A stretch of DNA of 64,000 bases from Candidatus Anstonella stagnisolia. Lineage in GTDB: Archaea; Micrarchaeota; Micrarchaeia; Anstonellales; Anstonellaceae. The stretch covers positions 64,671 to 128,670 of the forward strand of contig CABMCJ010000001.1 of the NCBI GenBank assembly GCA_902384585.1, in the 5' to 3' direction. This document shows positions 1 through 64,000 of the stretch, piece by piece (the stretch's first letter is position 1; every line of letters begins with the position of its first letter). The notes below the pieces were generated by a model, which saw only the letters and a list, made by a program, of their open reading frames with translations, had not been told where the DNA came from and did no database searches. Made by a program: the position numbers and the translations under genes.

Positions 1-615
1 CTCGCGGTTTTGGGAGAGGGCGCCTCTTCAGGCCTTGTGATGCCCATAGTCGCAGAGGTAACCCCTGCCTCCTCAAAGAGCGAGGGAAAACTTATCGCAA
101 CAGGAAAGCTTGGTGCAATCGCAAAAGAGGCTGTTGAAAACGTTTCCGCAATAATAAAGAAGCACATGGGCCGCGACGTTTCCCAGTACGACGTGCACGT
201 GCAGTTCCTCCAAACCTACGAGGGCGTGGAGGGGGACAGCGCATCCATCTCAATCGCAGTCGCAGTGCTCTCCGCAATGGAGAATGTCCGCGTCAGGCAG
301 GACTTCGCAATGACCGGCTCGCTCTCCGTTCGCGGCGAAGTGCTTCCCGTAGGGGGCGTGACCGCAAAAACAGAAGCCGCAATAGAAGCAGGCATGAAGG
401 ACATAATAGTCCCCGCAAGCAATGCAGACGACATTTTCCTTCCCACCCACCTTCGCAGCAAGATAAAAATCCACCCGGTTTCCCGCATAGACGAGGTGCT
501 TTCCCTGGTTCTTGAGGAATGCGAAAAGAAAGACGCCATAATAAAGGACGTTGCGGGCGTGCAGAACGGCAAGCCGCATCCAACAAAAAAGGCAAGGAAG
601 AAAAGAAAGCGCTGA
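1..615 (+). CDS. lonB: ATP-dependent protease Lon (archaeal LonB type), C-terminal part
   Basis: This is the 3' end of a Lon protease gene cut by the window start; the frame is open from base 1 and stops with TGA at 613-615. The visible part is the serine-lysine protease domain, which degrades proteins fed by the missing AAA+ domain. The catalytic serine sits in EGDSASIS and the catalytic lysine in [14 protein letters not shown], in the usual order and spacing. Archaeal LonB is normally membrane-anchored, but the part that would show this lies outside the window. The C-terminus has a short basic tail rich in Lys and Arg. The use of TGA as a genuine stop here matters for interpreting the in-frame TGA in uvrA. 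Confidence 0.93.
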
Positions 616-666
616 GCAAAAGTGCAGAAAACATCTTCTCAAATCCGGCTTAAAAGTGTAGATATA

Positions 667-675
667 TTTATAAAT
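667..675 (+). promoter_or_regulatory. TATA box upstream of the helical-repeat gene
   Basis: TTTATAAAT lies in a very AT-rich tract about 65 bases before the ATG at 736. Transcription would begin near 697, leaving a leader of roughly 40 bases that includes the GGTGA ribosome site at 726-730. A second AT-rich block at 705-716 is less compatible with that ribosome site. Confidence 0.5.
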
Positions 676-735
676 ATGTATATCCATATAATACTATTAT
701 TAAACATTTATTTAAGCTTGCACGAGGTGATCTAA

Positions 736-1992
736 ATGACGCTAGGCTATGGAACGCACTCTAAAAGATTCCTTTATCCTACTGGAGGCGATAGCAATGG
801 ATCTGGGAAATCTTTGCAGCCTTTGGTCGAAGCAAGCATGCAAAAAAGGCTAGACCCACGTTTTCTGGAAGCAATAAAATCCGGGCTTGCGGTTAGAATG
901 AGCAGTGAGAACGGACTTTATAACCAGATTGCTATAACGAACTATATCCTCAAAGTTCTATCAGATACTTACGAAGGAGATGTTGTCGCAACACTGCCCC
1001 AGAATCTTCAGGATTATCTACGAGGCATAACAGACGTCGTTTCTGAACCGGCGTTTGAGCGTATCTCCGCATCCTTGCCAGATCTTCTTAGCGGGTATAG
1101 CGAAAAAATACTTGCAGCAGTGCCGCCAGAAGATTTATGTGACATAATAAAATATGTTGCAGGATTGCCCTGCCCCCACGAGGAGCCATCTGCCGATTGT
1201 TTTAGATACAGCCGTGCGCAATTTTTTGTTCTTGCTCGCGAGCTTCCGCAGGCAATGAAAGCCGAATTGGCACTATTTCTTATTAGTTCAGACAACCCAT
1301 CTTTGCAGAATTTCGGAGTGATTTTGATAGGCTCATTGGGAGAAGAAACGACTTATCGCATAGCAAAGTCTTTCCTTGACTCTTCGGAAGAAGCGAACAA
1401 TAGGTATGGCGTTGAGTTGGCAACAAACCTCACTGGAGCCAACAAACTTGACATTCTTAAACTAGGATTGCAATCAAATCATGCAATTGTTAACGTTCTT
1501 GCCTTTGACATACTAGCAAATATGGATATAACTGAAAGTGCAGGTCTCATCAGCGAGGCTTTGGCATCTTCTAACTATGATTTAAGCTTGCGCGCCATTA
1601 TGCACATAAGAGATTTACCGGAAGAAACGAAGAGCCAATTTTATGAGGGCATTTCTGAGGCAATAGCGCGAATAACGACCGAGTCTAAGCCGTGGGACAA
1701 TTCTTGTCGAAATGATAACGATGATTTCAGTTATTTGCGTGCGAATGCCATAAGTTCAATAAGATCCACAAACAATCCGGATGTGCAAGTCCGCCTTCTT
1801 AAAAAAATCTTTGAAGACCTTAAAAATCCTAGGTGGGTTGATTACTATTATCGAACTGAGCTTGACACTCTATTATCCGTTGTTCAAAAATTGCCTGATA
1901 ACAAAAAGGGAGAGATAAACCAGGCAGAATTGGAGAATCTAAAAGTACTTTTTGCTCCTCCTCCCTGTCCTCGCAGTGCGCGCGGTATTTAA
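736..1992 (+). CDS. Unknown protein with HEAT-like helical repeats
   Basis: I do not recognise a family. The 418-residue product has no signal peptide or membrane segment. From about residue 170 onward it is built of short amphipathic helix pairs (for example the stretches around LQNFGVILIGSLG and IVNVLAFDILANMD), which resembles HEAT/ARM solenoids used for protein binding. Cys residues occur around 145-155 (LPCPHEEPSADC) without a clear zinc pattern. The start is set by GGTGA at 726-730, five bases before the ATG. Codon use is more AT-rich at third positions than in the neighbouring Lon and argS genes, so the gene may have been acquired or may evolve quickly. Being a real gene is well supported by length and ribosome site; the fold is inference. 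Confidence 0.75.
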   Translation: MTLGYGTHSKRFLYPTGGDSNGSGKSLQPLVEASMQKRLDPRFLEAIKSGLAVRMSSENGLYNQIAITNYILKVLSDTYEGDVVATLPQNLQDYLRGITDVVSEPAFERISASLPDLLSGYSEKILAAVPPEDLCDIIKYVAGLPCPHEEPSADCFRYSRAQFFVLARELPQAMKAELALFLISSDNPSLQNFGVILIGSLGEETTYRIAKSFLDSSEEANNRYGVELATNLTGANKLDILKLGLQSNHAIVNVLAFDILANMDITESAGLISEALASSNYDLSLRAIMHIRDLPEETKSQFYEGISEAIARITTESKPWDNSCRNDNDDFSYLRANAISSIRSTNNPDVQVRLLKKIFEDLKNPRWVDYYYRTELDTLLSVVQKLPDNKKGEINQAELENLKVLFAPPPCPRSARGI

Positions 1993-2017
1993 CCAATGAA
2001 TTCCAACCAACTGTTGG

Positions 2018-3850
2018 TCACATTCTCTCAATAGCCTCTATCCCAATCGCTCCCAGCCCGTTTGCGAGCGCAACTTTTGCAGCCTGCACAACCTGCAAGC
2101 GGGCAGCCTTCGCATTCGCAGGCACATCGCTTGCAAGCACAGGCGAGACATTATAGAATTTGTTCAGCATGCTCGCAAGCCCCACAAGATAGTCGCACAG
2201 GATGTGCGGCTGGTACTCGCTGGCTGCTTTCTGCGCGGCAAGCGGAAGTTCCATTATTGCTTTTAGCAGCTCCCTTTCTTCCTTATTGTAAGAATATGTC
2301 CCTGCCTCGCCCTCCTCTAATCCCTTGGCTTTCTCAAGTATCCTCGCGCACCTTGCGTGCGCATACATGACGTAGGGCGCGCTGTCGCCCTCAAGGGAAA
2401 GCGCCTTGTCCCAGTCAAACACAATTTTCTTCTGCGAACTCACTCCAACAAACGCAAAGCGTATTGCGCCCGCAGCAACCGCGTGCGCAACCTTTTTCTT
2501 TTCCCCTTCCCCCATCTCGCCCTTTATCTTTTCCATTGCGCGCCTTTCCCCTTCCTCAAAAAGCTCGTCCGCAGTAAAGCCCATCCAGCTTCCTTCCCTT
2601 CCTGAGAATTTCCCTTCCGCAAGCCCAACGTGCTCGTAGGAAAGGTGGATTGAGTTTTTCGCCTCTTGTGCAAATCCCATGAGCCTGAAAATTTCAGCAA
2701 TCACTTTTTGCGGGTATGCCTGCTCCATGCCGATTACATTCACCACTTTTTGCGCATTCCCAAACCCCATCTCCTTCCCATTCTCGCTTGTCTTGTAGCA
2801 CTCTTTCCCGTTTGGCTGCTTTGCGAATTGCGCATATTTGAATTTGCCGTTTAATTTCCCGAATTTCCAAAGCTGGAATATCACGTCTTTCCCGGTATAT
2901 GTAGCAGTCCCGTCGCTTCTTATGAGCACCTTGTCCGGCGACGTCATGCCCTCAAACTCTTCCCCTTCCATTTTCGCAACAAGGCATCCCGCATTTTTCC
3001 CGGTGTTTTCCTGCACAATCGCGCTGTTTGTCCTCAAAAGCGCAAGCCCCTCCTTGAATATATTATGCACAATGTCCGACTCAAACACCAGCACATCATG
3101 GTAAATCCCGAATTTGTACGCGGTCTCATACTGCGCAAGCACGCACCGCTCCACCATGTGCCTTGCCTGTATGCACACGGCGGATTTCCCGCCCTCAAGC
3201 TCGTGCAGCATTTTCCTCACTTGCGCCTCCTCTTCCTTGTCCTCCATCATTTTTGCAATCTTCACGTACTGCTCGCCCAAAAGATGGTCGAATTTTTTCT
3301 TGCTTTTGCCTTCACCGAATTTCGAATACCCGTACACGGACTGCGCAACCTGCAGCCCCAAATCGTCAATGTAGTCCTGCCTTTCAACGTTCTCCCCGCC
3401 AAAGGAAAGCAGCCGCGCAATGCTGTCTCCAAGGAGCGCGTTCCTCAGGTGCCCGATATGCCAGGGCTTGTTCGGGTTAACAGAAGGGAATTCAATGAGC
3501 ACTTTCCCCTCTTTTGCATCCCCCTTGCCGAATTCCTCCCCAAAATCCGCAACCTCGACTGCAAGCGCGGCATAAAACGCATCAGTTAGCAGGAAATTCA
3601 CGTACGGGCCGGTTGCAACTGCCTTTTCCACCCACTCGTGCTTCCCAATTCTCGCGCAAATCCCCTTTGCGATTTCCACAGGGCTCTTCTTTTCCCTCTT
3701 TGCAACGTCAAACGCGATTTTAGAGCTCACGTCCCCGAACTGGCCCTTGGGCTTCTCAAGGCTCAAAAGCGCCTCTTCTTCGCCCGTTTTCGCAGCCTCG
3801 GCTACGAGCCTTGCAATCGCAGAATAGAGCCCTTCGCGCATGCCTTCCAT
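2018..3850 (-). CDS. argS: Arginyl-tRNA synthetase
   Basis: This class I synthetase charges tRNA-Arg with arginine using ATP. The 610-residue product has the usual order: an N-terminal tRNA-recognition domain, the catalytic Rossmann fold with the HIGH signature in NPNKPWHIGHLRNALLGD near residue 130, and an all-helical anticodon-binding domain with the typical MYAHARCARI segment near residue 495. Its length is normal for ArgRS. The ATG at 3850 is about 25-30 bases downstream of a TATA-like AATAAAATT on the minus strand (near 3872-3882), so a leaderless transcript is likely. An internal ATG three codons later is an alternative start. Confidence 0.96.
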   Translation of the reverse strand: MEGMREGLYSAIARLVAEAAKTGEEEALLSLEKPKGQFGDVSSKIAFDVAKREKKSPVEIAKGICARIGKHEWVEKAVATGPYVNFLLTDAFYAALAVEVADFGEEFGKGDAKEGKVLIEFPSVNPNKPWHIGHLRNALLGDSIARLLSFGGENVERQDYIDDLGLQVAQSVYGYSKFGEGKSKKKFDHLLGEQYVKIAKMMEDKEEEAQVRKMLHELEGGKSAVCIQARHMVERCVLAQYETAYKFGIYHDVLVFESDIVHNIFKEGLALLRTNSAIVQENTGKNAGCLVAKMEGEEFEGMTSPDKVLIRSDGTATYTGKDVIFQLWKFGKLNGKFKYAQFAKQPNGKECYKTSENGKEMGFGNAQKVVNVIGMEQAYPQKVIAEIFRLMGFAQEAKNSIHLSYEHVGLAEGKFSGREGSWMGFTADELFEEGERRAMEKIKGEMGEGEKKKVAHAVAAGAIRFAFVGVSSQKKIVFDWDKALSLEGDSAPYVMYAHARCARILEKAKGLEEGEAGTYSYNKEERELLKAIMELPLAAQKAASEYQPHILCDYLVGLASMLNKFYNVSPVLASDVPANAKAARLQVVQAAKVALANGLGAIGIEAIERM

Positions 3851-3930
3851 GCAGTTCTGTCCAGTCTCAATTTTATTAAGGTTGCCCTAAGGGGGATAAA
3901 AACGAAAAGAAGAAAAGAAAAAAGGGCGAT

Positions 3931-4209
3931 TTATTCTGGCATTATCGGGTTGCGCTCATCAGTAAGATAAGACTGGTATGCGCAGTACTTTGTGTGGTAT
4001 GCAATATACATGTTTATCCAGTCGTGCAGCATCTTGTTCCTCTTGCCAAGTATGAGCACATGGAAGAATTGCAGGAACATCGATATGCTTGCAAGTATTG
4101 CAACCAATATGAGCACTATCGTGGTCGGTATTGCCCATATCCAGCGGATGAAAAGCTCAAGCCTTCCAGCCTTGTCGGCGTATGTCACTTCGTATTTTAC
4201 CGTTTTCAA
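3931..4209 (-). CDS. DUF4389-like small membrane protein
   Basis: The 92-residue product has a hydrophobic core of about 35 residues (WIWAIPTTIVLILVAILA onward) flanked by the charged segments RLELFIR and GKRNKMLHDW. This arrangement matches my memory of DUF4389 proteins, where RLE-containing and Trp-rich motifs precede paired membrane helices. The function of that family is not established. The start is TTG at 4207-4209, supported by GGTGA four bases upstream; the same start layout recurs at the giant surface genes. The gene follows argS in the same direction but is probably expressed alone. Confidence 0.7.
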   Translation of the reverse strand: MKTVKYEVTYADKAGRLELFIRWIWAIPTTIVLILVAILASISMFLQFFHVLILGKRNKMLHDWINMYIAYHTKYCAYQSYLTDERNPIMPE

Positions 4210-4318
4210 TTAATCACCCCTTATGATTGTTATACCACTCGAGGGCTAGTTTTTAAAATCCTTGCCCTTCGGCGTTCCAATCTTTTTAAATAGCTGCCTG
4301 GGCATAATCCCTCCTACT

Positions 4319-4483
4319 GGGGTCATGTGCTAACCTGGTATGCTTCCGCGTTCGGGACGCGGCGGTCCGTGTTCAAACCTAGGGGGAACCAATGCATTCC
4401 GAAGGTCCCCCTGAGGTCTCACCCCCTCTTCGAAACCGAAGAGTCAGGCTCTGAAACCTCTGGTGAAAATCACGGTGACCCCA
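4319..4483 (+). tRNA. tRNA-Pro(CGG) with a 92-base T-loop intron
   Basis: The acceptor strands GGGGTCA (4319-4325) and TGACCCC (4476-4482) pair fully, with discriminator A4483. The anticodon stem CCGCG/CGCGG (4346-4350, 4358-4362) closes a loop with anticodon CGG at 4353-4355. The T-stem CCGTG (4367-4371) finds its partner CACGG only at 4471-4475, 100 bases later. Removing 4378-4469 restores a normal seven-base T-loop TTCAAAT and a 73-base tRNA. The D-stem is weak (two clear pairs), though its loop AACCTGG is typical of archaeal tRNA-Pro. No CCA is encoded. Confidence 0.93.
4378..4469 (+). other. tRNA-Pro intron inside the T-loop (position 59/60)
   Basis: The splice sites form a complete BHB motif. 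The outer helix is the T-stem; the central helix is TTCA (4372-4375) with TGAA (4464-4467); the three-base bulges are AAC (4376-4378) and AAT (4468-4470); and an inner helix of eight pairs, including G-T pairs, joins 4379-4386 to 4457-4463 and beyond. The intron also contains a seven-pair hairpin CTCTTCG/CGAAGAG. Cutting inside the bulges gives the boundaries used here. The motif is read directly from sequence; splicing itself is inferred. Confidence 0.88.
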
Positions 4484-4518
4484 CTTTCTTTTTATAACTT
4501 GTGCTCGCAGGTTTTGAT

Positions 4519-5268
4519 ATGCAAATAGTAAAGCTCGGCGGCAGCGTAATTACGCGCAAAAGCGGCTTTGAAAAGGCAAACCTTCCAGCCCTTCGCAGCC
4601 TTTGCAAACAGATAGCGCATGCTCACAAGAAGGGCGCGAAATTCATAATAGTGCACGGCGCAGGGTCGTTTGGGCATCCCCATGTCCTCAAGTACAAGAT
4701 ACAAAACGGCGTGCGCACCCATTCGCAGGCTCTCGGCTTTGCAAAAACGCACGAAAGCGTTGCAAAACTGTCCGAACTCGTTGTTGCAGAACTCACAAAG
4801 GCAGGCGTCCCATGCGCAAGCGTGCCTCCCCTTGCAATTGTGAGAACCCGCAACAATAAAATAATTGAATTTTGCACGGATGCAATAGATTCACTTCTCA
4901 AACTCGGCATCACACCAGTCCTCTACGGTGACGTTGTGATAGACGAAAAAATAGGCGGCTGCGTTGTTTCCGGCGACACAATACTTTCCGCACTTGCAAA
5001 GAGAGCCCAGCGCCTCATTCTTTTCACTAACGTAGATGGAATATACGCAGGCAAGGTGCTTGTGCGCGAAATAAACAAGCGCAATTCATCCTCCATCCTC
5101 AAGCACGTGGGGAATTCCAAGCACAAAGATGTAACTGGCGGCATGCGCGGAAAGCTCCTTGAGCTTCTCAAAACAAACAAGCCTGCCTTCATTGCAAACG
5201 GCAACAAGCCCTCGCGCGTGCGCAACATCCTTTTAGGGAAGAAAGATGTTTGCACGAGGATAAACTAG
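4519..5268 (+). CDS. ipk: Isopentenyl phosphate kinase
   Basis: This amino-acid-kinase-fold enzyme phosphorylates isopentenyl phosphate to isopentenyl diphosphate, the last step of archaeal alternative mevalonate pathways. The N-terminus has the KLGGSVIT glycine loop, followed by VHGAGSFGH with the catalytic histidine typical of IPK rather than of acetylglutamate or uridylate kinases, then the SGDTILSALA and TNVDGIY segments. Length (249 residues) is normal. The reading frame opens at a GTG (4501), but the ATG at 4519 lies about 25 bases after the TATA-like TTTTTATAA (4489-4497), which points to a leaderless start there. A mevalonate-type decarboxylase lies one gene downstream. Confidence 0.93.
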   Translation: MQIVKLGGSVITRKSGFEKANLPALRSLCKQIAHAHKKGAKFIIVHGAGSFGHPHVLKYKIQNGVRTHSQALGFAKTHESVAKLSELVVAELTKAGVPCASVPPLAIVRTRNNKIIEFCTDAIDSLLKLGITPVLYGDVVIDEKIGGCVVSGDTILSALAKRAQRLILFTNVDGIYAGKVLVREINKRNSSSILKHVGNSKHKDVTGGMRGKLLELLKTNKPAFIANGNKPSRVRNILLGKKDVCTRIN

Positions 5269-5314
5269 AGTGCCAATTTGCTTTAAAAACCCTTCTTACC
5301 ACAATATAATATTG

Positions 5315-6370
5315 ATGCTTATGGTTCAAAACACACTTTATACACCTAAAAGAAAAATCGTAATTACAAGCAGCTTTGAAGGCATTGTGAACGACGGACC
5401 CAGAGAATGCGCTTATATCTCGCTCAATGCCCACGAGCGCATGCGCAAGGCAGGCTTGCTTGAGGCAAAAAGCTTTTTTGGCAAGCTGCTTGAGCCTGAT
5501 GAATTCAGGACTTCAAAGGAAACAAGCAATTCAACAGTTCTTAAGGGATTCCTTGCCCTTCGCCCTCTTGTAATAGAAGCAGAAGACTATCTCACGGTTC
5601 TTATGGCACTGCAGCAATGCCCACGGGCGGCAGAGCATCTGGCAAATAGCCCAAGCAACCTCAACTTGATTGACTTCTTCACTCACAAATTCAACGAGCT
5701 AAAAGCAGAAACGGCTGCCGAAAGGGCTGCATTCCGAAAAGAATTCTATGCAGAGCGCAAAGAGCGCAAAGAAAGCAATTTCAAGGGCTGGCTCGCACTG
5801 CAGGCACCTTTCCAAGATACCTTGGAGCAACTGCGCATCCTCAACACCCTGAAAACAGTTGTGGGTGAGCAAGTGCAAGGCGGTTTTGTGCTTGATTTTG
5901 TAACAAGCAAAGACGAACTCTCAGTGCACGAGCTCTGTGTGGCTTTCACCGAGTTATTGAATATTTTTAAGCCCGAGGAAATTGCCAGGTTGCCCGATTT
6001 AAACGGCAGGAACTGGACAGATGTACTTCAAGGTTCTACCTCCTGCCTGATAAGCCCTGACCGCATAATAGGGACGCGTGCCATAGGGAAAGACAAGGTG
6101 GAGGGCCCTGTGGATAGAGTAGCACAAATGCAAGAGGCCGCGAAAAGGGCAGGGGTGGAACCTGCTTACGTATGGCGCGTGCAGTCTGTCTTTGACCCAA
6201 ACGAGATACGCATGCTCAACGAGGCGGGCTTTACCAACCAGTCAATTATAACCGATGCCTATATTTTCCCTCAAGGTTACGAGGATGCCAGGAAAGCAGG
6301 CGTGCGGATAATTGAAAGGGGAAACCTTGCGCAAACGCTTTCTGAGCTTGCGCAAAGAATGGGCCTATAA
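5315..6370 (+). CDS. Unknown protein, possibly a degenerate HAD-like domain
   Basis: I do not recognise this protein confidently. Near the N-terminus KIVITSSFEGIVNDGPRE is laid out like HAD motif I (hydrophobic strand, then DxDGxxxD), but the expected aspartates are replaced by Ser and Glu. The middle segment with PFQDTLEQLRILN resembles a HAD cap-to-core transition, and the C-terminal part has a Lys and a GVEPAYVWRVQSVFDPNE region in the place of the late HAD motifs. If the relationship is real, the enzyme is probably not a normal phosphatase. The frame opens at GTG 5270; ATGs at 5315 and 5321 are better placed about 27-35 bases after TTTAAAAA (5282-5289). It lies between two isoprenoid genes. 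Confidence 0.65.
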   Translation: MLMVQNTLYTPKRKIVITSSFEGIVNDGPRECAYISLNAHERMRKAGLLEAKSFFGKLLEPDEFRTSKETSNSTVLKGFLALRPLVIEAEDYLTVLMALQQCPRAAEHLANSPSNLNLIDFFTHKFNELKAETAAERAAFRKEFYAERKERKESNFKGWLALQAPFQDTLEQLRILNTLKTVVGEQVQGGFVLDFVTSKDELSVHELCVAFTELLNIFKPEEIARLPDLNGRNWTDVLQGSTSCLISPDRIIGTRAIGKDKVEGPVDRVAQMQEAAKRAGVEPAYVWRVQSVFDPNEIRMLNEAGFTNQSIITDAYIFPQGYEDARKAGVRIIERGNLAQTLSELAQRMGL

Positions 6371-6431
6371 CTTTTAATAGTGCCGACCTGTTATAACAGC
6401 GTTTTTTAACTTTTCATCCCAAATCTAGCTT

Positions 6432-7424
6432 ATGCACTCAATCGCGGAAGCAACGCCCAACATCGCAGTGATAAAATACTGGGGGCAGCGGGACAGCAAG
6501 CTAGTCCTGCCCCTGAACTCCAGCATTTCCGTTACAATGGATTTTTCCCTTCGCACGCGCACGCGCGTGGAGTTTGGCGATTTCAAAAAGGACCGCGCCT
6601 TCCTGAACAAAAAAGAGCTTTCAGGCGAGGGGCTTTCCCGCGTGATGCGCATAATAAATACTGCGCGCAACATGAAAGGCGAAAGGTGGAAAGTGCTCGT
6701 AAAAAGCGAGAATTTCTTCCCCACAAAAGCAGGCTTTGCCTCTTCAGCATCCGGTTTTGCGGCTCTCGCAGTCGCAGCAGACGCGGCGCTTAATTTAAAG
6801 CTAAAAAGCCCAGGCCTTTCCATGCTCGCACGCCTATCTTCAGGCTCCGCATCCAGGAGCGTCTTAGGCGGATTTGTGAAATGGAACGCGGGCGAATGCA
6901 ACGACGGGCTGGATTCTTATGCAGTGCAGCTTGCCCCTGCCTCGCACTGGAAAGAGCTTCGCAACGTTGCGGCAGTGGTGGATGCTCACGAGAAGGCAGT
7001 GGGTTCCGCAGAGGGAATGCAGCGCACTGTTAAAACAAGCCCTCTCTTCAAAAAAAGGCTGAAAGAATTGCCAGAGCGCATTGCAAATATGGAGCGCGCG
7101 ATAAAGAAAAAAGACGCGCATTCCTTCTTCTCCCTCACAATGGAAGAGAGCGACAGCATGCACGCAAGCATGGCGGACACAAAGCCGCCCCTCCATTACA
7201 TGAATGATGTTTCAAGGGAAATTGTCGCGGCAATAAATTCCCTGAACAAAAAAGAGGGCGAGAGCATTTGCGGCTACACTTTTGATGCAGGCCCCAACGC
7301 GCACGTATACACCCTGCAAAAACACGTTCCTGCAGTAAAGAAGGCGCTCAAATCCGTTTCCGGCGTGCAAAAGCTTTTCGTGTGCGGCGTTGGAAGCGGC
7401 CCGCGCGTGCTTGAAAAAGGATAA
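6432..7424 (+). CDS. mvaD: Diphosphomevalonate or phosphomevalonate decarboxylase
   Basis: This GHMP-kinase-fold enzyme performs ATP-dependent decarboxylation in the mevalonate pathway. It shows the family segments in order: NIAVIKYWGQRD (catalytic Lys region), PTKAGFASSASGFAAL (phosphate-binding loop), SSGSASRSVLGGFVKW (catalytic Arg) and YTFDAGPNAH (catalytic Asp). Keeping the Lys, Arg and Asp argues for a true decarboxylase rather than the mevalonate-3-kinase relatives of Thermoplasma. Isopentenyl phosphate kinase lies nearby, so the substrate may be phosphomevalonate, as in halophilic archaea; sequence alone does not settle this. The ATG lies about 27 bases after TTTTTTAAC (near 6400), fitting a leaderless message. 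Confidence 0.92.
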   Translation: MHSIAEATPNIAVIKYWGQRDSKLVLPLNSSISVTMDFSLRTRTRVEFGDFKKDRAFLNKKELSGEGLSRVMRIINTARNMKGERWKVLVKSENFFPTKAGFASSASGFAALAVAADAALNLKLKSPGLSMLARLSSGSASRSVLGGFVKWNAGECNDGLDSYAVQLAPASHWKELRNVAAVVDAHEKAVGSAEGMQRTVKTSPLFKKRLKELPERIANMERAIKKKDAHSFFSLTMEESDSMHASMADTKPPLHYMNDVSREIVAAINSLNKKEGESICGYTFDAGPNAHVYTLQKHVPAVKKALKSVSGVQKLFVCGVGSGPRVLEKG

Positions 7425-7625
7425 AGAATGGAAGGGAAGCGAGGGGTTTCGCTTTCCCGCCCATCCTGAAAAAGGCCAAAAAAAGAATGGAAGGAGCAAT
7501 ACGGAGGCCTTAAGCACCGCCCCTCCCATCCCCTCCTATGCTACAAATAATTCGCTGCCTGCTTATAAGTAGATTTTCCGAAATCTGCCCCAACTAATGC
7601 CCAAATTCAGTTATGGCAAATAGGA

Positions 7626-7710
7626 TGCAGGGGAAGGGATTTGAACCCTCGAACGGCTAACCGACAGGATTCTGAGTCCTGCGCATTTGACCAAGCTTTG
7701 CTACCCCTGC
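7626..7710 (-). tRNA. tRNA-Leu(CAG)
   Basis: On the minus strand the acceptor GCAGGGG pairs with CCCCTGC, with discriminator A. The anticodon stem CAGGA/TCCTG closes a loop with anticodon CAG. The long variable arm (CGG-TTAG-CCG stem) marks a class II tRNA, and the T-loop is TTCAAAT. There is no intron and no encoded CCA. It reads the codon CTG. Confidence 0.95.
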
Positions 7711-7769
7711 AAACAGTAAACAGGATTATGCAGCAAGGCGTTTTTATTCTTTGGCTTCAATTTTATCGC

Positions 7770-8423
7770 ATGGCAGAAAAAGAAAATCGCGAACTCCTCT
7801 GGCAGGCAGTGCGCCTCATCCTCCTAGTCATGCTTCCCTTCTCAATCGGGATGTGGCTCATGCCGCACGTGCAATACACCCAGGGCACTTTCCTGCCAAG
7901 CCCTGATGCAAGCAAGAACATATCCGAGGGCATTGTTTCCTATTCCTTCACGCGCAGCAGCGGGGACGTGCAAATACCACAAGACGTAAAATCCATTTTC
8001 CCGCTTGCGGATTTCATAAGCTTCTCCCCCTTTGTGAGCCACGTGGGCCCGGTGCTTTGCTTTGAGGATGCAGGAAGCTACCTGCTATTTTCCGACGGCT
8101 ACAAGACCTCGCCTGATTTTGAATGGGAAGTTCTCCTGAACAATGCCACGTACGTCGCCGTTTTGCCAGGCTCAGGCGCATGCACCACGGTAGCGCTTGA
8201 CCAGCAGAATACTTACGTGTGGACCCCCCGCCTGAACTCCGTAATCCCAATGCGCGGGAATGCCACAGTCGGTTTCTACCCAAAAACAATAACATACCCC
8301 CGCGCAGGCACGGACTACGGGCTCCTGCAGGGCTTGATACTAATACCCGTCGCATTCCTGCTCATCTGGTACCCTGCAGCCGGCATACTGAGGAAAATAA
8401 AGGACGGCATGATGGAGCAGTAG
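7770..8423 (+). CDS. Unknown membrane protein with two terminal helices
   Basis: No family is recognised. The 217-residue product has a hydrophobic helix near residues 9-30 (AVRLILLVMLPFSIGMWL), a central region of about 150 residues rich in beta-forming and aromatic residues, and a second helix near the C-terminus (LLQGLILIPVAFLLIWYP) followed by a short basic tail. This predicts both ends in the cytoplasm and the middle exposed outside. The frame extends upstream into the tRNA-Leu gene, so that upstream part cannot be coding. The ATG at 7770 lies about 27 bases after TTTTTATT (7740-7747) and is the likely leaderless start. Confidence 0.7.
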   Translation: MAEKENRELLWQAVRLILLVMLPFSIGMWLMPHVQYTQGTFLPSPDASKNISEGIVSYSFTRSSGDVQIPQDVKSIFPLADFISFSPFVSHVGPVLCFEDAGSYLLFSDGYKTSPDFEWEVLLNNATYVAVLPGSGACTTVALDQQNTYVWTPRLNSVIPMRGNATVGFYPKTITYPRAGTDYGLLQGLILIPVAFLLIWYPAAGILRKIKDGMMEQ

Positions 8424-8436
8424 CCAAATTCAGCGG

Positions 8437-9387
8437 CTAGAAAAGCGCATTAAAAAGCAATCCCACAATCACAAAAGAAATCGCAAGCACGCCTGCAAAT
8501 ATTGCAATCAATTTCGGCTTGAGCACCCTCCTCAGTATTATCATTTCCGGCAGCGAAAGCGCGGTAACGCTCATCATGAACGCAAGCGCGGTCCCAAGTG
8601 CCATCCCTTTTGACATGAGCGCCTGCACTATGGGTATTGTCCCAGCCGCATTGGAATAAAGCGGAACCCCTATGAGAACAGCAATCGGCACTGCCAAGGG
8701 ATTGTTCTTCCCGGCAACATCCGCAAGCACTCCGACTGGTACAAATCCATGTATGAACGCCCCTACCGCAATCCCCGCAAGCACGTAAGGCGCAATCTTT
8801 ATCACCATTTTTTTCGTCTGCACCTTTGCAACCCCAAACCTCTCGTCCCATCCCATCTTTTTCTCCTTTGCTTTTTTCGCGTTCTCATGCACAAATTTCT
8901 CCACTTCGCCCTCAAGTCCCATTCTCCCTATTATTATGCCCGCAACTATCGCAACAACGAGCCCAGTTCCAATATACAGCGCAGTTACTTTCCATCCGAA
9001 CATCCCAAGAAGCAGCGCAATCGCAACCTCGTTTATCATCGGCGACGCAATAAGGAAGGAAAACGTAACACCCAGCGGTATGCCTGCCTCCACAAACCCT
9101 ATGAAAATCGGGACTGCGGAACACGAGCAAAACGGAGTAGGGATTCCCAAGAGCGCGGCAAGCACGTTTCCCATGCCCTCTTTTTTCCCGCCCAGCATCT
9201 CCCTTATCTTTTTCCTTGTGATAAATGTCCTTGCAACAGACACTAGGAAAACCATCACAGCAAGAAGCAGCAGCACCTTTATGCTGTCATAAATGAAAAA
9301 GTCCAGCGCCTGTGCAAGGGGTGCATCCGCCCTCATGCCAAGAACTCCATACACAATCCACGCTGAAAATTCCTCAAGCACTCCCAT
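8437..9387 (-). CDS. ArsP/DUF318-type permease
   Basis: This polytopic membrane protein belongs to the predicted permease family PF03773, whose better-known members export organoarsenicals or other soft-metal compounds. Two symmetrical halves are visible. The first has PTPFCSCSAVPIFIGF followed by ASPMINEVA; the second has GVPLYSNAAGTIPI followed by SVTALSLPEM. A cytoplasmic loop with many Lys residues joins them. The CSC motif of the first half is typical of the family and may bind metal. The frame extends to 9453, but the ATG at 9387 lies about 35 bases from the shared TATA region at 9419-9427 and starts a normal protein. Confidence 0.85.
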   Translation of the reverse strand: MGVLEEFSAWIVYGVLGMRADAPLAQALDFFIYDSIKVLLLLAVMVFLVSVARTFITRKKIREMLGGKKEGMGNVLAALLGIPTPFCSCSAVPIFIGFVEAGIPLGVTFSFLIASPMINEVAIALLLGMFGWKVTALYIGTGLVVAIVAGIIIGRMGLEGEVEKFVHENAKKAKEKKMGWDERFGVAKVQTKKMVIKIAPYVLAGIAVGAFIHGFVPVGVLADVAGKNNPLAVPIAVLIGVPLYSNAAGTIPIVQALMSKGMALGTALAFMMSVTALSLPEMIILRRVLKPKLIAIFAGVLAISFVIVGLLFNALF

Positions 9388-9418
9388 AACAGAATTCTGG
9401 AAAGAAAACCCTTTAAGC

Positions 9419-9427
9419 ATATAATAT
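9419..9427. promoter_or_regulatory. Divergent promoter region between permease and deoxyhypusine synthase
   Basis: ATATAATAT is close to symmetrical and sits between two genes that start in opposite directions. It would place the rightward transcription start near 9450 (ATG 9471) and the leftward start near 9398 (ATG 9387). Confidence 0.45.
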
Positions 9428-9470
9428 GTAATGTGTGCGCACGTTTTGTGCATTTAACGGGGGTTTGAAT

Positions 9471-10487
9471 ATGGTTTCAAAGAAAGATTTGCTAAAAGAG
9501 ACAGTAGAGCACATAGACATCACGTCGTTTGACTCAACAAAAATAATAGAGAGCATGGGAAAAATGTCCTTCACTTCCCGCGACCTCTCCCGCGCTTCAA
9601 AAATCTTCAACATGATGCTTGCGGAAAAAGACTGCGCAGTGATACTCACGCTCGCAGGAAGCACTTCCGCAGGCGGCTGCATGCAGCTCTATTCAGACCT
9701 CGTGAAATACAACATGGTAGACGCAATAGTTTCAACTGGCGCATCCATCGTGGACATGGATTTCTTTGAGGCGCTCGGCTTTCGCCACTACATCGGCACC
9801 CCGTTCGTAGACGACAACCAGATGCGCAGCCTTTACATAGATCGCATATACGACACTTTCATAGACGAGGAGGAGCTAAAAGTGTGCGACAGCACAATAC
9901 TCAAAATCGCGGATTCGCTTGAGCCCCGCCCCTACTCCTCGCGGGAATTCATAAAAGAGATGGGCAAATACCTCGTGAAAAACGCAAAGAAAAAAGGCTC
10001 CCTAGTCCAAACCGCATACGAGCACAACGTCCCGATTTTCTGCCCTGCATTTTCCGACAGCAGCGCTGGCTTTGGGCTTGTGATGCACCAGCACAACAAC
10101 CCGCAAAAGCACGTCTCAATAGATTCCGTAAAGGACTTCTACGAGCTCACGCGAATAAAAATGCAGGCGCCCACAAGCGGGCTTCTCATGATAGGCGGCG
10201 GCGTGCCGAAAAACTTCGCGCAGGACACAGTAGTGTGCGCGGAAGTTCTCGGAAAAGAAGTGCCCATGCACAAATACGCGATACAAATTACCGTAGCAGA
10301 CGTGCGCGATGGCGCGTGCTCCTCCTCCACCCTTAAGGAAGCAAGCTCCTGGGGCAAGGTGGACACGACTTACGAGCAAATGGTGTACGCGGAGGCAACC
10401 TCTGTGCTGCCGCTCCTCGCAAGCTACGCATACCACAAGGGAAGCTGGAAAGGAAGGAAAAAGCACGAGTACGCCAAAATGTTTTAG
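9471..10487 (+). CDS. dys: Deoxyhypusine synthase
   Basis: The enzyme transfers the aminobutyl group of spermidine to a lysine of translation factor aIF5A, the first step toward hypusine. Family segments include GSTSAGGCMQLY near residue 65, STGASIVDMDFFE, the SDSSAGFG segment, and EASSWGKV, which holds the catalytic lysine that carries the reaction intermediate. Length (338 residues) is normal. The frame opens at GTG 9435, but the ATG at 9471 preceded by a G-rich segment (9458-9463) starts the protein at the usual place. With the DPH6 gene at 35.3 kb, the window encodes modification enzymes for both aIF5A and elongation factor 2. Confidence 0.95.
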   Translation: MVSKKDLLKETVEHIDITSFDSTKIIESMGKMSFTSRDLSRASKIFNMMLAEKDCAVILTLAGSTSAGGCMQLYSDLVKYNMVDAIVSTGASIVDMDFFEALGFRHYIGTPFVDDNQMRSLYIDRIYDTFIDEEELKVCDSTILKIADSLEPRPYSSREFIKEMGKYLVKNAKKKGSLVQTAYEHNVPIFCPAFSDSSAGFGLVMHQHNNPQKHVSIDSVKDFYELTRIKMQAPTSGLLMIGGGVPKNFAQDTVVCAEVLGKEVPMHKYAIQITVADVRDGACSSSTLKEASSWGKVDTTYEQMVYAEATSVLPLLASYAYHKGSWKGRKKHEYAKMF

Positions 10488-10615
10488 CTTGCATGCCTGC
10501 GCGAAAGCACGGGTGCGCAAATATCGCCCCCTTCAAAGCCACTGGAAAGCTGCTGCCAGCACTAATTTAAATAACGCCGCGATATCTATATCGGCAAATA
10601 TATCTAGGTGCTACC

Positions 10616-13432
10616 ATGCAGGAAGAAATAATCATAAAAGGGGCGCGCGAGCACAACCTCAAGAACGTTTCCCTAGAGATACCAAGGAATTCCCTCACCG
10701 TAATAACCGGCATTTCAGGCTCGGGAAAGAGCACGCTCGCATTTGACACAATATACGCGGAGGGGCAAAGGCGGTATGTGGAGTCCCTCTCAGCATACGC
10801 GCGCCAATTTCTTGGGCTCATGAACAAGCCTGACGTGGATTCCATAGAAGGCCTTTCCCCTGCAATCTCAATAGAGCAAAAAACAACAAGCAAGAACCCG
10901 CGCTCCACAGTGGGAACGGTTACGGAAATTTACGACTACATGAGGCTCCTCTATGCGCGCATAGGAATCCCGCACTGCCCAAAATGCGGCAAAAGGATTT
11001 CCACCCAAACCTCAGAAACAATTCTTGAAACAGTTCTCACGCAGGGCGCAGGGAAAAAGCTCCTTATCCTCTCCCCGACTGTTCGCTGAAAAAAAGGCAC
11101 GTATGAAAAGCTCTTTGAGGAGCTCAAGAAAAAAGGATTCTCCCGTGCGCGCGTGGACGGCGAGCAGGTAGAACTGGAAGGCTACTCCCCCTCCCTTGAC
11201 AAGCAAAAGAAGCACACAATAGAAATAATCGTGGACCGCCTTGTGTGCAAGCAGGAAGAGCGCTCGCGCATTTTTGAGGCAATAAAAACCGCGCTTTCGG
11301 AAAGCGAGGATGGCACAATTCTCATTTCACTTGACGGAAAGGAATTGCTCTTTTCCCAAAAAAACGCCTGCCCCGAGTGCGGGGTTTCCTTGGGAGAGCT
11401 CCAGCCGCGCATGTTCTCTTTCAACTCCCCTTTTGGCGCCTGCGAGGGCTGCCACGGTTTGGGCATAAAGCTTGAGCTTGACGAGGACCTCATAATTCCG
11501 GACAAAAGCAAATCAATTCTCGAGGGCGCAATCCGCCCATGGGCAAGCACAATGTTCGCAGGCTACTACTCCCAAATGCTCAAGGCAGTAGGAAAGAAAT
11601 ACGGTTTTGACCTGAACACAAAAATTTCGGCTTTCACAAAAGAGCAACTCAAAGTTCTCATGTACGGCTCTGATGAAAAAATCCCTTTCAAGTACGAATC
11701 CCGCACATCCGAATCCAGCTGGCAGGGCAACCATGAGTTTGAGGGTGTAATCCCGAATTTGCAGCGCCTGTACAAGCAAACGCAGTCCGAATACCGCCGC
11801 GAGGAAATACAAAAATTCATGCGCGAGAGCCGCTGCCCGATATGCAAGGGCGAACGCCTCAAGAGCGAAATACTCGCAGTGAAAATACAGGGAAAAAGCA
11901 TAATAGACGCAACGCGCCTCTCAATAGATTCCGCATATGGATTTTTCTCAAAGCTCCCCCTCACAAAATCCGAGGAAATGATTGCGCGCCAAATCCTAAA
12001 GGAAATAAAAAGCCGCCTTGATTTCCTCATAAACGTGGGAGTTTCCTACCTTTCCCTTGACCGCATAAGCGGCACGCTTTCAGGAGGCGAGGCGCAGCGC
12101 ATACGACTTGCAACCCAGATAGGCTCCAATCTCACGGGAGTCCTCTACGTGCTTGATGAGCCCTCAATAGGGCTGCACCAAAAGGACAATGCGAAGCTCA
12201 TCCGCACGCTAAAAGACCTGCGCGATTTGGGAAACACCCTCATAGTAGTTGAGCACGATGAGGAAACAATGCTTGAGGCAGACTACATTGTGGACATGGG
12301 GCCTGGCGCAGGAGTGCACGGCGGCCAAATAGTCGCATGCGGCACCCCGGAAGAAATAAAGAAAAGCAAGAATTCCCTCACGGGCGCATACTTGCGCGGG
12401 CAGCAGACAATTTCAGTCCCAAAAAAGAGGCGAACTCCTAATGGAATACTCATCCTCTCAGGCTGCAAGGAAAACAACCTCAAGAACATAAGCGTGTCCA
12501 TCCCCCTTGGCGTGCTCGTGTGCATAAGCGGCGTGTCCGGAAGCGGCAAAAGCACGCTCGTGAACGAAATACTCTACAAGGCGCTCGCGCAGCATTTCAA
12601 CGGAAGCAGGGAGGAGCCGGGCAAATTCAAGGGAATAGACGGCTTGGAGCAGATAGACAAGGTAATTTGCATAGACCAGTCCCCGATTGGGCGCACGCCG
12701 CGCTCAAACCCTGCAACATACATAGGGGCATTCACTCCCATACGCGAGCTTTTCGCCTCAACTGCAGAAGCGCGCGCGCTTGGCTTTGATGCAGGGCAGT
12801 TCTCCTTCAACGTCCCAAAAGGAAGGTGCCAAAAATGCGAGGGCGACGGCGTGATAAAGATAGAGATGAATTTCCTGCCAGACGTATACGTCCCCTGCGA
12901 AGAGTGCAACGGAAAAAGGTACGACCGCGAAACCCTCTCCATAAAATACAAGGGGAAAAACATCTCCGATGTGCTCAACATGAGCATTGAGGAAGCGCTT
13001 TCCTTTTTTGAAAACATCCCCCAAATACAAGGGAAGCTGCAAACCGTTTATGATGTGGGCCTTGGGTACATGTGCCTTGGGCAGGCTGCCACAACGCTCT
13101 CGGGGGGCGAGGCACAGAGGGTGAAGCTTGCCTCAGAACTCTCAAAAAAGAGCACGGGAAAAACCTTTTACATACTTGACGAGCCCACAACCGGCTTGCA
13201 CTTTGCGGACGTTTCAAAGCTCCTTGAGGTGCTCCAGCGCCTGGTGCAAAAGGGCAACTCCGTGCTTGTGATAGAGCACAACCTTGACGTGCTCAAGACA
13301 GCGGACCACATAATAGACCTTGGCCCAGAAGGCGGGGATGACGGGGGAGAAATAATCGCGGCAGGCACGCCCGAAGAGATTGCGAAAAGCCCGCGCAGCT
13401 ACACGGGTGAATATTTGAAGAAAGCACTCTAG
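10616..13432 (+). pseudogene. uvrA: Excinuclease UvrA with an in-frame TGA codon
   Basis: UvrA is the damage-sensing ATPase of nucleotide excision repair. One frame covers 939 codons, a normal UvrA length, but codon 158 is TGA (11087-11089). Upstream lie Walker A ([19 protein letters not shown]) and the CPKCGKRI zinc site; downstream lie CPECG and CEGCHG, the LSGGEAQRIRLA signature, the second Walker A ([13 protein letters not shown]), the CQKCEGDG and CEECNGKRY zinc module and LSGGEAQRVKLA. Sequence around the stop (TVR-stop-KKGTYEKLFEEL) aligns with the family's usual R-G-R/K-K-G, so a GGA glycine to TGA change explains it. No start with a ribosome site follows the stop. It may be a recent nonsense mutation, a sequencing error or readthrough. 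Confidence 0.9.
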
Positions 13433-13442
13433 CCTGCCCTGC

Positions 13443-13928
13443 CTAATTCAATATCACAATAAAGAAGTTCAGCACAACCGCAAACGTAACCCATATGGCA
13501 TAAGGCGCAAGAAGGTATGCCGCGTTCCTTGAGATGCCGTGGAACTTCATTATTGTGCCCACTATTGCGGCCCAAAGCAGCGCCACAATCACAAGCGCCG
13601 CAACCGGCGACTGGAAACCGAAAAACACTATCGCCCATGCAGAGTTCAGCAAAAGCTGCATTGCAAACACCTGCATCGCCTCCCTTGCCTCGCTTTTTTC
13701 CTTTGCCTTTTCGTATTCCTGCCATACAAGAAAAAGCGAAATCCCAATGAGAGCATAGAGTGCAATCCATACAGGCGAAAAAATCTCGTTTGGCGGCGTG
13801 AACCAGGGCTTGTTCAGCGCCGCATACCACGTTGGAATTGACTTTATTGTAAAAATAGCGCCAATCGCGCCTGCGAATTCGCACAGGAGCACGCATCCAG
13901 CAAGTTTTGCAGCGTTTTTTAGGTCCAT
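13443..13928 (-). CDS. tspO: TspO/MBR family membrane protein
   Basis: The 161-residue product has five hydrophobic helices and the TspO signature segments: WYAALNKPWFTPPNEIFSPVW after the first helix, QLLLNSAWAIVFFG in the middle and APYAIWVTFAVVLNF near the end. TspO proteins are tryptophan-rich membrane proteins linked to tetrapyrrole binding and stress signalling. The frame extends upstream to 14036, but the ATG at 13928 lies about 20-25 bases after CTTTTAAAC on the minus strand, suggesting a leaderless start. The stop lies only ten bases from the end of the convergent uvrA gene. Confidence 0.9.
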   Translation of the reverse strand: MDLKNAAKLAGCVLLCEFAGAIGAIFTIKSIPTWYAALNKPWFTPPNEIFSPVWIALYALIGISLFLVWQEYEKAKEKSEAREAMQVFAMQLLLNSAWAIVFFGFQSPVAALVIVALLWAAIVGTIMKFHGISRNAAYLLAPYAIWVTFAVVLNFFIVILN

Positions 13929-14137
13929 GCAGGCTAATTGCAGCCCATGTTTAAAAGCCTTTATTATAACTAATTCCCACAGAAAATGCCTGCGCATTTT
14001 TCGCCGCAAAACCGTGATAAATACGTTTAAATACATCCGTTAGCATATAAATAACATCAATCCGAGCGCCCGCCATGCCAAGGGAGCGCCAAAGCAATGC
14101 CTGCGTTTTTAAATAAGAAAACAAAAAAGTGAAAAAG

Positions 14138-16096
14138 ATGCCAAAACCCACATTCAATGTAAAAGAAAACCGCGCAGCCGCATTTGCCGAGTTTTTGCAA
14201 AACAAGTTCGGAAAGCCTGCTGCCGAGGTTTCAAAAGCAGAAATCCTCACGCTCGTAAAAACCGACTTTAGCAACCCTTTGTGGCGCAAAACAAGCTTTG
14301 GCAGCGCTGCAAGCCTGTACGTCTGGTACAAACGGTTTGAGGGCGGAGTACTTTTCAGCATATTCAACGACTTGGGTTATGCCCAATTCCTTGGCATAAA
14401 AAAAGAAGACATGAAAAATGAGGTTTATGTTACGAGTGCAGAACCAAGCCAATATGCTGATTTGGAAGCAAGAAGGAAATTGTTCCTGTCGCTTTACGAA
14501 AAAGTCCACGGCAAGGGGGCTGCGTTAACAAAGGACGGCCTCCTCCTGATTGGAAAAACGGATTTTCAAAGGCACAAAGTCGAAGGCGGCAACCTATACG
14601 GCTTTTTCATCTATTATTCCAGCATTGGAAAAGGCAGATATTATGACATACTGCTTGACTTGGGATATGCGCAGCAGTTTGGCATCACAGAGAAAGACCT
14701 TGAGGAAGCAGCAAAGAAGCGCGCAAAGCCCTCGGTTTATTCCAAAATTGAATACCGCACCGCGCTATTCAACGAGGCGATTGGAAAGCTCTCCGGCGCA
14801 GACCCGCATTCTCTTACAAAAGAGCAGCTTGTTGCCCTTGCAAAGCGCACGCAGGAACTTTGGGCATTAAAAGGGCTGAAAAGCGGCAGCATAAACGGGC
14901 TTTACTACTGGTACAAAAAACAGTTTAAGAAGACTTACCCGTATTTTGCAATGCTTAAGGACCTCGGGCACGCAGACAGGCTTGGCATAAGCGAGGCTGA
15001 AATAAAAAAAGCTGTTTCAGAAAATATGGGCGCTTCCATATCAAAAGCAAAGGCAGTCAAGAAGAGGGTCGTAATAAAGCCGGTGCAGCGCATTTCTGAG
15101 GGCAGGCGCGCAAACCTTGCCTTGCCGCGCTCCCTCTCAGCCGTGTACGGTGCCGAAGGCGGCAAAATAGAAATAATAATGTCCACAGTGCGGGAAGTGC
15201 GGGAGGGTTTTGGAAAAGGAGGCGGCTCATTCACAAACCCATCGCTGATATTGCAAGCAATCACCCGCCAATTCCCAGGCACCCAAGCAATAAGCCCAAA
15301 GGGCGCTTTCTGGCACCTTTCCCGTGCTCCGGTGGGCTTTGTGTGCGCAATACCTTCAAAGCCGCTGCTGGACGAAATATTTCTGGGCGGGCTGCGTGGC
15401 CTTGGTTATGCAATTCTTGACGAAAACATACGCTACAGCACCGGCGATGCTTCGGTGGATGCCATTTTGGGAAGATGGTCCGCAACAAGGGTGCAACGAG
15501 TGGAGGAATTGCGCAATGCAACTCCCATAATGTTCAAAAACGATTTCCACCCTGACAAGGAAGCCCTGCATGCCCTCGGGCAGTATTCCAGGCGCATCAA
15601 GTCAGCCCAATTCACGCATGAAGTGGAAGCAATACAGGCAGAGGCGCAAAACTGGCTCCGCGAAATAGGGAAGCAGGGAATAGTTGACACGGAAAGGATG
15701 GAGTACGTTACGAAACGCTACTCGGAAGTGCTGCTTGGCATGGTGCAATCGCGCACAAACGAACTGCTTGCGCAGCAGGCGCAATCGCTTGCCCCAGGCA
15801 AGATGCACCGCAATGGCATGTTTTCCGGAACCCTGGCTTTCATACTGAATCTTATATCGTTTGTTTTACCTGCCCCAAAGCAGGTGCAGCAGGAAGCAGC
15901 AGGCGAATCAAGCAGCCAGGGCGCTCCTACAACTGCTTCACAACCCCCAGTGCTTGGGGCAGGCGAGCATTCATCAAAACTTTCAGTGCTGCTTGCAGCA
16001 AGAAAGAGGGTGTTTCGGCATGGCATGGACCGGCTCAGGAAGGCATCCGAGCTCAGGGTTGAAAATGCCCGCGCACGCGAGCGCCTGTCGCACTAG
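14138..16096 (+). CDS. Unknown protein with three tandem N-terminal repeats
   Basis: The 652-residue product has no recognised family. Three repeats of about 95 residues fill roughly the first 300 residues. Each runs: a helix ending in a Lys/Gly-rich turn, a segment of the type LTKEQLLxLxKTDF, an aromatic core (SLYVWYKRF, GFFIYYSSIG, GLYYWYKKQF), then LxDLGYAQxxGIxxxDLxx. The aromatic, basic core could bind nucleic acid, which is inference. The middle (about 310-480) is a mixed alpha/beta domain with FWHLSRAPVGFVCAIPSK. A hydrophobic stretch (GTLAFILNLISFVLPAP) near residue 570 may be a membrane segment, and a Ser/Gly/Pro-rich linker precedes a basic tail. GTG at 14129 is an alternative start. 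Confidence 0.75.
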   Translation: MPKPTFNVKENRAAAFAEFLQNKFGKPAAEVSKAEILTLVKTDFSNPLWRKTSFGSAASLYVWYKRFEGGVLFSIFNDLGYAQFLGIKKEDMKNEVYVTSAEPSQYADLEARRKLFLSLYEKVHGKGAALTKDGLLLIGKTDFQRHKVEGGNLYGFFIYYSSIGKGRYYDILLDLGYAQQFGITEKDLEEAAKKRAKPSVYSKIEYRTALFNEAIGKLSGADPHSLTKEQLVALAKRTQELWALKGLKSGSINGLYYWYKKQFKKTYPYFAMLKDLGHADRLGISEAEIKKAVSENMGASISKAKAVKKRVVIKPVQRISEGRRANLALPRSLSAVYGAEGGKIEIIMSTVREVREGFGKGGGSFTNPSLILQAITRQFPGTQAISPKGAFWHLSRAPVGFVCAIPSKPLLDEIFLGGLRGLGYAILDENIRYSTGDASVDAILGRWSATRVQRVEELRNATPIMFKNDFHPDKEALHALGQYSRRIKSAQFTHEVEAIQAEAQNWLREIGKQGIVDTERMEYVTKRYSEVLLGMVQSRTNELLAQQAQSLAPGKMHRNGMFSGTLAFILNLISFVLPAPKQVQQEAAGESSSQGAPTTASQPPVLGAGEHSSKLSVLLAARKRVFRHGMDRLRKASELRVENARARERLSH

Positions 16097-16144
16097 CCAT
16101 CCCAACAATCCCATTTTATTAACCCCGTTTTCCATTTTCTCCTT

Positions 16145-17731
16145 ATGCTTGACATTTCGAAAATCCGCATCCCCGAGTCTTCCGGCTGCTATCTCTTCAA
16201 GGACAAAAGCGGCACTATAATCTACATAGGGAAAGCGAAAAACCTGAAGAACAGGGTGAGTTCATATTTCCTCCAGCCGCACGATAATGAAAAGACCAAC
16301 AAGCTTGTTTCTGAAATAGCAAGCATAGACTTCATACTCACGGACAACGAATCCGAGGCGCTGCTTCTCGAGAGCAATCTCATCCACCAGCACTACCCAA
16401 AATACAATATTGACCTCAAGGATTCCGAGCGCTTCACGTACATACAAATTACGGACGAGCCCTTTCCCAGAATGCTGCTTGTGCGCAAGAACCGCGCAGG
16501 AAAAGTGAAAACAAAGGGAAAGCTCTATGGTCCCTTCACAGGCGGCTCAGCATACCTCCTTGTTGCCTCCACATTGCGCAAAATATTCAAGATACGCATT
16601 TGCAAGCGGCTTCCGAAAAAAGTGTGCCTGCAATATTTCCTTGGGAACTGCGACGCGCCCTGCGTGGGGAAAATAAGCAGGGAAGAATACATGAAGAACG
16701 TGCATGCACTTGAGAAAGCCCTTACCGGAAAAAACGGGCTCGAAGAAGTTGTTTCTGACATGAAAATCCAGATGCACAACGCAAGCGCATCCCTGAATTT
16801 TGAAAAGGCAAGGCAGCTGCGCGATTCCATCCGCTCCCTTGAGGGGCTTTTCGTGCGCCAAAAAATAGAACAGCTTGGGCACGGAAATGAGGATTTCATC
16901 TCTTTCCATTTCCAAAAGGGAAAACTGCACGTGCAACTCTTCCGCGCTCTCGCAGGCGTGATACGGGAAAGAAAGAAATTCGAGCTTGAAGTTGTTTCGC
17001 ACGAAATCGCAATTGACGAGTTCCTTTCGCGCTTTTATTCCGCGAATTCCATCCCGCCAAAAATCTTCGTTGATGCGCTCCCCTCCTCGCCCGATGCACT
17101 TTCAGAATACCTCTCAAAATTGCGCGACGGACCAGTCGAAATTACAGAACCGCAAAAGGGCGACAAAAAGAAACTTCTTGAGCTCCTCAAGAAAAACATC
17201 TATTCGGAAATTTCCGGTCATGCGGATCCTGCGCTCTCCCAGTTGCAGCACGAGCTTGGGCTTCCCGCACTTCCCTACACAATAGAGTGCTTTGACATCT
17301 CAAACCTCTTCGGAACGCACATTGTTGCGAGCATGGTACAATTCAAGAATGCAAAGCCCAACAAGAACGCTTACCGGCACTTCAACATAAAAAGCACTGC
17401 AACGCAGGATGATTTTGCCTCCATGCGCGAGGTTGTATACCGCAGATACCACCGCCTGCGGGAAGAAAAAGCCCCCCTGCCCGACCTCATCCTCATAGAC
17501 GGCGGCGCAGCGCAGCTTAATGCCGCGCTTTCCTCGCTTCGCGAGCTCTCTCTTCAAATCCCCTGCATTTCACTTGCGAAAAAAGAGGAGGAAATTTACC
17601 ATCCGGAAAAGCTTGCGCCAATAAGGCTTCCAAAAAGCTCGCCCGCGCTCAAGGTGCTCATGCACGCACGCGACGAGGCGCACCGATTCGTAATATCCTT
17701 CCATAGAAAAAAGCGGGGCAAAATATCATAA
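16145..17731 (+). CDS. uvrC: Excinuclease UvrC lacking the C-terminal HhH domain
   Basis: UvrC makes both incisions in nucleotide excision repair. The GIY-YIG nuclease is at the N-terminus (GCYLFKDKSGTIIYIGKAKN), followed by the Cys-rich CLQYFLGNCDAPC segment, the UVR UvrB-binding helix pair (residues about 195-235) and the RNase H-like domain (ECFDISNLFGTHIVASMV, LILIDGGAAQLNAAL, ARDEAHRFVISFHRKKRG). The protein ends at 528 residues, directly after the RNase H-like fold, so the usual tandem helix-hairpin-helix DNA-binding domain is absent. The ATG lies about 27 bases after TTTTATTAAC. UvrB is not in the window. Confidence 0.94.
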   Translation: MLDISKIRIPESSGCYLFKDKSGTIIYIGKAKNLKNRVSSYFLQPHDNEKTNKLVSEIASIDFILTDNESEALLLESNLIHQHYPKYNIDLKDSERFTYIQITDEPFPRMLLVRKNRAGKVKTKGKLYGPFTGGSAYLLVASTLRKIFKIRICKRLPKKVCLQYFLGNCDAPCVGKISREEYMKNVHALEKALTGKNGLEEVVSDMKIQMHNASASLNFEKARQLRDSIRSLEGLFVRQKIEQLGHGNEDFISFHFQKGKLHVQLFRALAGVIRERKKFELEVVSHEIAIDEFLSRFYSANSIPPKIFVDALPSSPDALSEYLSKLRDGPVEITEPQKGDKKKLLELLKKNIYSEISGHADPALSQLQHELGLPALPYTIECFDISNLFGTHIVASMVQFKNAKPNKNAYRHFNIKSTATQDDFASMREVVYRRYHRLREEKAPLPDLILIDGGAAQLNAALSSLRELSLQIPCISLAKKEEEIYHPEKLAPIRLPKSSPALKVLMHARDEAHRFVISFHRKKRGKIS

Positions 17732-17776
17732 ACGTTATAACACTGCTATATATTCCTTTCTCCCTCATAAAATCCC

Positions 17777-18610
17777 ATGCTTGCAGAATTTGTAATCACT
17801 TTCCGCGAAACATTGGAGGCTGCGCTTGTTGTGGGCATTGTGCTTGCTTTCCTTAGCAGGTCAAAAAAGGGCGAATACAACGTGCACGTGTACCTTGGGA
17901 TAGGCGCGGGCATTGTCGCATCCGCACTTGTCGGTCTTATCCTTGCCTCGGTTCCATCGCTTCTTGGGGAGGGCGCGGGCGAGCAGATATTCGAGGGTTC
18001 CATAATGGCGCTTGCAGCCGCGTTCGTCGCATGGATGATAATATGGCTGCGCGGGCAGAAGAACGTTGCAGGCAAAATAGAGGCGCACGCGCGAAAGCAC
18101 GTTGATGCGAATTACGGGCTTGGGCTTGCAATTTTCATTTTCATAGCAGTTTTCCGCGAAGGCTTTGAGACCACAGTCTTTCTCGTGTCCACGTACTTCG
18201 AGTCCTCCACAATTTCCGCGCTTGGGGCGGTTCTTGGCGTTGCAGCCGCGGTCGCAATCGGCTTCCTCATGTTCGAGTTTGCGATAAAGGTGAACCTGAA
18301 AATTTTCTTCAATGCAAGCGGGCTTCTCCTCATACTTTTTGCAGGAGGGCTGCTTGTGCAGGCAGTGCACGAATTCGAGGAGGCAGGCATTGTGCCAGCC
18401 ACGCAGCAGCTTTGGAACACCGAATCCCTCCTAAGCCAGCAGTCCGTTGCGGGCGCATTCTTCCGCTCCCTGTTCGGCTACGTTTCCCAGCCAACGCTTT
18501 TGCAGCTGGGAGCTTACTTGTGCTTCATTGCGGCATTTTTGTATTTCTACTTCTTCTATGCAAAAGCAGGCAAGGGCGCAATTCCAGCCCATACTCATAA
18601 GCCTTTTTAA
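17777..18610 (+). CDS. FTR1-family iron permease
   Basis: This seven-helix protein belongs to the iron/lead transporter family. The two REXXE iron-binding motifs are present: RETLEAAL in the first helix and REGFETTVF in the fourth. Helices alternate with short loops across 277 residues, which is normal. In bacteria and yeast such permeases work with a ferroxidase or a periplasmic iron protein; none is adjacent here, so partners are unknown. The ATG at 17777 lies about 27 bases after TATATA (17747-17752), giving a leaderless message. The stop codon is followed with no gap by a hairpin repeat that may end transcription. Confidence 0.9.
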   Translation: MLAEFVITFRETLEAALVVGIVLAFLSRSKKGEYNVHVYLGIGAGIVASALVGLILASVPSLLGEGAGEQIFEGSIMALAAAFVAWMIIWLRGQKNVAGKIEAHARKHVDANYGLGLAIFIFIAVFREGFETTVFLVSTYFESSTISALGAVLGVAAAVAIGFLMFEFAIKVNLKIFFNASGLLLILFAGGLLVQAVHEFEEAGIVPATQQLWNTESLLSQQSVAGAFFRSLFGYVSQPTLLQLGAYLCFIAAFLYFYFFYAKAGKGAIPAHTHKPF

Positions 18611-18675
18611 AGACAAACCTCATAGGGGGGCTGGCGCCCCCCTCGCGGTTTTTCCTTGATTTCCCCTTCACCCCC
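18611..18675 (+). repeat. 65-bp hairpin repeat, copy 1
   Basis: This copy starts at the base after the FTR1 stop codon and ends 39 bases before tRNA-Leu(TAG). Its core is a seven-pair stem of six G-C pairs plus one C-G pair with the tetraloop TGGC, followed by TCGCGG and a T-run. Copy 2 at 33688-33752, on the other strand, matches it at 63 of 65 positions, and both differences fall in the tetraloop. The hairpin plus T-run could act as a terminator. Confidence 0.85.
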
Positions 18676-18714
18676 CATCGCTTTTATTTACCTATAAGTC
18701 AAAATCTCATTAAT

Positions 18715-18801
18715 GCAGGGATGGCAGAGTCTGGTCAAATGCGCAGGGCTTAGGACCCTGTGACTTTAGTGTCTGCGCAGGTTCAAATCCTGCTCCCTGC
18801 A
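18715..18801 (+). tRNA. tRNA-Leu(TAG)
   Basis: The acceptor GCAGGGA pairs with TCCCTGC, with discriminator A18801. The anticodon stem CAGGG/CCCTG closes a loop with anticodon TAG. There is a long class II variable arm and a T-loop TTCAAAT. No intron or CCA is encoded. It reads CTA codons. Confidence 0.95.
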
Positions 18802-18827
18802 TTTTTATTAACATAAATGGCGGTAAA

Positions 18828-19553
18828 ATGGGAAGCGCAAACCTTTACTCAAACCTCGCCGCAATTTGCGCCAGATTTTATGATTTGTCAGTGGATGCAA
18901 GGGAAGTGGCGGATTTTGTAGATGCAAAAATATCCGGTTCCAAGCCCAAAAAAATCCTTTTTGTAGGCGGCTTTTTTTCAGTTGCAAGGGAACTCATAGG
19001 AAAAGGATATTCCATAACTGTTGCGGATTATACCGACGAAATGGTGGAAGAGGGGAAAAAGCGCCTGCCTGGCGCAAAGATAGTAAAGGCAGACATCAGG
19101 AACCTGCCTTTTGAAAACGAATTTGATGCGGTGCTTGTAATCGGCAGGGTGTTCACCCACATGTATTCAGACGAGGACGCGGGCAAGGCACTCGGGTCAA
19201 TAAAAAAAAGCCTGAAACCAAAAGGCATCCTGCTTTTTGACAATTATGAAGATACAAAAATTACGAATACGGATTATTTCAACGGAAGGATAACTGTGAA
19301 AGACAGGGGCATTGAAATAACCCGTGATTCCTCTACGGAAATTATTTCCAAAACGCCGTTCATTGTGAACTGGAAGGCAACTTACACCGTAACTGAAAAT
19401 GGCACTGTTCAAAAATTTAGCGACGAGATGGAGCACAGGGCATTTTCAAGGGACGAAATTAAACGCACCCTTGAGAAAAATGGATTCAAACAAATAAGCA
19501 ACGGGAACAACTTCGACAGTACAAGCTTTTATTCAATAGCGAGGATAAGCTGA
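18828..19553 (+). CDS. SAM-dependent methyltransferase, substrate unknown
   Basis: The 241-residue product has the class I methyltransferase fold. Motif I is KKILFVGGFFSVARELIGKG, in which the usual D/E-x-G-x-G is changed to VGGFFS; a motif II-like ITVADYTDEMV acidic strand end, AKIVKADIRNLPF and a motif IV-like FDAVLVIGRVFTHM follow. The C-terminal half (about 150-240) is a beta-rich region seen in small-molecule methyltransferases. The substrate cannot be told. The ATG follows GGTAAA closely, and the gene begins 27 bases after tRNA-Leu. It is followed at once by the coiled-coil gene, so the two may be co-transcribed. Confidence 0.85.
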   Translation: MGSANLYSNLAAICARFYDLSVDAREVADFVDAKISGSKPKKILFVGGFFSVARELIGKGYSITVADYTDEMVEEGKKRLPGAKIVKADIRNLPFENEFDAVLVIGRVFTHMYSDEDAGKALGSIKKSLKPKGILLFDNYEDTKITNTDYFNGRITVKDRGIEITRDSSTEIISKTPFIVNWKATYTVTENGTVQKFSDEMEHRAFSRDEIKRTLEKNGFKQISNGNNFDSTSFYSIARIS

Positions 19554-19558
19554 GACAT

Positions 19559-20551
19559 ATGTTCATCTTCCAACTCTATGCCCAAAAACCTCAGGAGCAG
19601 GAAAATTTCCAGCCAGCGCAATTCCTCCAAAGCGACATGAAAGAAACAGAGCGTCTCTTTGAGAAAAAAGGGTACTCAAATTTCCTGCAAACGCTCACGC
19701 CGGGCGCACGGAATGCGATTTATGCAGCTTCTTTTGCGTGGGGTTTTGAGAATGCGAGCCGCGCTCTTTCCGGTGCAATGGAGCAAAAGGAAGTGCAGGA
19801 TGCGCAGAGCAAAACAGAGAAGAGCACCGCAGTCGTAAAGGGCATGTGCGAAAATGCGCAGGATGGCGGGCAGGTGCAGCAGCAGGCGGTTAATTTCGTG
19901 TGGTCTTATTACAACGAGGATTTGAAGCATGCGCAGGCAACTGCCGCAAAAAGCGAAATAATGGTGGAGCACATTGGCACAAGGCAAAAGGGCGGAGTGC
20001 AGCAGCCTGGCGACTTGCAGTCCCAATCACACCCAGTCCCTCAAATTATCCAAACAGAAACCCAGAAGCAGGCAGAGCAGGTCCTTTCCCAGTGCATAAT
20101 GCAAAACGACCTTTCGCGCTCATTTGAAATCTGCGCAGCAGAGCGCGTGCAAAATGCGCAGCAGGAAAAGCAAAAAGCGCAGCGCATGGAAATAGTGCAA
20201 AATCCCATAATAGGGCAAAAAATAGAAATCTCCGAGGAGAAAAGAACTGCGGTTCTTGCGGAATATGACAAAGCGATAGCTGCAACAGAACAGAAAATAG
20301 GCCAACTCAAGGATTCAGATTCAAAGGATTTGCAAAAACTTGAGGAACTCGTGCAAAAGGAGCCAAAGCTTCCGGAAGGGATTCTCAAGCGCCTCTCCTC
20401 CCTGAAAAAAGAGGACAAAGGGAAGCGCACATACCTCGCAATGCTGAAAAAAGAGCTGCTTGGGCTTCAAAGGGGAAGAAGCACGCTCTCAACTCTCACG
20501 GGCGGCGCGCTTTCGAAAATGCTCTCGCTGAAATCCCTGCTTGGGAAATAG
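19559..20551 (+). CDS. Unknown coiled-coil protein
   Basis: No family is recognised. The 330-residue product is rich in Gln, Lys, Glu and Ala and shows long stretches able to form coiled coils, mainly residues about 75-110, 185-215 and 230-300 (for example EYDKAIAATEQKIGQLKD). It has no clear signal peptide; the N-terminus MFIFQLYAQ is only briefly hydrophobic. A few Cys residues (CENAQ, SQCIMQ, EICAAER) lie in the helical part. It starts six bases after the methyltransferase stop codon and ends 28 bases before the antiporter gene, so the three genes may form one transcription unit. A structural or regulatory role is possible but unsupported. Confidence 0.7.
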   Translation: MFIFQLYAQKPQEQENFQPAQFLQSDMKETERLFEKKGYSNFLQTLTPGARNAIYAASFAWGFENASRALSGAMEQKEVQDAQSKTEKSTAVVKGMCENAQDGGQVQQQAVNFVWSYYNEDLKHAQATAAKSEIMVEHIGTRQKGGVQQPGDLQSQSHPVPQIIQTETQKQAEQVLSQCIMQNDLSRSFEICAAERVQNAQQEKQKAQRMEIVQNPIIGQKIEISEEKRTAVLAEYDKAIAATEQKIGQLKDSDSKDLQKLEELVQKEPKLPEGILKRLSSLKKEDKGKRTYLAMLKKELLGLQRGRSTLSTLTGGALSKMLSLKSLLGK

Positions 20552-20579
20552 TTTTTAACCCTGCCCCAGTATTAATCGC

Positions 20580-22277
20580 GTGGCTCTAGAGATTAACCTG
20601 TTTTACCAAGTGGGGTATTTCCTTATTTTTGCAGTACTGGGCGGGCTGATTTCAATGAGATTCCGCCAGCCGCCTGTAATAGGGCTGCTCATAATGGGCG
20701 CCCTTATCGGGCCAAACATGCTGGGCATTGTGCAATCCCAGGACCTCATAATGCTCTTTTTCCAGCTTGGCGCGGTTTTCCTTCTCTTTGAAATCGGCGT
20801 GGAATTTTCGGTCTCAAGGCTCCTCTCCTCGGGCTTTAAGGCGGTGAGCGTTTCACTCTTGAAAATAACTGCGCTCTTTGCATTCGGCTACCAGATAGGG
20901 GTGCTGCTTTCGCTCGGCTTCTTGCCTTCCCTTTACCTTGGCTTCATATTCTCGATAAGCAGCACTGCAATTCTCACAAAGCTTGCGGAGCAGAAGGGCA
21001 CGGCAGGCAGGGACGAAATGTCTTTTCTCTTCACAATGCTCATTATCGAGGACATTTTTGCAGTGGCCGCACTCACGTTCCTTTCCTCGCTTTCAAAGGA
21101 TGCAGCAATTTCACTTGAGTCCACCCTGGTTTCCCTTCTCTTTGCGCTTTTCGTGCTCGGCTTTTCCTACCACGTGCTGAGCAGGATACTCATGCGCATA
21201 AGCAACATGCTGATAAAATACAAGACTGAGGATACCGCAATATTCCTCGCGCTTGCGCTCTGTGCGATGTTCTCCATATTCGCATACTGGCTTGGGCTTT
21301 CCCCGACAATCGGCGCATTCATTGCAGGCGACCTCATGTCCATGCTGCCCATTTGCAGCAAGCTTGAGCGGCCCATGAAACCCTTTGTGCTTACCTTTAC
21401 AGGCTTATTTTTCCTCTCAGTGGGAATGCTCATAAGCCCCGCAAGCATAGCTGCTAACATCGGGCAGGACGTTGCAATCGTGCTCCTGTTCCTAATCGCA
21501 AGCTTCTCAATTGTTTCCCTGCTCACATATCTCTCGGGCTTTTCTTCCAGCTCAGCAATTTTTGCAGGCTCCTCAATGGTGGTGCTCGGAGAGTTTTCCC
21601 TATTGCTCGCAATGGAGGCATCGCGCACGATAAGCGGCTTTGATTTCATAGGCATGACCTCGCTCGCAGTTCTTGCCACTGCAATTTTCTCCTCGTTTGC
21701 GCTTGAGAGGCAGGGGTCAATCCTCTCAATGCTCCACAGCCGCTCGCCCTCGCGGCTTCGCATGCGCATGCACAAGCTCTCGGCATATTTCGGCGAGGTT
21801 ATTGCGGACTTTGAGCCGCAAGGCAGGTTCTTCACGCTTCTTGTGCAGCACACAAGGAAAATATTGCGATACGTCTTCCACCTCGTTGCATTTGCGGGCG
21901 TTTCCTTTGTTCTCATCTTTTTCTTTGGAAGGCTCCAACTCTTCGGGATGCGCTTGTTCATCCCAATCGCACTCGTTACCCTGCTTGCAATGCTTTACGA
22001 GATTATCCGCATAGTGCTGCAGCTTGCTGCAATCCTTACTGCACTCTCAAAATCAGTAGTGCGCTTTGGCAGCGAGGGGGACAGCTTCGCAACAATACTT
22101 GCGCGCAACTCCATCCTCATGGCAATCTCGCTTGCAATCGCGCTTTTCATCCCTGCAGCGCTTGAGCTCGCGAGCATGCCAAAAATATTCTATCTCCTGA
22201 ACCTGCCCTTCTTTGCATTCGCAGCCCTGCTCCTCTGGGACCTTCTCTCGCACACGCCAAAGCTTCGCAGGAGATAA
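20580..22277 (+). CDS. CPA2-type cation/proton antiporter
   Basis: The 565-residue product carries the sodium/hydrogen exchanger domain of the KefB/NapA group (monovalent cation:proton antiporter-2). About twelve helices fill residues 5-385. Typical segments are RQPPVIGLLIMGALIGP, FLLFEIGVEFSVSRL, FSISSTAILTKLAE, IIEDIFAVAAL (with acidic residues in the membrane, as in the ion site) and SPTIGAFIAGDLMS. A second hydrophobic region with about four more helices (445-555) follows instead of the TrkA-N nucleotide-binding domain of Kef channels, so control by nucleotides is unlikely. The start codon is GTG at 20580, about 25 bases after GTTTTTAAC at the end of the preceding gene. Confidence 0.9.
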   Translation: MALEINLFYQVGYFLIFAVLGGLISMRFRQPPVIGLLIMGALIGPNMLGIVQSQDLIMLFFQLGAVFLLFEIGVEFSVSRLLSSGFKAVSVSLLKITALFAFGYQIGVLLSLGFLPSLYLGFIFSISSTAILTKLAEQKGTAGRDEMSFLFTMLIIEDIFAVAALTFLSSLSKDAAISLESTLVSLLFALFVLGFSYHVLSRILMRISNMLIKYKTEDTAIFLALALCAMFSIFAYWLGLSPTIGAFIAGDLMSMLPICSKLERPMKPFVLTFTGLFFLSVGMLISPASIAANIGQDVAIVLLFLIASFSIVSLLTYLSGFSSSSAIFAGSSMVVLGEFSLLLAMEASRTISGFDFIGMTSLAVLATAIFSSFALERQGSILSMLHSRSPSRLRMRMHKLSAYFGEVIADFEPQGRFFTLLVQHTRKILRYVFHLVAFAGVSFVLIFFFGRLQLFGMRLFIPIALVTLLAMLYEIIRIVLQLAAILTALSKSVVRFGSEGDSFATILARNSILMAISLAIALFIPAALELASMPKIFYLLNLPFFAFAALLLWDLLSHTPKLRRR

Positions 22278-22324
22278 AACTGAATAAAATTAGGGAAAAA
22301 GAAAAACAAAAAGAAGAATCCAGT

Positions 22325-22477
22325 TTACTTCTTCGCGCGAATGTCCTTTCTCTTTGGCCTTAACGCCGTGTATCCGCATTTTCTGCAGTGCTTTGCGTTG
22401 CGCTTGTTGCGCCCCTTGCACTTCTTGCATATGAATATGTTGGATATCAAAGCGTCAGCTTCTGCAAATTTTCCCAA
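22325..22477 (-). CDS. rpl40e: Ribosomal protein L40e
   Basis: This 50-residue zinc-ribbon protein of the large ribosomal subunit has the pairs CKKC and CRKC, followed by GYTALRPKRKD, the conserved L40e ending. Its length is that of archaeal L40e. The start is TTG at 22475-22477, preceded five bases upstream by GGTGA and immediately by an in-frame TGA, so no longer start is possible in this frame. A TATA-like TATTTAATAC on the minus strand lies near 22510-22523. The gene is oriented away from tRNA-Thr. Confidence 0.9.
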   Translation of the reverse strand: MGKFAEADALISNIFICKKCKGRNKRNAKHCRKCGYTALRPKRKDIRAKK

Positions 22478-22599
22478 TCAAATCACCGATAAGCATAATT
22501 GTTCAGGTCTTCTATTTAATACTCAACGTTTAAATTCCTATTTGGCACATAACTCCTTCTGGTGCCCCTGTAGCTCAGAGGTAGAGCGACTGCCTTGTA

Positions 22600-22624
22600 G
22601 CATTAAGCATATAAAATGCAAGCA
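22600..22624 (+). other. tRNA-Thr intron 1 (canonical 37/38 site)
   Basis: A strict BHB motif is present: central helix CTTG (22594-22597) with CAAG (22619-22622), bulges TAG (22598-22600) and CAA (22623-22625), and inner helix CATT/AATG. Cutting within the bulges removes 25 bases after position 37. Confidence 0.92.
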
Positions 22625-22646
22625 AGCAGTAGGTCACGAGTTCAAA

Positions 22647-22688
22647 AGCTTTCGGCTGGCGCCGAAAATTTGCCAGCAAAGCTGTCAA
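22647..22688 (+). other. tRNA-Thr intron 2 inside the T-loop (position 59/60)
   Basis: Forty-two bases separate TTCAAA from the final T of the T-loop. The intron folds on itself through AGCTTT/AAAGCT and GCTGGC/GCCAGC. The central four-pair helix of a strict BHB is only half formed here (two of four pairs), so the motif is relaxed compared with the tRNA-Pro intron at the same position. Confidence 0.85.
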
Positions 22689-22702
22689 TCTCGTCGGGGG
22701 CT

Positions 22703-22716
22703 TTTTTATTTTTTAG
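22703..22716 (+). terminator. T-rich terminator after tRNA-Thr
   Basis: A T-rich tract interrupted by one A follows the mature tRNA end, in keeping with T-run termination by archaeal RNA polymerase. Confidence 0.55.
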
Positions 22717-22746
22717 CCATCAGTGTTCAACAACGGGGTGTTTCCA

Positions 22747-23193
22747 ATGGAAGAAGTAGTGTTCAACGCAAAATACAAGGAATGGATTGCAGTAAAGAAG
22801 CTGCTCATAGACGACTCAACGAAGCCGGAAGAGGTAGCAGGCGTGCTCTCCAGCATACAGGCAACGCTCGTTCGAAAGGCTTACGATTTCTCAGGCATAA
22901 ACAAAACAGTCGTCGAAGAACTTGCCTCCAAGATTACGGCAGGCAAAAGGAAAACCTACCCCAACCTCGCGGAAGTTTTCTCCCAAATGAAGCCTGGGGA
23001 ATTCAAGACCGCATTGCTCGCAGCCTGCCCTGACCCAAAATACCTTCCAATCGCAGAGAGCTATCTTCTCTGCTGCGTGCTTTCAAACCTCGGTTTCTCG
23101 GCGTATTTGAATTCCGAAATACTTATGAGCGTTTTCCCGGAACTTAAAATGCCAAAGCCAAAAGGGAACTTCGGCAAGAAAAAGAAAGCATGA
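22747..23193 (+). CDS. DUF2666-like archaeal protein
   Basis: The 148-residue product has the layout I recall for archaeal DUF2666: an N-terminal FNAKYKEWIAVKKL segment, a region TKPEEVAGVLSSIQ, then GKRKTYPNLAEVFSQMK, and the ending FPELKMPKPKGNFGKKKK. The function of this family is not known. It is predicted to be mainly helical and soluble, with a basic tail. The frame opens at GTG 22723, but the ATG at 22747, preceded by GGGGTG seven bases upstream, is the better start. It lies between tRNA-Thr and the translation genes for EF-1A and S10, suggesting a housekeeping role. Confidence 0.75.
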   Translation: MEEVVFNAKYKEWIAVKKLLIDDSTKPEEVAGVLSSIQATLVRKAYDFSGINKTVVEELASKITAGKRKTYPNLAEVFSQMKPGEFKTALLAACPDPKYLPIAESYLLCCVLSNLGFSAYLNSEILMSVFPELKMPKPKGNFGKKKKA

Positions 23194-23328
23194 AGAAAGC
23201 GCGGGTTTTCCCTCGTTCCGAGAGAAAGCTTTAAAAAACAATTCACCTATATTGAATATGCTGAATGTGCTCGACTTTATGGTTTGGGCTTCAGATAGTT
23301 AATGTAAATTTTGCTTGGAGGTGTCCAC

Positions 23329-24603
23329 ATGGCAAACAAAGAACACATAAACCTGATATTCATCGGTCACGTCGACCACGGCAAATCAACTTCGGTAGGG
23401 CGCATTCTCTACGAGACTGGCGCACTTTCCGAGCAGCAGCTTCGCAAACTGAAAGAGGAGGCTGAAAAGGTAGGGAAGGCAACGTTCGAGTTCGCATTCA
23501 CAATGGACACGCTCAAGGAGGAAAGGGAGCGAGGCGTCACTATCGACCTCTCCCACAAGGAGTTCGAGACGGCAAAATACTACTTCACCATCATTGACGC
23601 ACCAGGGCACAAGGACTTCGTGAAGAACATGATTACGGGCGCCTCACAGGCAGACGCCGCAGTGCTCGTGTGCTCTGCAAAGGAAGGAATTCAGCCGCAG
23701 ACAAAGGAACACGCCTTCCTTGCGAAAGTGCTCGGCGTAAAGCAGATGATAGTTGCAGTAAACAAGATGGACGCGGTCAACTACGACCACCTCAAGTTCG
23801 ACGAGGTAAAGACGCAGATGACAACGCTCCTCAAGAACATCGGCTACAAGGTCGAGGACATCCCATTCGTCCCATACTCGGGATTCGCGGGCACAAACAT
23901 CAAGAACAAGCCAACAGCAGAAATGCCATGGTACTCAGGCCCAACGCTCCTTGAATGCTTTGACAAGTTCACTGTACCTGCAAAGCCCCTTGACAAGCCC
24001 CTTAGGCTTCCAATACAGGACGTCTTCACAATCACCGGTCACGGCACAGTTCCAGTAGGCAGGGTGGAAACCGGCGTCATGAAAATAAATGACTCGGTAA
24101 TTTTCATGCCAAGCGGTGCAAAGGGCGAAGTAAAGAAAATCGAAATGCACCACCAGGAGCTGCAGCAGGCAATCCCGGGCGACAACGTCGGCTTCAACGT
24201 GAAGAACGTTGACAAGAAGGACGTAAAGCGCGGCGAAGTAGTGGGACCAGTGAGCAACCCGCCAAAGGTTGCGGCTGATTTCACGGCGCAAATCGTTGTG
24301 CTTGAGCACCCGACTGCAATTGGCAAGGGCTACACCCCCGTGTTCCACATCCACACGGCACAAATCGCATGCACGATTGTCGAGATACTTGAGAAGAAGG
24401 ACCCGAAGACAGGTCAGACGCAGCAGAAGAACCCGGACTTCATAAAGACCGGCGACGTGGCAATCGTAAAGATAAAGCCGCTCAAGCCTGTTGTGGTTGA
24501 GAAATTCTCAGACTTCCCGCCCCTTGGCAGGTTCGCAATCCGCGACATGGGGCAGACAGTCGCAGCAGGAGTGGTCTTGGACGTAACGCCCAAGACTGCT
24601 TAA
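23329..24603 (+). CDS. tuf: Elongation factor 1A
   Basis: This GTPase delivers aminoacyl-tRNA to the ribosome. It has G1 GHVDHGKST, a switch I region ending RERGVTID, G3 DAPGH, G4 NKMD and the GFAGTNI/CSAKEG segments, then two beta-barrel domains. Its length of 424 residues is normal for archaea. The ATG at 23329 is set by GGAGGTG at 23317-23323, one of the strongest ribosome sites in the window, as expected for an abundant protein. CTTTAAAAAA near 23228-23238 may be the TATA box, giving a long leader of about 70 bases. S10 follows after about 65 bases, the usual archaeal order. Confidence 0.97.
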
Positions 24604-24618
24604 GTTTTTTTGTTTATG
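24604..24618 (+). terminator. T-run after EF-1A
   Basis: AAGTTTTTTTGTTT follows the stop codon directly. It could end or attenuate transcription between EF-1A and S10; some readthrough is likely because S10 normally shares the transcript. Confidence 0.35.
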
Positions 24619-24670
24619 AAAAATATTGGGCGTTTTCCAGATTTTTGGAAACCGCCCGCATGGTGAAATG

Positions 24671-24976
24671 ATGGGAAAAGCACGAATAAAACTGATAGGA
24701 AAAGACTGCCACGAACTTGACGAAGTGTGCAAGCAAATCGTTGAAATCGCAAAGACAACCGGCGTTGAAATAAAGGGGCCGATTCCCCTTCCAACGCGCC
24801 GCCTGAAAGTTGCCACAAGGCGAACGCCCTGCGGCGACGGCTCTGACACGTATGAGCATTGGGAAATGCGCATACACAAAAGGCTGATAGACGTTGCGGG
24901 CGACGAGCGCACACTGCGCCAGATAATGCGCGTGAGGGTTCCGGACAACGTGCAGGTAAAGATTTCGCTGGAATAA
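24671..24976 (+). CDS. rpsJ: Ribosomal protein S10
   Basis: This 101-residue protein of the small subunit has the archaeal/eukaryotic S10 (uS10) features: ARIKLIGKD at the N-terminus, the loop GPIPLPTRRLKV and the pair YEHWEMRIHKRLID, then RVPDNVQVKISLE. Two successive ATG codons (24668 and 24671) are possible starts. GGTGA at 24662-24666 is only one base from the first and four from the second, so I prefer the second. It lies downstream of EF-1A as in other archaea. Confidence 0.95.
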   Translation: MGKARIKLIGKDCHELDEVCKQIVEIAKTTGVEIKGPIPLPTRRLKVATRRTPCGDGSDTYEHWEMRIHKRLIDVAGDERTLRQIMRVRVPDNVQVKISLE

Positions 24977-25041
24977 ATTCTGCTTTTTCCCTTTCTGCTT
25001 TTTATTTTATTTTCCTTAGCGCGAGCGTTTTTTCCGCAAAA

Positions 25042-25404
25042 CTAGCCAAGCAGCATTTTCAAGAATTCGCGCAGTCGCCCCTTTATTTTCATTGCCTTTG
25101 CGCGCTGGAGCACTTCTTTCCCCTTCGCCGTAACAGCATAAACCTTGCGCACCCTGCCACTTATCTCTCTTTTCTTTACCTCTATGTACTTCTCCTTCTC
25201 AAGCCTTGAAAGTATCATGTAAACCGTGGAGTATTTCAAGGGCGGAGCAAGCTCCCACTTCTGCATTTCCTCGTGCAGCGAGTACCCGTGCGCTGGCTCC
25301 TTGGAAATCCTCCATATGAAATAAAGCTCAAGGAAGCGCACCCCAATCTTGCAGGATGCGCCTTTGGCAATGCCATAATGCCCTTTCAGGCTGTTTTTGT
25401 CCAT
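25042..25404 (-). CDS. PadR-family transcriptional regulator
   Basis: The 120-residue product has a winged helix: FIWRISKEPAHGYSLHEEM, PLKYSTVYMILSRLEKEKYI (recognition helix) and a wing VKKREISGRVRKVYAVTAKGKEVL. This is the PadR layout. Such proteins typically repress efflux or stress genes and bind small lipophilic molecules. The frame is open much further upstream, across the start of the divergent ABC gene, but the ATG at 25404 lies about 20-25 bases after TTTATAAGC, giving a leaderless start. It lies next to and divergent from an ABC export operon that it probably controls. Confidence 0.88.
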   Translation of the reverse strand: MDKNSLKGHYGIAKGASCKIGVRFLELYFIWRISKEPAHGYSLHEEMQKWELAPPLKYSTVYMILSRLEKEKYIEVKKREISGRVRKVYAVTAKGKEVLQRAKAMKIKGRLREFLKMLLG

Positions 25405-25492
25405 GCAATATTCTCTTCGCAAATGCTTATAAACATATTCCATTAAATGTATTATTACATAAAATAGACTATAACGCGCCCGAGTGGTTTCC

Positions 25493-26236
25493 ATGGCAGA
25501 GGAATACGCAATAGAGTGCACCAGCCTTACGCGCCGCTTCGGCACTTTCACCGCAGTTAACAGCCTATCGCTGAAGGTGAAAAAGGGCGAGCTTTTCGGC
25601 TTCCTTGGCCCCAACGGCGCGGGAAAGACAACCACCATAAACATGCTCACAACCCTGCTTTCCCCAAGCGGGGGTTCTGCGCGCGTCGCCTCTTTCGACC
25701 TAGTCCAACAGGCGGCGCTCGTGCGCGCAAGGATAGGCGTCGTGCCCCAGCAGTTCGCGCTCTTCGAAGAGCTCACCCCAATGGAAAACCTCTGGTACAT
25801 AGGCGAACTCTACGGGATGCAAAGCTCAGAAGTGAAAAAGCGCACAGAGGAGCTCCTGAAAATAGTCACGCTTTACGACAAGAAGGACATACAGGCAGGC
25901 ACTTTCTCAGGGGGCATGAAGCAAAGGCTTTCGGTTGCAGCAAGCTTAGTGCACTCGCCACAGATACTTTTCATGGACGAGCCCACAACCGGGCTTGACC
26001 CGCAAAGCCGCATTGCGCTGCGCGAGCTCACAAGCAGCCTGAACAAGACGGGCATGACAGTGATATACACGACGCACGACATGGACGAGGCGGACAAGCT
26101 CTGCCAGCGCATCGCAATTATGGACCATGGGAAGCTCATCGCGCTTGGCACCCCAAAGGAACTCAAGTCCGCAAACGGGCACTCCTCGCTCGAAGAAGTT
26201 TTCATAAGCCTCACGAAAAAACAGCTAAGGGATTAG
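25493..26236 (+). CDS. ABC exporter ATP-binding protein
   Basis: The 247-residue ATPase has Walker A (GPNGAGKTTT), a Q-loop (VVPQQFALFEELT), the signature FSGGMKQRL, Walker B (ILFMDEPTTGLD) and the switch histidine (IYTTHDMDEADKL). It belongs to the DrrA/NodI/CcmA-like group that drives ABC-2 permeases for drugs, lipids or polysaccharides. The ATG at 25493 is preferred over GTG 25484. The next gene begins two bases after its stop, so the two products almost certainly form one transporter. Confidence 0.94.
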   Translation: MAEEYAIECTSLTRRFGTFTAVNSLSLKVKKGELFGFLGPNGAGKTTTINMLTTLLSPSGGSARVASFDLVQQAALVRARIGVVPQQFALFEELTPMENLWYIGELYGMQSSEVKKRTEELLKIVTLYDKKDIQAGTFSGGMKQRLSVAASLVHSPQILFMDEPTTGLDPQSRIALRELTSSLNKTGMTVIYTTHDMDEADKLCQRIAIMDHGKLIALGTPKELKSANGHSSLEEVFISLTKKQLRD

Positions 26237-26237
26237 A

Positions 26238-27977
26238 ATGGAAAAGAAAGCAAAACTTGCAGAGCATGCAAAGTTCAAGGAGCAGCGCCAGCAGCAGGGT
26301 ATTGGCGCACAAGCGCAGGCAAAATCCGGCGAGCAGCAACCGTTCACGCAGACGCACAACGGCGCAGTGGAACGCATGATAGATATCCCTAAAATATGGG
26401 CAATAGTGAAGAAGAATTGGCTTGTGCTCAAGGGCGACAAGGTCCGCCTTCTGCCGCTCATAATGTTCCCCATAATGATGATAGTGATTTTCGGCTATGC
26501 CTCCGGAAGCGTGCCAAAGCACCTAGACACCGCAATTGCGGACTACGACCATTCAGTGCTTTCACAGCAAATACAGGATGATATTTCCGCATCCGAAACA
26601 TTCAGGCTGAAATACGTCGTGGGCACGCAGGACGAAGGAAAGCATCTCATGGACGGGGGAAAGATAAAAGTCCTATTGGTAATACCGGCGGGCTTTGAAA
26701 ATGATGTGCAAGGCGGCAAGCCCGCGCAGCTCTCCGTAATGGTGGACGAATCCGATTCCTCTGTAGCGCAGATAGGCAAGTCAACCGCGCAGCAGTTTGT
26801 GCAGTTGCTATCAATGCGCATAAGCGCGCAGCGCCTAAATGCACTGGATGCAAAAGCGCAGGCAGCGCGTGCAGGGATTTCAAAATTTGCCTCAGCGCAG
26901 GGCACGCAGGAAAAAATCTCCTCATCCCAGGCTTCCACCTCTTCATATTCTTCAGACATGTCGCGCACATACTCAACTGCAAGCAAGCTTGTTTCCGATA
27001 CCGTGCAGGGCACAAAGAATTCCCTTGGCTATCTCGTGGACCAGAACGAGGTCCTGTCCGGCTATTCCCCGGCATCCCTCGGGCAGGCAACCATCACGCT
27101 CCTCGCAGTTGGCGACTCGCAGCAATCCTCTTTGCAGCAAATCGCATTCTACCAGGCGCTTGGCGGATTGCAGGCAAAAATCTTCTCAGATGCAACGCAC
27201 ATCTATGGGAGCTACGTTTCGCTTCTCTCGCTCTCAAGCGCACAGCAGCAGCGCGCACAGGCATCCGCAGCAGCCGCAGAATCGGCAGGCGCGAGCCTTG
27301 GGGAAATTTCCTCTCAAGCCCAAACAGTGTTCGCGCCCATAACGCTGCAAATACTTGAGCCCTATGGGTACGGGAGAAGGGGAATAGACTTCCTGCTCCC
27401 AAGCATGCTCGCGCTCATAATATTCCAGGGCGCAACAATGGGCCTGGGCAGGGCAATCGCGGGCGAGCGCAAGGACGGCTCGCTTACGCGCGTTTTCCTC
27501 ACCCCTACCTCAAACGTTACAATCATCCTCGGCACGCAAATATTCTATCTCCTGCTTGAGACAATACGCTCCAGCATGATAATACTGGTTGCAATAATCC
27601 TCTTTGGGGTGTCGATTTCAGGCAACATGCTTGACATAGTCGCAGTGATTGCGCTTTTCGCATTCGGCTCAACAGGCATAGGCATGGTGCTCTCCGTGCT
27701 CACAAAGAACCAGGAACAGTACATGGCGCTGGGCATGCTAATCTCAATGCCCATAATGTTCCTCTCAGGCGTGTTCTTCCCTGTGCAGACAATGCCGCCC
27801 ATCCTGCAATCTGTTGCGGAATACCTTCCAGTGACATATGCCGCGGACGCGCTGCGCGGCGTGATGATAAAGGGCTTCCAGCTCTACGCAGTGGTGCCCG
27901 ATTTGCTTGCGCTGGCTGCATTCGGCGCCATAACGCTTGTTGCGAGCCTGCTGCTCTTCAAGAGGGAACTCGTGTGA
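26238..27977 (+). CDS. ABC-2 type transporter permease
   Basis: The 579-residue product has a charged Gln-rich N-terminal tail, a first membrane helix (LLPLIMFPIMMIVIFGYA) near residue 80, a large extracytoplasmic domain of about 290 residues, then five helices (from about 390 to 570) including the conserved GRAIAGERKDGSLTRVFLTPT segment. This is the ABC-2 permease layout of YhgE/Pip- and DrrB-like exporters. The external domain is rich in Ser, Ala and Gln (for example around QQRAQASAAAAESAGA) and likely contains helices able to form coiled coils. It begins two bases after the ATPase stop codon, and a secreted partner follows. Confidence 0.92.
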   Translation: MEKKAKLAEHAKFKEQRQQQGIGAQAQAKSGEQQPFTQTHNGAVERMIDIPKIWAIVKKNWLVLKGDKVRLLPLIMFPIMMIVIFGYASGSVPKHLDTAIADYDHSVLSQQIQDDISASETFRLKYVVGTQDEGKHLMDGGKIKVLLVIPAGFENDVQGGKPAQLSVMVDESDSSVAQIGKSTAQQFVQLLSMRISAQRLNALDAKAQAARAGISKFASAQGTQEKISSSQASTSSYSSDMSRTYSTASKLVSDTVQGTKNSLGYLVDQNEVLSGYSPASLGQATITLLAVGDSQQSSLQQIAFYQALGGLQAKIFSDATHIYGSYVSLLSLSSAQQQRAQASAAAAESAGASLGEISSQAQTVFAPITLQILEPYGYGRRGIDFLLPSMLALIIFQGATMGLGRAIAGERKDGSLTRVFLTPTSNVTIILGTQIFYLLLETIRSSMIILVAIILFGVSISGNMLDIVAVIALFAFGSTGIGMVLSVLTKNQEQYMALGMLISMPIMFLSGVFFPVQTMPPILQSVAEYLPVTYAADALRGVMIKGFQLYAVVPDLLALAAFGAITLVASLLLFKRELV

Positions 27978-28008
27978 ATGATATTTGAAAATTTGGTAGG
28001 TGGTTTGG

Positions 28009-29235
28009 ATGGTAAAAATAAACACAATAAAGATGCCCGTTTTCGCGATGCGCACGCTTGCATTTGCACTTTTTGCGGCAATGCTGCTTTGCGGGGTCGC
28101 ATTCGCCTCGGTAAACCCCAAGGTGCAATTGCAAAACTATTCCCTAAGCGAATCCCCTGCGCAGCCTGGGCACGTTCTCATCCTAAAATTGCACATGAAA
28201 AGCATGGAACCCGACAACTGCGCTGAACGCGTTGCAGTGCAGCTCTCAGTATCTTATCCGCTTTCCATAAGCGGCTCGGACACGCAATATCTCGAATCTC
28301 TTTGCTACCGCGACCCAGACTCTGCGGGCGATTTCACGTTTTCCATTCCAGTAGACAACCTTGCAGTGAGTGGCACCTACCCAATCTCAGTTGCAACGAC
28401 TTACGAGAAAAAATTCACAAAGCTCTCCGAAAGCAACACCATAAACGTGCGGGTGGGCGGTTCGCCTTCCTTTACTGCTTCAGTTTCATCCTCCTCGCCG
28501 GTTGACATCTACCCCGGCGACAGCGCAAAGGCGACAGTAACGTTCCAGAACATAGGCAGCAGCCGTGTAACTTCCGCGCGCGCAACCGCAACTTCTAACT
28601 ACATAGAGGTAAAATGGGCGGGGAGAACTGCAGACCTGGGTGAAATTCCGGCGCGCGGGAGCGCAAGCGCAACCTTTTCCTTTGAAGCCCCAAAGAACCT
28701 CCCGGCAGGCAACTACCCGGTGAGCGTGCTGCTTGAGTACGCCGGAGAGGACAAGGCAGCCGGCTCTGCCCAATTTGAATTCAGCGTGCCCATAAAGGCA
28801 AAGGCGGACTTTGAGGCCCGCTCCGCATCCGGAGCCCTGCTTGCAGGCCAAAAGCGCGAAACCCAAATCGCAATCAAGAATACGGGCACGCAGGATGCGC
28901 GCAAACTCCAGGTGCGAATAAAGCCCCTTTTCCCCTTCAGCACCGATGGGACAGTGCGCTACATTGATTACCTTGCCGCGGGGGAGGAAAAGAACCTCAC
29001 CTATCTCATCACAGTGGACAAGGAGGCAACGCAGGGCGAGCAGCTCATAGGCGTGCTTGTTGATTTTGAGGACCCGCAGGGCAACAAGATGTCAGATTCA
29101 GCGGACTTTGCAATGCCTGTTCGCGCCCCCACCATCGCCGAAGAGCTCACGGGCTACTGGTATGTTGGCGCGCTCGTGCTCATCGCAGCGCTCTTTGTTG
29201 GCGCAAAAAAAATGGCTGCAAAGAAGCCAAAATAG
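28009..29235 (+). CDS. Membrane-anchored protein with CARDB-like beta domains
   Basis: The 408-residue product has an N-terminal signal peptide (MPVFAMRTLAFALFAAMLLCGVA is split around residues 8-30), about 340 residues of beta-sandwich repeats and a C-terminal membrane helix (YWYVGALVLIAALFVGA) followed by a Lys-rich cytoplasmic tail. The repeats include YPGDSAKATVTFQNIGSSR and LLAGQKRETQIAIKNTGTQD, which resemble the CARDB/COG1361-type domains found in archaeal surface proteins beside ABC-2 exporters. It is thus a probable external partner of the preceding ABC transporter. GTG at 28000 is an alternative start; the ATG at 28009 follows GGTGG by four bases. Confidence 0.85.
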   Translation: MVKINTIKMPVFAMRTLAFALFAAMLLCGVAFASVNPKVQLQNYSLSESPAQPGHVLILKLHMKSMEPDNCAERVAVQLSVSYPLSISGSDTQYLESLCYRDPDSAGDFTFSIPVDNLAVSGTYPISVATTYEKKFTKLSESNTINVRVGGSPSFTASVSSSSPVDIYPGDSAKATVTFQNIGSSRVTSARATATSNYIEVKWAGRTADLGEIPARGSASATFSFEAPKNLPAGNYPVSVLLEYAGEDKAAGSAQFEFSVPIKAKADFEARSASGALLAGQKRETQIAIKNTGTQDARKLQVRIKPLFPFSTDGTVRYIDYLAAGEEKNLTYLITVDKEATQGEQLIGVLVDFEDPQGNKMSDSADFAMPVRAPTIAEELTGYWYVGALVLIAALFVGAKKMAAKKPK

Positions 29236-29274
29236 CCAGCCTCCCCTTTTATTTTTTTCTTCCCAAAGCCTAGC

Positions 29275-30843
29275 ATGGCCTCTGCAGAGCTTGAACGAAC
29301 GTGGGCAACAACCGCAAAGCTCGTTTTTGGCACCGAGCTTGGGAATCTTGACGATTTTAAGGACTGGCTTTCCGAGCTGCCCGACCCCACCCTTCACAAA
29401 AAATCCTCTCTTTCAGGCAAAGATGTCACATATTCCGTAAAAGAATACTGCGCGGGTTCAAAAAGCATAAGCTTTGACGAAATAGACTACACAAAAAAAT
29501 TTGCACCTCTGGGCATAAACGACACAAAAGACGTAAATTCACTCATTTCTGCCGTTCAGGAGCGCATATACTATACAGGCGGCGTGGTGCTTGGCAACTC
29601 AAAATTCGTTGAAAAAAGCTCCAATGTGTCCGAGAGCTTCTACATTTCCGATTCGCACCGCGTGGATACAAGCAAGCACGTGCACCTCTCCTCTTTTGTA
29701 AAGGAGTCCGAGTGCGTGTTCGGCTGCAACTATGTGGGCGCCTCCACGCACATGATACGCAGCACCCTGAATTACAGGTGCAAGCGCACAGCGGAATGCT
29801 GGAACGTGGACGTGTGCAACGACTGCTACTATTCGCACAACCTCCGAAACTGCTCCGACTGCCTTTTCTGCTTCAACCTTCGCAACAAAAGGCACGCAAT
29901 AGGGAACACCGAGCTTCCCCGCGAAAAATATTCCCAAATAAAAACAAAGCTCCTTGGCGAAATCGCGCAGGAAATAAAGAAAAACAAGAAATTCTTTTCC
30001 CTTGCGCAGCTTGCAGTTGCGGGCCCCAAGCCCGTCCTTTCCAAAATCGCATCCCAACCCCACTCCGGAAGGCAGGACATGAAACCCATGGAGGATGCCT
30101 TCTCAAAAACAACCTCCCTCCTGCTTGGCAAGCCCTATGCGGGAATAGAAAAGCACGCAGCCTGGCTCAACGAGAACATAATAAAGCTCAAGGAAGAGCG
30201 CTCTGTTGCAAGCAACAAGCGCACATTCCTCTCGGAATTCAACGCTACAAAAGTCCTCCCAAAAGACCGCCTTGTAACTTTTGAGGAAGCGCTGGATTCC
30301 GCAAGCTTCAGGGCAAGCGAAAAGGAGCTCGATGCTCTCTCAATTGCAAGCATTTCCAATATTCTCGGCAAAATAGGCCTCTTCACCTACGAATTCAAGG
30401 CAGGAATTGGCGAAAACGTGATAGATTGCCCCATCTATGTGGACGGGGCGAACAGCTTCCGCTGCTTTGACTGCACGAATTCCAAATATTGCGCATACTG
30501 CTTCTGGCCGCGCGACTGCGAGCACCTCTTTGGCACCTCGCTTCTCTACCACTGCGCTTTCTGCCTCAAATGCTACAATTCCGTGAAGCTCCAGCGCTGC
30601 TTTGAGGTGGATTCCAGCAGGGACTGCTCGGGCTGCCTATTTTGCCACAACTGCGAGAACGTGCACGATTCCATGTTCTGCTTCAACGTGAAAAACATGC
30701 GCTATGCAATAGGCAATGCCGAAGTTGGGCAGGAAAAGTTCGCACTCGCAAAGAAAATGCTCCTCTCTTATTTGCAGAAAGAACTTGACGCAAAGGCACG
30801 GATAGGCATAAGCATATTTAATATTGGCTGCCATAAGGGATAG
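29275..30843 (+). CDS. Cys-rich protein with two homologous metal-site halves
   Basis: No named family is assigned. The 522-residue protein has two Cys-rich segments that resemble each other: CSDCLFCFNLRNKRHAIGN (about residues 198-216) and CLFCHNCENV followed by MFCFNVKNMRYAIGN (about 450-485). Each ends in a ExY/F-type helix (LPREKYSQIKTKLLG, VGQEKFALAKKMLLS). Preceding each are chains of short Asn/Cys/Ser-rich turns such as ECWNVDVCNDCYYSHNL, which may form a short beta-helix holding metal. I recall similar Cys-rich proteins in CPR bacteria and DPANN archaea, with no established function. It starts 40 bases after the ABC operon. Confidence 0.75.
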   Translation: MASAELERTWATTAKLVFGTELGNLDDFKDWLSELPDPTLHKKSSLSGKDVTYSVKEYCAGSKSISFDEIDYTKKFAPLGINDTKDVNSLISAVQERIYYTGGVVLGNSKFVEKSSNVSESFYISDSHRVDTSKHVHLSSFVKESECVFGCNYVGASTHMIRSTLNYRCKRTAECWNVDVCNDCYYSHNLRNCSDCLFCFNLRNKRHAIGNTELPREKYSQIKTKLLGEIAQEIKKNKKFFSLAQLAVAGPKPVLSKIASQPHSGRQDMKPMEDAFSKTTSLLLGKPYAGIEKHAAWLNENIIKLKEERSVASNKRTFLSEFNATKVLPKDRLVTFEEALDSASFRASEKELDALSIASISNILGKIGLFTYEFKAGIGENVIDCPIYVDGANSFRCFDCTNSKYCAYCFWPRDCEHLFGTSLLYHCAFCLKCYNSVKLQRCFEVDSSRDCSGCLFCHNCENVHDSMFCFNVKNMRYAIGNAEVGQEKFALAKKMLLSYLQKELDAKARIGISIFNIGCHKG

Positions 30844-30861
30844 ACAAACGGAGGTAATCCC

Positions 30862-31137
30862 ATGCAGGTAAAAGCAAGCCACATTTTAGTGAATACGCAG
30901 GCAGAGGCAGCCGCGCTTCAAAAGCAGCTCGCAACAGGCGCAAAATTCGAGGAGCTTGCGCGCAAGTTTTCCAAATGCCCTTCCGGCGCGCAGGGCGGGG
31001 ATTTGGGCTTTTTCGGAAAAGGGCAGATGGTAAAGGAATTTGACGACGTTGTATTCACACTCCCAGTAGGGCAGGTAAGCCAGCCTGTGAAAACAGAATT
31101 CGGATTTCATTTGATAAAAGTGACCGCAAAAAGATAG
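30862..31137 (+). CDS. Parvulin-type peptidyl-prolyl isomerase
   Basis: The 91-residue product is a stand-alone PPIC rotamase domain: VKASHILV at the start, FEELARKFSKCPSGAQGGDLG in the middle, FGKGQMVKEFDDVVFTL, then FGFHLIKV. It catalyses cis-trans isomerisation of prolyl bonds and may help protein folding in the cytoplasm, since no signal peptide is present. A strong GGAGGT ribosome site (30850-30855) is six bases before the ATG. Length matches small archaeal parvulins. Confidence 0.95.
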   Translation: MQVKASHILVNTQAEAAALQKQLATGAKFEELARKFSKCPSGAQGGDLGFFGKGQMVKEFDDVVFTLPVGQVSQPVKTEFGFHLIKVTAKR

Positions 31138-31159
31138 GCAAAGGCACATAGGTGAAAAA

Positions 31160-31870
31160 ATGGCAAACACTTTCTACCTTGAGGACTCTTACGCAAAAAG
31201 CTGCGATGCAAAAGTGGAAAAGCTCATCTCGCCAGTTGAAGTTGTTCTCTCCCAAAACCTTTTCTATCCCAGAGGCGGAGGACAACCGACAGATACCGGA
31301 AAAATCATGAAAAACAAAGAAACTTTTATCGTTAGCGAGGTTTCAAAGAAAGACGGTGAAATAATCTGCAAGGTAGACAAGGCGGGCTTAACTGCCGGAG
31401 ATTCCGTAACGTGCGAATTAAACTGGGAACGCCGCTACCGCCTGATGCGCTCGCACACAGCAGCGCACATCCTCTCCACCGTAATGCAAAAGGAGACCGG
31501 CGCGCTCATCACAGGAAACCAGCTTGACGTTGACAAGACGCGCTTTGATTTTTCATTGGAAAATTTCGACCGCACCCTCATGGACAGCATGGTGCAAAAG
31601 GCAAATTTTGAAATCGCAAAAAATGCGAACGTGAAAATTTACTCCCTCCCGCGCGAAGAGGCAATGAAAATCGAGGGAATAGTAAAGCTTGCATCCGCGC
31701 TCCCTCCTGCAATCTCAATTCTCCGCATTGTGGAAATAGAGGGAATAGACACGCAGGCAGACGGTGGCACGCACGTGAAAAACACTTCGGAGATAGGCAA
31801 GCTTGAACTTGTGAAAATGGAAAACAAAGGGGCGCAAAATCGGAGGATTTACTTCAAGCTTATGCCTTGA
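31160..31870 (+). CDS. alaX: AlaX-type alanyl-tRNA editing protein
   Basis: This free-standing editing factor hydrolyses mischarged Ser-tRNA-Ala. The 236-residue protein has the N-terminal beta barrel (LFYPRGGGQPTDTG) shared with AlaRS, the zinc-binding HTAAH motif near residue 98 and DTQADGGTHVKNTSEIGK near 200, which supplies another zinc ligand and the GTHV signature. The length fits the AlaX-M type. It begins 23 bases after parvulin. The window has tRNA-Ala(CGC) but not AlaRS. Confidence 0.95.
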   Translation: MANTFYLEDSYAKSCDAKVEKLISPVEVVLSQNLFYPRGGGQPTDTGKIMKNKETFIVSEVSKKDGEIICKVDKAGLTAGDSVTCELNWERRYRLMRSHTAAHILSTVMQKETGALITGNQLDVDKTRFDFSLENFDRTLMDSMVQKANFEIAKNANVKIYSLPREEAMKIEGIVKLASALPPAISILRIVEIEGIDTQADGGTHVKNTSEIGKLELVKMENKGAQNRRIYFKLMP

Positions 31871-31897
31871 ACTTTTTTTAAAAGGAGTTAGCACTCA

Positions 31898-33337
31898 ATG
31901 GAATTAATAGACAAACTCAAGCTGCCGCTTCGCATACCCCTTAAGAAGGAAATGGGGCTCCTTGGAAGCTTTTCCATGGGCTTTGCCGACGTTGGCGCAG
32001 ACATTTTCCTTGCGCTTGGGCTTATTGCCGCATATGCAGGCGGTGCAATGCCACTTGCAATACTTGCGGCAGCATTCGTGTACGTGCTCACGGGCCTCTC
32101 ATATGCGGAGCTTGCCTCCTCGATTCCAGTCGCTGGCGGCGCATCAGTGTACGGGGAGCGCGCATTCGGGAAGTTCTCAGGTTTCATAGGAGGCTGGGGG
32201 CTCATGCTGGATTACACGATTGACATTGCGCTTTTCGCAGTCGCATCCGCAGGCTACCTTTCCTTTTTCTTCCCGCAAATCCGGGGCGCATTTGCGCTCA
32301 CAAGCACGCTTCTCATACTCGCGCTTGTGCTTGTGAACCTCTTTGGAATAAAGGAATCCTCATTCGTGAATTCCCTTCTCACCATTGGCGCAATCGCCGT
32401 AATTGTTGGCATTGTAACAATCGGGCTTGCAACAACTTTCAGCCTTAACGAATTCCTTTCGGGCTTAAGGCCCATAGGGGAAAGCCCTGGCTGGCACAAT
32501 TTCCTCTATTCCATTACGCTTGCAATGGTCGCATTCATCGGGATAGAAAGCATTTCGCAGGGCGCAGAGGAAACAAAAGACCCTGAAAAAACCCTGCCGC
32601 GCGCGCACCTTCTTGCAGTCGGTTCCGTTGTAGTGTTCGCACTTGCGGTTTCAATAGTTTCCCTCGGCATAATATCCCCGCAGGCTCTTGCGCAAAAGGC
32701 GGACAATCCCCTTGTTGCAGTCGCGCTTGCGCTCCCGTTCGCAAACCTCATCGTCCCCATAGTCGCATTCACAGGCTTTGCAATCTGCTTTGTATCCGCA
32801 AACACAGGCATAATAGGCGTTTCGCGCGTCACGTACTCAATGAGCAACCACGGGCTCCTCACGCGAAAGTTCCAGTGGGTGCACCCGGTTTTCCGCACGC
32901 CCTGGGTGACGATAATACTCTTTTCCGCAATCGCAATCGTTCTCGCAGCAGTGGGCGACATGTTCTTCCTCGGCGAGCTTTATGCCTTTGGCGCGCTTAC
33001 CGCATACCTCATCGCAAACATTGCACTTCTCAAGCTGCGCTTTAGCGAGCCGGACCTCAAGCGCCCCTTCAAAGTGCCATTCAACATAAAGTGGAAAAAC
33101 GCCCAAATCCCCCTGCCTGCAATCGCGGGCGTGCTCGGGTGCGCCTTCATGCTCTTCCTTGTTGCGTGGCTGCACGGCGAGGGAAGGAATTTCGCGCTCG
33201 CGTGGTTCGCAATCGGCATAGTGCACTTCTTCACGTACCGCCATTATAGGGAAAAACAGGCGCGCGAGGCTGCAAGCGCAAAAGAGCCGCTTTCTGCACA
33301 AAATACGCCTGCCGTACCTGCGAATAGCGCCGAATAG
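31898..33337 (+). CDS. APC-superfamily amino acid permease
   Basis: The 479-residue product has twelve predicted helices. The first contains GFADVGADIFLALGLIAAYAGGA, and the consensus around ADVGADIF replaces the more common IGSGIF. ASSIPVAGGASVYGERAFG and the later EETKDPEKTLPRA loop are typical of amino acid-polyamine-organocation carriers. The C-terminal tail is Ala- and Glu-rich and cytoplasmic. The substrate cannot be predicted. The ATG follows AAAGGAG by ten bases, with a T-run between it and alaX suggesting separate transcription. Confidence 0.92.
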   Translation: MELIDKLKLPLRIPLKKEMGLLGSFSMGFADVGADIFLALGLIAAYAGGAMPLAILAAAFVYVLTGLSYAELASSIPVAGGASVYGERAFGKFSGFIGGWGLMLDYTIDIALFAVASAGYLSFFFPQIRGAFALTSTLLILALVLVNLFGIKESSFVNSLLTIGAIAVIVGIVTIGLATTFSLNEFLSGLRPIGESPGWHNFLYSITLAMVAFIGIESISQGAEETKDPEKTLPRAHLLAVGSVVVFALAVSIVSLGIISPQALAQKADNPLVAVALALPFANLIVPIVAFTGFAICFVSANTGIIGVSRVTYSMSNHGLLTRKFQWVHPVFRTPWVTIILFSAIAIVLAAVGDMFFLGELYAFGALTAYLIANIALLKLRFSEPDLKRPFKVPFNIKWKNAQIPLPAIAGVLGCAFMLFLVAWLHGEGRNFALAWFAIGIVHFFTYRHYREKQAREAASAKEPLSAQNTPAVPANSAE

Positions 33338-33390
33338 GCTAAATCTTATAAGCACCAAGCCCCAAATAGGCATGAAAAGATGGTGATCCA

Positions 33391-33582
33391 ATGAAAGGAA
33401 AAATAAAAATGTTCAACACAGAGCGCGGCTTTGGCTTCATAACGGGCGACGACGGCAAGGACGTATACGTTCACAAAACGTCCATTGAGGGCGGCATTGC
33501 ACTCGCAGTCGGCGACTCCGTAGAATACGAGGTCGAGACAAGCGACCGCGGCCTTCGCGCAAAAGGCGTAAAGAAAATCTAA
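33391..33582 (+). CDS. csp: Cold-shock domain protein
   Basis: This 63-residue protein is a single cold-shock domain. RNP1 is present as RGFGFIT and RNP2 as VYVHKTSI, so it should bind single-stranded RNA or DNA and act as an RNA chaperone. The start is set by GGTGA six bases upstream of the ATG. Cold-shock proteins are mainly bacterial and occur in only some archaea, so gene transfer in the past is possible. The intergenic space after it carries a hairpin repeat. Confidence 0.95.
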   Translation: MKGKIKMFNTERGFGFITGDDGKDVYVHKTSIEGGIALAVGDSVEYEVETSDRGLRAKGVKKI

Positions 33583-33687
33583 ATTTTCAGGACGTACAGA
33601 TTTATTTTTAGCAATGCTTAGCTGTGCGCAGCAAGGAAAAGGGATCAGGAAATCAAAACTAAGGGAGGGTCAGGATTAAACCTAGCT

Positions 33688-33752
33688 GGGGGTGAAGGGG
33701 AAATCAAGGAAAAACCGCGAGGGGGGCGATAGCCCCCCTATGAGGTTTGTCT
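33688..33752 (-). repeat. 65-bp hairpin repeat, copy 2
   Basis: This is the inverted copy of the repeat at 18611-18675. On the minus strand it begins one base after the 3' end of tRNA-Ser. Only the tetraloop differs (TATC instead of TGGC), while the seven-pair GC stem, the flanking AGACAAACCTCATA and the T-run are unchanged. Confidence 0.85.
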
Positions 33753-33753
33753 A

Positions 33754-33837
33754 CGCCGAGAAGGAGATTTGAACTCCTAAGCCCCGAAGGGCACTAGATT
33801 TCAAGTCTAGCGCGATACCAGGTTCTGCCATCTCGGC
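33754..33837 (-). tRNA. tRNA-Ser(TGA)
   Basis: On the minus strand the acceptor GCCGAGA pairs with TCTCGGC, with discriminator G. The anticodon stem CTAGA/TCTAG closes a loop with anticodon TGA. A long variable arm (GCCC-TTCG-GGGC) marks a class II tRNA, and the T-loop is TTCAAAT. No intron or CCA is encoded. Confidence 0.95.
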
Positions 33838-33894
33838 ATAAGTAGTGCTATTATACCTGAAAACCTTTTTATTTCTCCTATTCCTATTCATTCC

Positions 33895-34632
33895 ATGGCA
33901 ATCGGCTTTCAAAAGTACAAAATAGAGAAAATAATAGATGAAACAGCAGATACGAAGACGTTCGTGCTTGTGCCCCTCTCAGGAAGCATGTTTTCCTTCA
34001 AGCCAGGGCAGTTCGTCACAGTGCGCCTTGTGGACGAAAAAGGCATGTTCCAAAAGGACGAGGCAGGGAAGCCCCTTGTGCGCTCCTACTCGATTTCCTC
34101 CTCCCCATTCGAGGAAGGATATTTCTGCGTTACAATAAAATCCGTGGGCTCTTTCACGCACCATATTTTCGCGTTAAAGGAGGGCGCCATCGTAGAAGTA
34201 ATGGGCCCGCTGGGGAATTTCTGCATAGACGAAGAAAAAATGAAGGACGTTGTAATGCTTGCGGGCGGCTCAGGCGTAACTCCCTTTGTATCCATGCTCT
34301 CATACTATGCGCGGAAAAAGTCAAACCTGAACCTCACGCTTCTCTACAGCTGCAAAACAGAAAAGGATTTTGTCCTATACTCACGCCTGAAAAGCGTGTG
34401 CGGCGAGAATACATGCGTGTTTTTCACGCTCACCCGCCCCGAATCCAATCCCAACTGGGACGGAAAAGTGGGCAGGATGGACGCAAACATGATAAAGCAA
34501 GCGTGCGAAGGCAAACTGGAAGGCAAATATTTCTTCATTTGCGGGCCAAAAGAAATGATAACCAGCATGCAGCAGATTCTGCGCACGCTTGAAATAGACG
34601 AGGCGCACATAGTTGTTGAAAAATGGAGCTAA
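33895..34632 (+). CDS. Ferredoxin/flavodoxin reductase-like FAD oxidoreductase
   Basis: The 245-residue product has the ferredoxin-NADP reductase fold: a FAD-binding barrel with RSYSISSSP, then GSFTHHIF and GPLGNF, and a nucleotide-binding domain with LAGGSGVTPFVSML and the CGPKEM segment near the end. It moves electrons between NAD(P)H and a one-electron carrier or partner enzyme. No iron-sulfur domain is fused and no partner is adjacent. The start lies after an AT-rich promoter (near 33866-33875), about 25 bases upstream, and looks leaderless. Confidence 0.9.
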   Translation: MAIGFQKYKIEKIIDETADTKTFVLVPLSGSMFSFKPGQFVTVRLVDEKGMFQKDEAGKPLVRSYSISSSPFEEGYFCVTIKSVGSFTHHIFALKEGAIVEVMGPLGNFCIDEEKMKDVVMLAGGSGVTPFVSMLSYYARKKSNLNLTLLYSCKTEKDFVLYSRLKSVCGENTCVFFTLTRPESNPNWDGKVGRMDANMIKQACEGKLEGKYFFICGPKEMITSMQQILRTLEIDEAHIVVEKWS

Positions 34633-34653
34633 GGCAAACTAAAGGGTGGTAAC

Positions 34654-35298
34654 ATGGACGCGGCAACAAACATTCCAAGCGGCTTGAAAAGCAGGCAGGC
34701 ATTCAGTGCAGCCCAGGCTTCATCCTCCGCCCCATTCCAAGGCTCGGCAGCAGCATTCCCTGCCCAAAAGCCCCACCCTGTTTCCTCCGGCGGCTCGTCC
34801 CTCCCCCTTATAATATCTTTCCTTGCGCTCATAATCGCGTTCGCAGCGCTATTTGTTGCGTTTACAATTCCATCTCCCATTTCTCCAGACCAAAAGGCGC
34901 AGCTAAAGGAAATTTCAAACGCGCTTCGCACGCTCCAATCCAAGGACATCACAATGACCACCCCAATACGCACCACTGTTTACATAGACAAATCATTCCC
35001 GCTCCAGGACATTTTCCCTGCGTCATTTTCGCTTCCAATTTCCTTTAACATACCCGTGAATACGCAGCTTGTGGGCGTTTCCTCCTCAGGGCAGCCCGTA
35101 ATATTCAAGGTGAGCGACACGATACCTGTGGTCGCAAACGTGCCAATTGATTCAGAGAAAACTTTCGGGAACAGCTACATCACAATAAAGAAGGAAATCC
35201 CAATCGAATCCCGCTTCAACGCGGCAGTGAACATACGCGCGGCATACGGAAGCGAGCTGAACACAATAATCGACAAGCTGGATGCAATGAGCAAGTAG
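34654..35298 (+). CDS. Unknown membrane-anchored protein
   Basis: The 214-residue product has a Ser/Ala/Pro-rich disordered N-terminal tail of about 48 residues, one membrane helix (LPLIISFLALIIAFAALFVA), a short helix (DQKAQLKEISNALRTLQ) and a beta-rich external domain with IRTTVYIDKSFPLQDIFPA. The pattern suggests a type II-like anchored surface or cell-envelope protein. No family is recognised. GGTGGT lies five bases before the ATG. It ends next to the convergent DPH6 gene with no gap. Confidence 0.7.
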   Translation: MDAATNIPSGLKSRQAFSAAQASSSAPFQGSAAAFPAQKPHPVSSGGSSLPLIISFLALIIAFAALFVAFTIPSPISPDQKAQLKEISNALRTLQSKDITMTTPIRTTVYIDKSFPLQDIFPASFSLPISFNIPVNTQLVGVSSSGQPVIFKVSDTIPVVANVPIDSEKTFGNSYITIKKEIPIESRFNAAVNIRAAYGSELNTIIDKLDAMSK

Positions 35299-35943
35299 CT
35301 AAATTAATTTTGCGCTTTTTATGTGCGCGGCTCCACTTGTCCCTTTCCATTCTTTTTCCCATGCCCCTACTTCCACCCTTTTTCCAAAAAAAGGCGCATT
35401 CGCAACAAAAGTTTCCCCTTCCCCGCCTTCGAATACAGGGGAAGCGCTCGGGCTTTTCCTTTTCATTTCCGCAGAAAAAGAGGCATCAAATTTCCTTCCC
35501 AGCATGCTCTCATCCAGCCCGTCCGCTGCCAATGCAACAACGTAAATTTCAAAATATCCCTGGAGCTCCTGCAGCATCAATTCTTTATTTTTTCTCCAAA
35601 TAGGGGAAAAAGAGCGCACCCCAAGTTCCTCGCATATCCTGTCAATGCGCTGCTTCTGGTATTCGCTTTCTATCGCACCCGTAGCGACCGCATCCACATT
35701 TAGCTTTGAAAGAGCGGATTTCAAGTCCGCAAGCTCATCATCATTGCTCGTTTTTACCTCAATGTGCGGCAAGTTCATTGCCTTCGCAAGCATTTTGCAA
35801 TATTCAACGTTTGGATGGTGGAACATCATGCTCCCTTCGCCGGAGTGCATGCTCACAAGCACAACATCCCACCCCGAATACAGGCAGCAAAACGCAGCAA
35901 GCGTGCTGTCCTTTCCGCCGGAAAACAAAACTGCGACTTTCAT
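35299..35943 (-). CDS. dph6: Diphthine-ammonia ligase
   Basis: This ATP-pyrophosphatase completes diphthamide formation on elongation factor 2, amidating diphthine. The 214-residue protein starts with the PP-loop LFSGGKDSTLAAF, then shows AVATGAIESEYQKQRIDRI, FSPIWRK and the C-terminal EGGEGETFV segment, all characteristic of the MJ0570/DPH6 group. Length is normal for archaeal members. The open frame extends to 36012, but this upstream part covers a repeat, so the ATG at 35943 is the start. Confidence 0.93.
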   Translation of the reverse strand: MKVAVLFSGGKDSTLAAFCCLYSGWDVVLVSMHSGEGSMMFHHPNVEYCKMLAKAMNLPHIEVKTSNDDELADLKSALSKLNVDAVATGAIESEYQKQRIDRICEELGVRSFSPIWRKNKELMLQELQGYFEIYVVALAADGLDESMLGRKFDASFSAEMKRKSPSASPVFEGGEGETFVANAPFFGKRVEVGAWEKEWKGTSGAAHIKSAKLI

Positions 35944-35964
35944 AAATATCAACCTAAGCCTAAG

Positions 35965-36026
35965 GGGGGGGGGGAGTTCAGGATTAAACGTAAAACTGAG
36001 AGGGGGGTTCACCCCCCTCGCGGTTT
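35965..36026. repeat. Related GC-hairpin repeat beside tRNA-Ala
   Basis: AGGGGGG-TTCA-CCCCCCTCGCGGTTT (36001-36026) shares the GC stem and the TCGCGGTTT flank with copy 1 of the 65-bp repeat but has a different loop. Upstream, CAGGATTAAAC (35979-35989) is also found at 33671-33681 beside copy 2. A pure G tract of about eleven bases (near 35964-35974) precedes it. It lies five bases from the 3' end of tRNA-Ala. Confidence 0.7.
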
Positions 36027-36031
36027 AGGTA

Positions 36032-36102
36032 TGGACGAGAGGGGATTGAACCCCTGGCCTCGTCGTTGCGAACGACGCGCTCTACCGCTGAGCTACACGC
36101 CC
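36032..36102 (-). tRNA. tRNA-Ala(CGC), with an unusual short T-loop
   Basis: The D-arm GCTC/GAGC, the anticodon stem CGTCG/CGACG and the anticodon CGC are clear on the minus strand. The acceptor GGGCGTG pairs with CTCGTCC with a G3-T70 wobble, the identity element of tRNA-Ala, and one T-T mismatch. The T-stem AGGGG/CCCCT leaves a loop of only six bases (TTCAAT) rather than seven. No CCA is encoded. It is probably functional, but the T-loop deserves a check. Confidence 0.88.
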
Positions 36103-36163
36103 GTCAGAATTAGCATTTTATTTCCTCCTCAAACATTTATAAAACGCATCCTGCAATCTATTC

Positions 36164-37081
36164 ATGTTTTTAAATTCTTATGCACATAATATGCATATGG
36201 AACAGGCAAATCCGCATGCTATGCGGGACCAAAGGAAACTGCTAATCCTGCGTGCGCCAAACTGGCCCCAGCAGCGCAAGCCTCAAGGCAAGCCTGCAAC
36301 CAGGGAGTGTGTGTTCTGCGCACGCAGGGACGAGCCATTGGCGGAACTTCCGGCTTCCCGCCTACTAACCCCAAAATACCCCGGAGTTCCCTCGCACGTG
36401 CTTATTGTCCCGAACAGGCACATCTACTCCATTGCAGAATCCAGCGTGCCCGAAATAGGGGAATTCCTTGAAACGTTCAACCGCTTGCTCTCAATTGACG
36501 GCTCGCTTGTTGCAATAGGCAATTACAAGAAGGCAGCAGGGCAAAACGTGCCTCATGCGCACCATCATATTTACTCCTCCGCGCTCCAATCCCTTCTAAC
36601 CTGCCTAATCTCGCATAAAAACGTGCCCGCAAATCCCTTTGCGCAAGAGATGCTGGAGCTTTCAGGGCTCGGTGCCTCAGCCGATTTCCCAAAACGTGCC
36701 ATATTGCCCCTGCCTTCCAATGAACGCGAAGCCCTTGACCTCATAAAATACGCTTTTGAGATGCTTGAAGGGGCGTTTGCATTTCTCCAGCCAAAAATCG
36801 GCAACCCGGATTTTCCAAATCCAACGGAAGCCGCGCGGATGCGCATGTTCGACCGCATAATAGGTTTTGGCCTGAACTGGTGCATCCGCAAGGGCAATGA
36901 GGGCAACCTGAATTTCGAAGCGCTTCCCCGCGTTGCATTTGAAGGAGTTCCGCAGGCAACCATCAACTTCTTTTTAGGCATGGTGCTCATGCGCAAAGGC
37001 CTGCTTTGCGAAGAAGAAAGGGAATGGGGCAGGCTTGCAGGCGATTTCCACGGGAAAATAAGGCACGAATTCAAAAACTAA
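36164..37081 (+). CDS. HIT-like/galactose-1-phosphate uridylyltransferase-related protein
   Basis: The 305-residue product has a CVFCARR zinc-like pair, SHVLIVPNRHIYSI and NVPHAHHHIYS, the histidine-triad motif of nucleotide hydrolases and transferases (GalT, AP4A phosphorylase-like). The residues after the triad (about 145-305) form a helical extension absent from small HIT proteins. The exact substrate is unknown. Two start regions fit TATA boxes: ATG 36164 about 25 bases after TTTATAAAAC (36136-36145), and ATG 36191 or 36197 after TTTTTAAAT; I give the first. It is convergent with ftsZ. Confidence 0.82.
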   Translation: MFLNSYAHNMHMEQANPHAMRDQRKLLILRAPNWPQQRKPQGKPATRECVFCARRDEPLAELPASRLLTPKYPGVPSHVLIVPNRHIYSIAESSVPEIGEFLETFNRLLSIDGSLVAIGNYKKAAGQNVPHAHHHIYSSALQSLLTCLISHKNVPANPFAQEMLELSGLGASADFPKRAILPLPSNEREALDLIKYAFEMLEGAFAFLQPKIGNPDFPNPTEAARMRMFDRIIGFGLNWCIRKGNEGNLNFEALPRVAFEGVPQATINFFLGMVLMRKGLLCEEEREWGRLAGDFHGKIRHEFKN

Positions 37082-37137
37082 CCAAGGCAAAAGGAAGAAG
37101 AATAAAAAGAAGAAAGAAAAAAGAAGAAGAGAGAACT

Positions 37138-38208
37138 CTAGAAACTGAAGTTCTCCATTTCCATTGCGCGCCCGTAAGACTTTTCAGGCTGCTGCGCAGG
37201 CTCATCGCTCCACTTTAGCTGCGCGCATTGCAATCCTGTTACAATTGCAGTTACGGATATGCTGTCTCCAAGGGACGGGTCAAGCCTTGCGCCCATCTTG
37301 ATGTTTGCCTTGGGGTCGAAGTTCTTCGTAATGCCCTCGCCGATTTCAATTGCCTCTCCGAGCGTGAGTGCGGTGCCGCCGTTTATGTGCAGCAATGCGT
37401 TCTTTGCGCCCTCGTAGCTGATGTCAAGCAGCGGGTGCGAAAGCGAGTTCTTTATTACCTGCTCCACGCGGTCGCCGCCTTTCCCTTCTCCCATTGAGAT
37501 AAGGGATACGCCGCCGTTCTCCATCACGCTTTTTACGTCCGCATAGTCCACGTTCATGAGGGACGGGAAGAGGATGGTGTCGGTAATGCCAGTGACTGCC
37601 TTGCCCGTTATCATGTCCGCAAGCTTGAATGCGTCTGAGATTGGAAGGTTCGGCACGTAGCTTGCAAGCCTGTTGTTGTCTATTACAATTACAGTGTCGC
37701 ACTCTTTCACGAGTTGCTTCAAGCCCGCATCCGCCTTCTTGAGCCTTGCCCTTTCAAGCGAGAACGGGTATGTTACCATTCCCACAACGATTGCGCCCTC
37801 TTCCTTTGCTGCGCGCGCAACTACTGGTGCAGCGCCGGTTCCGGTGCCGCCTCCCATGCCTGCGCACAGGAACACGAGCTGGTTGTTCCCTATTGTCTGC
37901 TTGAGCATGTCCTTGCTTGCTTCTGCGCACTTCTGCCCAACCTCAGGGAAGCCGCCTGCGCCAAGCCCTTTCGTAATCGAAGCACCAATAAGCACTCTCT
38001 TGTGCGCCTGCAATGTCTTAAGGTGCAGCTGGTCCGTGTTAACTGCTACAGTGGTAACGCCTTTCACTCCCATTTTCATTATCCTGTCAACCGTGTTGCA
38101 TCCGCCGCCGCCCACTCCTACGATTGCAATCTGGACGTCCTCGTTTCCCATTATTTCCTTTTCAGGAACAGAATTCGCCGCCGCGCCTTTTATTATATCC
38201 TCGAACAT
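37138..38208 (-). CDS. ftsZ: Cell division GTPase FtsZ (second copy)
   Basis: FtsZ polymerises at midcell to drive division. This 356-residue copy has GVGGGGCNTVDRI, the tubulin signature [13 protein letters not shown], the NNRLASYVPNL segment and the T7 loop NVDYADVKSVM that activates GTP hydrolysis. The C-terminus ends in a short tail with MEMENFSF rather than the bacterial-type peptide. A TTG at 38217 in frame is an alternative start; the ATG at 38208 is preferred. It lies 235 bases downstream of the other ftsZ on the same strand, with a pyrimidine-rich spacer between. Many archaea have two FtsZ forms (FtsZ1 and FtsZ2) with separate jobs; which this is cannot be settled by eye. Confidence 0.96.
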   Translation of the reverse strand: MFEDIIKGAAANSVPEKEIMGNEDVQIAIVGVGGGGCNTVDRIMKMGVKGVTTVAVNTDQLHLKTLQAHKRVLIGASITKGLGAGGFPEVGQKCAEASKDMLKQTIGNNQLVFLCAGMGGGTGTGAAPVVARAAKEEGAIVVGMVTYPFSLERARLKKADAGLKQLVKECDTVIVIDNNRLASYVPNLPISDAFKLADMITGKAVTGITDTILFPSLMNVDYADVKSVMENGGVSLISMGEGKGGDRVEQVIKNSLSHPLLDISYEGAKNALLHINGGTALTLGEAIEIGEGITKNFDPKANIKMGARLDPSLGDSISVTAIVTGLQCAQLKWSDEPAQQPEKSYGRAMEMENFSF

Positions 38209-38442
38209 TTTGCCCAACCCCCGCTTTTTTGTTTTTAGTCATAAGCATTTTTCTTATTTCATGCTCACAAACTTTTTAATCACATATCTTCTGTTTTTGG
38301 TCGCCTGATTTTTCCTTTGCTTTCTTTCCCGCTCCATTCCAGTTCTTTTCCCTCTTTTTGCCCCCTTTCTTTGCTTTTCTTCCCGTCCATGCCCGCTTTC
38401 CCGCCGCTTTCAGAAAATAAAAAAAATAAAAAAGAAAGGAAC

Positions 38443-39507
38443 TTACCCGATTATTTCAATGTCGCTGTAGGATGGCGCCTTCGATGATGAAGGTTCCTCC
38501 TCCCCGGCTCCAAAGATGTTTCCACCCTTGACTCCGGTGACAATTGCAACAATCTCAAGTTTCCCGTCGAAGTTCGGTATGAGCCTTGCGCCCCACTTGA
38601 CGTTTGCCTGCGGGTCCATCTTCTCCGTAATGATTTCTCCCGCCTTGATTGCATCGCCCAGTGTTAGGTCCGCACCGCCCGATATGTGTATGAGCGCGCC
38701 GTTTGCACCCTCATAATCCACGTCAAGCAGCTTGTTCTTGAGCACTCCTTCGGCCGCTCCCCTTACCTTGTCGGTTCCCTTTCCTTCACCGACCGCGATA
38801 AAGCCCAAGCCGCCGCCGCCCATGATTGCGCGGACGTCCGCAAAGTCTATGTTAATCAAGCTGGGTTGGGTAATCGTCCATACCAAGCCGCCGACTGCCT
38901 TCGCTAGGATTTCGTCTGCCACAGCAAAAGCTTCCGTCATTGGAAGGTTCGGAACGAGCTTTACCAGCCTGTTGTTGTCAAGCACAATTACCGAGTCCAC
39001 GATTTTGCGCAATTTTGCGATACCGGCATCCGCGTTCACCCTTCTTGCCCTTTCAAGCGCGAACGGGTAAGTCACCATTGCAACGGTGATTGCTCCCTGC
39101 TCCTTCGCTATTTCGGCAATTACTGGTGCCGCGCCCGTGCCTGTGCCGCCGCCCATGCCTGCGCAAAGGAAAACCAAGTGTGCGCCCTCGAGTTCTTTCT
39201 CAATGAGAGCCCTGTCCACTTCAGCCGCCTTTGTGCCCGTTTCCGGGTAGCCGCCTGCGCCCAGCCCTTTTGTGATGCTTTTTCCGATAAGCACCTTGCG
39301 GGCCTTTTCGTGTATCATGTTCAGGTGCTGCCTGTCGGTATTGACCGCAACCAGTTCACAGCCCTTTACGCCCCAGCGTATAAGCCTGTTTATTGTGTTG
39401 TTGCCTCCTCCTCCTACACCTACTGCCACTATCTTAATCTGGTCTGAGCCGAAAGATTCTGGAGCCGACTCTTGCTCGCCCAGTACTGATTTGACTAAAC
39501 TGTCCAT
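38443..39507 (-). CDS. ftsZ: Cell division GTPase FtsZ (first copy)
   Basis: The 354-residue product has [38 protein letters not shown] and the T7 loop [11 protein letters not shown]. It differs from the downstream copy at the N-terminus ([14 protein letters not shown]) and in its acidic Ser-rich tail ending in SDIEIIG. The promoter is clear: CTATTTAAATC on the minus strand at about 39538-39548 gives a transcription start roughly ten bases before the ATG. The downstream ftsZ copy is probably read from the same region or its own promoter. Confidence 0.96.
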
Positions 39508-39622
39508 ACTGTCGCCGAACCAATTAAGGAGAATAGATTTAAATAGGTTTTCTTTTGCTTACCTCAGTAAAAATTCCACGGGGTAAATTCTGGCAAAACA
39601 AGATTAAAATTTATTTTCCTAT

Positions 39623-41773
39623 TTATTTTTTCTGCATCCTGTACATCTTTTCTATCTCTGAAACTGTCGTTGTTTCAGCAGGCCCCTTGTCAATGCGCAA
39701 TTCCACCATTCTTGGGAATCTCAGCGCATATCCCTTTGCATCTTCCCCTTTCCCTTTTCCACAAGTGTGCATTGGGGAAAGCGTAATTTCGTCCGCAGTA
39801 ACAGATATAACGTATTTTAATTTTGTCCAGAAGTCAGGCACAAGCTCGCTTTCAAGCTCGTGCGGCTTTTCCTTCACTGTGATTTTTTTCAGCATTTCTT
39901 CAAAATCCCCCATTTCAACCTCTGTAAATCCACTCCCTATCTTCGCAATCGTCTCGAATTTTCCGCTCTCCTCATTGTACACAGCAGTAAGAAGCCCGCC
40001 AAACGCGAATTCGCTCCTCTGCCCTTTTCCAAGGTAATACCCGCATATCACAACGTCAATGCTGTCCGCAAGCGCGCCATAAGAGCGCTTCAATTTTATC
40101 CACGCGAATTTCCGCGCGCCCGCAATGTACGGCTGCTTCAAGTCCTTTGCAATAATGCCCTCAAGCCCTTCTGCAATGCATTTGTTGAAAAATTTCTCAA
40201 GCTCTGCGGCGGTTTTTGCAATTATTCTTTTGGAGGGCACAATTGTTTTATTCCCCTTCAAAATTTTCTCAAGAATATTCCTGCGCTTAGAATATTCCTC
40301 ATAAGTGTATTCCACGCCGTCCGCATACAAAATGTCAAACGCAAAAAGGTGCAATGGAAGCTCTTCGCTCATGCCCTGTATTCCATGTTTTCTCTTTCTC
40401 TGTATTGTTTGCTGGAACGAATAATATTTGTCCTCAGCAGCATTGTACGCAAGCGCCTCTCCCTCAAGTATGAATTCCCTTGCGCCCAATTCTTTTGCAG
40501 CGCTCACAATTTCAGGGAACATGTGCGTCATTCTTTCCTGCTTGCGCGAAAATATTTCCACGCGCTCGCCCTTCCGATGCACCTGCATGCGCAGCCCGTC
40601 GTATTTTCCTTCCACCGCGCATTCCCCTATTTTTTCAATAATCTCTTCCGCAGTGCTCAGCCTTTCCGCAAGCGCAGGGCGCACAGGGGAAAATATTTTC
40701 ATTGAGAATTTCCCCATATCCGTAGGTTTCCCATACACGGCAGCAGCAACCTCCCCGATGTCCGAGCACAGGTTGAATGCGCGCTCGTACTCCTCGCGCA
40801 TTTTCTTTTTCTCCTCTATCGTGAACACAACGTGCAGGAAAAATGAATTTTTGTTTTCCTCGATATTTTCAATCGTGAATTTCACTTCTCCGAATTTGCT
40901 TTTTGCAAAAGCGGAAATATCCAATTTCTTTTTCTTTTTTGCTTTTGGGTTTTCATCAGATCCGGTTTCTTCCTTTGCTTTTGCATTTTCTCCCGTGCTT
41001 TTTTCCTTCGCAGTTTTTTCTCCGGTTTCTTTTTCCGGTTTTTTCTCATTAGAGGCAATTTCAGAAAACTTTTCTGCGTCCTCAGCGCTCAATTTCAATT
41101 CATACGCCGCTTTCTGGAAATCAGTTGCCTTCTCCTCATCCTCTTCCTTCTCCAAAATCGCAAGCTGCAAATTCTGCACTTCAAATTCCCCGTTCACCCT
41201 AAGCACGTCCGCATTCCTCATCACGCGGTTAATCTGGAACTGCACAAGCGAGTCCAGTATTGTGGGTTCCCCAACCCCCAATCTCAGCGTTGCAAGCGCA
41301 AAGCGCACTATATATTTTGCTTCCAGCGGGCTTGCACTGTTCAGAAGCTGGGCAAGCGCCTTTATTTTCATTTGCTGGCTGCCGCTCCCTCCTGTTTTTG
41401 CAATCTTCACAAAGGACGAATACACGCCCTCAAGGCTGAGTTCTTCCTGGGAGAGCGCCATCTGGGATTTTTTGGAAAGCAAAATTTGCGCCGCGCTTCC
41501 CAAATCCCCCTCCTTCTTATAAGTGTCTTCCACTCTCTTCTCGCTCGCGCCGCTGCAAAGCGCAACAGCAGCAATCGCAAAGCGCTCGCCCATTCCCAAG
41601 TCCAAGCCTTCAAACGCCGGCGCAATGCTTCCCTGCACCATGTATGCAATCTGGCGGCACTCCTGCGCGTCTTTTGCGCACGAGAAAAGCGAGGAAAGAA
41701 GCCGTGCCATCCCGAGCCTTCCGGCTGTGTTTTCTATTTTTTCAAACGCATCGGCGAGCACAAGGAATTGCAT
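39623..41773 (-). CDS. lig: ATP-dependent DNA ligase with a charged insertion
   Basis: The enzyme seals DNA nicks. The adenylation lysine is in EGKYDGLRMQVH (motif I), followed by GEALAYN (motif III), LFAFDILYADG, GLEGIIAKDL (motif IV) and WIKLKRSYG (motif V), then an OB fold. The N-terminal DNA-binding domain (FEKIENTAGR to LRLGVGEPTIL) is also present. Between it and RAFNLCSDIGEVA lies a region of over 100 residues, very rich in Lys and Glu (about residues 205-320), that most archaeal ligases lack, so the 716-residue protein is longer than the usual 550-600. The ATG at 41773 is about 25 bases from the shared TATA box at 41795-41802; a TTG two codons upstream is also in frame. Confidence 0.95.
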   Translation of the reverse strand: MQFLVLADAFEKIENTAGRLGMARLLSSLFSCAKDAQECRQIAYMVQGSIAPAFEGLDLGMGERFAIAAVALCSGASEKRVEDTYKKEGDLGSAAQILLSKKSQMALSQEELSLEGVYSSFVKIAKTGGSGSQQMKIKALAQLLNSASPLEAKYIVRFALATLRLGVGEPTILDSLVQFQINRVMRNADVLRVNGEFEVQNLQLAILEKEEDEEKATDFQKAAYELKLSAEDAEKFSEIASNEKKPEKETGEKTAKEKSTGENAKAKEETGSDENPKAKKKKKLDISAFAKSKFGEVKFTIENIEENKNSFFLHVVFTIEEKKKMREEYERAFNLCSDIGEVAAAVYGKPTDMGKFSMKIFSPVRPALAERLSTAEEIIEKIGECAVEGKYDGLRMQVHRKGERVEIFSRKQERMTHMFPEIVSAAKELGAREFILEGEALAYNAAEDKYYSFQQTIQRKRKHGIQGMSEELPLHLFAFDILYADGVEYTYEEYSKRRNILEKILKGNKTIVPSKRIIAKTAAELEKFFNKCIAEGLEGIIAKDLKQPYIAGARKFAWIKLKRSYGALADSIDVVICGYYLGKGQRSEFAFGGLLTAVYNEESGKFETIAKIGSGFTEVEMGDFEEMLKKITVKEKPHELESELVPDFWTKLKYVISVTADEITLSPMHTCGKGKGEDAKGYALRFPRMVELRIDKGPAETTTVSEIEKMYRMQKK

Positions 41774-41794
41774 GCACAAATACCGAAAGCGAAG

Positions 41795-41802
41795 TATTTA
41801 AA
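41795..41802. promoter_or_regulatory. Shared TATA box between ligase and the first giant gene
   Basis: TATTTAAA contains the palindrome TTTAAA and lies 22-25 bases before the ligase ATG on the minus strand and about 33-40 bases before the giant gene start on the plus strand. One element may serve both directions. The second giant gene has the same TATTTAAA at a similar distance. Confidence 0.55.
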
Positions 41803-41834
41803 CCCTTTTCGGCGAATTCGCCAATGGTGAATTA

Positions 41835-44800
41835 TTGATGCGTCCCTTTGGCAAGGGTCAGGGCTCAGTCGAATTTCTGGCAATCCTAGGCGTTGCGCTC
41901 GTGGTGGTAGTGGTAATGACCGTTGCCGCAAACGACAGGCTTGTTGCGCTTGGGAAAGAGCGAACCCTGACAGATGCGGAAAACTCCGTGAACGACCTTG
42001 CGCGCGCCGCAAACAACGTGTACCACCGCGGCTCAGGCTCTTCGCAGAACGTTTACATAACAATACCCTCTGATACAAACCTCTCAAAATCCTACATCGC
42101 AAACCATACGATAAACCTGAACTTGCGCGGCACGGACGTAAGCGCGCGCACCGAGGCGCAGGTGAGCGGCAAGTTCCCCTTCTCAACGGGCGGGACATGG
42201 ATAAAAGTGCAGTCAAAGGGCTCGTACATATCCGTGGGCAACTATTACCTTGACATAAACCGCACCTCGCTTTACTTCAGCATGCAAAACGGCACGAGCG
42301 CGACTTTTCCCCTCACCATATACAATAGGGGAAACAGGTCCATCACAGTAAACATCACTACTGACGCCTCAAAATATTCGGATGCATTCCTGCTTTCGCT
42401 GCAGCCTTCTTCCGGCTTCACGATACCTGCCTTTTCAAGCACCGAAATGGACTTCTCATTCTTCACATATCCTTCCGCAGGGGGCATTTACCCTGCGTTT
42501 GCAACTTTCAGCGCAACCAATGCAACCTCAGGCGAGGCAATAAGCGAGCAGCTGCAGCTCCCGCTCACAATACAGGTAATCCTGCCTGTGCAATACCAGA
42601 ACCTGTCCGGCACCTCGCGCCTCATACTCTCCCCCTCCGAATGGCACGTGCGCCTTCCCCCAGGGAACGGCAGCGACCAGCTCTTTTTCGTAACAACTGA
42701 CGGCACGTACACCGCCCAGGAAATCGACTTTGTTGCATCAACAAGCGGCAATTTCGCAATAAGCGGGCTTGAGCCTTTCTACAACGTGAGCTCCAACGAC
42801 CCGCCAGGGCCGGGCATACGCACGCTCAGCGTGAATTTCTCGGCAACAGGCGCAAACGGGAATTACCTTGGCACGCTCAATGCAACCGCCGACGGCGCGT
42901 ACCGCGCAACCACCATCCTCAATTTCACGATAGACTCAACAGGCCCAAGCGCAGCCAACCTCTCCACAGACACCCAAACGCCCGGGAACAATACCATTGT
43001 GCGCATAAGCCTGAACGCAACCGAACTATTCGGCGGCTATGTTTCAATGTGCCAGTATTCAATCAACAACGGGGCATATGCCAACATGGCCCCGCTGGAC
43101 GGCACCTTCAACGCTTACGTAGAGGGAGCATACGTGGACACTACGCTCACTGCCGACGGGCTCAACAACATAACCGCGCGCTGCAAGGACGACCTGGGCA
43201 ACTGGGGCAACACAACGAACATTTCCATTTACGTGGATTCAAGCGGCCCGATAGTAACAATCACAGGGGTTTCAGCCTCAGTGCAGGATATAACAGTGAA
43301 TGCTACCGCTTCGGAACTTTCCACCGGCAACCTGAACGTGACGTGGTGCAACGCGACTTTCTACAGCAACGACACAGGCATTTCAAACACGACGCTGATG
43401 ACCCCAAGCAGCGGCTCGTACAACTCATCGTACACCACTCTGAATGCGACCATGACGCTTGACTACGGGCTTTACACAATAGGCGTAACCTGCTCGGATT
43501 CGTTTGGCAACACGCGCGCCGCCTCCTATGAGTTCTACCACAACATAAATTCCTGCGGCGTGCTCCTCAACCGCGACAACATCGTGTACCGGCTTGGAAA
43601 CAACGTGAACACGAGCAGCACATACTGCTTCCAGGCAACCGCGGACAACGTGACCTTGGACTGCATGGGAAAAACAATGGCGGGCACAAACGCAAGCGGC
43701 TCGTACGGCTTTTACACTGACCAGACCGGCACCACGATAAAAAACTGCATCATTTCCAATTTCTCGTCTGCAATATATTACAACACTGCAAGCGGCGGGA
43801 GCATACTGAACAATTCCGCAAGCACAACGTTTAGCGGCGGATACGGCATAGTATTGAATGCAGCAACAGGCAATGCAATAACAAACAATATTGCTTCCTC
43901 AAGCAACGGCTCTGCGGTTTACCTTGCAGCCTCTTCCAATGGCAATGCGCTTAGCGGCAACACTGCAAGCGGCACATCAGGCGCTGCAATAACGCTTTCA
44001 GGCTCGTCCTCCAACAACATTACAAACAGCAACGCAACCTCTGCTCTCGGATACGGCATCCTGCTCTCCACGAGCACGGGCAACCAGATAACAGGCACAA
44101 GCGCATACTCGGCTTCAACCAACGCAGTCTACATTACCTCCTCCTCGGACAACAACGGCATCGGAATCTCAGGGGCAACAAACGATTCCGCAATCTACAT
44201 TGACGGCGGCGCAAACAATGCCATAGACTGCCAGGGCGCAAGCATAAGCGGCACCAACACAACTGGCAACTACGGCGTTTACTCCAGCCAGCCGTATACC
44301 CTGGTAAACAACTGCAACATAAGCAACTTCGCAACTGCAATATACCTCCAGAATGCCGCAAACAGCACGATTTCAAACACTTCGGCAAGCTCCACCTACG
44401 GCATCGGCGGCTATGGCATCGACCTTGAGGGCACAAACAATACCCTCATCACGGCAAGCACGGTGAGCGCCTCAGGCGCGGGCACGACCGGCATCCTCCT
44501 CAATTCAGCCAGCACCAAAAACAACGTCTCAGGCAGCAGCATAAGCTCGGCAAACTGGGTTGCGCTCTCCATCATGGCAAGCTCAACCTACAACTCGGTT
44601 TCCTTCTGCAACATAACCGGCAAAACAAGCACCATATACAACGGCACAGTGCACCTGTATTCCTCCGCCCGCAACAACTTTACAAACGTCAACATAACTT
44701 CCACGTCCGGCACGGCATTCTTTGCAAACGGCAGCACTTCAACCTACACCCTAATAGCAAACAGCACGCTTTCCCAGGCAAGCACAGGGTATGTGTTTTA

Positions 44801-47800
44801 CTTTGTGGCAGGCAATTTCACGCTGGCTGACAGCAACATAAACAAGTCCGGAACCGGGTCTTACGGGATATACGCCGCATCCGCGTCTTCCATAACAAAC
44901 AACGTGATAAACGGCTCAAGCGCAGCCTCGTACGCGGTATACATGGCGGGCACGGGCAACATCTTTACTGGAAACACCCTGTTTTCCAAAACCTCCACTG
45001 CCGTGTACTTCTCATCAGGCGGCAATAAAATAGTAGGCAACAACATTTCCATAAATTCCACTGGCGACTATGGCATCTACCTCTCCTCCACCAGCACTTT
45101 AAACACTGTTGAAAACAACACGGTCTCCTCAACAACTGCAAGCGCACTCTACATCACCTCATCAAGCAGCAGCAACACCGTAAAGACAAATTCCTTCACT
45201 ACAATCTCAAACAACACAGTTACGGTTGCAGGCGCAAGCAACACAAACAAATTCATCCAGAACAACATGACTTCCACTTCGGGCGCGGGGATTTACATAA
45301 CAAACGCCTCAGGCACGAACCTGACCGGCAACAACTTGGCTTCCTCATCTGGCTGCGGGGCATGGCTAAATACGCCGTACAGCAGCTACACGGTATTCTC
45401 CGGGAATTCAATTTCTTCAGCTTCAAACAGTTCGCTCTGCCTTTCTTCAAGCAACAGCAACAACTTCACGAACAACACGTTCTATTCCTCTTCCTCAAAC
45501 GGCATAGCGTTTTCAAACTCCAATTCCTCAACATTTGCAAACAATTCCATAAACGCAAGCGGAAGCGGAATCCTGCTTGACTCCGCCTCCATGGACAATT
45601 CGTTCTACTGGAACTCCCTTTACCGCGCAACCGCTTACATAAACAATTCCAATCCCGCAAACTTCTTCAGCATTGCGAATTTCACGAACACAAGCGGGCT
45701 TATCGGATACTGGAGTTTTGATGCGAACATATCGAGCACCACAACTGGCGCACTTCCAGATGAAAGCGGAAACGGGAATGCGGGCACGCTTGGTGGAGGG
45801 ACTGCTTCGCAGGTGCCGGCATGGGCAAGCAGCGGAAAAATCGGCGGCACATACACTTTTGACGGGAACGACGATTTTGCCAAAATGCCTGATGCAGACT
45901 CCCTTGATGTGCAAACAGGCAACTTTACCATATCCGCATGGGTTTACCCCATTTCTGAAGCTTGGGGCTATATAGTTGCAAAGGACGGTTGCGGCGACCC
46001 AAATATTTACAGCATAACAACGGGAGGCGGCTCTCCCCCGTCTCTTAGGTTACAAAATTCGGCAGGAACAAATTTCTTCTCGACATCACCTTCAAATATC
46101 TCCATGAATGCGTGGAGCCACATCGTTGCATACAAATCCGGAACCACAATGGGGCTCTATGTAAACGGGGTGCTCGTGAACACAACCGCAATAAGCGGCA
46201 CTTTCTCCAACAATGCATTTGAATTTGACGTAGGAAGAAGGTCCAGAACAGACAGCGGCTGCCCTCGTTACTTCAACGGCTCAATAGACGACGTGCGCAT
46301 ATTCAACCGCGCGCTCTCAGCAGCAGAGATTTCAGCGCTCTACAGCCTCAAGGCGCAAGGAAACTACTACGACAACATAAAAAGCGTTTCTATTTACGAT
46401 TCCGATGGGGATTCTTTTGGGGATTCTGGTTCTGCATACCCCTACACGAGCGCAACCTCCTCAAGATGGGTTGGAAGCGGCACGGACTACGGTCCCATGT
46501 ATGCGAACACAACCGCGCCCTATGCGTGCATGGTGCTTGACATCGCAGGTCAAACCTACAATGTTGTCTCCGACATCACAGCCAGCGGCGCAGGCGCATG
46601 CTTTAACGTAACCGCGCAAAACGTGATTCTTAACTGCAACGGGCACACTATTACGGGCGACAACTCAAGCAACTCATACGGAGTATTTTCCAGCAAGCTC
46701 AACACAACAATAACAAACTGCAACATAAACAATTTCGGGACAGGGATATGGCTTGAGAATGGCGCTAGCAACGGCACGATATCGGGCACCAACATAAGCA
46801 TAACAAAAGCCTATTCCCTGCCCAACGGCGTAGGCATCTGGGTCCACCTTGCCTCGCACTACAACCAGATAATAAATTCAAACGTGACATCCACGCTCGG
46901 CCACGGCATCCTTCTTGATTCGGGCCCGACTTACAACCAAATAATCAATTCGTCGGGCACGTCAGTTTCAAACGTGGGACTTTATTTCTACTCAAGCACG
47001 AACAACACAATATTGAATTCGGTCGGGGCTTCGGGCACAAGCAGCGGCATCAAGCTTACCTCAAGCTCAAATAACAACCAGGTAACAAACTCAAATGCCA
47101 CCTCCTCTTCCAGCGTCGCGGGCTACATTTCCTCAGGCTCAACAAACAACGTTTTCAACGGCGGCACGTACGTTTCAAACGCGAGCGCCTCAAGCGAGGC
47201 GTTCGTTGTGGACCTCTCCTCGCACAACAACCAGCTTTTGAACCTCAACATAACCGCAACCGGCGCAAGGGGCGCGCTTAGTTTTAGCAACGCAAACAAT
47301 TTGACAGTGATAAATTCCTCAATATACTCCCCCGGCTACTACACCTTCTTCGGAGGCGGCGCTTCGCTTAACGACACTTTCCTGAACAACAACATAACCG
47401 GCGCATCCTCCTACATAAGCTACGTGAACAACAGCATCTTCGCAAACAACACCTTCAGCACAAGTGGCAACGCCTTCAGGCTCGTAGCGTCCAGCAACAA
47501 CATCGTGCAGGGCAACCGCATGTCATCAAGCGGCTCGGCAAGCGGCATACAGCTTGAATCCGGCAGCAGCAACAACACCGTCGCCGGAAACAACGCTTCT
47601 TCAAGTTCGGGCTACGGCATTTACATTACCTCTTCAAACAGCAACAACCTCACAAACAACAACGCAACATCCACTTCCAACTACGGCATTTACGACAGTT
47701 CGGGCTCGTCCAACAGTTACACAAACAACAGGGCAAGCGGCACGCGCGCATTCCACTGGTACCTCACCACGGGCAATTTTGCAAACAACAATACCGCAAG

Positions 47801-50800
47801 CGGCGGGGGCAACATCGGATGCATTATTGAAAACAGCAACACATTCACCTTTGCAAACAACACCTGCACCTGCACGTCAGGGAACGCGCTTGTGCTCCAG
47901 AATTACAACTCGGCTGCAAACTACACCGGCAACAACGTTACGGGGAACAATTTCACGTGCACAAGCAGCGGCACAACAGTGCAGCTTGGCTATGCCCCTG
48001 CTTACATGATAAGCAACAGCTTCTTTACGAACAACGTCGTAAGCGCATCTACCGGCACGGGGCTGTATGTCCGAATAGGCTATGGTGGAAACTCTATTGT
48101 GAACAACACCATAACATCCGCATCCGGCCTTGGCATTTCCCTTTCCTCAGGCGCAAACAACTATTTCGAGAACAATTCCAATTGCATTTCCTGTTCCAAC
48201 TCAACCGCGCGCTTCTACTCAAATGCGGCGCAAAATATCTCTTCCAACACGAACATTGGCTGGTGGCCCCTTCTCTCCTCAAATGGCTCTGATGCAACCG
48301 CGCTTGCAAGCACTGCATACTACAACGGAAGCACTGGCGGAAGGTTCTCCAACTGGACAGCAAATTCCTACCTCACTTACTGGTACAACGGGCAGGTGAA
48401 TTTATACGGCTGCCAGAACTTAACCGTGCCAGGAACATACCTCCTAAAGCAAAACGTTTCCATAAACGGTTCCACCTGCTTCATTTTCTCAACTGCAGAC
48501 GTAACCCTTGATTGCCAGAATTATTGGGTAACCGGCGACAACACGCTTGGCACTTTCGGGGTTTACACGGCGCAGAACGGCCCGACAGTGCAGAACTGCA
48601 ACATACAGTATTTTGATGACGGCATATACTACAACTACACTGACCGGGGGCTCATACAGAACACGTTTGCAAACGTAACCTCGTCCTACACCTACCTTAC
48701 CCCTTACACTCAGGGAGCAGGGTTTGCGATTTATGGCGCAAGCAGCCGCGCAAACACAATATTGAATTCAACCGGCATTTCGCAAAATGGGAATGGCATA
48801 ACGCTGCGCGCATTGAACGTGAGCGTGATAAACTCAACCGGCATAAGCACGAACGGGAACAACACGCTCTCGGGCGGCATATGGCTAATTGGGAGCGGCA
48901 GCCACCGCATAACCGGCTCAACTGGCATATGCACAGGCGGCGCGTGCAGCGGCATCACAATGAGGGGCACCGTAAGCAACACAATAACAAACTCAACCGC
49001 AACAGCCAGTTCCACCTATTACGGCATCTTCATTTCCCAGTCCTCGGACATGGTGATAGACAACGTTACCATGAATTCCACGGGCACCGGCGGCGGCATA
49101 CAGCTTGGCGACCGCTGCTACCGCAACACGATAAAGAATTCCCTGATAAACATCACTTCCAGCGTTTATGGCATATACGAAAGCGCCTCAGGCACGGACA
49201 CAACGCCCGCCAGGAACAACTCCTACATAAACGTGAGCATAATTGGCGCAAACAAGGGCATCTTCCTCTATGACGAGCACGACGCAGGCGCCTACTTTGA
49301 GAATGTGTCCAACTGCCTTTCCTGTGACAACTCCGCACTGCGCTTCCGCTCAAATGCAACCCTTAACATTTCCTCAAAGGAAAACACAGGCTGGTGGCCC
49401 CTCCTTAGCGCGGACGGCTCAAATGCAACCGTGCTTGCGAACACTGCGTTCTACAATGGAAGTTCCGGCGGGAAGAATTCCGACTGGAGCGCAAACCCCA
49501 TGCTTTCCTACTGGTACAACGGGCAGGCGGACATAAGTGCGTGCATGGCGCTTAGCGCCCCGGGCATTTACACGCTATCTTCCGACCTCTCCATAAACGG
49601 CTCGACCTGCATCAGCATATCCGCGCAAAATGTTACCCTTGATTGCGCAGGGCACACGATTACAGGCGACAACACAACCTCAACTTATGGGGTATATTCC
49701 AACCAGAAAAACACAACCGTGAAAAATTGCAACATAGACAACTTCCAGCACGGAATATATTTCAATGGCGCAACATACGGCGCAATACAAAACAATACTG
49801 CCATAACCAGGCACTCGACCGGATACAGCATTTATCTCGTATCCTCATCAAACAACATCCTTTCAAATAACAACGGAACCACGCGCTCGCCCATCTGGTC
49901 AACAGGCGCAACCGAACTATTGTCAAGCAACAACAACCAGATACTTAACTCCGCGGCAGGAAGCCTGAACTCAGGAGGAGGATACGGGTTAAGCCTTGAC
50001 TCAAGCTCCAACAACCAAATCATAAACTCAACCGGCTATGGCGGAGGGAACACAGCAATAGGCATTTCCTCAGGCTCAAACAACAGCATAATAAATTCCA
50101 GCGGCATTGCAAGCGGCTATTATGGCATTAAGCTGGATACGACCACCAACAACCTAATCCTGAATTCCAATACCTCAAGCTCGTACTACGTATTCTGGAT
50201 AACCGCAAGCTCAAACAACCAGATAATAAACACGGCGGCAACTTCCACCAACCCCACCTACTCCGCATTCTACCTATCCTCCTCTTCAAACAACAACACC
50301 TTCAACCTCACAAGGGGCATTTCAACAAACAATTCCGCACTCTATATTACTAGCGGCGCGAACAACACGATAGACTGCCAAGGCGCGAATATCATAGGCA
50401 CAAATTCCTCGTACGGAGTTTACTCCACACAGTACGGCACAACAGTGAAGAACTGCAACATCTCCAACTTCCAGGACGGCATACGCTTCAACGGCGCAAC
50501 CTACGGCACAATACAAAATACAAATGCGAGCACAACAAACACGACAGGCTACGGGATTTACCTACTGGGCAGCGCAGACAGCAACACGCTGCAAAACGAC
50601 AATGCAATTGCAAAAGGGACTGCGATTTACATAAACGGGAGCAGCTCCAACATAGTGACAGGCACGTATGCGAACAACACCGCAAGCGGCACCAATCCGG
50701 CAGGATTTGCGCATGCGGGCATCTACATATTCAACACAAACAACAACCAAGTGATAAACTCCACAATGGGCGGAGTGGGCTATGGGATAATAATCCACCA

Positions 50801-53800
50801 GGGTGCTGGCAAAGTAATAAACTCAACCGGAACAGCATCAAGCGCAGGCATCTTCATCACATACACCGGCTCAGCCCAAGTAATAAACTCAAACGGCACA
50901 TCAACTTCCTCGGGTCCTGGCATCCAGATAAGCGGAACCTCGGAAACCAGCAGCAACATCATTAATGCGTCAATAGGCATTTCCGCTTCCGGACACGGCA
51001 TTTCACTTGCCAGCGGCGGCTCAAACAACTACATAGACTGCCAAGGAAAGAGCATAACCGGCACAAACACATCAAGCACATACGGCATTTACTCCACCCT
51101 AGCCAGAACAACCGTGAAGAACTGCATAATCTCCAACTTCTCTGACGGCATCCGTTTCAACGGCGCAAGCAACGGCTCAATACAAAACACTATCGCAAGC
51201 ACAACAAGGGCAGGCGGCAGCGGCATATACCTTACAGGGGGCGCAACCAACAACACAATAACAAACTCAATTGGAATATCCGCATCCGGGCAAGGCATCA
51301 ATGTTGATGCAGGCTCAAATGGCAACACATTCACAAGCACAAGCGGCGCATCAACTTCCGGCACAGGATTGCAATTCTCTTCAAGCAACAATACCCTGAC
51401 AGGACTGAACGACCTGAACAATTCCGTCGGGCTTGTTTCCTACTGGAAATTTGATGAGGGAACCAGCACAACCGCCTCAGACAGCAGGGGCGGGAACATT
51501 GGAACCATGTACAACGGCCCAGCCTGGACAACTGGAAAAAGCGGGCAGGCATTAAGCTTTGATGGCTTTGAAGACATGGTTACGGTGCCGTACAATGCAA
51601 ACCTTATTTATACCGGCGGGGACATGAGCTGGTCCGTGTGGGTCAATCCAACCGCAGGGGAAACAGATGGTGGATATATTATTTCCAAGCCCTGGAATGG
51701 ATTGGGGCAGTATAATTACCAGTTCTATTCCTATGGCAGCCGCACGATTCAAGTAACGCTTCTGGGAGCGACCAGTTTTAGTTCAAGCACGACCAGTGCA
51801 TTGCCGGCTGGGCAGTGGTCGCATATTGTCTTCTCAGTTGAGGGAAGTTCTAAAACAGTTAAAATTTATGTTAACGGCAATTTGTCAGTCCAAAATACAC
51901 ACTCAATTACGAACTGGACCCCGTCCTCAGGCAACACAAACATAAATCTGGCTATTGGCACTCTTTATCCATACGGCGTTTGGGCCGGAAACAGCGTATT
52001 TTCTTTCAACGGCACGATAGATGAACCGATGTTTTTCAACCGCGTTCTCTCCGCGCAGGAAGTCGCCCTCCTGTACCAGAACCCATCCTCAAGAATCCCG
52101 ACAGGTTCCTCAACTTCAGGCTATGGCATCTACCTCAACTCAAGCTCAAGCAACTATTTCGAAAACGCTTCCAACTGCCCCTCGTGCGCAGTTACCCCCC
52201 AGCGCTTCTACTCAAACGCGGCGCAAAACGCCTCCTCGCGCATGAACATTGGCTGGTGGCCCCTTCTTGAGTCAGCAGGCTCTGACGCAACGACACTTAA
52301 CATGACTGCATTCTTCAACGGAAGCGCAGGGGGCACGAACTACGACGGCACTACAAACGCGCAAAACACGTACTGGATGGGCGGCAACTACTCCTCGCTG
52401 CAGGCGTGCGGCGCGCTCTCGTCCCCCAACACAGTTTACCGCCTCGGCTCGGACGTTTCCATTGCAGGGGCAACCTGCTTCAACGTAACTGCGCAGAATG
52501 TTACGCTCAACTGCGTTGGGCATTCAGTAAGCGGCGACAACACGACTGCAACTTACGGTATTTATTCCAACAAGTTCAACACAACAGTGAAGAACTGCAA
52601 CATCTCCAACTTTGATACCGGCATTTACTTCAACACGGCAAGCAACGGCACAATGCAGAACAACAATGTATCAACAACAAATACTGCTTCTGCCGGCACC
52701 TCCCCGACCTACGCTGCGGCAATAGTCCTTTACAACGGTGCCAGCTTCAACACGCTTGCAAACAACAATGCAACTGCCACGGCTGGCAAGGGCATTTTTG
52801 TTTCCACAAGCTCAAATGGCAACGCAATATCGGGCTCAAGCGGCACCTCTGCTTCCAACGGGGGCTTCTACTTCTACACGAACTCAAACAACAACCAAGT
52901 GATAAACTCAATTGGAACCTCGGCTTCCGGAAGCGGGTTCAACCTAAATTCAGGCGTAAGCAACAACCAAATAATAAACTCAACAGGCATATCCAACTCA
53001 GGCAAAGGCATCTGGCTTGCAGCCGATTCACTTAACAATTCGCTCACAAACTCAAACTTCACATCCAATTCAAGCAATGGCATCCTGCTTGATACACGGT
53101 CAAACAGCACCCAAATAATAAGCTCAACCGCTTACTCCAACGCTACCTCCGCAATCTATATCACTGCAGGCACCGGAAGCAACGTCCTCAACCTCACAAG
53201 AAGTTTCACTACAAACCTTTCCGCAGTTTACATTGATGGGGCGGGTGGCAACTCTGCAAACAATATAATAGACTGCCAAGGCGCAAGCATGACTGGCAAC
53301 AACATCTCAGCCACTTATGGCATATACTCCACCCAGTCCAACACAACAATCCAGAACTGCAACGTTTCCAACTTCCAGTACGGCGTATACCTCAGCTCAG
53401 CAACCGGAAGCGACGTGCTGAATTCCACAATCTCAACAAGCAACAACGCGGGCTTTGGGATTTACGTGACAGGCAGCAGCGGCTACGTTATCGCAGGGAA
53501 CAACGTCTCCGCAACCGGAAACAATGCATCCTCAACTGCAACCACTTCAATCTACCTAACTGCCGCAACCGGCAGCCTTATTGAGAACAACACGGTGAAC
53601 GCATCCGACACAACGCTTCCCGCCCTCTTCAACAACCCCATTGATATTGCAGAATCCGGCAACAACCTCTATGTTGCGGACGCTTCCAACTACCTTGTGC
53701 GCCAGATAGACCTGACCACAAACTTCTCCTCCCTTGTTGCAGGCGCCCTTGAGAATCCGGCATATATCGAAGGGGTTGGCGCGAGCGCGCATTTCTACAA

Positions 53801-56477
53801 CACATACAGCGTTGCAGCGGGCACTGACGGCTACCTCTACGTTGCGGACTACAGCAACAACCGCATCCGCAAAATAAACCTTGCAACAAACGAAACCTCA
53901 TTGGTGGCGGGCAGCACGTCCGGCTATGCAAACGGCGTGGGCGCGGCAGCAAAATTCTCAGCCCCGCGCGGCCTTTCATACGACCCAGCAGGCTTCCTGT
54001 ACGTTGCGGACGAAGGCAACCACCGCATCCGCAAAATAGATTTGGCAACAAACACAGTTACCCTTCTTTCAGGCAGCGGGACAGCAGGCTACCTTGATGG
54101 CGCCAACACGACTGCGCGCTTCTACGCGCCCGCAAGCACGTCCCTTGGCACTGACGGCTACCTCTATGTAGCAGATTCATCCAACCACCGCATCCGCAAA
54201 GTGGAGCTTTCAACAGGCACCGCATCCCTTGTAGCAGGCAGCGGGACAGCAGGCTACCTTGAGGGCATTGGCGCAGCCGCAAGGTTCTACTATCCAGGCG
54301 GGGTTGCATTCGGCGCGGACGGCTATCTCTATGTAGCAGACACATACGACCATTGCATCCGCAAAATAGAGCTGTCAACAAACACGACCTCCCTTGTGGC
54401 AGGCAGCACATCACGCGTATCAGGCACCACTGACGGCGTGGGTTCCGCAGCAAGGTTCTACTACCCGCGCGGCATAACATATGACTCTGCAGGCACCCTC
54501 TATGTTGCAGATACCTCCAACCACAGAATCAGGCAGGTAAACCTGGGCACAACAAGCGTTTCCAGAATAACCGGCAGCGGGACAGCGGGCTACATGGAAG
54601 GCGCGGGCACCACCACCTACTCAGGGCATGGAATATACCTCACAAGCAGCGCAACCTCGAACATTGTGCGCAACAACACTGCATTCTCCTCTTCCGCAAA
54701 CGGGATAGACGTTGAGGCGTCAAGCACAAACCTCACGGGCAATTCCGGGTCCTCAATAACCGGCTACGGAATATATGCAGGCATTCCCCAATATGGGCTT
54801 GTTGCAAACAACACGGGAGTTTCATACGCAGGAAGTGGCATCGGCTTCTCCTCATCAACAAACAATGCAAATGCGCAAATATACAACAACGGGGGCAGCT
54901 CCACAACAGAGTACGGCATTCTGGTTACCGCAAGGGACAGCAACGTAAGCAACAATACCGGCATTTCTTTCAACGACGTGGGCTTTATGTGCAGCTCGTG
55001 CTTAAGGAACGACCTCACGGCAAACTCAGGCACCTCAAACATTAGCTATGGGAACTATTATGCAAGCTCAACGTACAACAGGGTTTCAAACGAAAGCGGC
55101 ACTTCCCTTTATGGATACGGATGCAGGTTTCTCTCCTCTTCCTACAATAACATTTCAACCGGCGGCTATTCTTCAAACGCCTCCTATGCAATGTACTTTG
55201 ACAGCGATACATACAACAACCTCTCAAGCAGCACATTCGCCTCAAACTCCTACTATGGGCTAGGCATCTTAACCAGCAACAACAACAGCTTTGTGAACAA
55301 CTTCGCAACCTCGCTTGCAAGCCAAGCGCTTCGGCTCGACACCGCCCACGCCAACACGTTCATAAACAACAGCGGCATAAGCAACACCAGCGTCGGGCTT
55401 GCCATTTATTATTCCGAGAACAACACCTTTATTGACAACACTGCAAGGTCAAACACAAGCTATGGGATATACTTCTATTCGTCCACAACCGCATTCTCAA
55501 GGTACAACTCCCTAATAGAAAACAATGCAACCTCCGGAACAAGCTACGCATTGGCTATCGACGCCCGCTCAAACAACAACACCCTCATAAACAACACCGC
55601 ATTTTCGGGTTCAGGCGCAGGCATATACGTAAATTCCGCGTACAACAACACTCTAAATGGGAACACTGCAACCTCGAATGCAAGTTCCTATGGCATATAC
55701 ATCTCTTCTTCAGACAACAACACGGTAATAAACAACAACGCAACCTCGCGCTCCGTGCAGGCAATCCTTCTCAACAATGCAAACAACAACAACATCACCA
55801 ACAACGTGGCAACAATACTAGTAAGCAACGGGGCATACATCCTGCACCTCCTGCACAGCGACAACAATACGGTTTCAAACAACGTGTTTTCCTCAACCCT
55901 GACGAACACGGGCATCCGCCTTGAGAATTCGTCCGACAACGACCTTGAGAACAACATCGCGGGCGCGGGCGCAAGCTATGGCATATACCTCTACAACGGC
56001 ACAGGAGGGGGAAGGACGGACCGCAACACCCTCACAAACAACACGGCAACTTCAACATCAAACTATGGCATTTACCTAAACGGCGCCAACGCCAACATCC
56101 TGACTGGCAACAACGCAACCTCGGGCACAAGCAGCGCAGTCTACATCGCCCTTGGTGCGAACAATTCCCTCATACGAAACACAATGTACGCCCCCTCAAG
56201 CTACGGCGTTTACATCCTCAACTCCTTAAACAACTATTTCGAATACAACAACAATTCCCTTGAATACACTGGTTCCTCGGTGCAGAAATTCTATGCCGGC
56301 GCGGCGCAGAACACCTCTTCAAAAGGGAATCGGGGATGGTGGCCGATTCTCGCAGGCACAGGCACTGAATCCGTTATACAGGCAGCAACCGCATACTTCA
56401 ACGGCACTGCCGGCGGCCTGGATGCAAACGGCGCGCCAAACCCCGCAAACACTTACTGGTACAACGGGCAGAGTTAG
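41835..56477 (+). CDS. Giant pilin-signal beta-helix surface protein with LamG and NHL modules
   Basis: The 4880-codon frame encodes a surface protein. The start MMRPFGKG-QGSVEFLAILG is a class III (archaeal pilin/archaellin-type) signal, with cleavage expected between G and Q and a hydrophobic helix behind it. Residues about 40-570 hold beta domains with many Asn-glycosylation-type sites, including NRGNRSITVNI and Ig-like repeats with paired Cys (CQYSINNG, CKDDLGNW). A right-handed beta-helix of NosD type follows, with coils of the form NNTVSSTSGYGIYLxSSSSN. At least nine NVTLDCxGxxITGxN...TTVKNCNISNF modules and four GWWPLL linkers divide it. LamG-like domains are near 45.7-46.35 kb and 51.4-52.1 kb, an NHL propeller near 53.6-54.6 kb. 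It ends at a linker without a membrane anchor. GGTGA-N4 precedes TTG 41835; ATG 41838 is the alternative. Confidence 0.9.
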   Translation: MMRPFGKGQGSVEFLAILGVALVVVVVMTVAANDRLVALGKERTLTDAENSVNDLARAANNVYHRGSGSSQNVYITIPSDTNLSKSYIANHTINLNLRGTDVSARTEAQVSGKFPFSTGGTWIKVQSKGSYISVGNYYLDINRTSLYFSMQNGTSATFPLTIYNRGNRSITVNITTDASKYSDAFLLSLQPSSGFTIPAFSSTEMDFSFFTYPSAGGIYPAFATFSATNATSGEAISEQLQLPLTIQVILPVQYQNLSGTSRLILSPSEWHVRLPPGNGSDQLFFVTTDGTYTAQEIDFVASTSGNFAISGLEPFYNVSSNDPPGPGIRTLSVNFSATGANGNYLGTLNATADGAYRATTILNFTIDSTGPSAANLSTDTQTPGNNTIVRISLNATELFGGYVSMCQYSINNGAYANMAPLDGTFNAYVEGAYVDTTLTADGLNNITARCKDDLGNWGNTTNISIYVDSSGPIVTITGVSASVQDITVNATASELSTGNLNVTWCNATFYSNDTGISNTTLMTPSSGSYNSSYTTLNATMTLDYGLYTIGVTCSDSFGNTRAASYEFYHNINSCGVLLNRDNIVYRLGNNVNTSSTYCFQATADNVTLDCMGKTMAGTNASGSYGFYTDQTGTTIKNCIISNFSSAIYYNTASGGSILNNSASTTFSGGYGIVLNAATGNAITNNIASSSNGSAVYLAASSNGNALSGNTASGTSGAAITLSGSSSNNITNSNATSALGYGILLSTSTGNQITGTSAYSASTNAVYITSSSDNNGIGISGATNDSAIYIDGGANNAIDCQGASISGTNTTGNYGVYSSQPYTLVNNCNISNFATAIYLQNAANSTISNTSASSTYGIGGYGIDLEGTNNTLITASTVSASGAGTTGILLNSASTKNNVSGSSISSANWVALSIMASSTYNSVSFCNITGKTSTIYNGTVHLYSSARNNFTNVNITSTSGTAFFANGSTSTYTLIANSTLSQASTGYVFYFVAGNFTLADSNINKSGTGSYGIYAASASSITNNVINGSSAASYAVYMAGTGNIFTGNTLFSKTSTAVYFSSGGNKIVGNNISINSTGDYGIYLSSTSTLNTVENNTVSSTTASALYITSSSSSNTVKTNSFTTISNNTVTVAGASNTNKFIQNNMTSTSGAGIYITNASGTNLTGNNLASSSGCGAWLNTPYSSYTVFSGNSISSASNSSLCLSSSNSNNFTNNTFYSSSSNGIAFSNSNSSTFANNSINASGSGILLDSASMDNSFYWNSLYRATAYINNSNPANFFSIANFTNTSGLIGYWSFDANISSTTTGALPDESGNGNAGTLGGGTASQVPAWASSGKIGGTYTFDGNDDFAKMPDADSLDVQTGNFTISAWVYPISEAWGYIVAKDGCGDPNIYSITTGGGSPPSLRLQNSAGTNFFSTSPSNISMNAWSHIVAYKSGTTMGLYVNGVLVNTTAISGTFSNNAFEFDVGRRSRTDSGCPRYFNGSIDDVRIFNRALSAAEISALYSLKAQGNYYDNIKSVSIYDSDGDSFGDSGSAYPYTSATSSRWVGSGTDYGPMYANTTAPYACMVLDIAGQTYNVVSDITASGAGACFNVTAQNVILNCNGHTITGDNSSNSYGVFSSKLNTTITNCNINNFGTGIWLENGASNGTISGTNISITKAYSLPNGVGIWVHLASHYNQIINSNVTSTLGHGILLDSGPTYNQIINSSGTSVSNVGLYFYSSTNNTILNSVGASGTSSGIKLTSSSNNNQVTNSNATSSSSVAGYISSGSTNNVFNGGTYVSNASASSEAFVVDLSSHNNQLLNLNITATGARGALSFSNANNLTVINSSIYSPGYYTFFGGGASLNDTFLNNNITGASSYISYVNNSIFANNTFSTSGNAFRLVASSNNIVQGNRMSSSGSASGIQLESGSSNNTVAGNNASSSSGYGIYITSSNSNNLTNNNATSTSNYGIYDSSGSSNSYTNNRASGTRAFHWYLTTGNFANNNTASGGGNIGCIIENSNTFTFANNTCTCTSGNALVLQNYNSAANYTGNNVTGNNFTCTSSGTTVQLGYAPAYMISNSFFTNNVVSASTGTGLYVRIGYGGNSIVNNTITSASGLGISLSSGANNYFENNSNCISCSNSTARFYSNAAQNISSNTNIGWWPLLSSNGSDATALASTAYYNGSTGGRFSNWTANSYLTYWYNGQVNLYGCQNLTVPGTYLLKQNVSINGSTCFIFSTADVTLDCQNYWVTGDNTLGTFGVYTAQNGPTVQNCNIQYFDDGIYYNYTDRGLIQNTFANVTSSYTYLTPYTQGAGFAIYGASSRANTILNSTGISQNGNGITLRALNVSVINSTGISTNGNNTLSGGIWLIGSGSHRITGSTGICTGGACSGITMRGTVSNTITNSTATASSTYYGIFISQSSDMVIDNVTMNSTGTGGGIQLGDRCYRNTIKNSLINITSSVYGIYESASGTDTTPARNNSYINVSIIGANKGIFLYDEHDAGAYFENVSNCLSCDNSALRFRSNATLNISSKENTGWWPLLSADGSNATVLANTAFYNGSSGGKNSDWSANPMLSYWYNGQADISACMALSAPGIYTLSSDLSINGSTCISISAQNVTLDCAGHTITGDNTTSTYGVYSNQKNTTVKNCNIDNFQHGIYFNGATYGAIQNNTAITRHSTGYSIYLVSSSNNILSNNNGTTRSPIWSTGATELLSSNNNQILNSAAGSLNSGGGYGLSLDSSSNNQIINSTGYGGGNTAIGISSGSNNSIINSSGIASGYYGIKLDTTTNNLILNSNTSSSYYVFWITASSNNQIINTAATSTNPTYSAFYLSSSSNNNTFNLTRGISTNNSALYITSGANNTIDCQGANIIGTNSSYGVYSTQYGTTVKNCNISNFQDGIRFNGATYGTIQNTNASTTNTTGYGIYLLGSADSNTLQNDNAIAKGTAIYINGSSSNIVTGTYANNTASGTNPAGFAHAGIYIFNTNNNQVINSTMGGVGYGIIIHQGAGKVINSTGTASSAGIFITYTGSAQVINSNGTSTSSGPGIQISGTSETSSNIINASIGISASGHGISLASGGSNNYIDCQGKSITGTNTSSTYGIYSTLARTTVKNCIISNFSDGIRFNGASNGSIQNTIASTTRAGGSGIYLTGGATNNTITNSIGISASGQGINVDAGSNGNTFTSTSGASTSGTGLQFSSSNNTLTGLNDLNNSVGLVSYWKFDEGTSTTASDSRGGNIGTMYNGPAWTTGKSGQALSFDGFEDMVTVPYNANLIYTGGDMSWSVWVNPTAGETDGGYIISKPWNGLGQYNYQFYSYGSRTIQVTLLGATSFSSSTTSALPAGQWSHIVFSVEGSSKTVKIYVNGNLSVQNTHSITNWTPSSGNTNINLAIGTLYPYGVWAGNSVFSFNGTIDEPMFFNRVLSAQEVALLYQNPSSRIPTGSSTSGYGIYLNSSSSNYFENASNCPSCAVTPQRFYSNAAQNASSRMNIGWWPLLESAGSDATTLNMTAFFNGSAGGTNYDGTTNAQNTYWMGGNYSSLQACGALSSPNTVYRLGSDVSIAGATCFNVTAQNVTLNCVGHSVSGDNTTATYGIYSNKFNTTVKNCNISNFDTGIYFNTASNGTMQNNNVSTTNTASAGTSPTYAAAIVLYNGASFNTLANNNATATAGKGIFVSTSSNGNAISGSSGTSASNGGFYFYTNSNNNQVINSIGTSASGSGFNLNSGVSNNQIINSTGISNSGKGIWLAADSLNNSLTNSNFTSNSSNGILLDTRSNSTQIISSTAYSNATSAIYITAGTGSNVLNLTRSFTTNLSAVYIDGAGGNSANNIIDCQGASMTGNNISATYGIYSTQSNTTIQNCNVSNFQYGVYLSSATGSDVLNSTISTSNNAGFGIYVTGSSGYVIAGNNVSATGNNASSTATTSIYLTAATGSLIENNTVNASDTTLPALFNNPIDIAESGNNLYVADASNYLVRQIDLTTNFSSLVAGALENPAYIEGVGASAHFYNTYSVAAGTDGYLYVADYSNNRIRKINLATNETSLVAGSTSGYANGVGAAAKFSAPRGLSYDPAGFLYVADEGNHRIRKIDLATNTVTLLSGSGTAGYLDGANTTARFYAPASTSLGTDGYLYVADSSNHRIRKVELSTGTASLVAGSGTAGYLEGIGAAARFYYPGGVAFGADGYLYVADTYDHCIRKIELSTNTTSLVAGSTSRVSGTTDGVGSAARFYYPRGITYDSAGTLYVADTSNHRIRQVNLGTTSVSRITGSGTAGYMEGAGTTTYSGHGIYLTSSATSNIVRNNTAFSSSANGIDVEASSTNLTGNSGSSITGYGIYAGIPQYGLVANNTGVSYAGSGIGFSSSTNNANAQIYNNGGSSTTEYGILVTARDSNVSNNTGISFNDVGFMCSSCLRNDLTANSGTSNISYGNYYASSTYNRVSNESGTSLYGYGCRFLSSSYNNISTGGYSSNASYAMYFDSDTYNNLSSSTFASNSYYGLGILTSNNNSFVNNFATSLASQALRLDTAHANTFINNSGISNTSVGLAIYYSENNTFIDNTARSNTSYGIYFYSSTTAFSRYNSLIENNATSGTSYALAIDARSNNNTLINNTAFSGSGAGIYVNSAYNNTLNGNTATSNASSYGIYISSSDNNTVINNNATSRSVQAILLNNANNNNITNNVATILVSNGAYILHLLHSDNNTVSNNVFSSTLTNTGIRLENSSDNDLENNIAGAGASYGIYLYNGTGGGRTDRNTLTNNTATSTSNYGIYLNGANANILTGNNATSGTSSAVYIALGANNSLIRNTMYAPSSYGVYILNSLNNYFEYNNNSLEYTGSSVQKFYAGAAQNTSSKGNRGWWPILAGTGTESVIQAATAYFNGTAGGLDANGAPNPANTYWYNGQS
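45690..46350 (+). other. LamG-like domain 1 within the giant protein
   Basis: The encoded segment begins GLIGYWSFDANI and contains DESGNGNAG, YTFDGNDDFAKMPD, FTISAWVYP, WSHIVAYKSGTTMGLYVNG and IDDVRIFNRALSAAEI, the classic sequence of a concanavalin A-like LamG domain that binds glycans or proteins. It is placed in a loop that is uninterrupted in the second giant protein. Confidence 0.88.
48158..48420 (+). repeat. GWWPLL linker module 1
   Basis: The module reads YFENNSNC-SC, RFYSNAAQN, GWWPLL, TAYYNGSTGG and YWYNGQ. It recurs near 49285, 52147 and 56226 in the same gene, each time joining one beta-helix tract to the next. Confidence 0.8.
49285..49530 (+). repeat. GWWPLL linker module 2
   Basis: Same order of motifs as module 1: YFENVSNCLSC, GWWPLLSADG, TAFYNGSSGG, YWYNGQADIS, followed by a new CMALSAPGIYTL beta-helix cap. 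Confidence 0.8.
51426..52090 (+). other. LamG-like domain 2 within the giant protein
   Basis: The segment runs VGLVSYWKFDEGTSTTASD, ALSFDGFEDMVTVPY, MSWSVWVNP, QWSHIVFSVEGSSKTVKIYV, then IDEPMFFNRVLSAQEVALLY. It sits between NTLTG and SSTSGYGIYL of one beta-helix coil. Codons are more AT-rich than in the surrounding gene, especially around 51600-51960. Confidence 0.88.
52147..52385 (+). repeat. GWWPLL linker module 3
   Basis: YFENASNCPSC, RFYSNAAQN, GWWPLLESAG and TAFFNGSAGG are present; the usual YWYNGQ is replaced by TYWMGGNYSSLQ before the next CGALSSPNTVYRL cap. Confidence 0.8.
53618..54610 (+). repeat. Six-bladed NHL propeller repeats within the giant protein
   Basis: Six repeats each contain LYVADxSNxRIRKI followed by TSLVAGSGTAGYLxGxG and ARFYYPxG. 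The DNA repeats strongly: GGCAGCGGGACAGCAGGCTA appears near 54073 and 54238 and with one change near 54574. Six copies match the number of blades in an NHL beta-propeller. It interrupts a beta-helix coil between NASDTT and TTTYSGHGIYL. Confidence 0.9.
56226..56477 (+). repeat. GWWPIL linker module 4, ending the first giant gene
   Basis: YFEYNNNSLEY, KFYAGAAQN, GWWPILAGTG, TAYFNGTAGG and TYWYNGQ are followed by one Ser codon and TAG. The other modules continue into another beta-helix cap at this point. Confidence 0.8.
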
Positions 56478-56598
56478 GATGTGTTGAAGAATTAGCTCCT
56501 TTTTGCATCAAAACAGTAACCCCCCAAGCCGCAAACTGCCCATTTGCGCGCAATACCCATATTCTACCCGCGTTAACGTCGTAGCGCACGCCGCAAGG

Positions 56599-56606
56599 TA
56601 TTTAAA
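56599..56606 (+). promoter_or_regulatory. TATA box of the second giant gene
   Basis: TATTTAAA is preceded by CAAGG and lies about 32-39 bases upstream of the TTG start. It repeats the promoter sequence and approximate distance seen before the first giant gene. Confidence 0.55.
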
Positions 56607-56637
56607 TGCTCTCTCTGTATTTGCAAGCGGTGAATTA

Positions 56638-59600
56638 TTGGCATTACGCCGACCCCTAAAGGGGCAAGCGTCAGCAGAATTCCTTGCAATTCTGGGAATT
56701 TCCCTAGTGGTAGTGCTCGCTGTTACAGTGGTAGCCAGCGACCGCCTCAATGCAATGAACAACGAGAAGGTTGTAAGCGACGCGCAGGCTGCCGCGCGCG
56801 ATTTGGCGGATGCGGCGGACAGCGTATACCACCAGGGTTCGGGCGCGCGCAAGAACGTCTTCATCACGCTTCCAGTGGATACAAACCTCTCAAGCGGGGC
56901 TTCCAACATAACCGGGCACACAATAAACTTCCACGTAAAGGGCACAGACGTAAGCTCAAGCACGGAAGCGCCCCTGATTGGCACTCTCCCAAAAACAGCA
57001 GGCGGCGCATGGATGAAGGTGGAGTCCAAGGGCACCTACGTTTCAATAGGGAACTATTACCTTGAGCTTGACAAGGGCTCGATTTACCTGAGCATTCCAA
57101 ACGGCACCACGCAGACTGCAACCGTAACGTTATACAACCGCGGCAACCAGACAATAAGCGTTGCAATAGGCACGGGCTTCACTGCGTACTCCTCCTCGGT
57201 GGGATACTCAGCATCCCCCTCCTCAAGCGTGAACGTGGGGGTTGCAGGCAGCACGCAGGTCAACTTTACATTCAGTGCGGCTTCCGATGCAAGCGGCGTT
57301 TATCCCTCGCTTCTCACGTTTACCGCAACAAACGCAAGCAATGGCGAGGCAATAAACGAGCAGGTGCAGATACCACTCACTGTTGAGATAACCGCGCCCG
57401 AGGTGCGCCAGAACATAGGCGGCACGCCCAAGCTCATGATGCAGCCAGTAGTCTGGAATGCCCGCGCGAACAACGCCAGTTCCGCAGAGCAGCTGTTTTT
57501 CATCACCACGGACGGCAGCTTCACTGCCGCAGAGGTGAATTTCTCCGCAACCTCAAATGCGAACTGGAGCTACCTTGGGCTCACCCCCCCATTATACAAC
57601 CTGAGTTCAATAGACCCGCCGGGGCCTGGGACAAGGACAATATACATAATCCCTGCATTCGGCGTGCGCAGCGGCTATTATACTGGCACGATAAACGCGA
57701 CTGACGGCACCTACATTGCAACGACTTATTTCAACCTCACAATAGACAGCACGGGCCCCTACATAGAAAACATAACGTCCAACAACGCCCGCCCGACAAA
57801 CCGCTCCATAGTGCGCTTCTCCCTGAATGCAACAGACCTGTGGGGAGGCAATGTTTCAACGTGCCAGCTTCGCGTGAACAGCGGCGCATATACCCCGATG
57901 TCCTCCTCAGCCGGCTCGCCCTACCCTGCGCCGCGCGTGGAAGCCTACATTGACGTAGACCTTTCCCTGCAGGCTGCGGCAGGGCACCTGGCCGACCCGG
58001 GCTGGAACAACGTGACTGCAGAATGCAAGGACGACTTCTCAAACTGGGGCAACGAGTCGAACAAGAGTTTCTTTGTTGATTCGCAGGCGCCCGCAATAAC
58101 AATAACAAACATGTCCGCGCTTGGCAAAATGCTCACGGTGAATGCAACCGCAAGCGACGCAGCAGCCGGCGGGAACGGCATAGCCTGGTGCAACGCAAGC
58201 TATTACAACAACGACACCGGCCTCACATACGGACCATATGCGATGTCGGGCGCGTTCGGCTCCCCCGGAGTGGCCGCAACGACTTCCCAGAACGTGGAAT
58301 TCGGGCAATACAACATAACCGTGAGCTGCGCGGACGACTATGGCAACATCGGCAATGCAACCGCCAACTTCACGCACGCAATCCACTCCTGCCAGGACCT
58401 TGACGTTGACAATACGGTGTACCGCCTTGTCGAGGACGTGAACAGCAGCGCAACGTGCTTTAACGTGAAGGCGCAGCACGTGACTCTGGACTGCCAGGGG
58501 TTCAGCCTTACAAGGCACAGCATAACCGGAGAAAACCAGGGCAGCTCATACGGCGTGTATTCCAACCAGCGCTACACTACGGTAAAGAACTGCATAATAA
58601 CCGACTACCATATTGCAATTTACTATGCGGGTGCGGCGGACGGCGCAATAGAGAACAACATTGCAAATTCCACCTATTCCAGCGGCTCGGGCATTTACCT
58701 TTATTCCGGCTCAAGCGGCAACACAGTGTCCGACAACTACGTTTCTTCCTTATATTCCTCCGCGCTTGTTGTGCACTCAAGCGATGGCAACACAATCATC
58801 AACAACACTGCGGTTTCAACTTCCGGAAGTGCAATATACCTCTACTCCTCGGTTGGCAGCGCGGTTTCAAACAACAATGCGACCTCTTCCTCGCAGCCGG
58901 GCATTTACCTGTTGTATTCAAACAGCAGCACGCTCTCAAACAACAACGCAACCTCCTCCACGAGCTATGGCATATACCTCAACGGCTCCTCAGGCAACAC
59001 TTTCAGCGGCGGGATTGCGAACTCCACAAGCGGCACAAGCGGCACGAGTGCAGTGCGCCTCACCTCTGGCTCGAATGGCAACTCTTTCACTTCAACAGCC
59101 GCCGGCTCATACACAAACTCGTCCTTCTACATAGATGGCGGCGCGAACAACATGATAAACTGCGCGGGGGGAAGTCTTGTTGGCTCAAACACAAGCGGCA
59201 CGTACGGCATCTATTCCACACAATCCAATACGACCGTGCAAAACTGCAACATAAACAATTTCGCAACCGGCATATACTTCAACGGCGTTGCAAATGGCAC
59301 AATACAGAATACGAATGCAAGCACAACGGGCGCCACGGACGCGGGCAGCTACGGCATCTGGCTTAAGTCAAACAATGGAACAGCAATTTCCAACAGCATT
59401 GCGACCTCCGCCCAGGACGTTGCAACATTCCTCCAATACGGCTCCCTTAACACAATCGCAAACAGCACTGCAAACGGAAAAATATATCCTGGCATCTATC
59501 TTTCTTATTCCAACAACAACCTCATACAAAATTCCACTGGCACGACCTCGCAGGGCATCTACCTCTACTACAGCAACAACAACCAGCTCATAAACAGCAC

Positions 59601-62600
59601 CGGCATTTCGACGCAGAATGGCAACCCCGGAATACAAATATATGCAGGCACAAACAATTCCATAATAAACAGCACGGGCATAGGCACTTTCTACGGAGGC
59701 ATCACGCTGCGCAGCGGCGCAAACAGCAACGCCATACTGGGCAGCAGAGGGACCGGCGATGCCTACTATGGCATTTATCTTGATTCGAGCAATTACAATG
59801 CGATTTCGAACAACACCGCAACCTCCACCTCAAGCTACGCGCTTTACCTATCCGCAAGCTCCAGCAACAACCTCACGAACAACACCGCAACCTCAAGTGG
59901 CAATCGGGCAATTTACGTTTCAGGCTCAAATTCCAACATTCTCACAAACAACCGCGGCATTTCAGGCTCAAGCCTGGGGATTAGCATTGAATCAAGCAGC
60001 TACAACACACTCACAAACAACATCGGAATGTCCAACACAAGCGGCGGCATCCGTCTCTATACTGCACTTAACAACAGCCTCACAAACAACACGGGCACCT
60101 CAATAAACGGTGCAACCGGCGGCAACGGGTTCGGGATTTCCCTTGCAGTGGGCTCAAACTACAACAACATAAGCGGCGGCATTGGAAGCTCAAACATAAG
60201 CTACGGCATCTACCTTAGCAGCAGCAGTTACAACCTGCTCTCCGGCACAACCGCGGTTTCCAACACAACCTACGGCGCATATTTCTCAGGTTCAACGAAC
60301 AACAACATCACCCGCAACAATTTCTCCTCAAACACCGACAATGCGCTGCGCTTTGATTCAAGCTCAAACAACAACATAATTTCCGCAAACACGCTCTACT
60401 CAGCAGGCACAAATTACCCGTACGTTGTCTACTCAATCTCCTCCAACAACCTGACGTTCAGCCTCAACAACGTCACAACAACCTACGTTGCCGGCGGCGG
60501 AGCCGGCATAGCATTGGTCTCAGGGGCGAACCTCACAATCGCAAACAACACAGTGCGCTCCAACCACAATTCCATAGTAACGCGCGCCTCAAACAGCTAC
60601 ATCGCAAACAACAACCTGACGACAGCTGGCGGCTTTTCGGGCTTTGTATTCAACGTTGGGGCTGCAAACAACCAGATAGCGAACAACTACATATATGCCC
60701 CGGCTTACGCGGTGCAGTTTGACCCAAGCTATGGCTCCTCTTATGACAACAACACGTTCGTAAACAACACAATGCTCGGGCAGGGGTTCATCCTCAGAAA
60801 CTCCAGTTCCAACACAATAATAAACAACACCATAAGCGGCAGCAACAACCCTGCGTACTACGGGCTCAATCTCACAAATTCCTCCGGCAACACAATACGC
60901 AACAACACCATAAACAATTCCTATACCGGCACGTCCTCCCCATACTCTGCGCTCACAGTGGGCTCAGATTCGCAAAATAATGTGGTTGAAGGCAACGCGC
61001 TCTACTCAACAGCCAACATCGCGCTCAACGTGCTTGAAAACGCAAAATTCAACTCAATCGCAAACAACTCAATACGCTCCGGGCTTGGGGTGAAACTATC
61101 GGGCGCCTCCTCAAACAATTTCACCAACAACAGCATAAGGACGTCTTCAAACGCGGTTGCGCTCGCATCAGCCTCATCCTCAAACATCTTCGCAAACAAC
61201 ACGTTCAACTCAAGCTCGCTCACAGTATACACCATTGACTTGGACGCGGCAAGCGCAAACAACCAGTTTTACTGGAACAACATCACGAACACGGTCTTCT
61301 GGGTAAAAGACCTCGGCACAGGCAACCAGTACAACACAACCTACTCTGGGAAAACGCAGGGTAACTTCTACCCGACTGCTTCTTCCTACGGGATATACGA
61401 CAACGACGGCGACGGCTTCGCTGAAAGCGGCGACGACATCCCCTTCTCCAAAACCAGCCTCGGCAGCGCCCTTTGGAACCTTAACGGCGGCGACTATGCG
61501 CCCTATGCCCCCGGCAACCTCGGATGCCGCAACCTCACAACGCCCGGCAGCACGCTCACGCTCAACTACAACCTGAACTCCACCGGCACGTGCATAAGGA
61601 TACAAGCGCCAAGCATCACGCTCAACTGCAACGGGCATTCCCTCACAGGCTCAAACGCAAGCGGCTCATACGGAGTGTACACGGACCAGCCCTACACTGT
61701 CGTGAAGAACTGCCGCATTTCAAACTTCCAGCATGCAATATACTATGATACTGCAGACAGCGGCACAATTCAAAACAACACTGCAAACACTACCTTTGGC
61801 AATGGCATCCTGCTGAACAACGGCGCAAGCTACAACCTGCTTGCAAATAACACCATAACGTCCACCTCAGGCAGTGCGGTTTATATCAACGGCTCGTCTG
61901 TCTACAACAACCTGACCAACAACATTGCAAGTGCAGTTGCAGGCTCAGGCATACTTGTTTCCGAAAGCTCAAACTCGCACGTGCTTGTAAACAACACCGC
62001 ATCCTCAACTTCGGGCACGGGCATCTACCTTTACTATTCAGGCTACGGCACCCTCACAAACAACACCGCGACCTCTGTCTCAAGCTACGGCATGTACCTG
62101 CGTGGCAGCTCGTTCAACACTCTCACAAACAACACCGCCGCCTCGGATTCAGCCTACGGCATGTACATAAGCTCAACGCCAGGCAACAACAACCAGCTTA
62201 TCGGCACAACCGCGGCCTCCAACTCATCGCACGGCATATACATGGATGCCAACGCTGCAAACACCTCAATAGACTGCCAGGGAAGGAGCATAATCGGCAC
62301 GAATACATCCTCCACATACGGGATTTACTCTTCCCAGCCCAACACAACAATAAAGAACTGCGTAATATCAAACTTCGCAACCGGCATATACTTCAGCAAT
62401 GCAGACAACAGCCTGATACAGAACGTGAACGCTTCAACCTCCTTCAACACAAGCGCACAGGGCATTTACTTTACCGGAACAGACAGGACACTGGTGGCAA
62501 ATTCCACTTTCACTTCAACTTCGGGCGCAGCATCAACGTACGGGGTTTATGCAACAACCAGCACGTACAACAATTTCACAAGCCTGAACGTAAGCGCTGC

Positions 62601-64000
62601 CGGAGACCGGGCGTTCTACATCTTCTCAAATTACAATATCATAAACAACAGCGTGCTCACGAGCGCAACAAGCAGGGGCATACAGCTTCAGGGCGCATCG
62701 CACAACATCCTCAACAACCTCACGCTTTACGGAGGTGCAATGGGCCTGACAGTATACTCCGGCGCAAGCAACAACACAATAACCAACTCAAACATAAGCG
62801 GGGCCAGCTACGGCGTTTATATCGGCAGCAGCTCTGAAAACAACACCTTTGCGAACAACAGCGTCTCCCAAAGCGCATATGCAATCTACATCCTTGCAGG
62901 CGCAAACCCTGGCAGCGTTTTCAACGCCACAACACTAGCCTCTTCCACTCAGGGCATATACAATGACGGCGGCGCAAACACATACATAGACTGCCAGGGC
63001 AAAAGCATGGTTGGCACAAATGCATCTGGCGGTTATGGCATTTATTCCACCCAAACAAATACTACCGTGAAGAATTGCGACATTTCCAACTTCCAGCATG
63101 GCATATATTTCAATGGCGCAACAAGCGGCACAATACAGAATTCAAATGCAAGCACAACAAAGGCAGGCGGCTACGGCATTTACCTTTCCTCTTCAAACAG
63201 CAACAACATTACGAGCACGGCTGCAACCTCAGCATCTTCAAGCGCAATCTTCCTTTCCAGCAGCAACTATACTGCAATTGACTGCCAGGGCCGGGCAATG
63301 GCCGGCTCAAATGGCACGGCGGGCTTTGGCATACAATCCTCCTTCAGCGCGAATATGCTCGTGCAGAACTGTATCTTAAACGGCTTTAGCAGCATAAGCA
63401 TGTTCCTAAGCGGCGCAAGCTACAGCGCGCTCACAAACAACACAATCTCCACTACAAACTCCTATTACATAACCCCGTGTTGGGGAGGTGCAATCTGCCT
63501 CACAAACTCTTCGGACTACGTGAACATCACGAACAATACAATTTCCACAAAGGTGATGGGCATCCGCGTTGACGGCACAGGAGCAGGCTCATCAGATTAT
63601 GCGCGCATAATAGGGAACAACGTGTCCGCAACCGGCAACACTTCAGCTTTGCAGTTTTACACTGCAACTAATCCCCTTGTTGCAAACAACACCCTAATCT
63701 CCTCAGAAATAGGCGTTTACCTAGTGGATGGCGACAGCGGCACGTTCACGAACAACAACATAAGCGGCACCGCATACGGGATAGCGACCTACGGCTCAAT
63801 CGCAAGCACTTCCAACACGTTCATAAATAACACAATCTCCTCTTCGGGCAAGGCAATTTCCCTCAACTCTGTTTCAACCGGCAACCTCTTCTACTACAAC
63901 AACATATCAGCAACCGGCGCATACGTTGAGAACAACGCAACTGCAAACTACTTCAATACAAGCGTGCTCGTGCTGCTTTCCTATGTGCCCCAGGGCAACT
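56638..64000 (+). CDS. Second giant pilin-signal beta-helix surface protein, 3' end outside window
   Basis: The frame is open from TTG 56638 to the window end (over 2450 codons). It starts MALRRPLKG-QASAEFLAILG, another class III signal, then follows the same order as the first giant: a pilin-like beta domain (VYHQGSGARKNVFITLPVD), a NRGNQTISVAI domain, Ig-like repeats with Cys pairs (CQLRVNSG, CKDDFSNW), and the CQDLDVDNTVYRL cap opening a NosD-like beta-helix at about 58.4 kb. Further cap modules lie near 59.15, 61.53, 62.27, 62.98 and 63.27 kb. No LamG or NHL insertion is visible in the part seen. GGTGA at 56629-56633 is four bases from the TTG, and the 12-base GGTGAATTATTG is identical to that of the first gene. 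Confidence 0.88.
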   Translation, partial: MALRRPLKGQASAEFLAILGISLVVVLAVTVVASDRLNAMNNEKVVSDAQAAARDLADAADSVYHQGSGARKNVFITLPVDTNLSSGASNITGHTINFHVKGTDVSSSTEAPLIGTLPKTAGGAWMKVESKGTYVSIGNYYLELDKGSIYLSIPNGTTQTATVTLYNRGNQTISVAIGTGFTAYSSSVGYSASPSSSVNVGVAGSTQVNFTFSAASDASGVYPSLLTFTATNASNGEAINEQVQIPLTVEITAPEVRQNIGGTPKLMMQPVVWNARANNASSAEQLFFITTDGSFTAAEVNFSATSNANWSYLGLTPPLYNLSSIDPPGPGTRTIYIIPAFGVRSGYYTGTINATDGTYIATTYFNLTIDSTGPYIENITSNNARPTNRSIVRFSLNATDLWGGNVSTCQLRVNSGAYTPMSSSAGSPYPAPRVEAYIDVDLSLQAAAGHLADPGWNNVTAECKDDFSNWGNESNKSFFVDSQAPAITITNMSALGKMLTVNATASDAAAGGNGIAWCNASYYNNDTGLTYGPYAMSGAFGSPGVAATTSQNVEFGQYNITVSCADDYGNIGNATANFTHAIHSCQDLDVDNTVYRLVEDVNSSATCFNVKAQHVTLDCQGFSLTRHSITGENQGSSYGVYSNQRYTTVKNCIITDYHIAIYYAGAADGAIENNIANSTYSSGSGIYLYSGSSGNTVSDNYVSSLYSSALVVHSSDGNTIINNTAVSTSGSAIYLYSSVGSAVSNNNATSSSQPGIYLLYSNSSTLSNNNATSSTSYGIYLNGSSGNTFSGGIANSTSGTSGTSAVRLTSGSNGNSFTSTAAGSYTNSSFYIDGGANNMINCAGGSLVGSNTSGTYGIYSTQSNTTVQNCNINNFATGIYFNGVANGTIQNTNASTTGATDAGSYGIWLKSNNGTAISNSIATSAQDVATFLQYGSLNTIANSTANGKIYPGIYLSYSNNNLIQNSTGTTSQGIYLYYSNNNQLINSTGISTQNGNPGIQIYAGTNNSIINSTGIGTFYGGITLRSGANSNAILGSRGTGDAYYGIYLDSSNYNAISNNTATSTSSYALYLSASSSNNLTNNTATSSGNRAIYVSGSNSNILTNNRGISGSSLGISIESSSYNTLTNNIGMSNTSGGIRLYTALNNSLTNNTGTSINGATGGNGFGISLAVGSNYNNISGGIGSSNISYGIYLSSSSYNLLSGTTAVSNTTYGAYFSGSTNNNITRNNFSSNTDNALRFDSSSNNNIISANTLYSAGTNYPYVVYSISSNNLTFSLNNVTTTYVAGGGAGIALVSGANLTIANNTVRSNHNSIVTRASNSYIANNNLTTAGGFSGFVFNVGAANNQIANNYIYAPAYAVQFDPSYGSSYDNNTFVNNTMLGQGFILRNSSSNTIINNTISGSNNPAYYGLNLTNSSGNTIRNNTINNSYTGTSSPYSALTVGSDSQNNVVEGNALYSTANIALNVLENAKFNSIANNSIRSGLGVKLSGASSNNFTNNSIRTSSNAVALASASSSNIFANNTFNSSSLTVYTIDLDAASANNQFYWNNITNTVFWVKDLGTGNQYNTTYSGKTQGNFYPTASSYGIYDNDGDGFAESGDDIPFSKTSLGSALWNLNGGDYAPYAPGNLGCRNLTTPGSTLTLNYNLNSTGTCIRIQAPSITLNCNGHSLTGSNASGSYGVYTDQPYTVVKNCRISNFQHAIYYDTADSGTIQNNTANTTFGNGILLNNGASYNLLANNTITSTSGSAVYINGSSVYNNLTNNIASAVAGSGILVSESSNSHVLVNNTASSTSGTGIYLYYSGYGTLTNNTATSVSSYGMYLRGSSFNTLTNNTAASDSAYGMYISSTPGNNNQLIGTTAASNSSHGIYMDANAANTSIDCQGRSIIGTNTSSTYGIYSSQPNTTIKNCVISNFATGIYFSNADNSLIQNVNASTSFNTSAQGIYFTGTDRTLVANSTFTSTSGAASTYGVYATTSTYNNFTSLNVSAAGDRAFYIFSNYNIINNSVLTSATSRGIQLQGASHNILNNLTLYGGAMGLTVYSGASNNTITNSNISGASYGVYIGSSSENNTFANNSVSQSAYAIYILAGANPGSVFNATTLASSTQGIYNDGGANTYIDCQGKSMVGTNASGGYGIYSTQTNTTVKNCDISNFQHGIYFNGATSGTIQNSNASTTKAGGYGIYLSSSNSNNITSTAATSASSSAIFLSSSNYTAIDCQGRAMAGSNGTAGFGIQSSFSANMLVQNCILNGFSSISMFLSGASYSALTNNTISTTNSYYITPCWGGAICLTNSSDYVNITNNTISTKVMGIRVDGTGAGSSDYARIIGNNVSATGNTSALQFYTATNPLVANNTLISSEIGVYLVDGDSGTFTNNNISGTAYGIATYGSIASTSNTFINNTISSSGKAISLNSVSTGNLFYYNNISATGAYVENNATANYFNTSVLVLLSYVPQGN

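Follow-up and report, generated by a model that had tools for sequence, protein, structure and literature searches.

Positions 4319 to 4483 of the window (the whole 64,000-nt stretch of Candidatus Anstonella stagnisolia DNA that was analysed) hold a tRNA-Pro(CGG) gene with a 92-nt intron between positions 59 and 60 of the T-loop, as the original prediction had it and as direct reading of both exons bears out. Exon 1 comprises the acceptor sequence GGGGTCA, the anticodon CGG (4353–4355), the T-stem sequence CCGTG, and the T-loop bases TTCAAA up to A59 at 4377, whereas exon 2 supplies T60, CACGG, TGACCCC, and A73. Removal of the intron restores a complete tRNA, with the spliced product folding computationally into a full cloverleaf of −33.9 kcal/mol. 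The spacing of an upstream TATA-like sequence fits archaeal promoters, and this sequence may function as the promoter of the gene. The features of the locus, and a tRNA-Leu(TAG) gene that serves for comparison below, are the following.

4283–4292, plus strand: candidate TATA box TTTTTAAATA, ∼27 to 36 nt upstream of tRNA-Pro(CGG) (direct reading)
4319–4377, plus strand: tRNA-Pro(CGG) exon 1, positions 1 to 59 (direct sequence reading, fold of the spliced product)
4372–4375, plus strand: UUCA (positions 54 to 57), 5′ strand of the BHB central helix (forced folding, pairing scan)
4377–4426, plus strand: conserved repeat core, ACC-UA-GGGGG..CCCCC-UGA-GGU plus CUCACCCCC (R2 match G000:C1:69047-69096, covariation)
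4378–4469, plus strand: 92-nt BHB intron at 59/60, member of a hairpin repeat family (homology, covariance model, pairing scan)
4426–4443, plus strand: terminal hairpin CUCUUCG/CGAAGAG within the intron (folding)
4464–4467, plus strand: UGAA near the intron 3′ end, 3′ strand of the BHB central helix (forced folding, pairing scan)
4470–4483, plus strand: tRNA-Pro(CGG) exon 2, positions 60 to 73 (direct sequence reading, fold of the spliced product)
18714–18802, plus strand: tRNA-Leu(TAG) with an empty 59/60 site, the sister-species ortholog of which (L102) has a family intron (ARAGORN, sister-species gene comparison)

Splice site geometry and gene detection

The splice site shows standard BHB geometry, with four UUCA/UGAA pairs as the central helix, the three-base bulges AAC and AAU, and the T-stem as the outer helix. 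The central helix and both bulges are thus as originally predicted, and so is the structured character of the intron, the seven-pair hairpin CTCTTCG/CGAAGAG of which maps to 4426–4432/4437–4443. Forcing the central helix together with the T-stem yielded −69.0 kcal/mol versus a minimum of −70.5, i.e., a cost of only 1.5 kcal/mol, and computed folds in which a short inner helix and two hairpins accompany the BHB lie 1.5 to 4 kcal/mol from the minimum. In the favoured fold of the precursor, an inner helix of 2 to 3 bp branches into the two hairpins. The perfect long inner helix of the original prediction did not survive this analysis: CUAGGGG/CCUCUGG (two G-U pairs) can be drawn, but its forced energy of −60.0 kcal/mol represents a cost of ∼10 kcal/mol, and the helix is neither the preferred nor a conserved structure.

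It was anticipated that gene finders expecting a contiguous T-arm could miss this tRNA. Indeed, ARAGORN and Rfam listed four other tRNAs in the window, and neither reported tRNA-Pro(CGG), Rfam not even at an E value of 1. Searching the available genome (∼89% complete) with the mature sequence returned Pro-TGG, Pro-GGG, and this gene, with no second CGG gene, so the other intact copy envisaged as a counterargument did not turn up there. The intron itself has no Rfam match at E ≤ 1. A group I intron or another known RNA was discarded on this ground and on its length of 92 nt, since group I introns usually exceed 200 nt and contain a catalytic core. A guide RNA was likewise discarded, as a box C motif (RUGAUGA) was not seen by eye in the intron. 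As for the second role for which the intron was thought to leave room, mobility or a repeat origin is a better reading than an RNA function of its own.

Homologous introns and the repeat core

Homologous introns at 59/60 occur in eight tRNAs of this genome, i.e., Pro-CGG and seven others (Pro-GGG, Gly-GCC, Leu-CAA, a CAT tRNA, Cys-GCA, Ser-GCT, and Lys-CTT) whose anticodons were assigned by reading the loops. Plain DNA similarity matched seven of the eight, the query included (E values of 6.6e-43 to 1.4e-9), and six of the seven other introns are 78 to 88% identical to that of Pro-CGG; the Lys-CTT intron, outside these matches, was recognized by reading and a pattern search. Covariance model R1 matches all eight with E values of 1e-20 to 1e-28, the same eight being its training set. 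The shared portion corresponds to the first ∼50 to 75 nt, and the 3′ portion is variable save for the BHB-making end, which is commonly UGAAAA. Four of the seven other hosts contain an anticodon-loop intron as well. The orthologous Pro-CGG gene of the sister species (G001, a member of the same genus) holds a homologous intron. Because none of the eight genes passes the Rfam cut-off, they are hidden beside the ∼30 visible tRNAs, and 8 of the ∼40 tRNA genes found in this genome are thus missed by finders expecting a contiguous T-arm. A separate annotation issue concerns the gene that ARAGORN listed as tRNA-Stop(tta) (L013), whose anticodon loop suggests a tRNA-Lys(TTT) with a differently placed intron.

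The 59/60 design, including a pairing intron end, is present in 26 of the 29 T-loop family introns scanned, versus 6.7% at random intron positions, a recurrence that is not due to chance. In one T-loop intron, that of Cys-GCA, the BHB pair shows a compensatory change (UCC with GGA). Selection for BHB pairing, and not descent, could account for the 3′ end that the T-loop copies share. A derivation of the intron 3′ end, GGTTGAAAA, from the T-arm GGTTCAAA by copying and mutation was also considered; the likeness is ambiguous, as these bases are at the same time under constraint from BHB pairing. Position 59/60 is not exclusive to this repeat, since the T-loop introns of Arg-TCG (26 nt, L024) and Gly-CCC (44 nt, L048 near 2854, minus strand) lack the core.

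The core of the repeat is a ∼50-nt hairpin with a variable tail, described by covariance model R2 as RCC-UA-GGGGG, a loop, CCCCC-UGA-GGY, and then YUCACCCCC. Its covariation score reached 0.281 versus 0.106 in shuffles, with 0 of 500 shuffles as high, and dropped to 0.10 or less under slides. Across 30 sequences, the closing pair is A-U in 18, C-G in 10, and G-C in 1. At E ≤ 1e-4, the core was detected in 23 of the 295 genomes of the phylum, the window's genome included. All 23 belong to the window's own order within the Micrarchaeota and 17 to its own family, and the carriers include the named relative ‘Candidatus Micrarchaeota archaeon isolate RIFCSPHIGHO2_02_FULL_50_12’. Two scans of viral contigs, which as exact-pattern scans make a weak negative, did not find the core.

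Location of the copies and signs of movement

We read 109 copies in their context, 57 of them classified by script and the rest by eye. T-loops account for 32 copies (all at 59/60), anticodon-loop introns for 9, and tRNA 3′ ends for 28; another 5 lie close to a tRNA, and the remaining 35, which include a few tandem partners, lie elsewhere. The exact shares are biased toward T-loops because R1 and R2 were trained first on T-loop copies. The association with tRNAs is not due to chance, since tRNA genes make up well under 1% of such genomes. Copies at 3′ ends mostly begin 0 to 3 nt past the discriminator base.

Several further arrangements were observed around these copies. Tandem arrays of the core occur in G002 (L144-L147, L120, and L123) after tRNAs, within T-loop introns, and at one non-tRNA place. 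The non-tRNA copies L111, L157, and L159 of G001 follow a near-identical sequence, GGTAACTTTCCACTGGC and variants, that is itself repeat-like; such a sequence also lies near L140 in the window's genome, there without the element. In the genome of the window, a GC hairpin of another type (AAACC..GGGGGG..CCCCCC..GGTTT, in many cases accompanied by CCTTGATTTCC) directly follows the 3′ end of several tRNAs: Val-GAC (L004), Ala-GGC (L006), Ile-GAT (L015), Ser-GGA (L017), and Trp-CCA (L021), as well as Ala-CGC, just below position 36032 of the window on the minus strand. The Ala-CGC gene of the sister species has an R2-type core at that same spot.

Comparison of the two sister species revealed precise presence and absence of the intron at orthologous sites, as in introner-like elements (intron-making repeat families). 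The Ser-CGA, Leu-TAG, and Lys-TTT genes are uninterrupted at 59/60 in the window's genome (G000) and interrupted in G001, with matching exons. Pro-CGG is interrupted in both, and its insertion is therefore probably older than their split. Direct repeats of the upstream flank, 13 to 39 bp long and ending ≤4 nt from the element, accompany 9 of the 87 testable copies, as opposed to one case among 1,385 random placements and one among 855 swapped flanks. Among these 87, target duplications are confined to copies outside T-loops and absent from T-loop copies. At two tRNA 3′ ends (L194 and L139), positions 59 to 73 are exactly duplicated, starting where the T-loop introns sit; this is suggestive, at two loci. 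As a general trait of 3′-end copies, the duplication was rejected, being exact in these 2 of about two dozen scorable loci and partial in one more. A Y1 transposase (Y1_Tnp) was not found in five of the eight genomes searched (G000, G002, G004, G015, and G018), all of which carry copies.

Probable origin and predicted processing of the T-loop introns

A BHB intron at 59/60 alone is of a known kind, and the wider finding is that this one belongs to a structured repeat family, copies of which would become tRNA introns. Noncanonical positions, 59/60 among them, have been described for archaeal BHB tRNA introns (PMC4090602), and tRNAs with multiple introns are listed for ARMAN-1 and ARMAN-2 (PMC4033280). 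Those introns and the present ones have in common the position, the 4-bp central helix, the 3-nt bulges, the type of EndA substrate, and two-intron tRNAs, whereas a single structured family at 59/60 in eight DPANN tRNAs, with a core that also occurs outside introns, is particular to our case. For one locus of Caldiarchaeum, a mobile element has been proposed to accompany the gain of a tRNA intron (PMC3293823), in a paper whose introduction states that no direct evidence had linked disrupted tRNA genes to mobile-element integration and which then argues for the link at that locus. Intron gain is tied to mobile DNA and tRNA target sites in that tRNA-Thr gene as it is here, but the sequence involved there is 1.8 kb long, bears a recombinase, and concerns one locus, unlike our ∼50-nt non-coding repeat with its many loci. 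Eukaryotic introners (mentioned in PMC11782384) are likewise families of dispersed elements whose insertion gives rise to introns; they are spliceosomal, whereas the introns reported here are of the BHB type and would be spliced by an endonuclease. In the literature available without subscription, our searches turned up no dispersed repeat described as combining the roles of T-loop intron, neighbour of tRNA 3′ ends, and non-tRNA element. The Pro-CGG intron family thus gives direct insight into a way in which tRNA introns of archaea may originate: since the same repeat occurs as an intron, as a tRNA 3′ neighbour, and as a non-tRNA copy with duplications, and since filled and empty sites can be compared, the origin of such introns becomes testable.

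These observations are probably best explained by an introner-like mobile repeat that turns into a BHB intron on landing in a tRNA loop, with tRNA-Pro(CGG) as a working single-copy gene. The Pro-CGG intron would then not have been made for its gene. It would instead be one of the copies that a short, structured repeat belonging to a single micrarchaeal order has left in T-loops and anticodon-loop introns, at tRNA 3′ ends, and elsewhere. T-loops would be good landing sites because UUCRA occurs in nearly every tRNA, so that one intron end (UGAAAA) gives a cuttable BHB almost anywhere. The gene anatomy, the homology, the BHB pairing, the precise empty sites, the target duplications, and the type of endonuclease are seen in the sequences themselves; mobility, the agent behind it, splicing, and the order of events are what we infer.

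Intron transposition among tRNAs is known from Thermoproteales (PMC4090602 and PMC4033280), and an ordinary tRNA-to-tRNA transposition of that type, with spread among tRNA genes only and the outside copies as debris, is a rather unlikely alternative origin. The intron position and the similar, recently gained introns in unrelated tRNAs match these published descriptions, and homology extends over the whole intron among T-loop copies, 3′ end included. Against this reading, and apart from the difference in clade, the core is also placed exactly downstream of tRNA 3′ ends and occurs at unrelated loci where target duplications end at its left edge, and it forms the tandem arrays seen in G002. Another rather unlikely reading, although one compatible with mobility, is that the conserved hairpin acts as a functional RNA (for example, as a signal for processing or for protein binding) and is retained by selection in tRNA transcripts rather than being a selfish repeat. 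The strong covariation of the core, its recurrence at tRNA 3′ ends in several genomes, and the other GC hairpins right after several tRNAs of this genome speak in favour of this reading, but sister-species orthologs of the tRNAs often lack the hairpin, which is also found with target duplications outside tRNAs and has no Rfam match.

REP/BIME and MITE-like repeats are likewise short, palindromic, non-coding, dispersed, and sometimes tandem. The present repeat differs from them in that Y1 was not found in most carriers searched, the target duplications vary, tRNAs are preferred, and no terminal inverted repeats were noted. It was not classified as a MITE in view of this lack of noted inverted repeats, the 13- to 39-bp range of its duplications, and the position of the hairpin inside the ∼50-nt unit, nor was it assigned to IS200/IS605 or REP-RAYT, given the five carriers in which no Y1 gene was detected. 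A single-strand DNA element of the IS200/IS605 or REP/RAYT type, moved by a Y1 (HUH) transposase, is very unlikely despite the small palindromic unit, the tandem arrays, and the lack of noted terminal inverted repeats, which would fit it; to our knowledge, duplications of variable length are not expected of the Y1 mechanism. Least credible is a degraded pseudo-tRNA, i.e., a dead Pro-CGG gene with an unspliced insertion. In its favour, the UGG tRNA-Pro could decode CCG codons through wobble, but neither exon shows damage and all stems pair in full, gene and intron are retained in the sister species, BHB pairing persists in 26 of 29 relatives, and the same fate would have had to befall eight tRNA genes together, among them the only Cys-GCA found.

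Within the favoured explanation of an introner-like repeat, a more specific and tentative scheme is an archaeal introner: a mobile, non-coding repeat of ∼50 nt whose insertion would produce long target duplications of variable length and whose target in tRNA genes might be staggered from 59/60 to the 3′ end. One outcome would be an element after an intact tRNA, with the exact 59-to-73 duplication seen at L194 and L139, and the other a BHB intron at 59/60. Such a staggered target would account for the exact position of the intron.

As for processing, the T-loop UUCA of the precursor is predicted to pair with UGAA at the intron 3′ end, whereupon an epsilon2-type endonuclease would cut both bulges, a ligase would join the exons so that the T-arm could form, and a circular intron would be released. 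Noncanonical introns are reportedly accepted by endonucleases of this type (PMC12397907 and PMC4033280). The genome encodes, on G000:C4, an EndA of 393 aa with full-length likeness to the ARMAN-2 epsilon2 enzyme (4fz2, E value of 2.7e-128), in which the catalytic Y/H/K residues and the Y-K of the ASL align with those of ARMAN-2 (residues as named in PMC12397907); the genome thus has the kind of enzyme able to cut relaxed or noncanonical BHB motifs. A second protein, of 196 aa and with both tRNA intron endonuclease domains, is encoded at L222 1453-2043 on the minus strand (G000:C4:793539-793772 region). By eye, its catalytic His is apparently missing, and a third endonuclease-domain match of this kind is present in most carriers searched.

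Follow-up and report, generated by a model that had tools for sequence, protein, structure and literature searches.

A pseudoknotted T-loop intron in the tRNA-Thr(UGU) gene of Candidatus Anstonella stagnisolia is one copy of an intron family found across the Micrarchaeota

The second of two introns in the tRNA-Thr(UGU) gene of Candidatus Anstonella stagnisolia is one copy of a phylum-wide family of structured introns that, within the literature in our scope, has not previously been described. The body of the intron is predicted to be a conserved H-type pseudoknot, set on a short stem that would form the inner helix of the splice motif. Taken jointly, we consider it very likely that the gene is functional, that it is the only Thr(UGU) gene and is spliced by EndA and RtcB, and that intron 2 is a recent copy of a mobile pseudoknot family, although no RNA data are available. 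In the proposed sequence of events, an epsilon2-type EndA would remove both introns and RtcB would join the exons, a reaction that is inferred for the Thr pre-tRNA. The T-loop intron would be a recent arrival from a mobile family of 40-odd-nt introns, whose last bases are predicted to pair with the exon as UGWC in T-loops, UGAC in a tRNA-Val D-loop and UAGC in 16S rRNA.

The window, that is, the whole 64,000-nt stretch of DNA analysed, corresponds to positions 64671-128670 of contig C1 in a 1.33-Mb, six-contig genome (G000). An earlier note on this DNA had described a tRNA-Thr gene with two introns, and every coordinate was borne out by the sequence and by in silico intron removal (Table 1). 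The gene has acceptor strands GCCCCTG and CGGGGGC, a D-arm, the anticodon TGT, a discriminator T and a T-arm reading ACGAG-TTCAAA[42 nt]T-CTCGT, and a T-rich tract lies 3' of it. Neither ARAGORN nor Rfam at the gathering threshold called the unspliced gene (RF00005 reached just 22 bits), and ARAGORN made no tRNA call at the locus with no intron or just one removed. With both introns cut out in silico, it called tRNA-Thr(tgt) with a full seven-pair acceptor stem. Our own two-intron scanner, which tolerates 37/38 and T-loop introns, was run on both strands of the 1.33 Mb. The locus scored 42.6 and the best non-tRNA 35.6, so the locus is not a product of chance; the real tRNAs of the genome scored at least 38.3. 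Elsewhere in the window, the + strand carries an open reading frame of 4880 codons (41835-56477) that takes up nearly a quarter of the length.

Table 1. Positions in the window of the tRNA-Thr(UGU) gene, its parts and predicted intron 2 pairings, and of a tRNA-Pro gene with a T-loop intron of another family
Feature	Position	Strand	Evidence
TTTAAA, TATA-like box 30-35 nt upstream of tRNA-Thr(UGU)	22529-22534	+	alignment with congener G001; function inferred
tRNA-Thr(UGU) gene, three exons and two introns	22564-22702	+	sequence, scanner, intron removal; orthologue in congener G001
Exon 1, tRNA positions 1-37, anticodon TGT	22564-22599	+	sequence, ARAGORN after intron removal
Intron 1, 25 nt, position 37/38	22600-22624	+	strict BHB; orthologous 26-nt intron in G001
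Exon 2, positions 38-59	22625-22646	+	sequence, ARAGORN after intron removal
Intron 2, 42 nt, position 59/60	22647-22688	+	pseudoknot T-loop intron family, model R2, 74.8 bits, E 1e-11
Exon 3, positions 60-73	22689-22702	+	sequence, ARAGORN after intron removal
Intron 2 exon-intron central BHB helix, C56 and A57 (22643-22644) with 22683-22684	22643-22684	+	register test, covariation
Stem P0, intron 2 (inner BHB helix), 22648-22650 with 22680-22682	22648-22682	+	covarying
Stem S1, intron 2, 22651-22655 with 22662-22666	22651-22666	+	strongly covarying
Pseudoknot stem S2, intron 2, loop CUGGCG (22656-22661) with UGCCAG (22671-22676)	22656-22676	+	covariation
tRNA-Pro(CGG) with 92-nt T-loop intron (about 4378-4469), family A, strict BHB TTCA/TGAA	4319-4483	+	register test, homology

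Both introns possess the motif expected of BHB introns, in which an exon-intron helix of 4 bp is bounded by two 3-nt bulges and cleavage falls behind the second bulge base. In intron 1, the central helix (CTTG/CAAG) and the inner helix (CATT/AATG) each have 4/4 pairs, which upholds the earlier reading of a strict-BHB intron at 37/38. Intron 2 has a relaxed form with its bulges in register, and its central helix, TTCA/TGTC, has the two of four pairs that had been reported. Because TCAA is repeated at both ends of intron 2, three registers are possible, and cuts at 57/58, 58/59 or 59/60 all yield TTCAAAT. The 59/60 position that had been assigned to this 42-base T-loop intron is favoured as the sole register with an adjoining inner helix (five pairs) and two central pairs, and the site is empty in the congener (G001), where TTCAAAT is uninterrupted in a Thr(UGU) gene that carries the orthologous intron at 37/38. 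Removal also restores a canonical RNA, as judged by ARAGORN after in silico removal and by the empty sites. Cutting of the Thr pre-tRNA by EndA and joining by RtcB are inferred from the motif and the genes alone, without RNA or enzyme data.

The enzymes that splicing would require are encoded in the genome. The 430-aa EndA matches its ARMAN-2 counterpart (4FZ2) over the full length (E 4e-128), and is 97% identical to that of Candidatus Micrarchaeota archaeon RIFCSPHIGHO2_02_FULL_50_12 over an 86-aa catalytic stretch. It keeps the catalytic residues Y236/H251/K282 and ASL residues Y160/K161; EndA catalytic and ASL residues are needed for cutting BHB and BHL pre-tRNAs (PMC12397907). With its three-unit alphaN-alpha-betaC chain it qualifies as epsilon2 (ARMAN) type, in line with the suggestion that a heterotetrameric or epsilon-type enzyme accepting relaxed motifs is at work. 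An RtcB gene is present (E 8e-177), and the epsilon-type EndA chain is general in the order. The epsilon2 EndA of ARMAN cuts BHB and BHL introns in vitro (PMC4033280, PMC6379350, PMC12397907), and a 2025 report describes a structure of epsilon2 EndA with RNA (PMC12397907). The genome also encodes, at C4:793491-794114(-), a short second EndA-like protein (PF01974 and PF02778), which is conserved across the order (L321-L340). Its catalytic His is absent in 20 of 20 aligned orthologues, which have R, K or V instead; it is probably a dead paralogue beside the epsilon2 enzyme, and an extra EndA subunit is possible.

A blastn search of the host genome had found no relative of intron 2, and its interpretation as a stray hairpin was overturned by alignment with short T-loop introns of relatives and by pattern searches. 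A pattern for its 3' half, TGCCAGCN{1,10}GCTGNCAATC, occurred in 23 of 99 relatives, and a second, covering the 5' part and core, in 18 of 301 Micrarchaeota genomes; controls (for the first, the reversed pattern) gave 0. With a covariance model (R2) built from 28 copies and a threshold of E<=1e-3, 72 copies were found, spread over 33 of the 301 genomes and 17 genera. The Thr intron ranks third, and the host genome holds three copies. Extension of the R2 search to the 395 nearest genomes gave no further copies and none outside Micrarchaeota, and a search of viral contigs with the core pattern gave no match. The genomes searched are mostly metagenome assemblies. A T-stem with at least 4/5 pairs flanks 59 of 66 distinct copies examined. 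Host isotypes number at least 12 (Glu, Ser, Leu, Gly, Arg, Thr, Asp, Ala, Phe, Ile, Trp and Gln) as assigned by the scanner, with single calls such as Phe and Asp not checked by hand. Since the model and the patterns contain T-loop flanks, copies outside T-loops are under-sampled. A flank-free pattern matched 14 places, namely 12 T-loops, one 16S rRNA gene and one apparently coding site (probably chance), so that the family is, as far as seen, restricted to spliced RNAs. The third copy in the host genome (C4:861112-861160) lies in the T-loop of a two-intron tRNA-Leu(UAA) gene that no tool had called, and its pseudoknot stem is changed to CUGAC/GUCAG.

Common to all copies is an H-type pseudoknot made up of P0, S1 with its loop CUGGCG, and S2, in which that loop pairs with a downstream UGCCAG. 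Across 28 sequences (alignment A2), 93.7% of cells were paired, as against 26-52% when the partners were slid, and 46 cells were doubly changed as against 14 in shuffles. For 67 copies the corresponding counts were 140 and 38, a value reached by 0 of 500 shuffles. S2 alone, with S2 left out of the model, had 12 doubly changed cells against 2.0 (0 of 500 shuffles), and occurs as CUGGC/GCCAG, CUGUC/GACAG, CUGCC/GGCAG, CUGAC/GUCAG and CUGGA/UCCAG. The sequences are related, which inflates the counts, and the shuffle counts are therefore not probabilities; the slid control retains this relatedness, yet its pairing collapses. The pseudoknot likely serves to present a weak splice motif to EndA, to support mobility, or both, which is inference only.

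The exon-intron pairing is likewise maintained. Exon base 57 and intron base -6 occur as A-U (50), A-C (2), G-U (4) and G-C (10) (Fisher p=2.7e-7, relatedness ignored), and this covariation indicates that the BHB at 59/60 is under selection. C56 pairs with base -5 in 66 of 66 copies. At -3, 63 of 66 copies have a C, which is unpaired with U54 (54 and -3 being U/C in 59 of 66), and T-loop copies have only 2-3 conventional pairs in the central helix. By inference, G53 may pair with -3 if U55 bulges, although the cleanest alternative pairing, G53/U54 with -3/-4 and U55 bulged, competes with the T-stem. The 2/4 central helix of the Thr intron is thus the norm for the family and not decay.

The gene might nonetheless be thought a pseudogene broken by its second insert, with the 2/4 helix as a symptom. 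We find this scarcely credible, given that the weak helix is the family norm and that the exons match those of the congener save one variable-loop base, with the TTTAAA box at -35 to -30 conserved. Among the Thr codons, ACA is moreover used most often (14.9 per 1000 in long open reading frames), and no other Thr(TGT) gene was found in the genome, which is 89% complete, so that a miss is possible; the GGT and CGT genes are separate. Another Thr(TGT) gene doing the work would, according to the earlier note, have refuted its interpretation, and within the same limit of completeness none was encountered.

Two copies lie outside T-loops. In G015, a 43-nt pseudoknot intron (L449, G015:C3:13762-13814) interrupts the 3' end of the 16S rRNA gene (SSU_rRNA_archaea, 522 bits) at ...GGGGCTAAG|intron|TCGTAACAAGG, with a central helix GCTA/TAGC of 4/4 pairs; the same site is uninterrupted in the host genome. 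In the D-loop of a tRNA-Val gene (L432, G101:C26:13745-13796), the arrangement is GTCGAA|intron|TGGTAAGAC and the central helix GTCG/TGAC has 4/4 pairs, one of them G-U. The intron bases that change with the site are just those few that pair with the exon. Because the pairing bases are the last before the 3' site, one intron body would fit any site that they can match, and because UUCRAAU is common to all tRNAs, one copy would fit almost every tRNA, making T-loops the main home of the family.

A small, conserved, pseudoknotted RNA recalls known small ribozymes, and the weak BHB in T-loops would also suit a self-cleaving or self-splicing element whose pseudoknot catalyses its own excision without EndA. 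This is very improbable in our judgement. Rfam cmscan of the locus at E<=5 returned just tRNA and one chance hit, with no ribozyme and no group I or group II intron, and the covariation between exon and intron is consistent with a BHB. The 16S and D-loop copies, whose exon sequences differ, have a complete central helix, and a broad-specificity enzyme, the epsilon2 EndA, is present.

An ordinary, inert EndA-spliced intron could owe its resemblance to others to descent within tRNA genes and gene conversion of T-arms; all located copies save two sit in T-loops, and their shared sequence could support recombination. We nevertheless regard this as unlikely. Apart from a few bases such as AA|T, the flanks of the 16S and D-loop copies are not homologous to T-arms; close relatives have empty sites, and BHB cutting does not need a strongly conserved pseudoknot. 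The intron most similar to that of Thr, at 95% identity, comes from another family of the order and from a tRNA whose anticodon differs, and nearest neighbours in other genomes share an isotype in 7 of 38 cases, no more than chance (4.7 expected by shuffling). The Thr T-loop is also empty in the other members of the host's family whose Thr(UGU) gene was parsed. Movement between genes is established on distribution, by the neighbour isotypes, the rRNA copy and the empty sites of close relatives, and its mechanism is inferred only. A possible route, which has not been demonstrated, is that a circular excised RNA would re-enter RNA by exon pairing, followed by reverse transcription or recombination. 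It is hypothesized, only tentatively and as something we rather doubt, that the T-loop intron is an autonomous mobile RNA that is excised by EndA, persists as a (circular) RNA and re-enters tRNA and rRNA genes guided by exon pairing, parasitising or co-opting the splicing machinery.

T-loop introns had been predicted to be common in this genome, and a survey placed a T-arm intron in 13 of about 45 tRNA genes. By register, eight lie at 59/60, those of Leu-CAA and Met-CAT at 58/59 and that of Ser-GGA at 56/57; the test omits an unassigned tRNA and Leu-TAA, and T-stem pairs of the last three genes were read by eye. The pseudoknot family accounts for Thr-TGT, Gly-CCC and Leu-TAA. Family A introns, of 90-100 nt or longer, occur in Pro-GGG, Pro-CGG, Leu-CAA, Gly-GCC, Ser-GCT, Met-CAT, Lys-CTT and an unassigned tRNA near C4:760400, and short introns in Arg-TCG and Ser-GGA are unplaced. 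The tRNA-Pro(CGG) intron does use 59/60, as had been pointed out, but is of another family, and homology of the Thr intron to it was rejected, the family A model (R1) missing the Thr intron. In a distant genus (L131, G034), the tRNA-Thr(UGU) gene bears a T-loop intron of 135 nt and of the kind seen in family A, so that the same Thr T-loop has been invaded independently.

The homologous family A introns (window 4374-4470; L220-L239, L161-L190) share CCTAGGGGG...CCCCCT.AGGTYTCACCCCC in the eight tRNAs. Their palindromic core recurs in 37/38 introns (Arg-TCT), immediately downstream of genes for tRNA-Val and tRNA-Ala and, in relatives, in apparently intergenic positions, once (L227) flanked by the direct repeat GCGCGGTCAAA. 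Family A looks like a REP/MITE-like element turned intron. The tRNA-like gene at C4:760230-760560(-) contains a family A T-loop intron, and its anticodon arm is interrupted by another, undefined intron. Another repeat, family B (AACCCTTTTGC..CTCCAG..GCAAAAGCGTTGACGG; C1:11637, C4:342758, C4:780245, C1:19564, C4:365847(-) and C4:405808), serves as a 37/38 intron in tRNAs for Glu, Gln, Ala and Ser and is also found outside tRNAs. The copy at C1:19564 lies between copies of GCTCTCTCAAA, and that at C4:365847 has on either side a copy of the ~48 bases with which an apparent protein gene begins.

Introns at 59/60 and intron transposition are known in Thermoproteales, where the mechanism is unknown (PMC4090602). 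The non-canonical BHB introns of that order (Sugahara 2008; reviewed in PMC4090602 and PMC8450103) resemble those described here in position 59/60, in several introns per tRNA, in BHB-type removal and in an intron-rich genome. The Micrarchaeota differ in being another phylum, in having an epsilon2 rather than a heterotetrameric enzyme and in the conserved pseudoknot body. The transposed introns of Thermoproteales are similarly alike in different tRNAs and at canonical and non-canonical sites, with an unknown mechanism (sequences were not compared), whereas the pseudoknot family spans many genera, has a 16S rRNA copy and re-matches its exon-pairing bases. Multiple-intron tRNAs are known from ARMAN-1 and -2 (PMC4033280), which share the phylum and the enzyme with its ASL (PMC4033280, PMC6379350, PMC12397907; 4FZ2), but we came across no description of a conserved intron family or pseudoknot in them. 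More generally, no report of a conserved pseudoknotted intron family was found; subscription papers, including Fujishima 2011, were outside our scope in both cases. BHB-type introns likewise occur in 16S rRNA genes of Thermoproteales (PMC4496867), whereas the G015 copy is far too short for a protein and has its homologues among the T-loop introns of tRNAs.

The introns of archaeal tRNAs are commonly seen as fillers defined just by their ends; here, the body itself is a conserved pseudoknot that occurs at many sites across a phylum, with exon-pairing bases re-matched for each kind of site. The family explains why many Micrarchaeota tRNAs escape tRNA finders and constitutes a natural substrate class for epsilon2 EndA. 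The spread of archaeal tRNA introns, by a mechanism that PMC4090602 calls unknown, becomes testable through the filled and empty sites in close relatives and the 16S rRNA copy.
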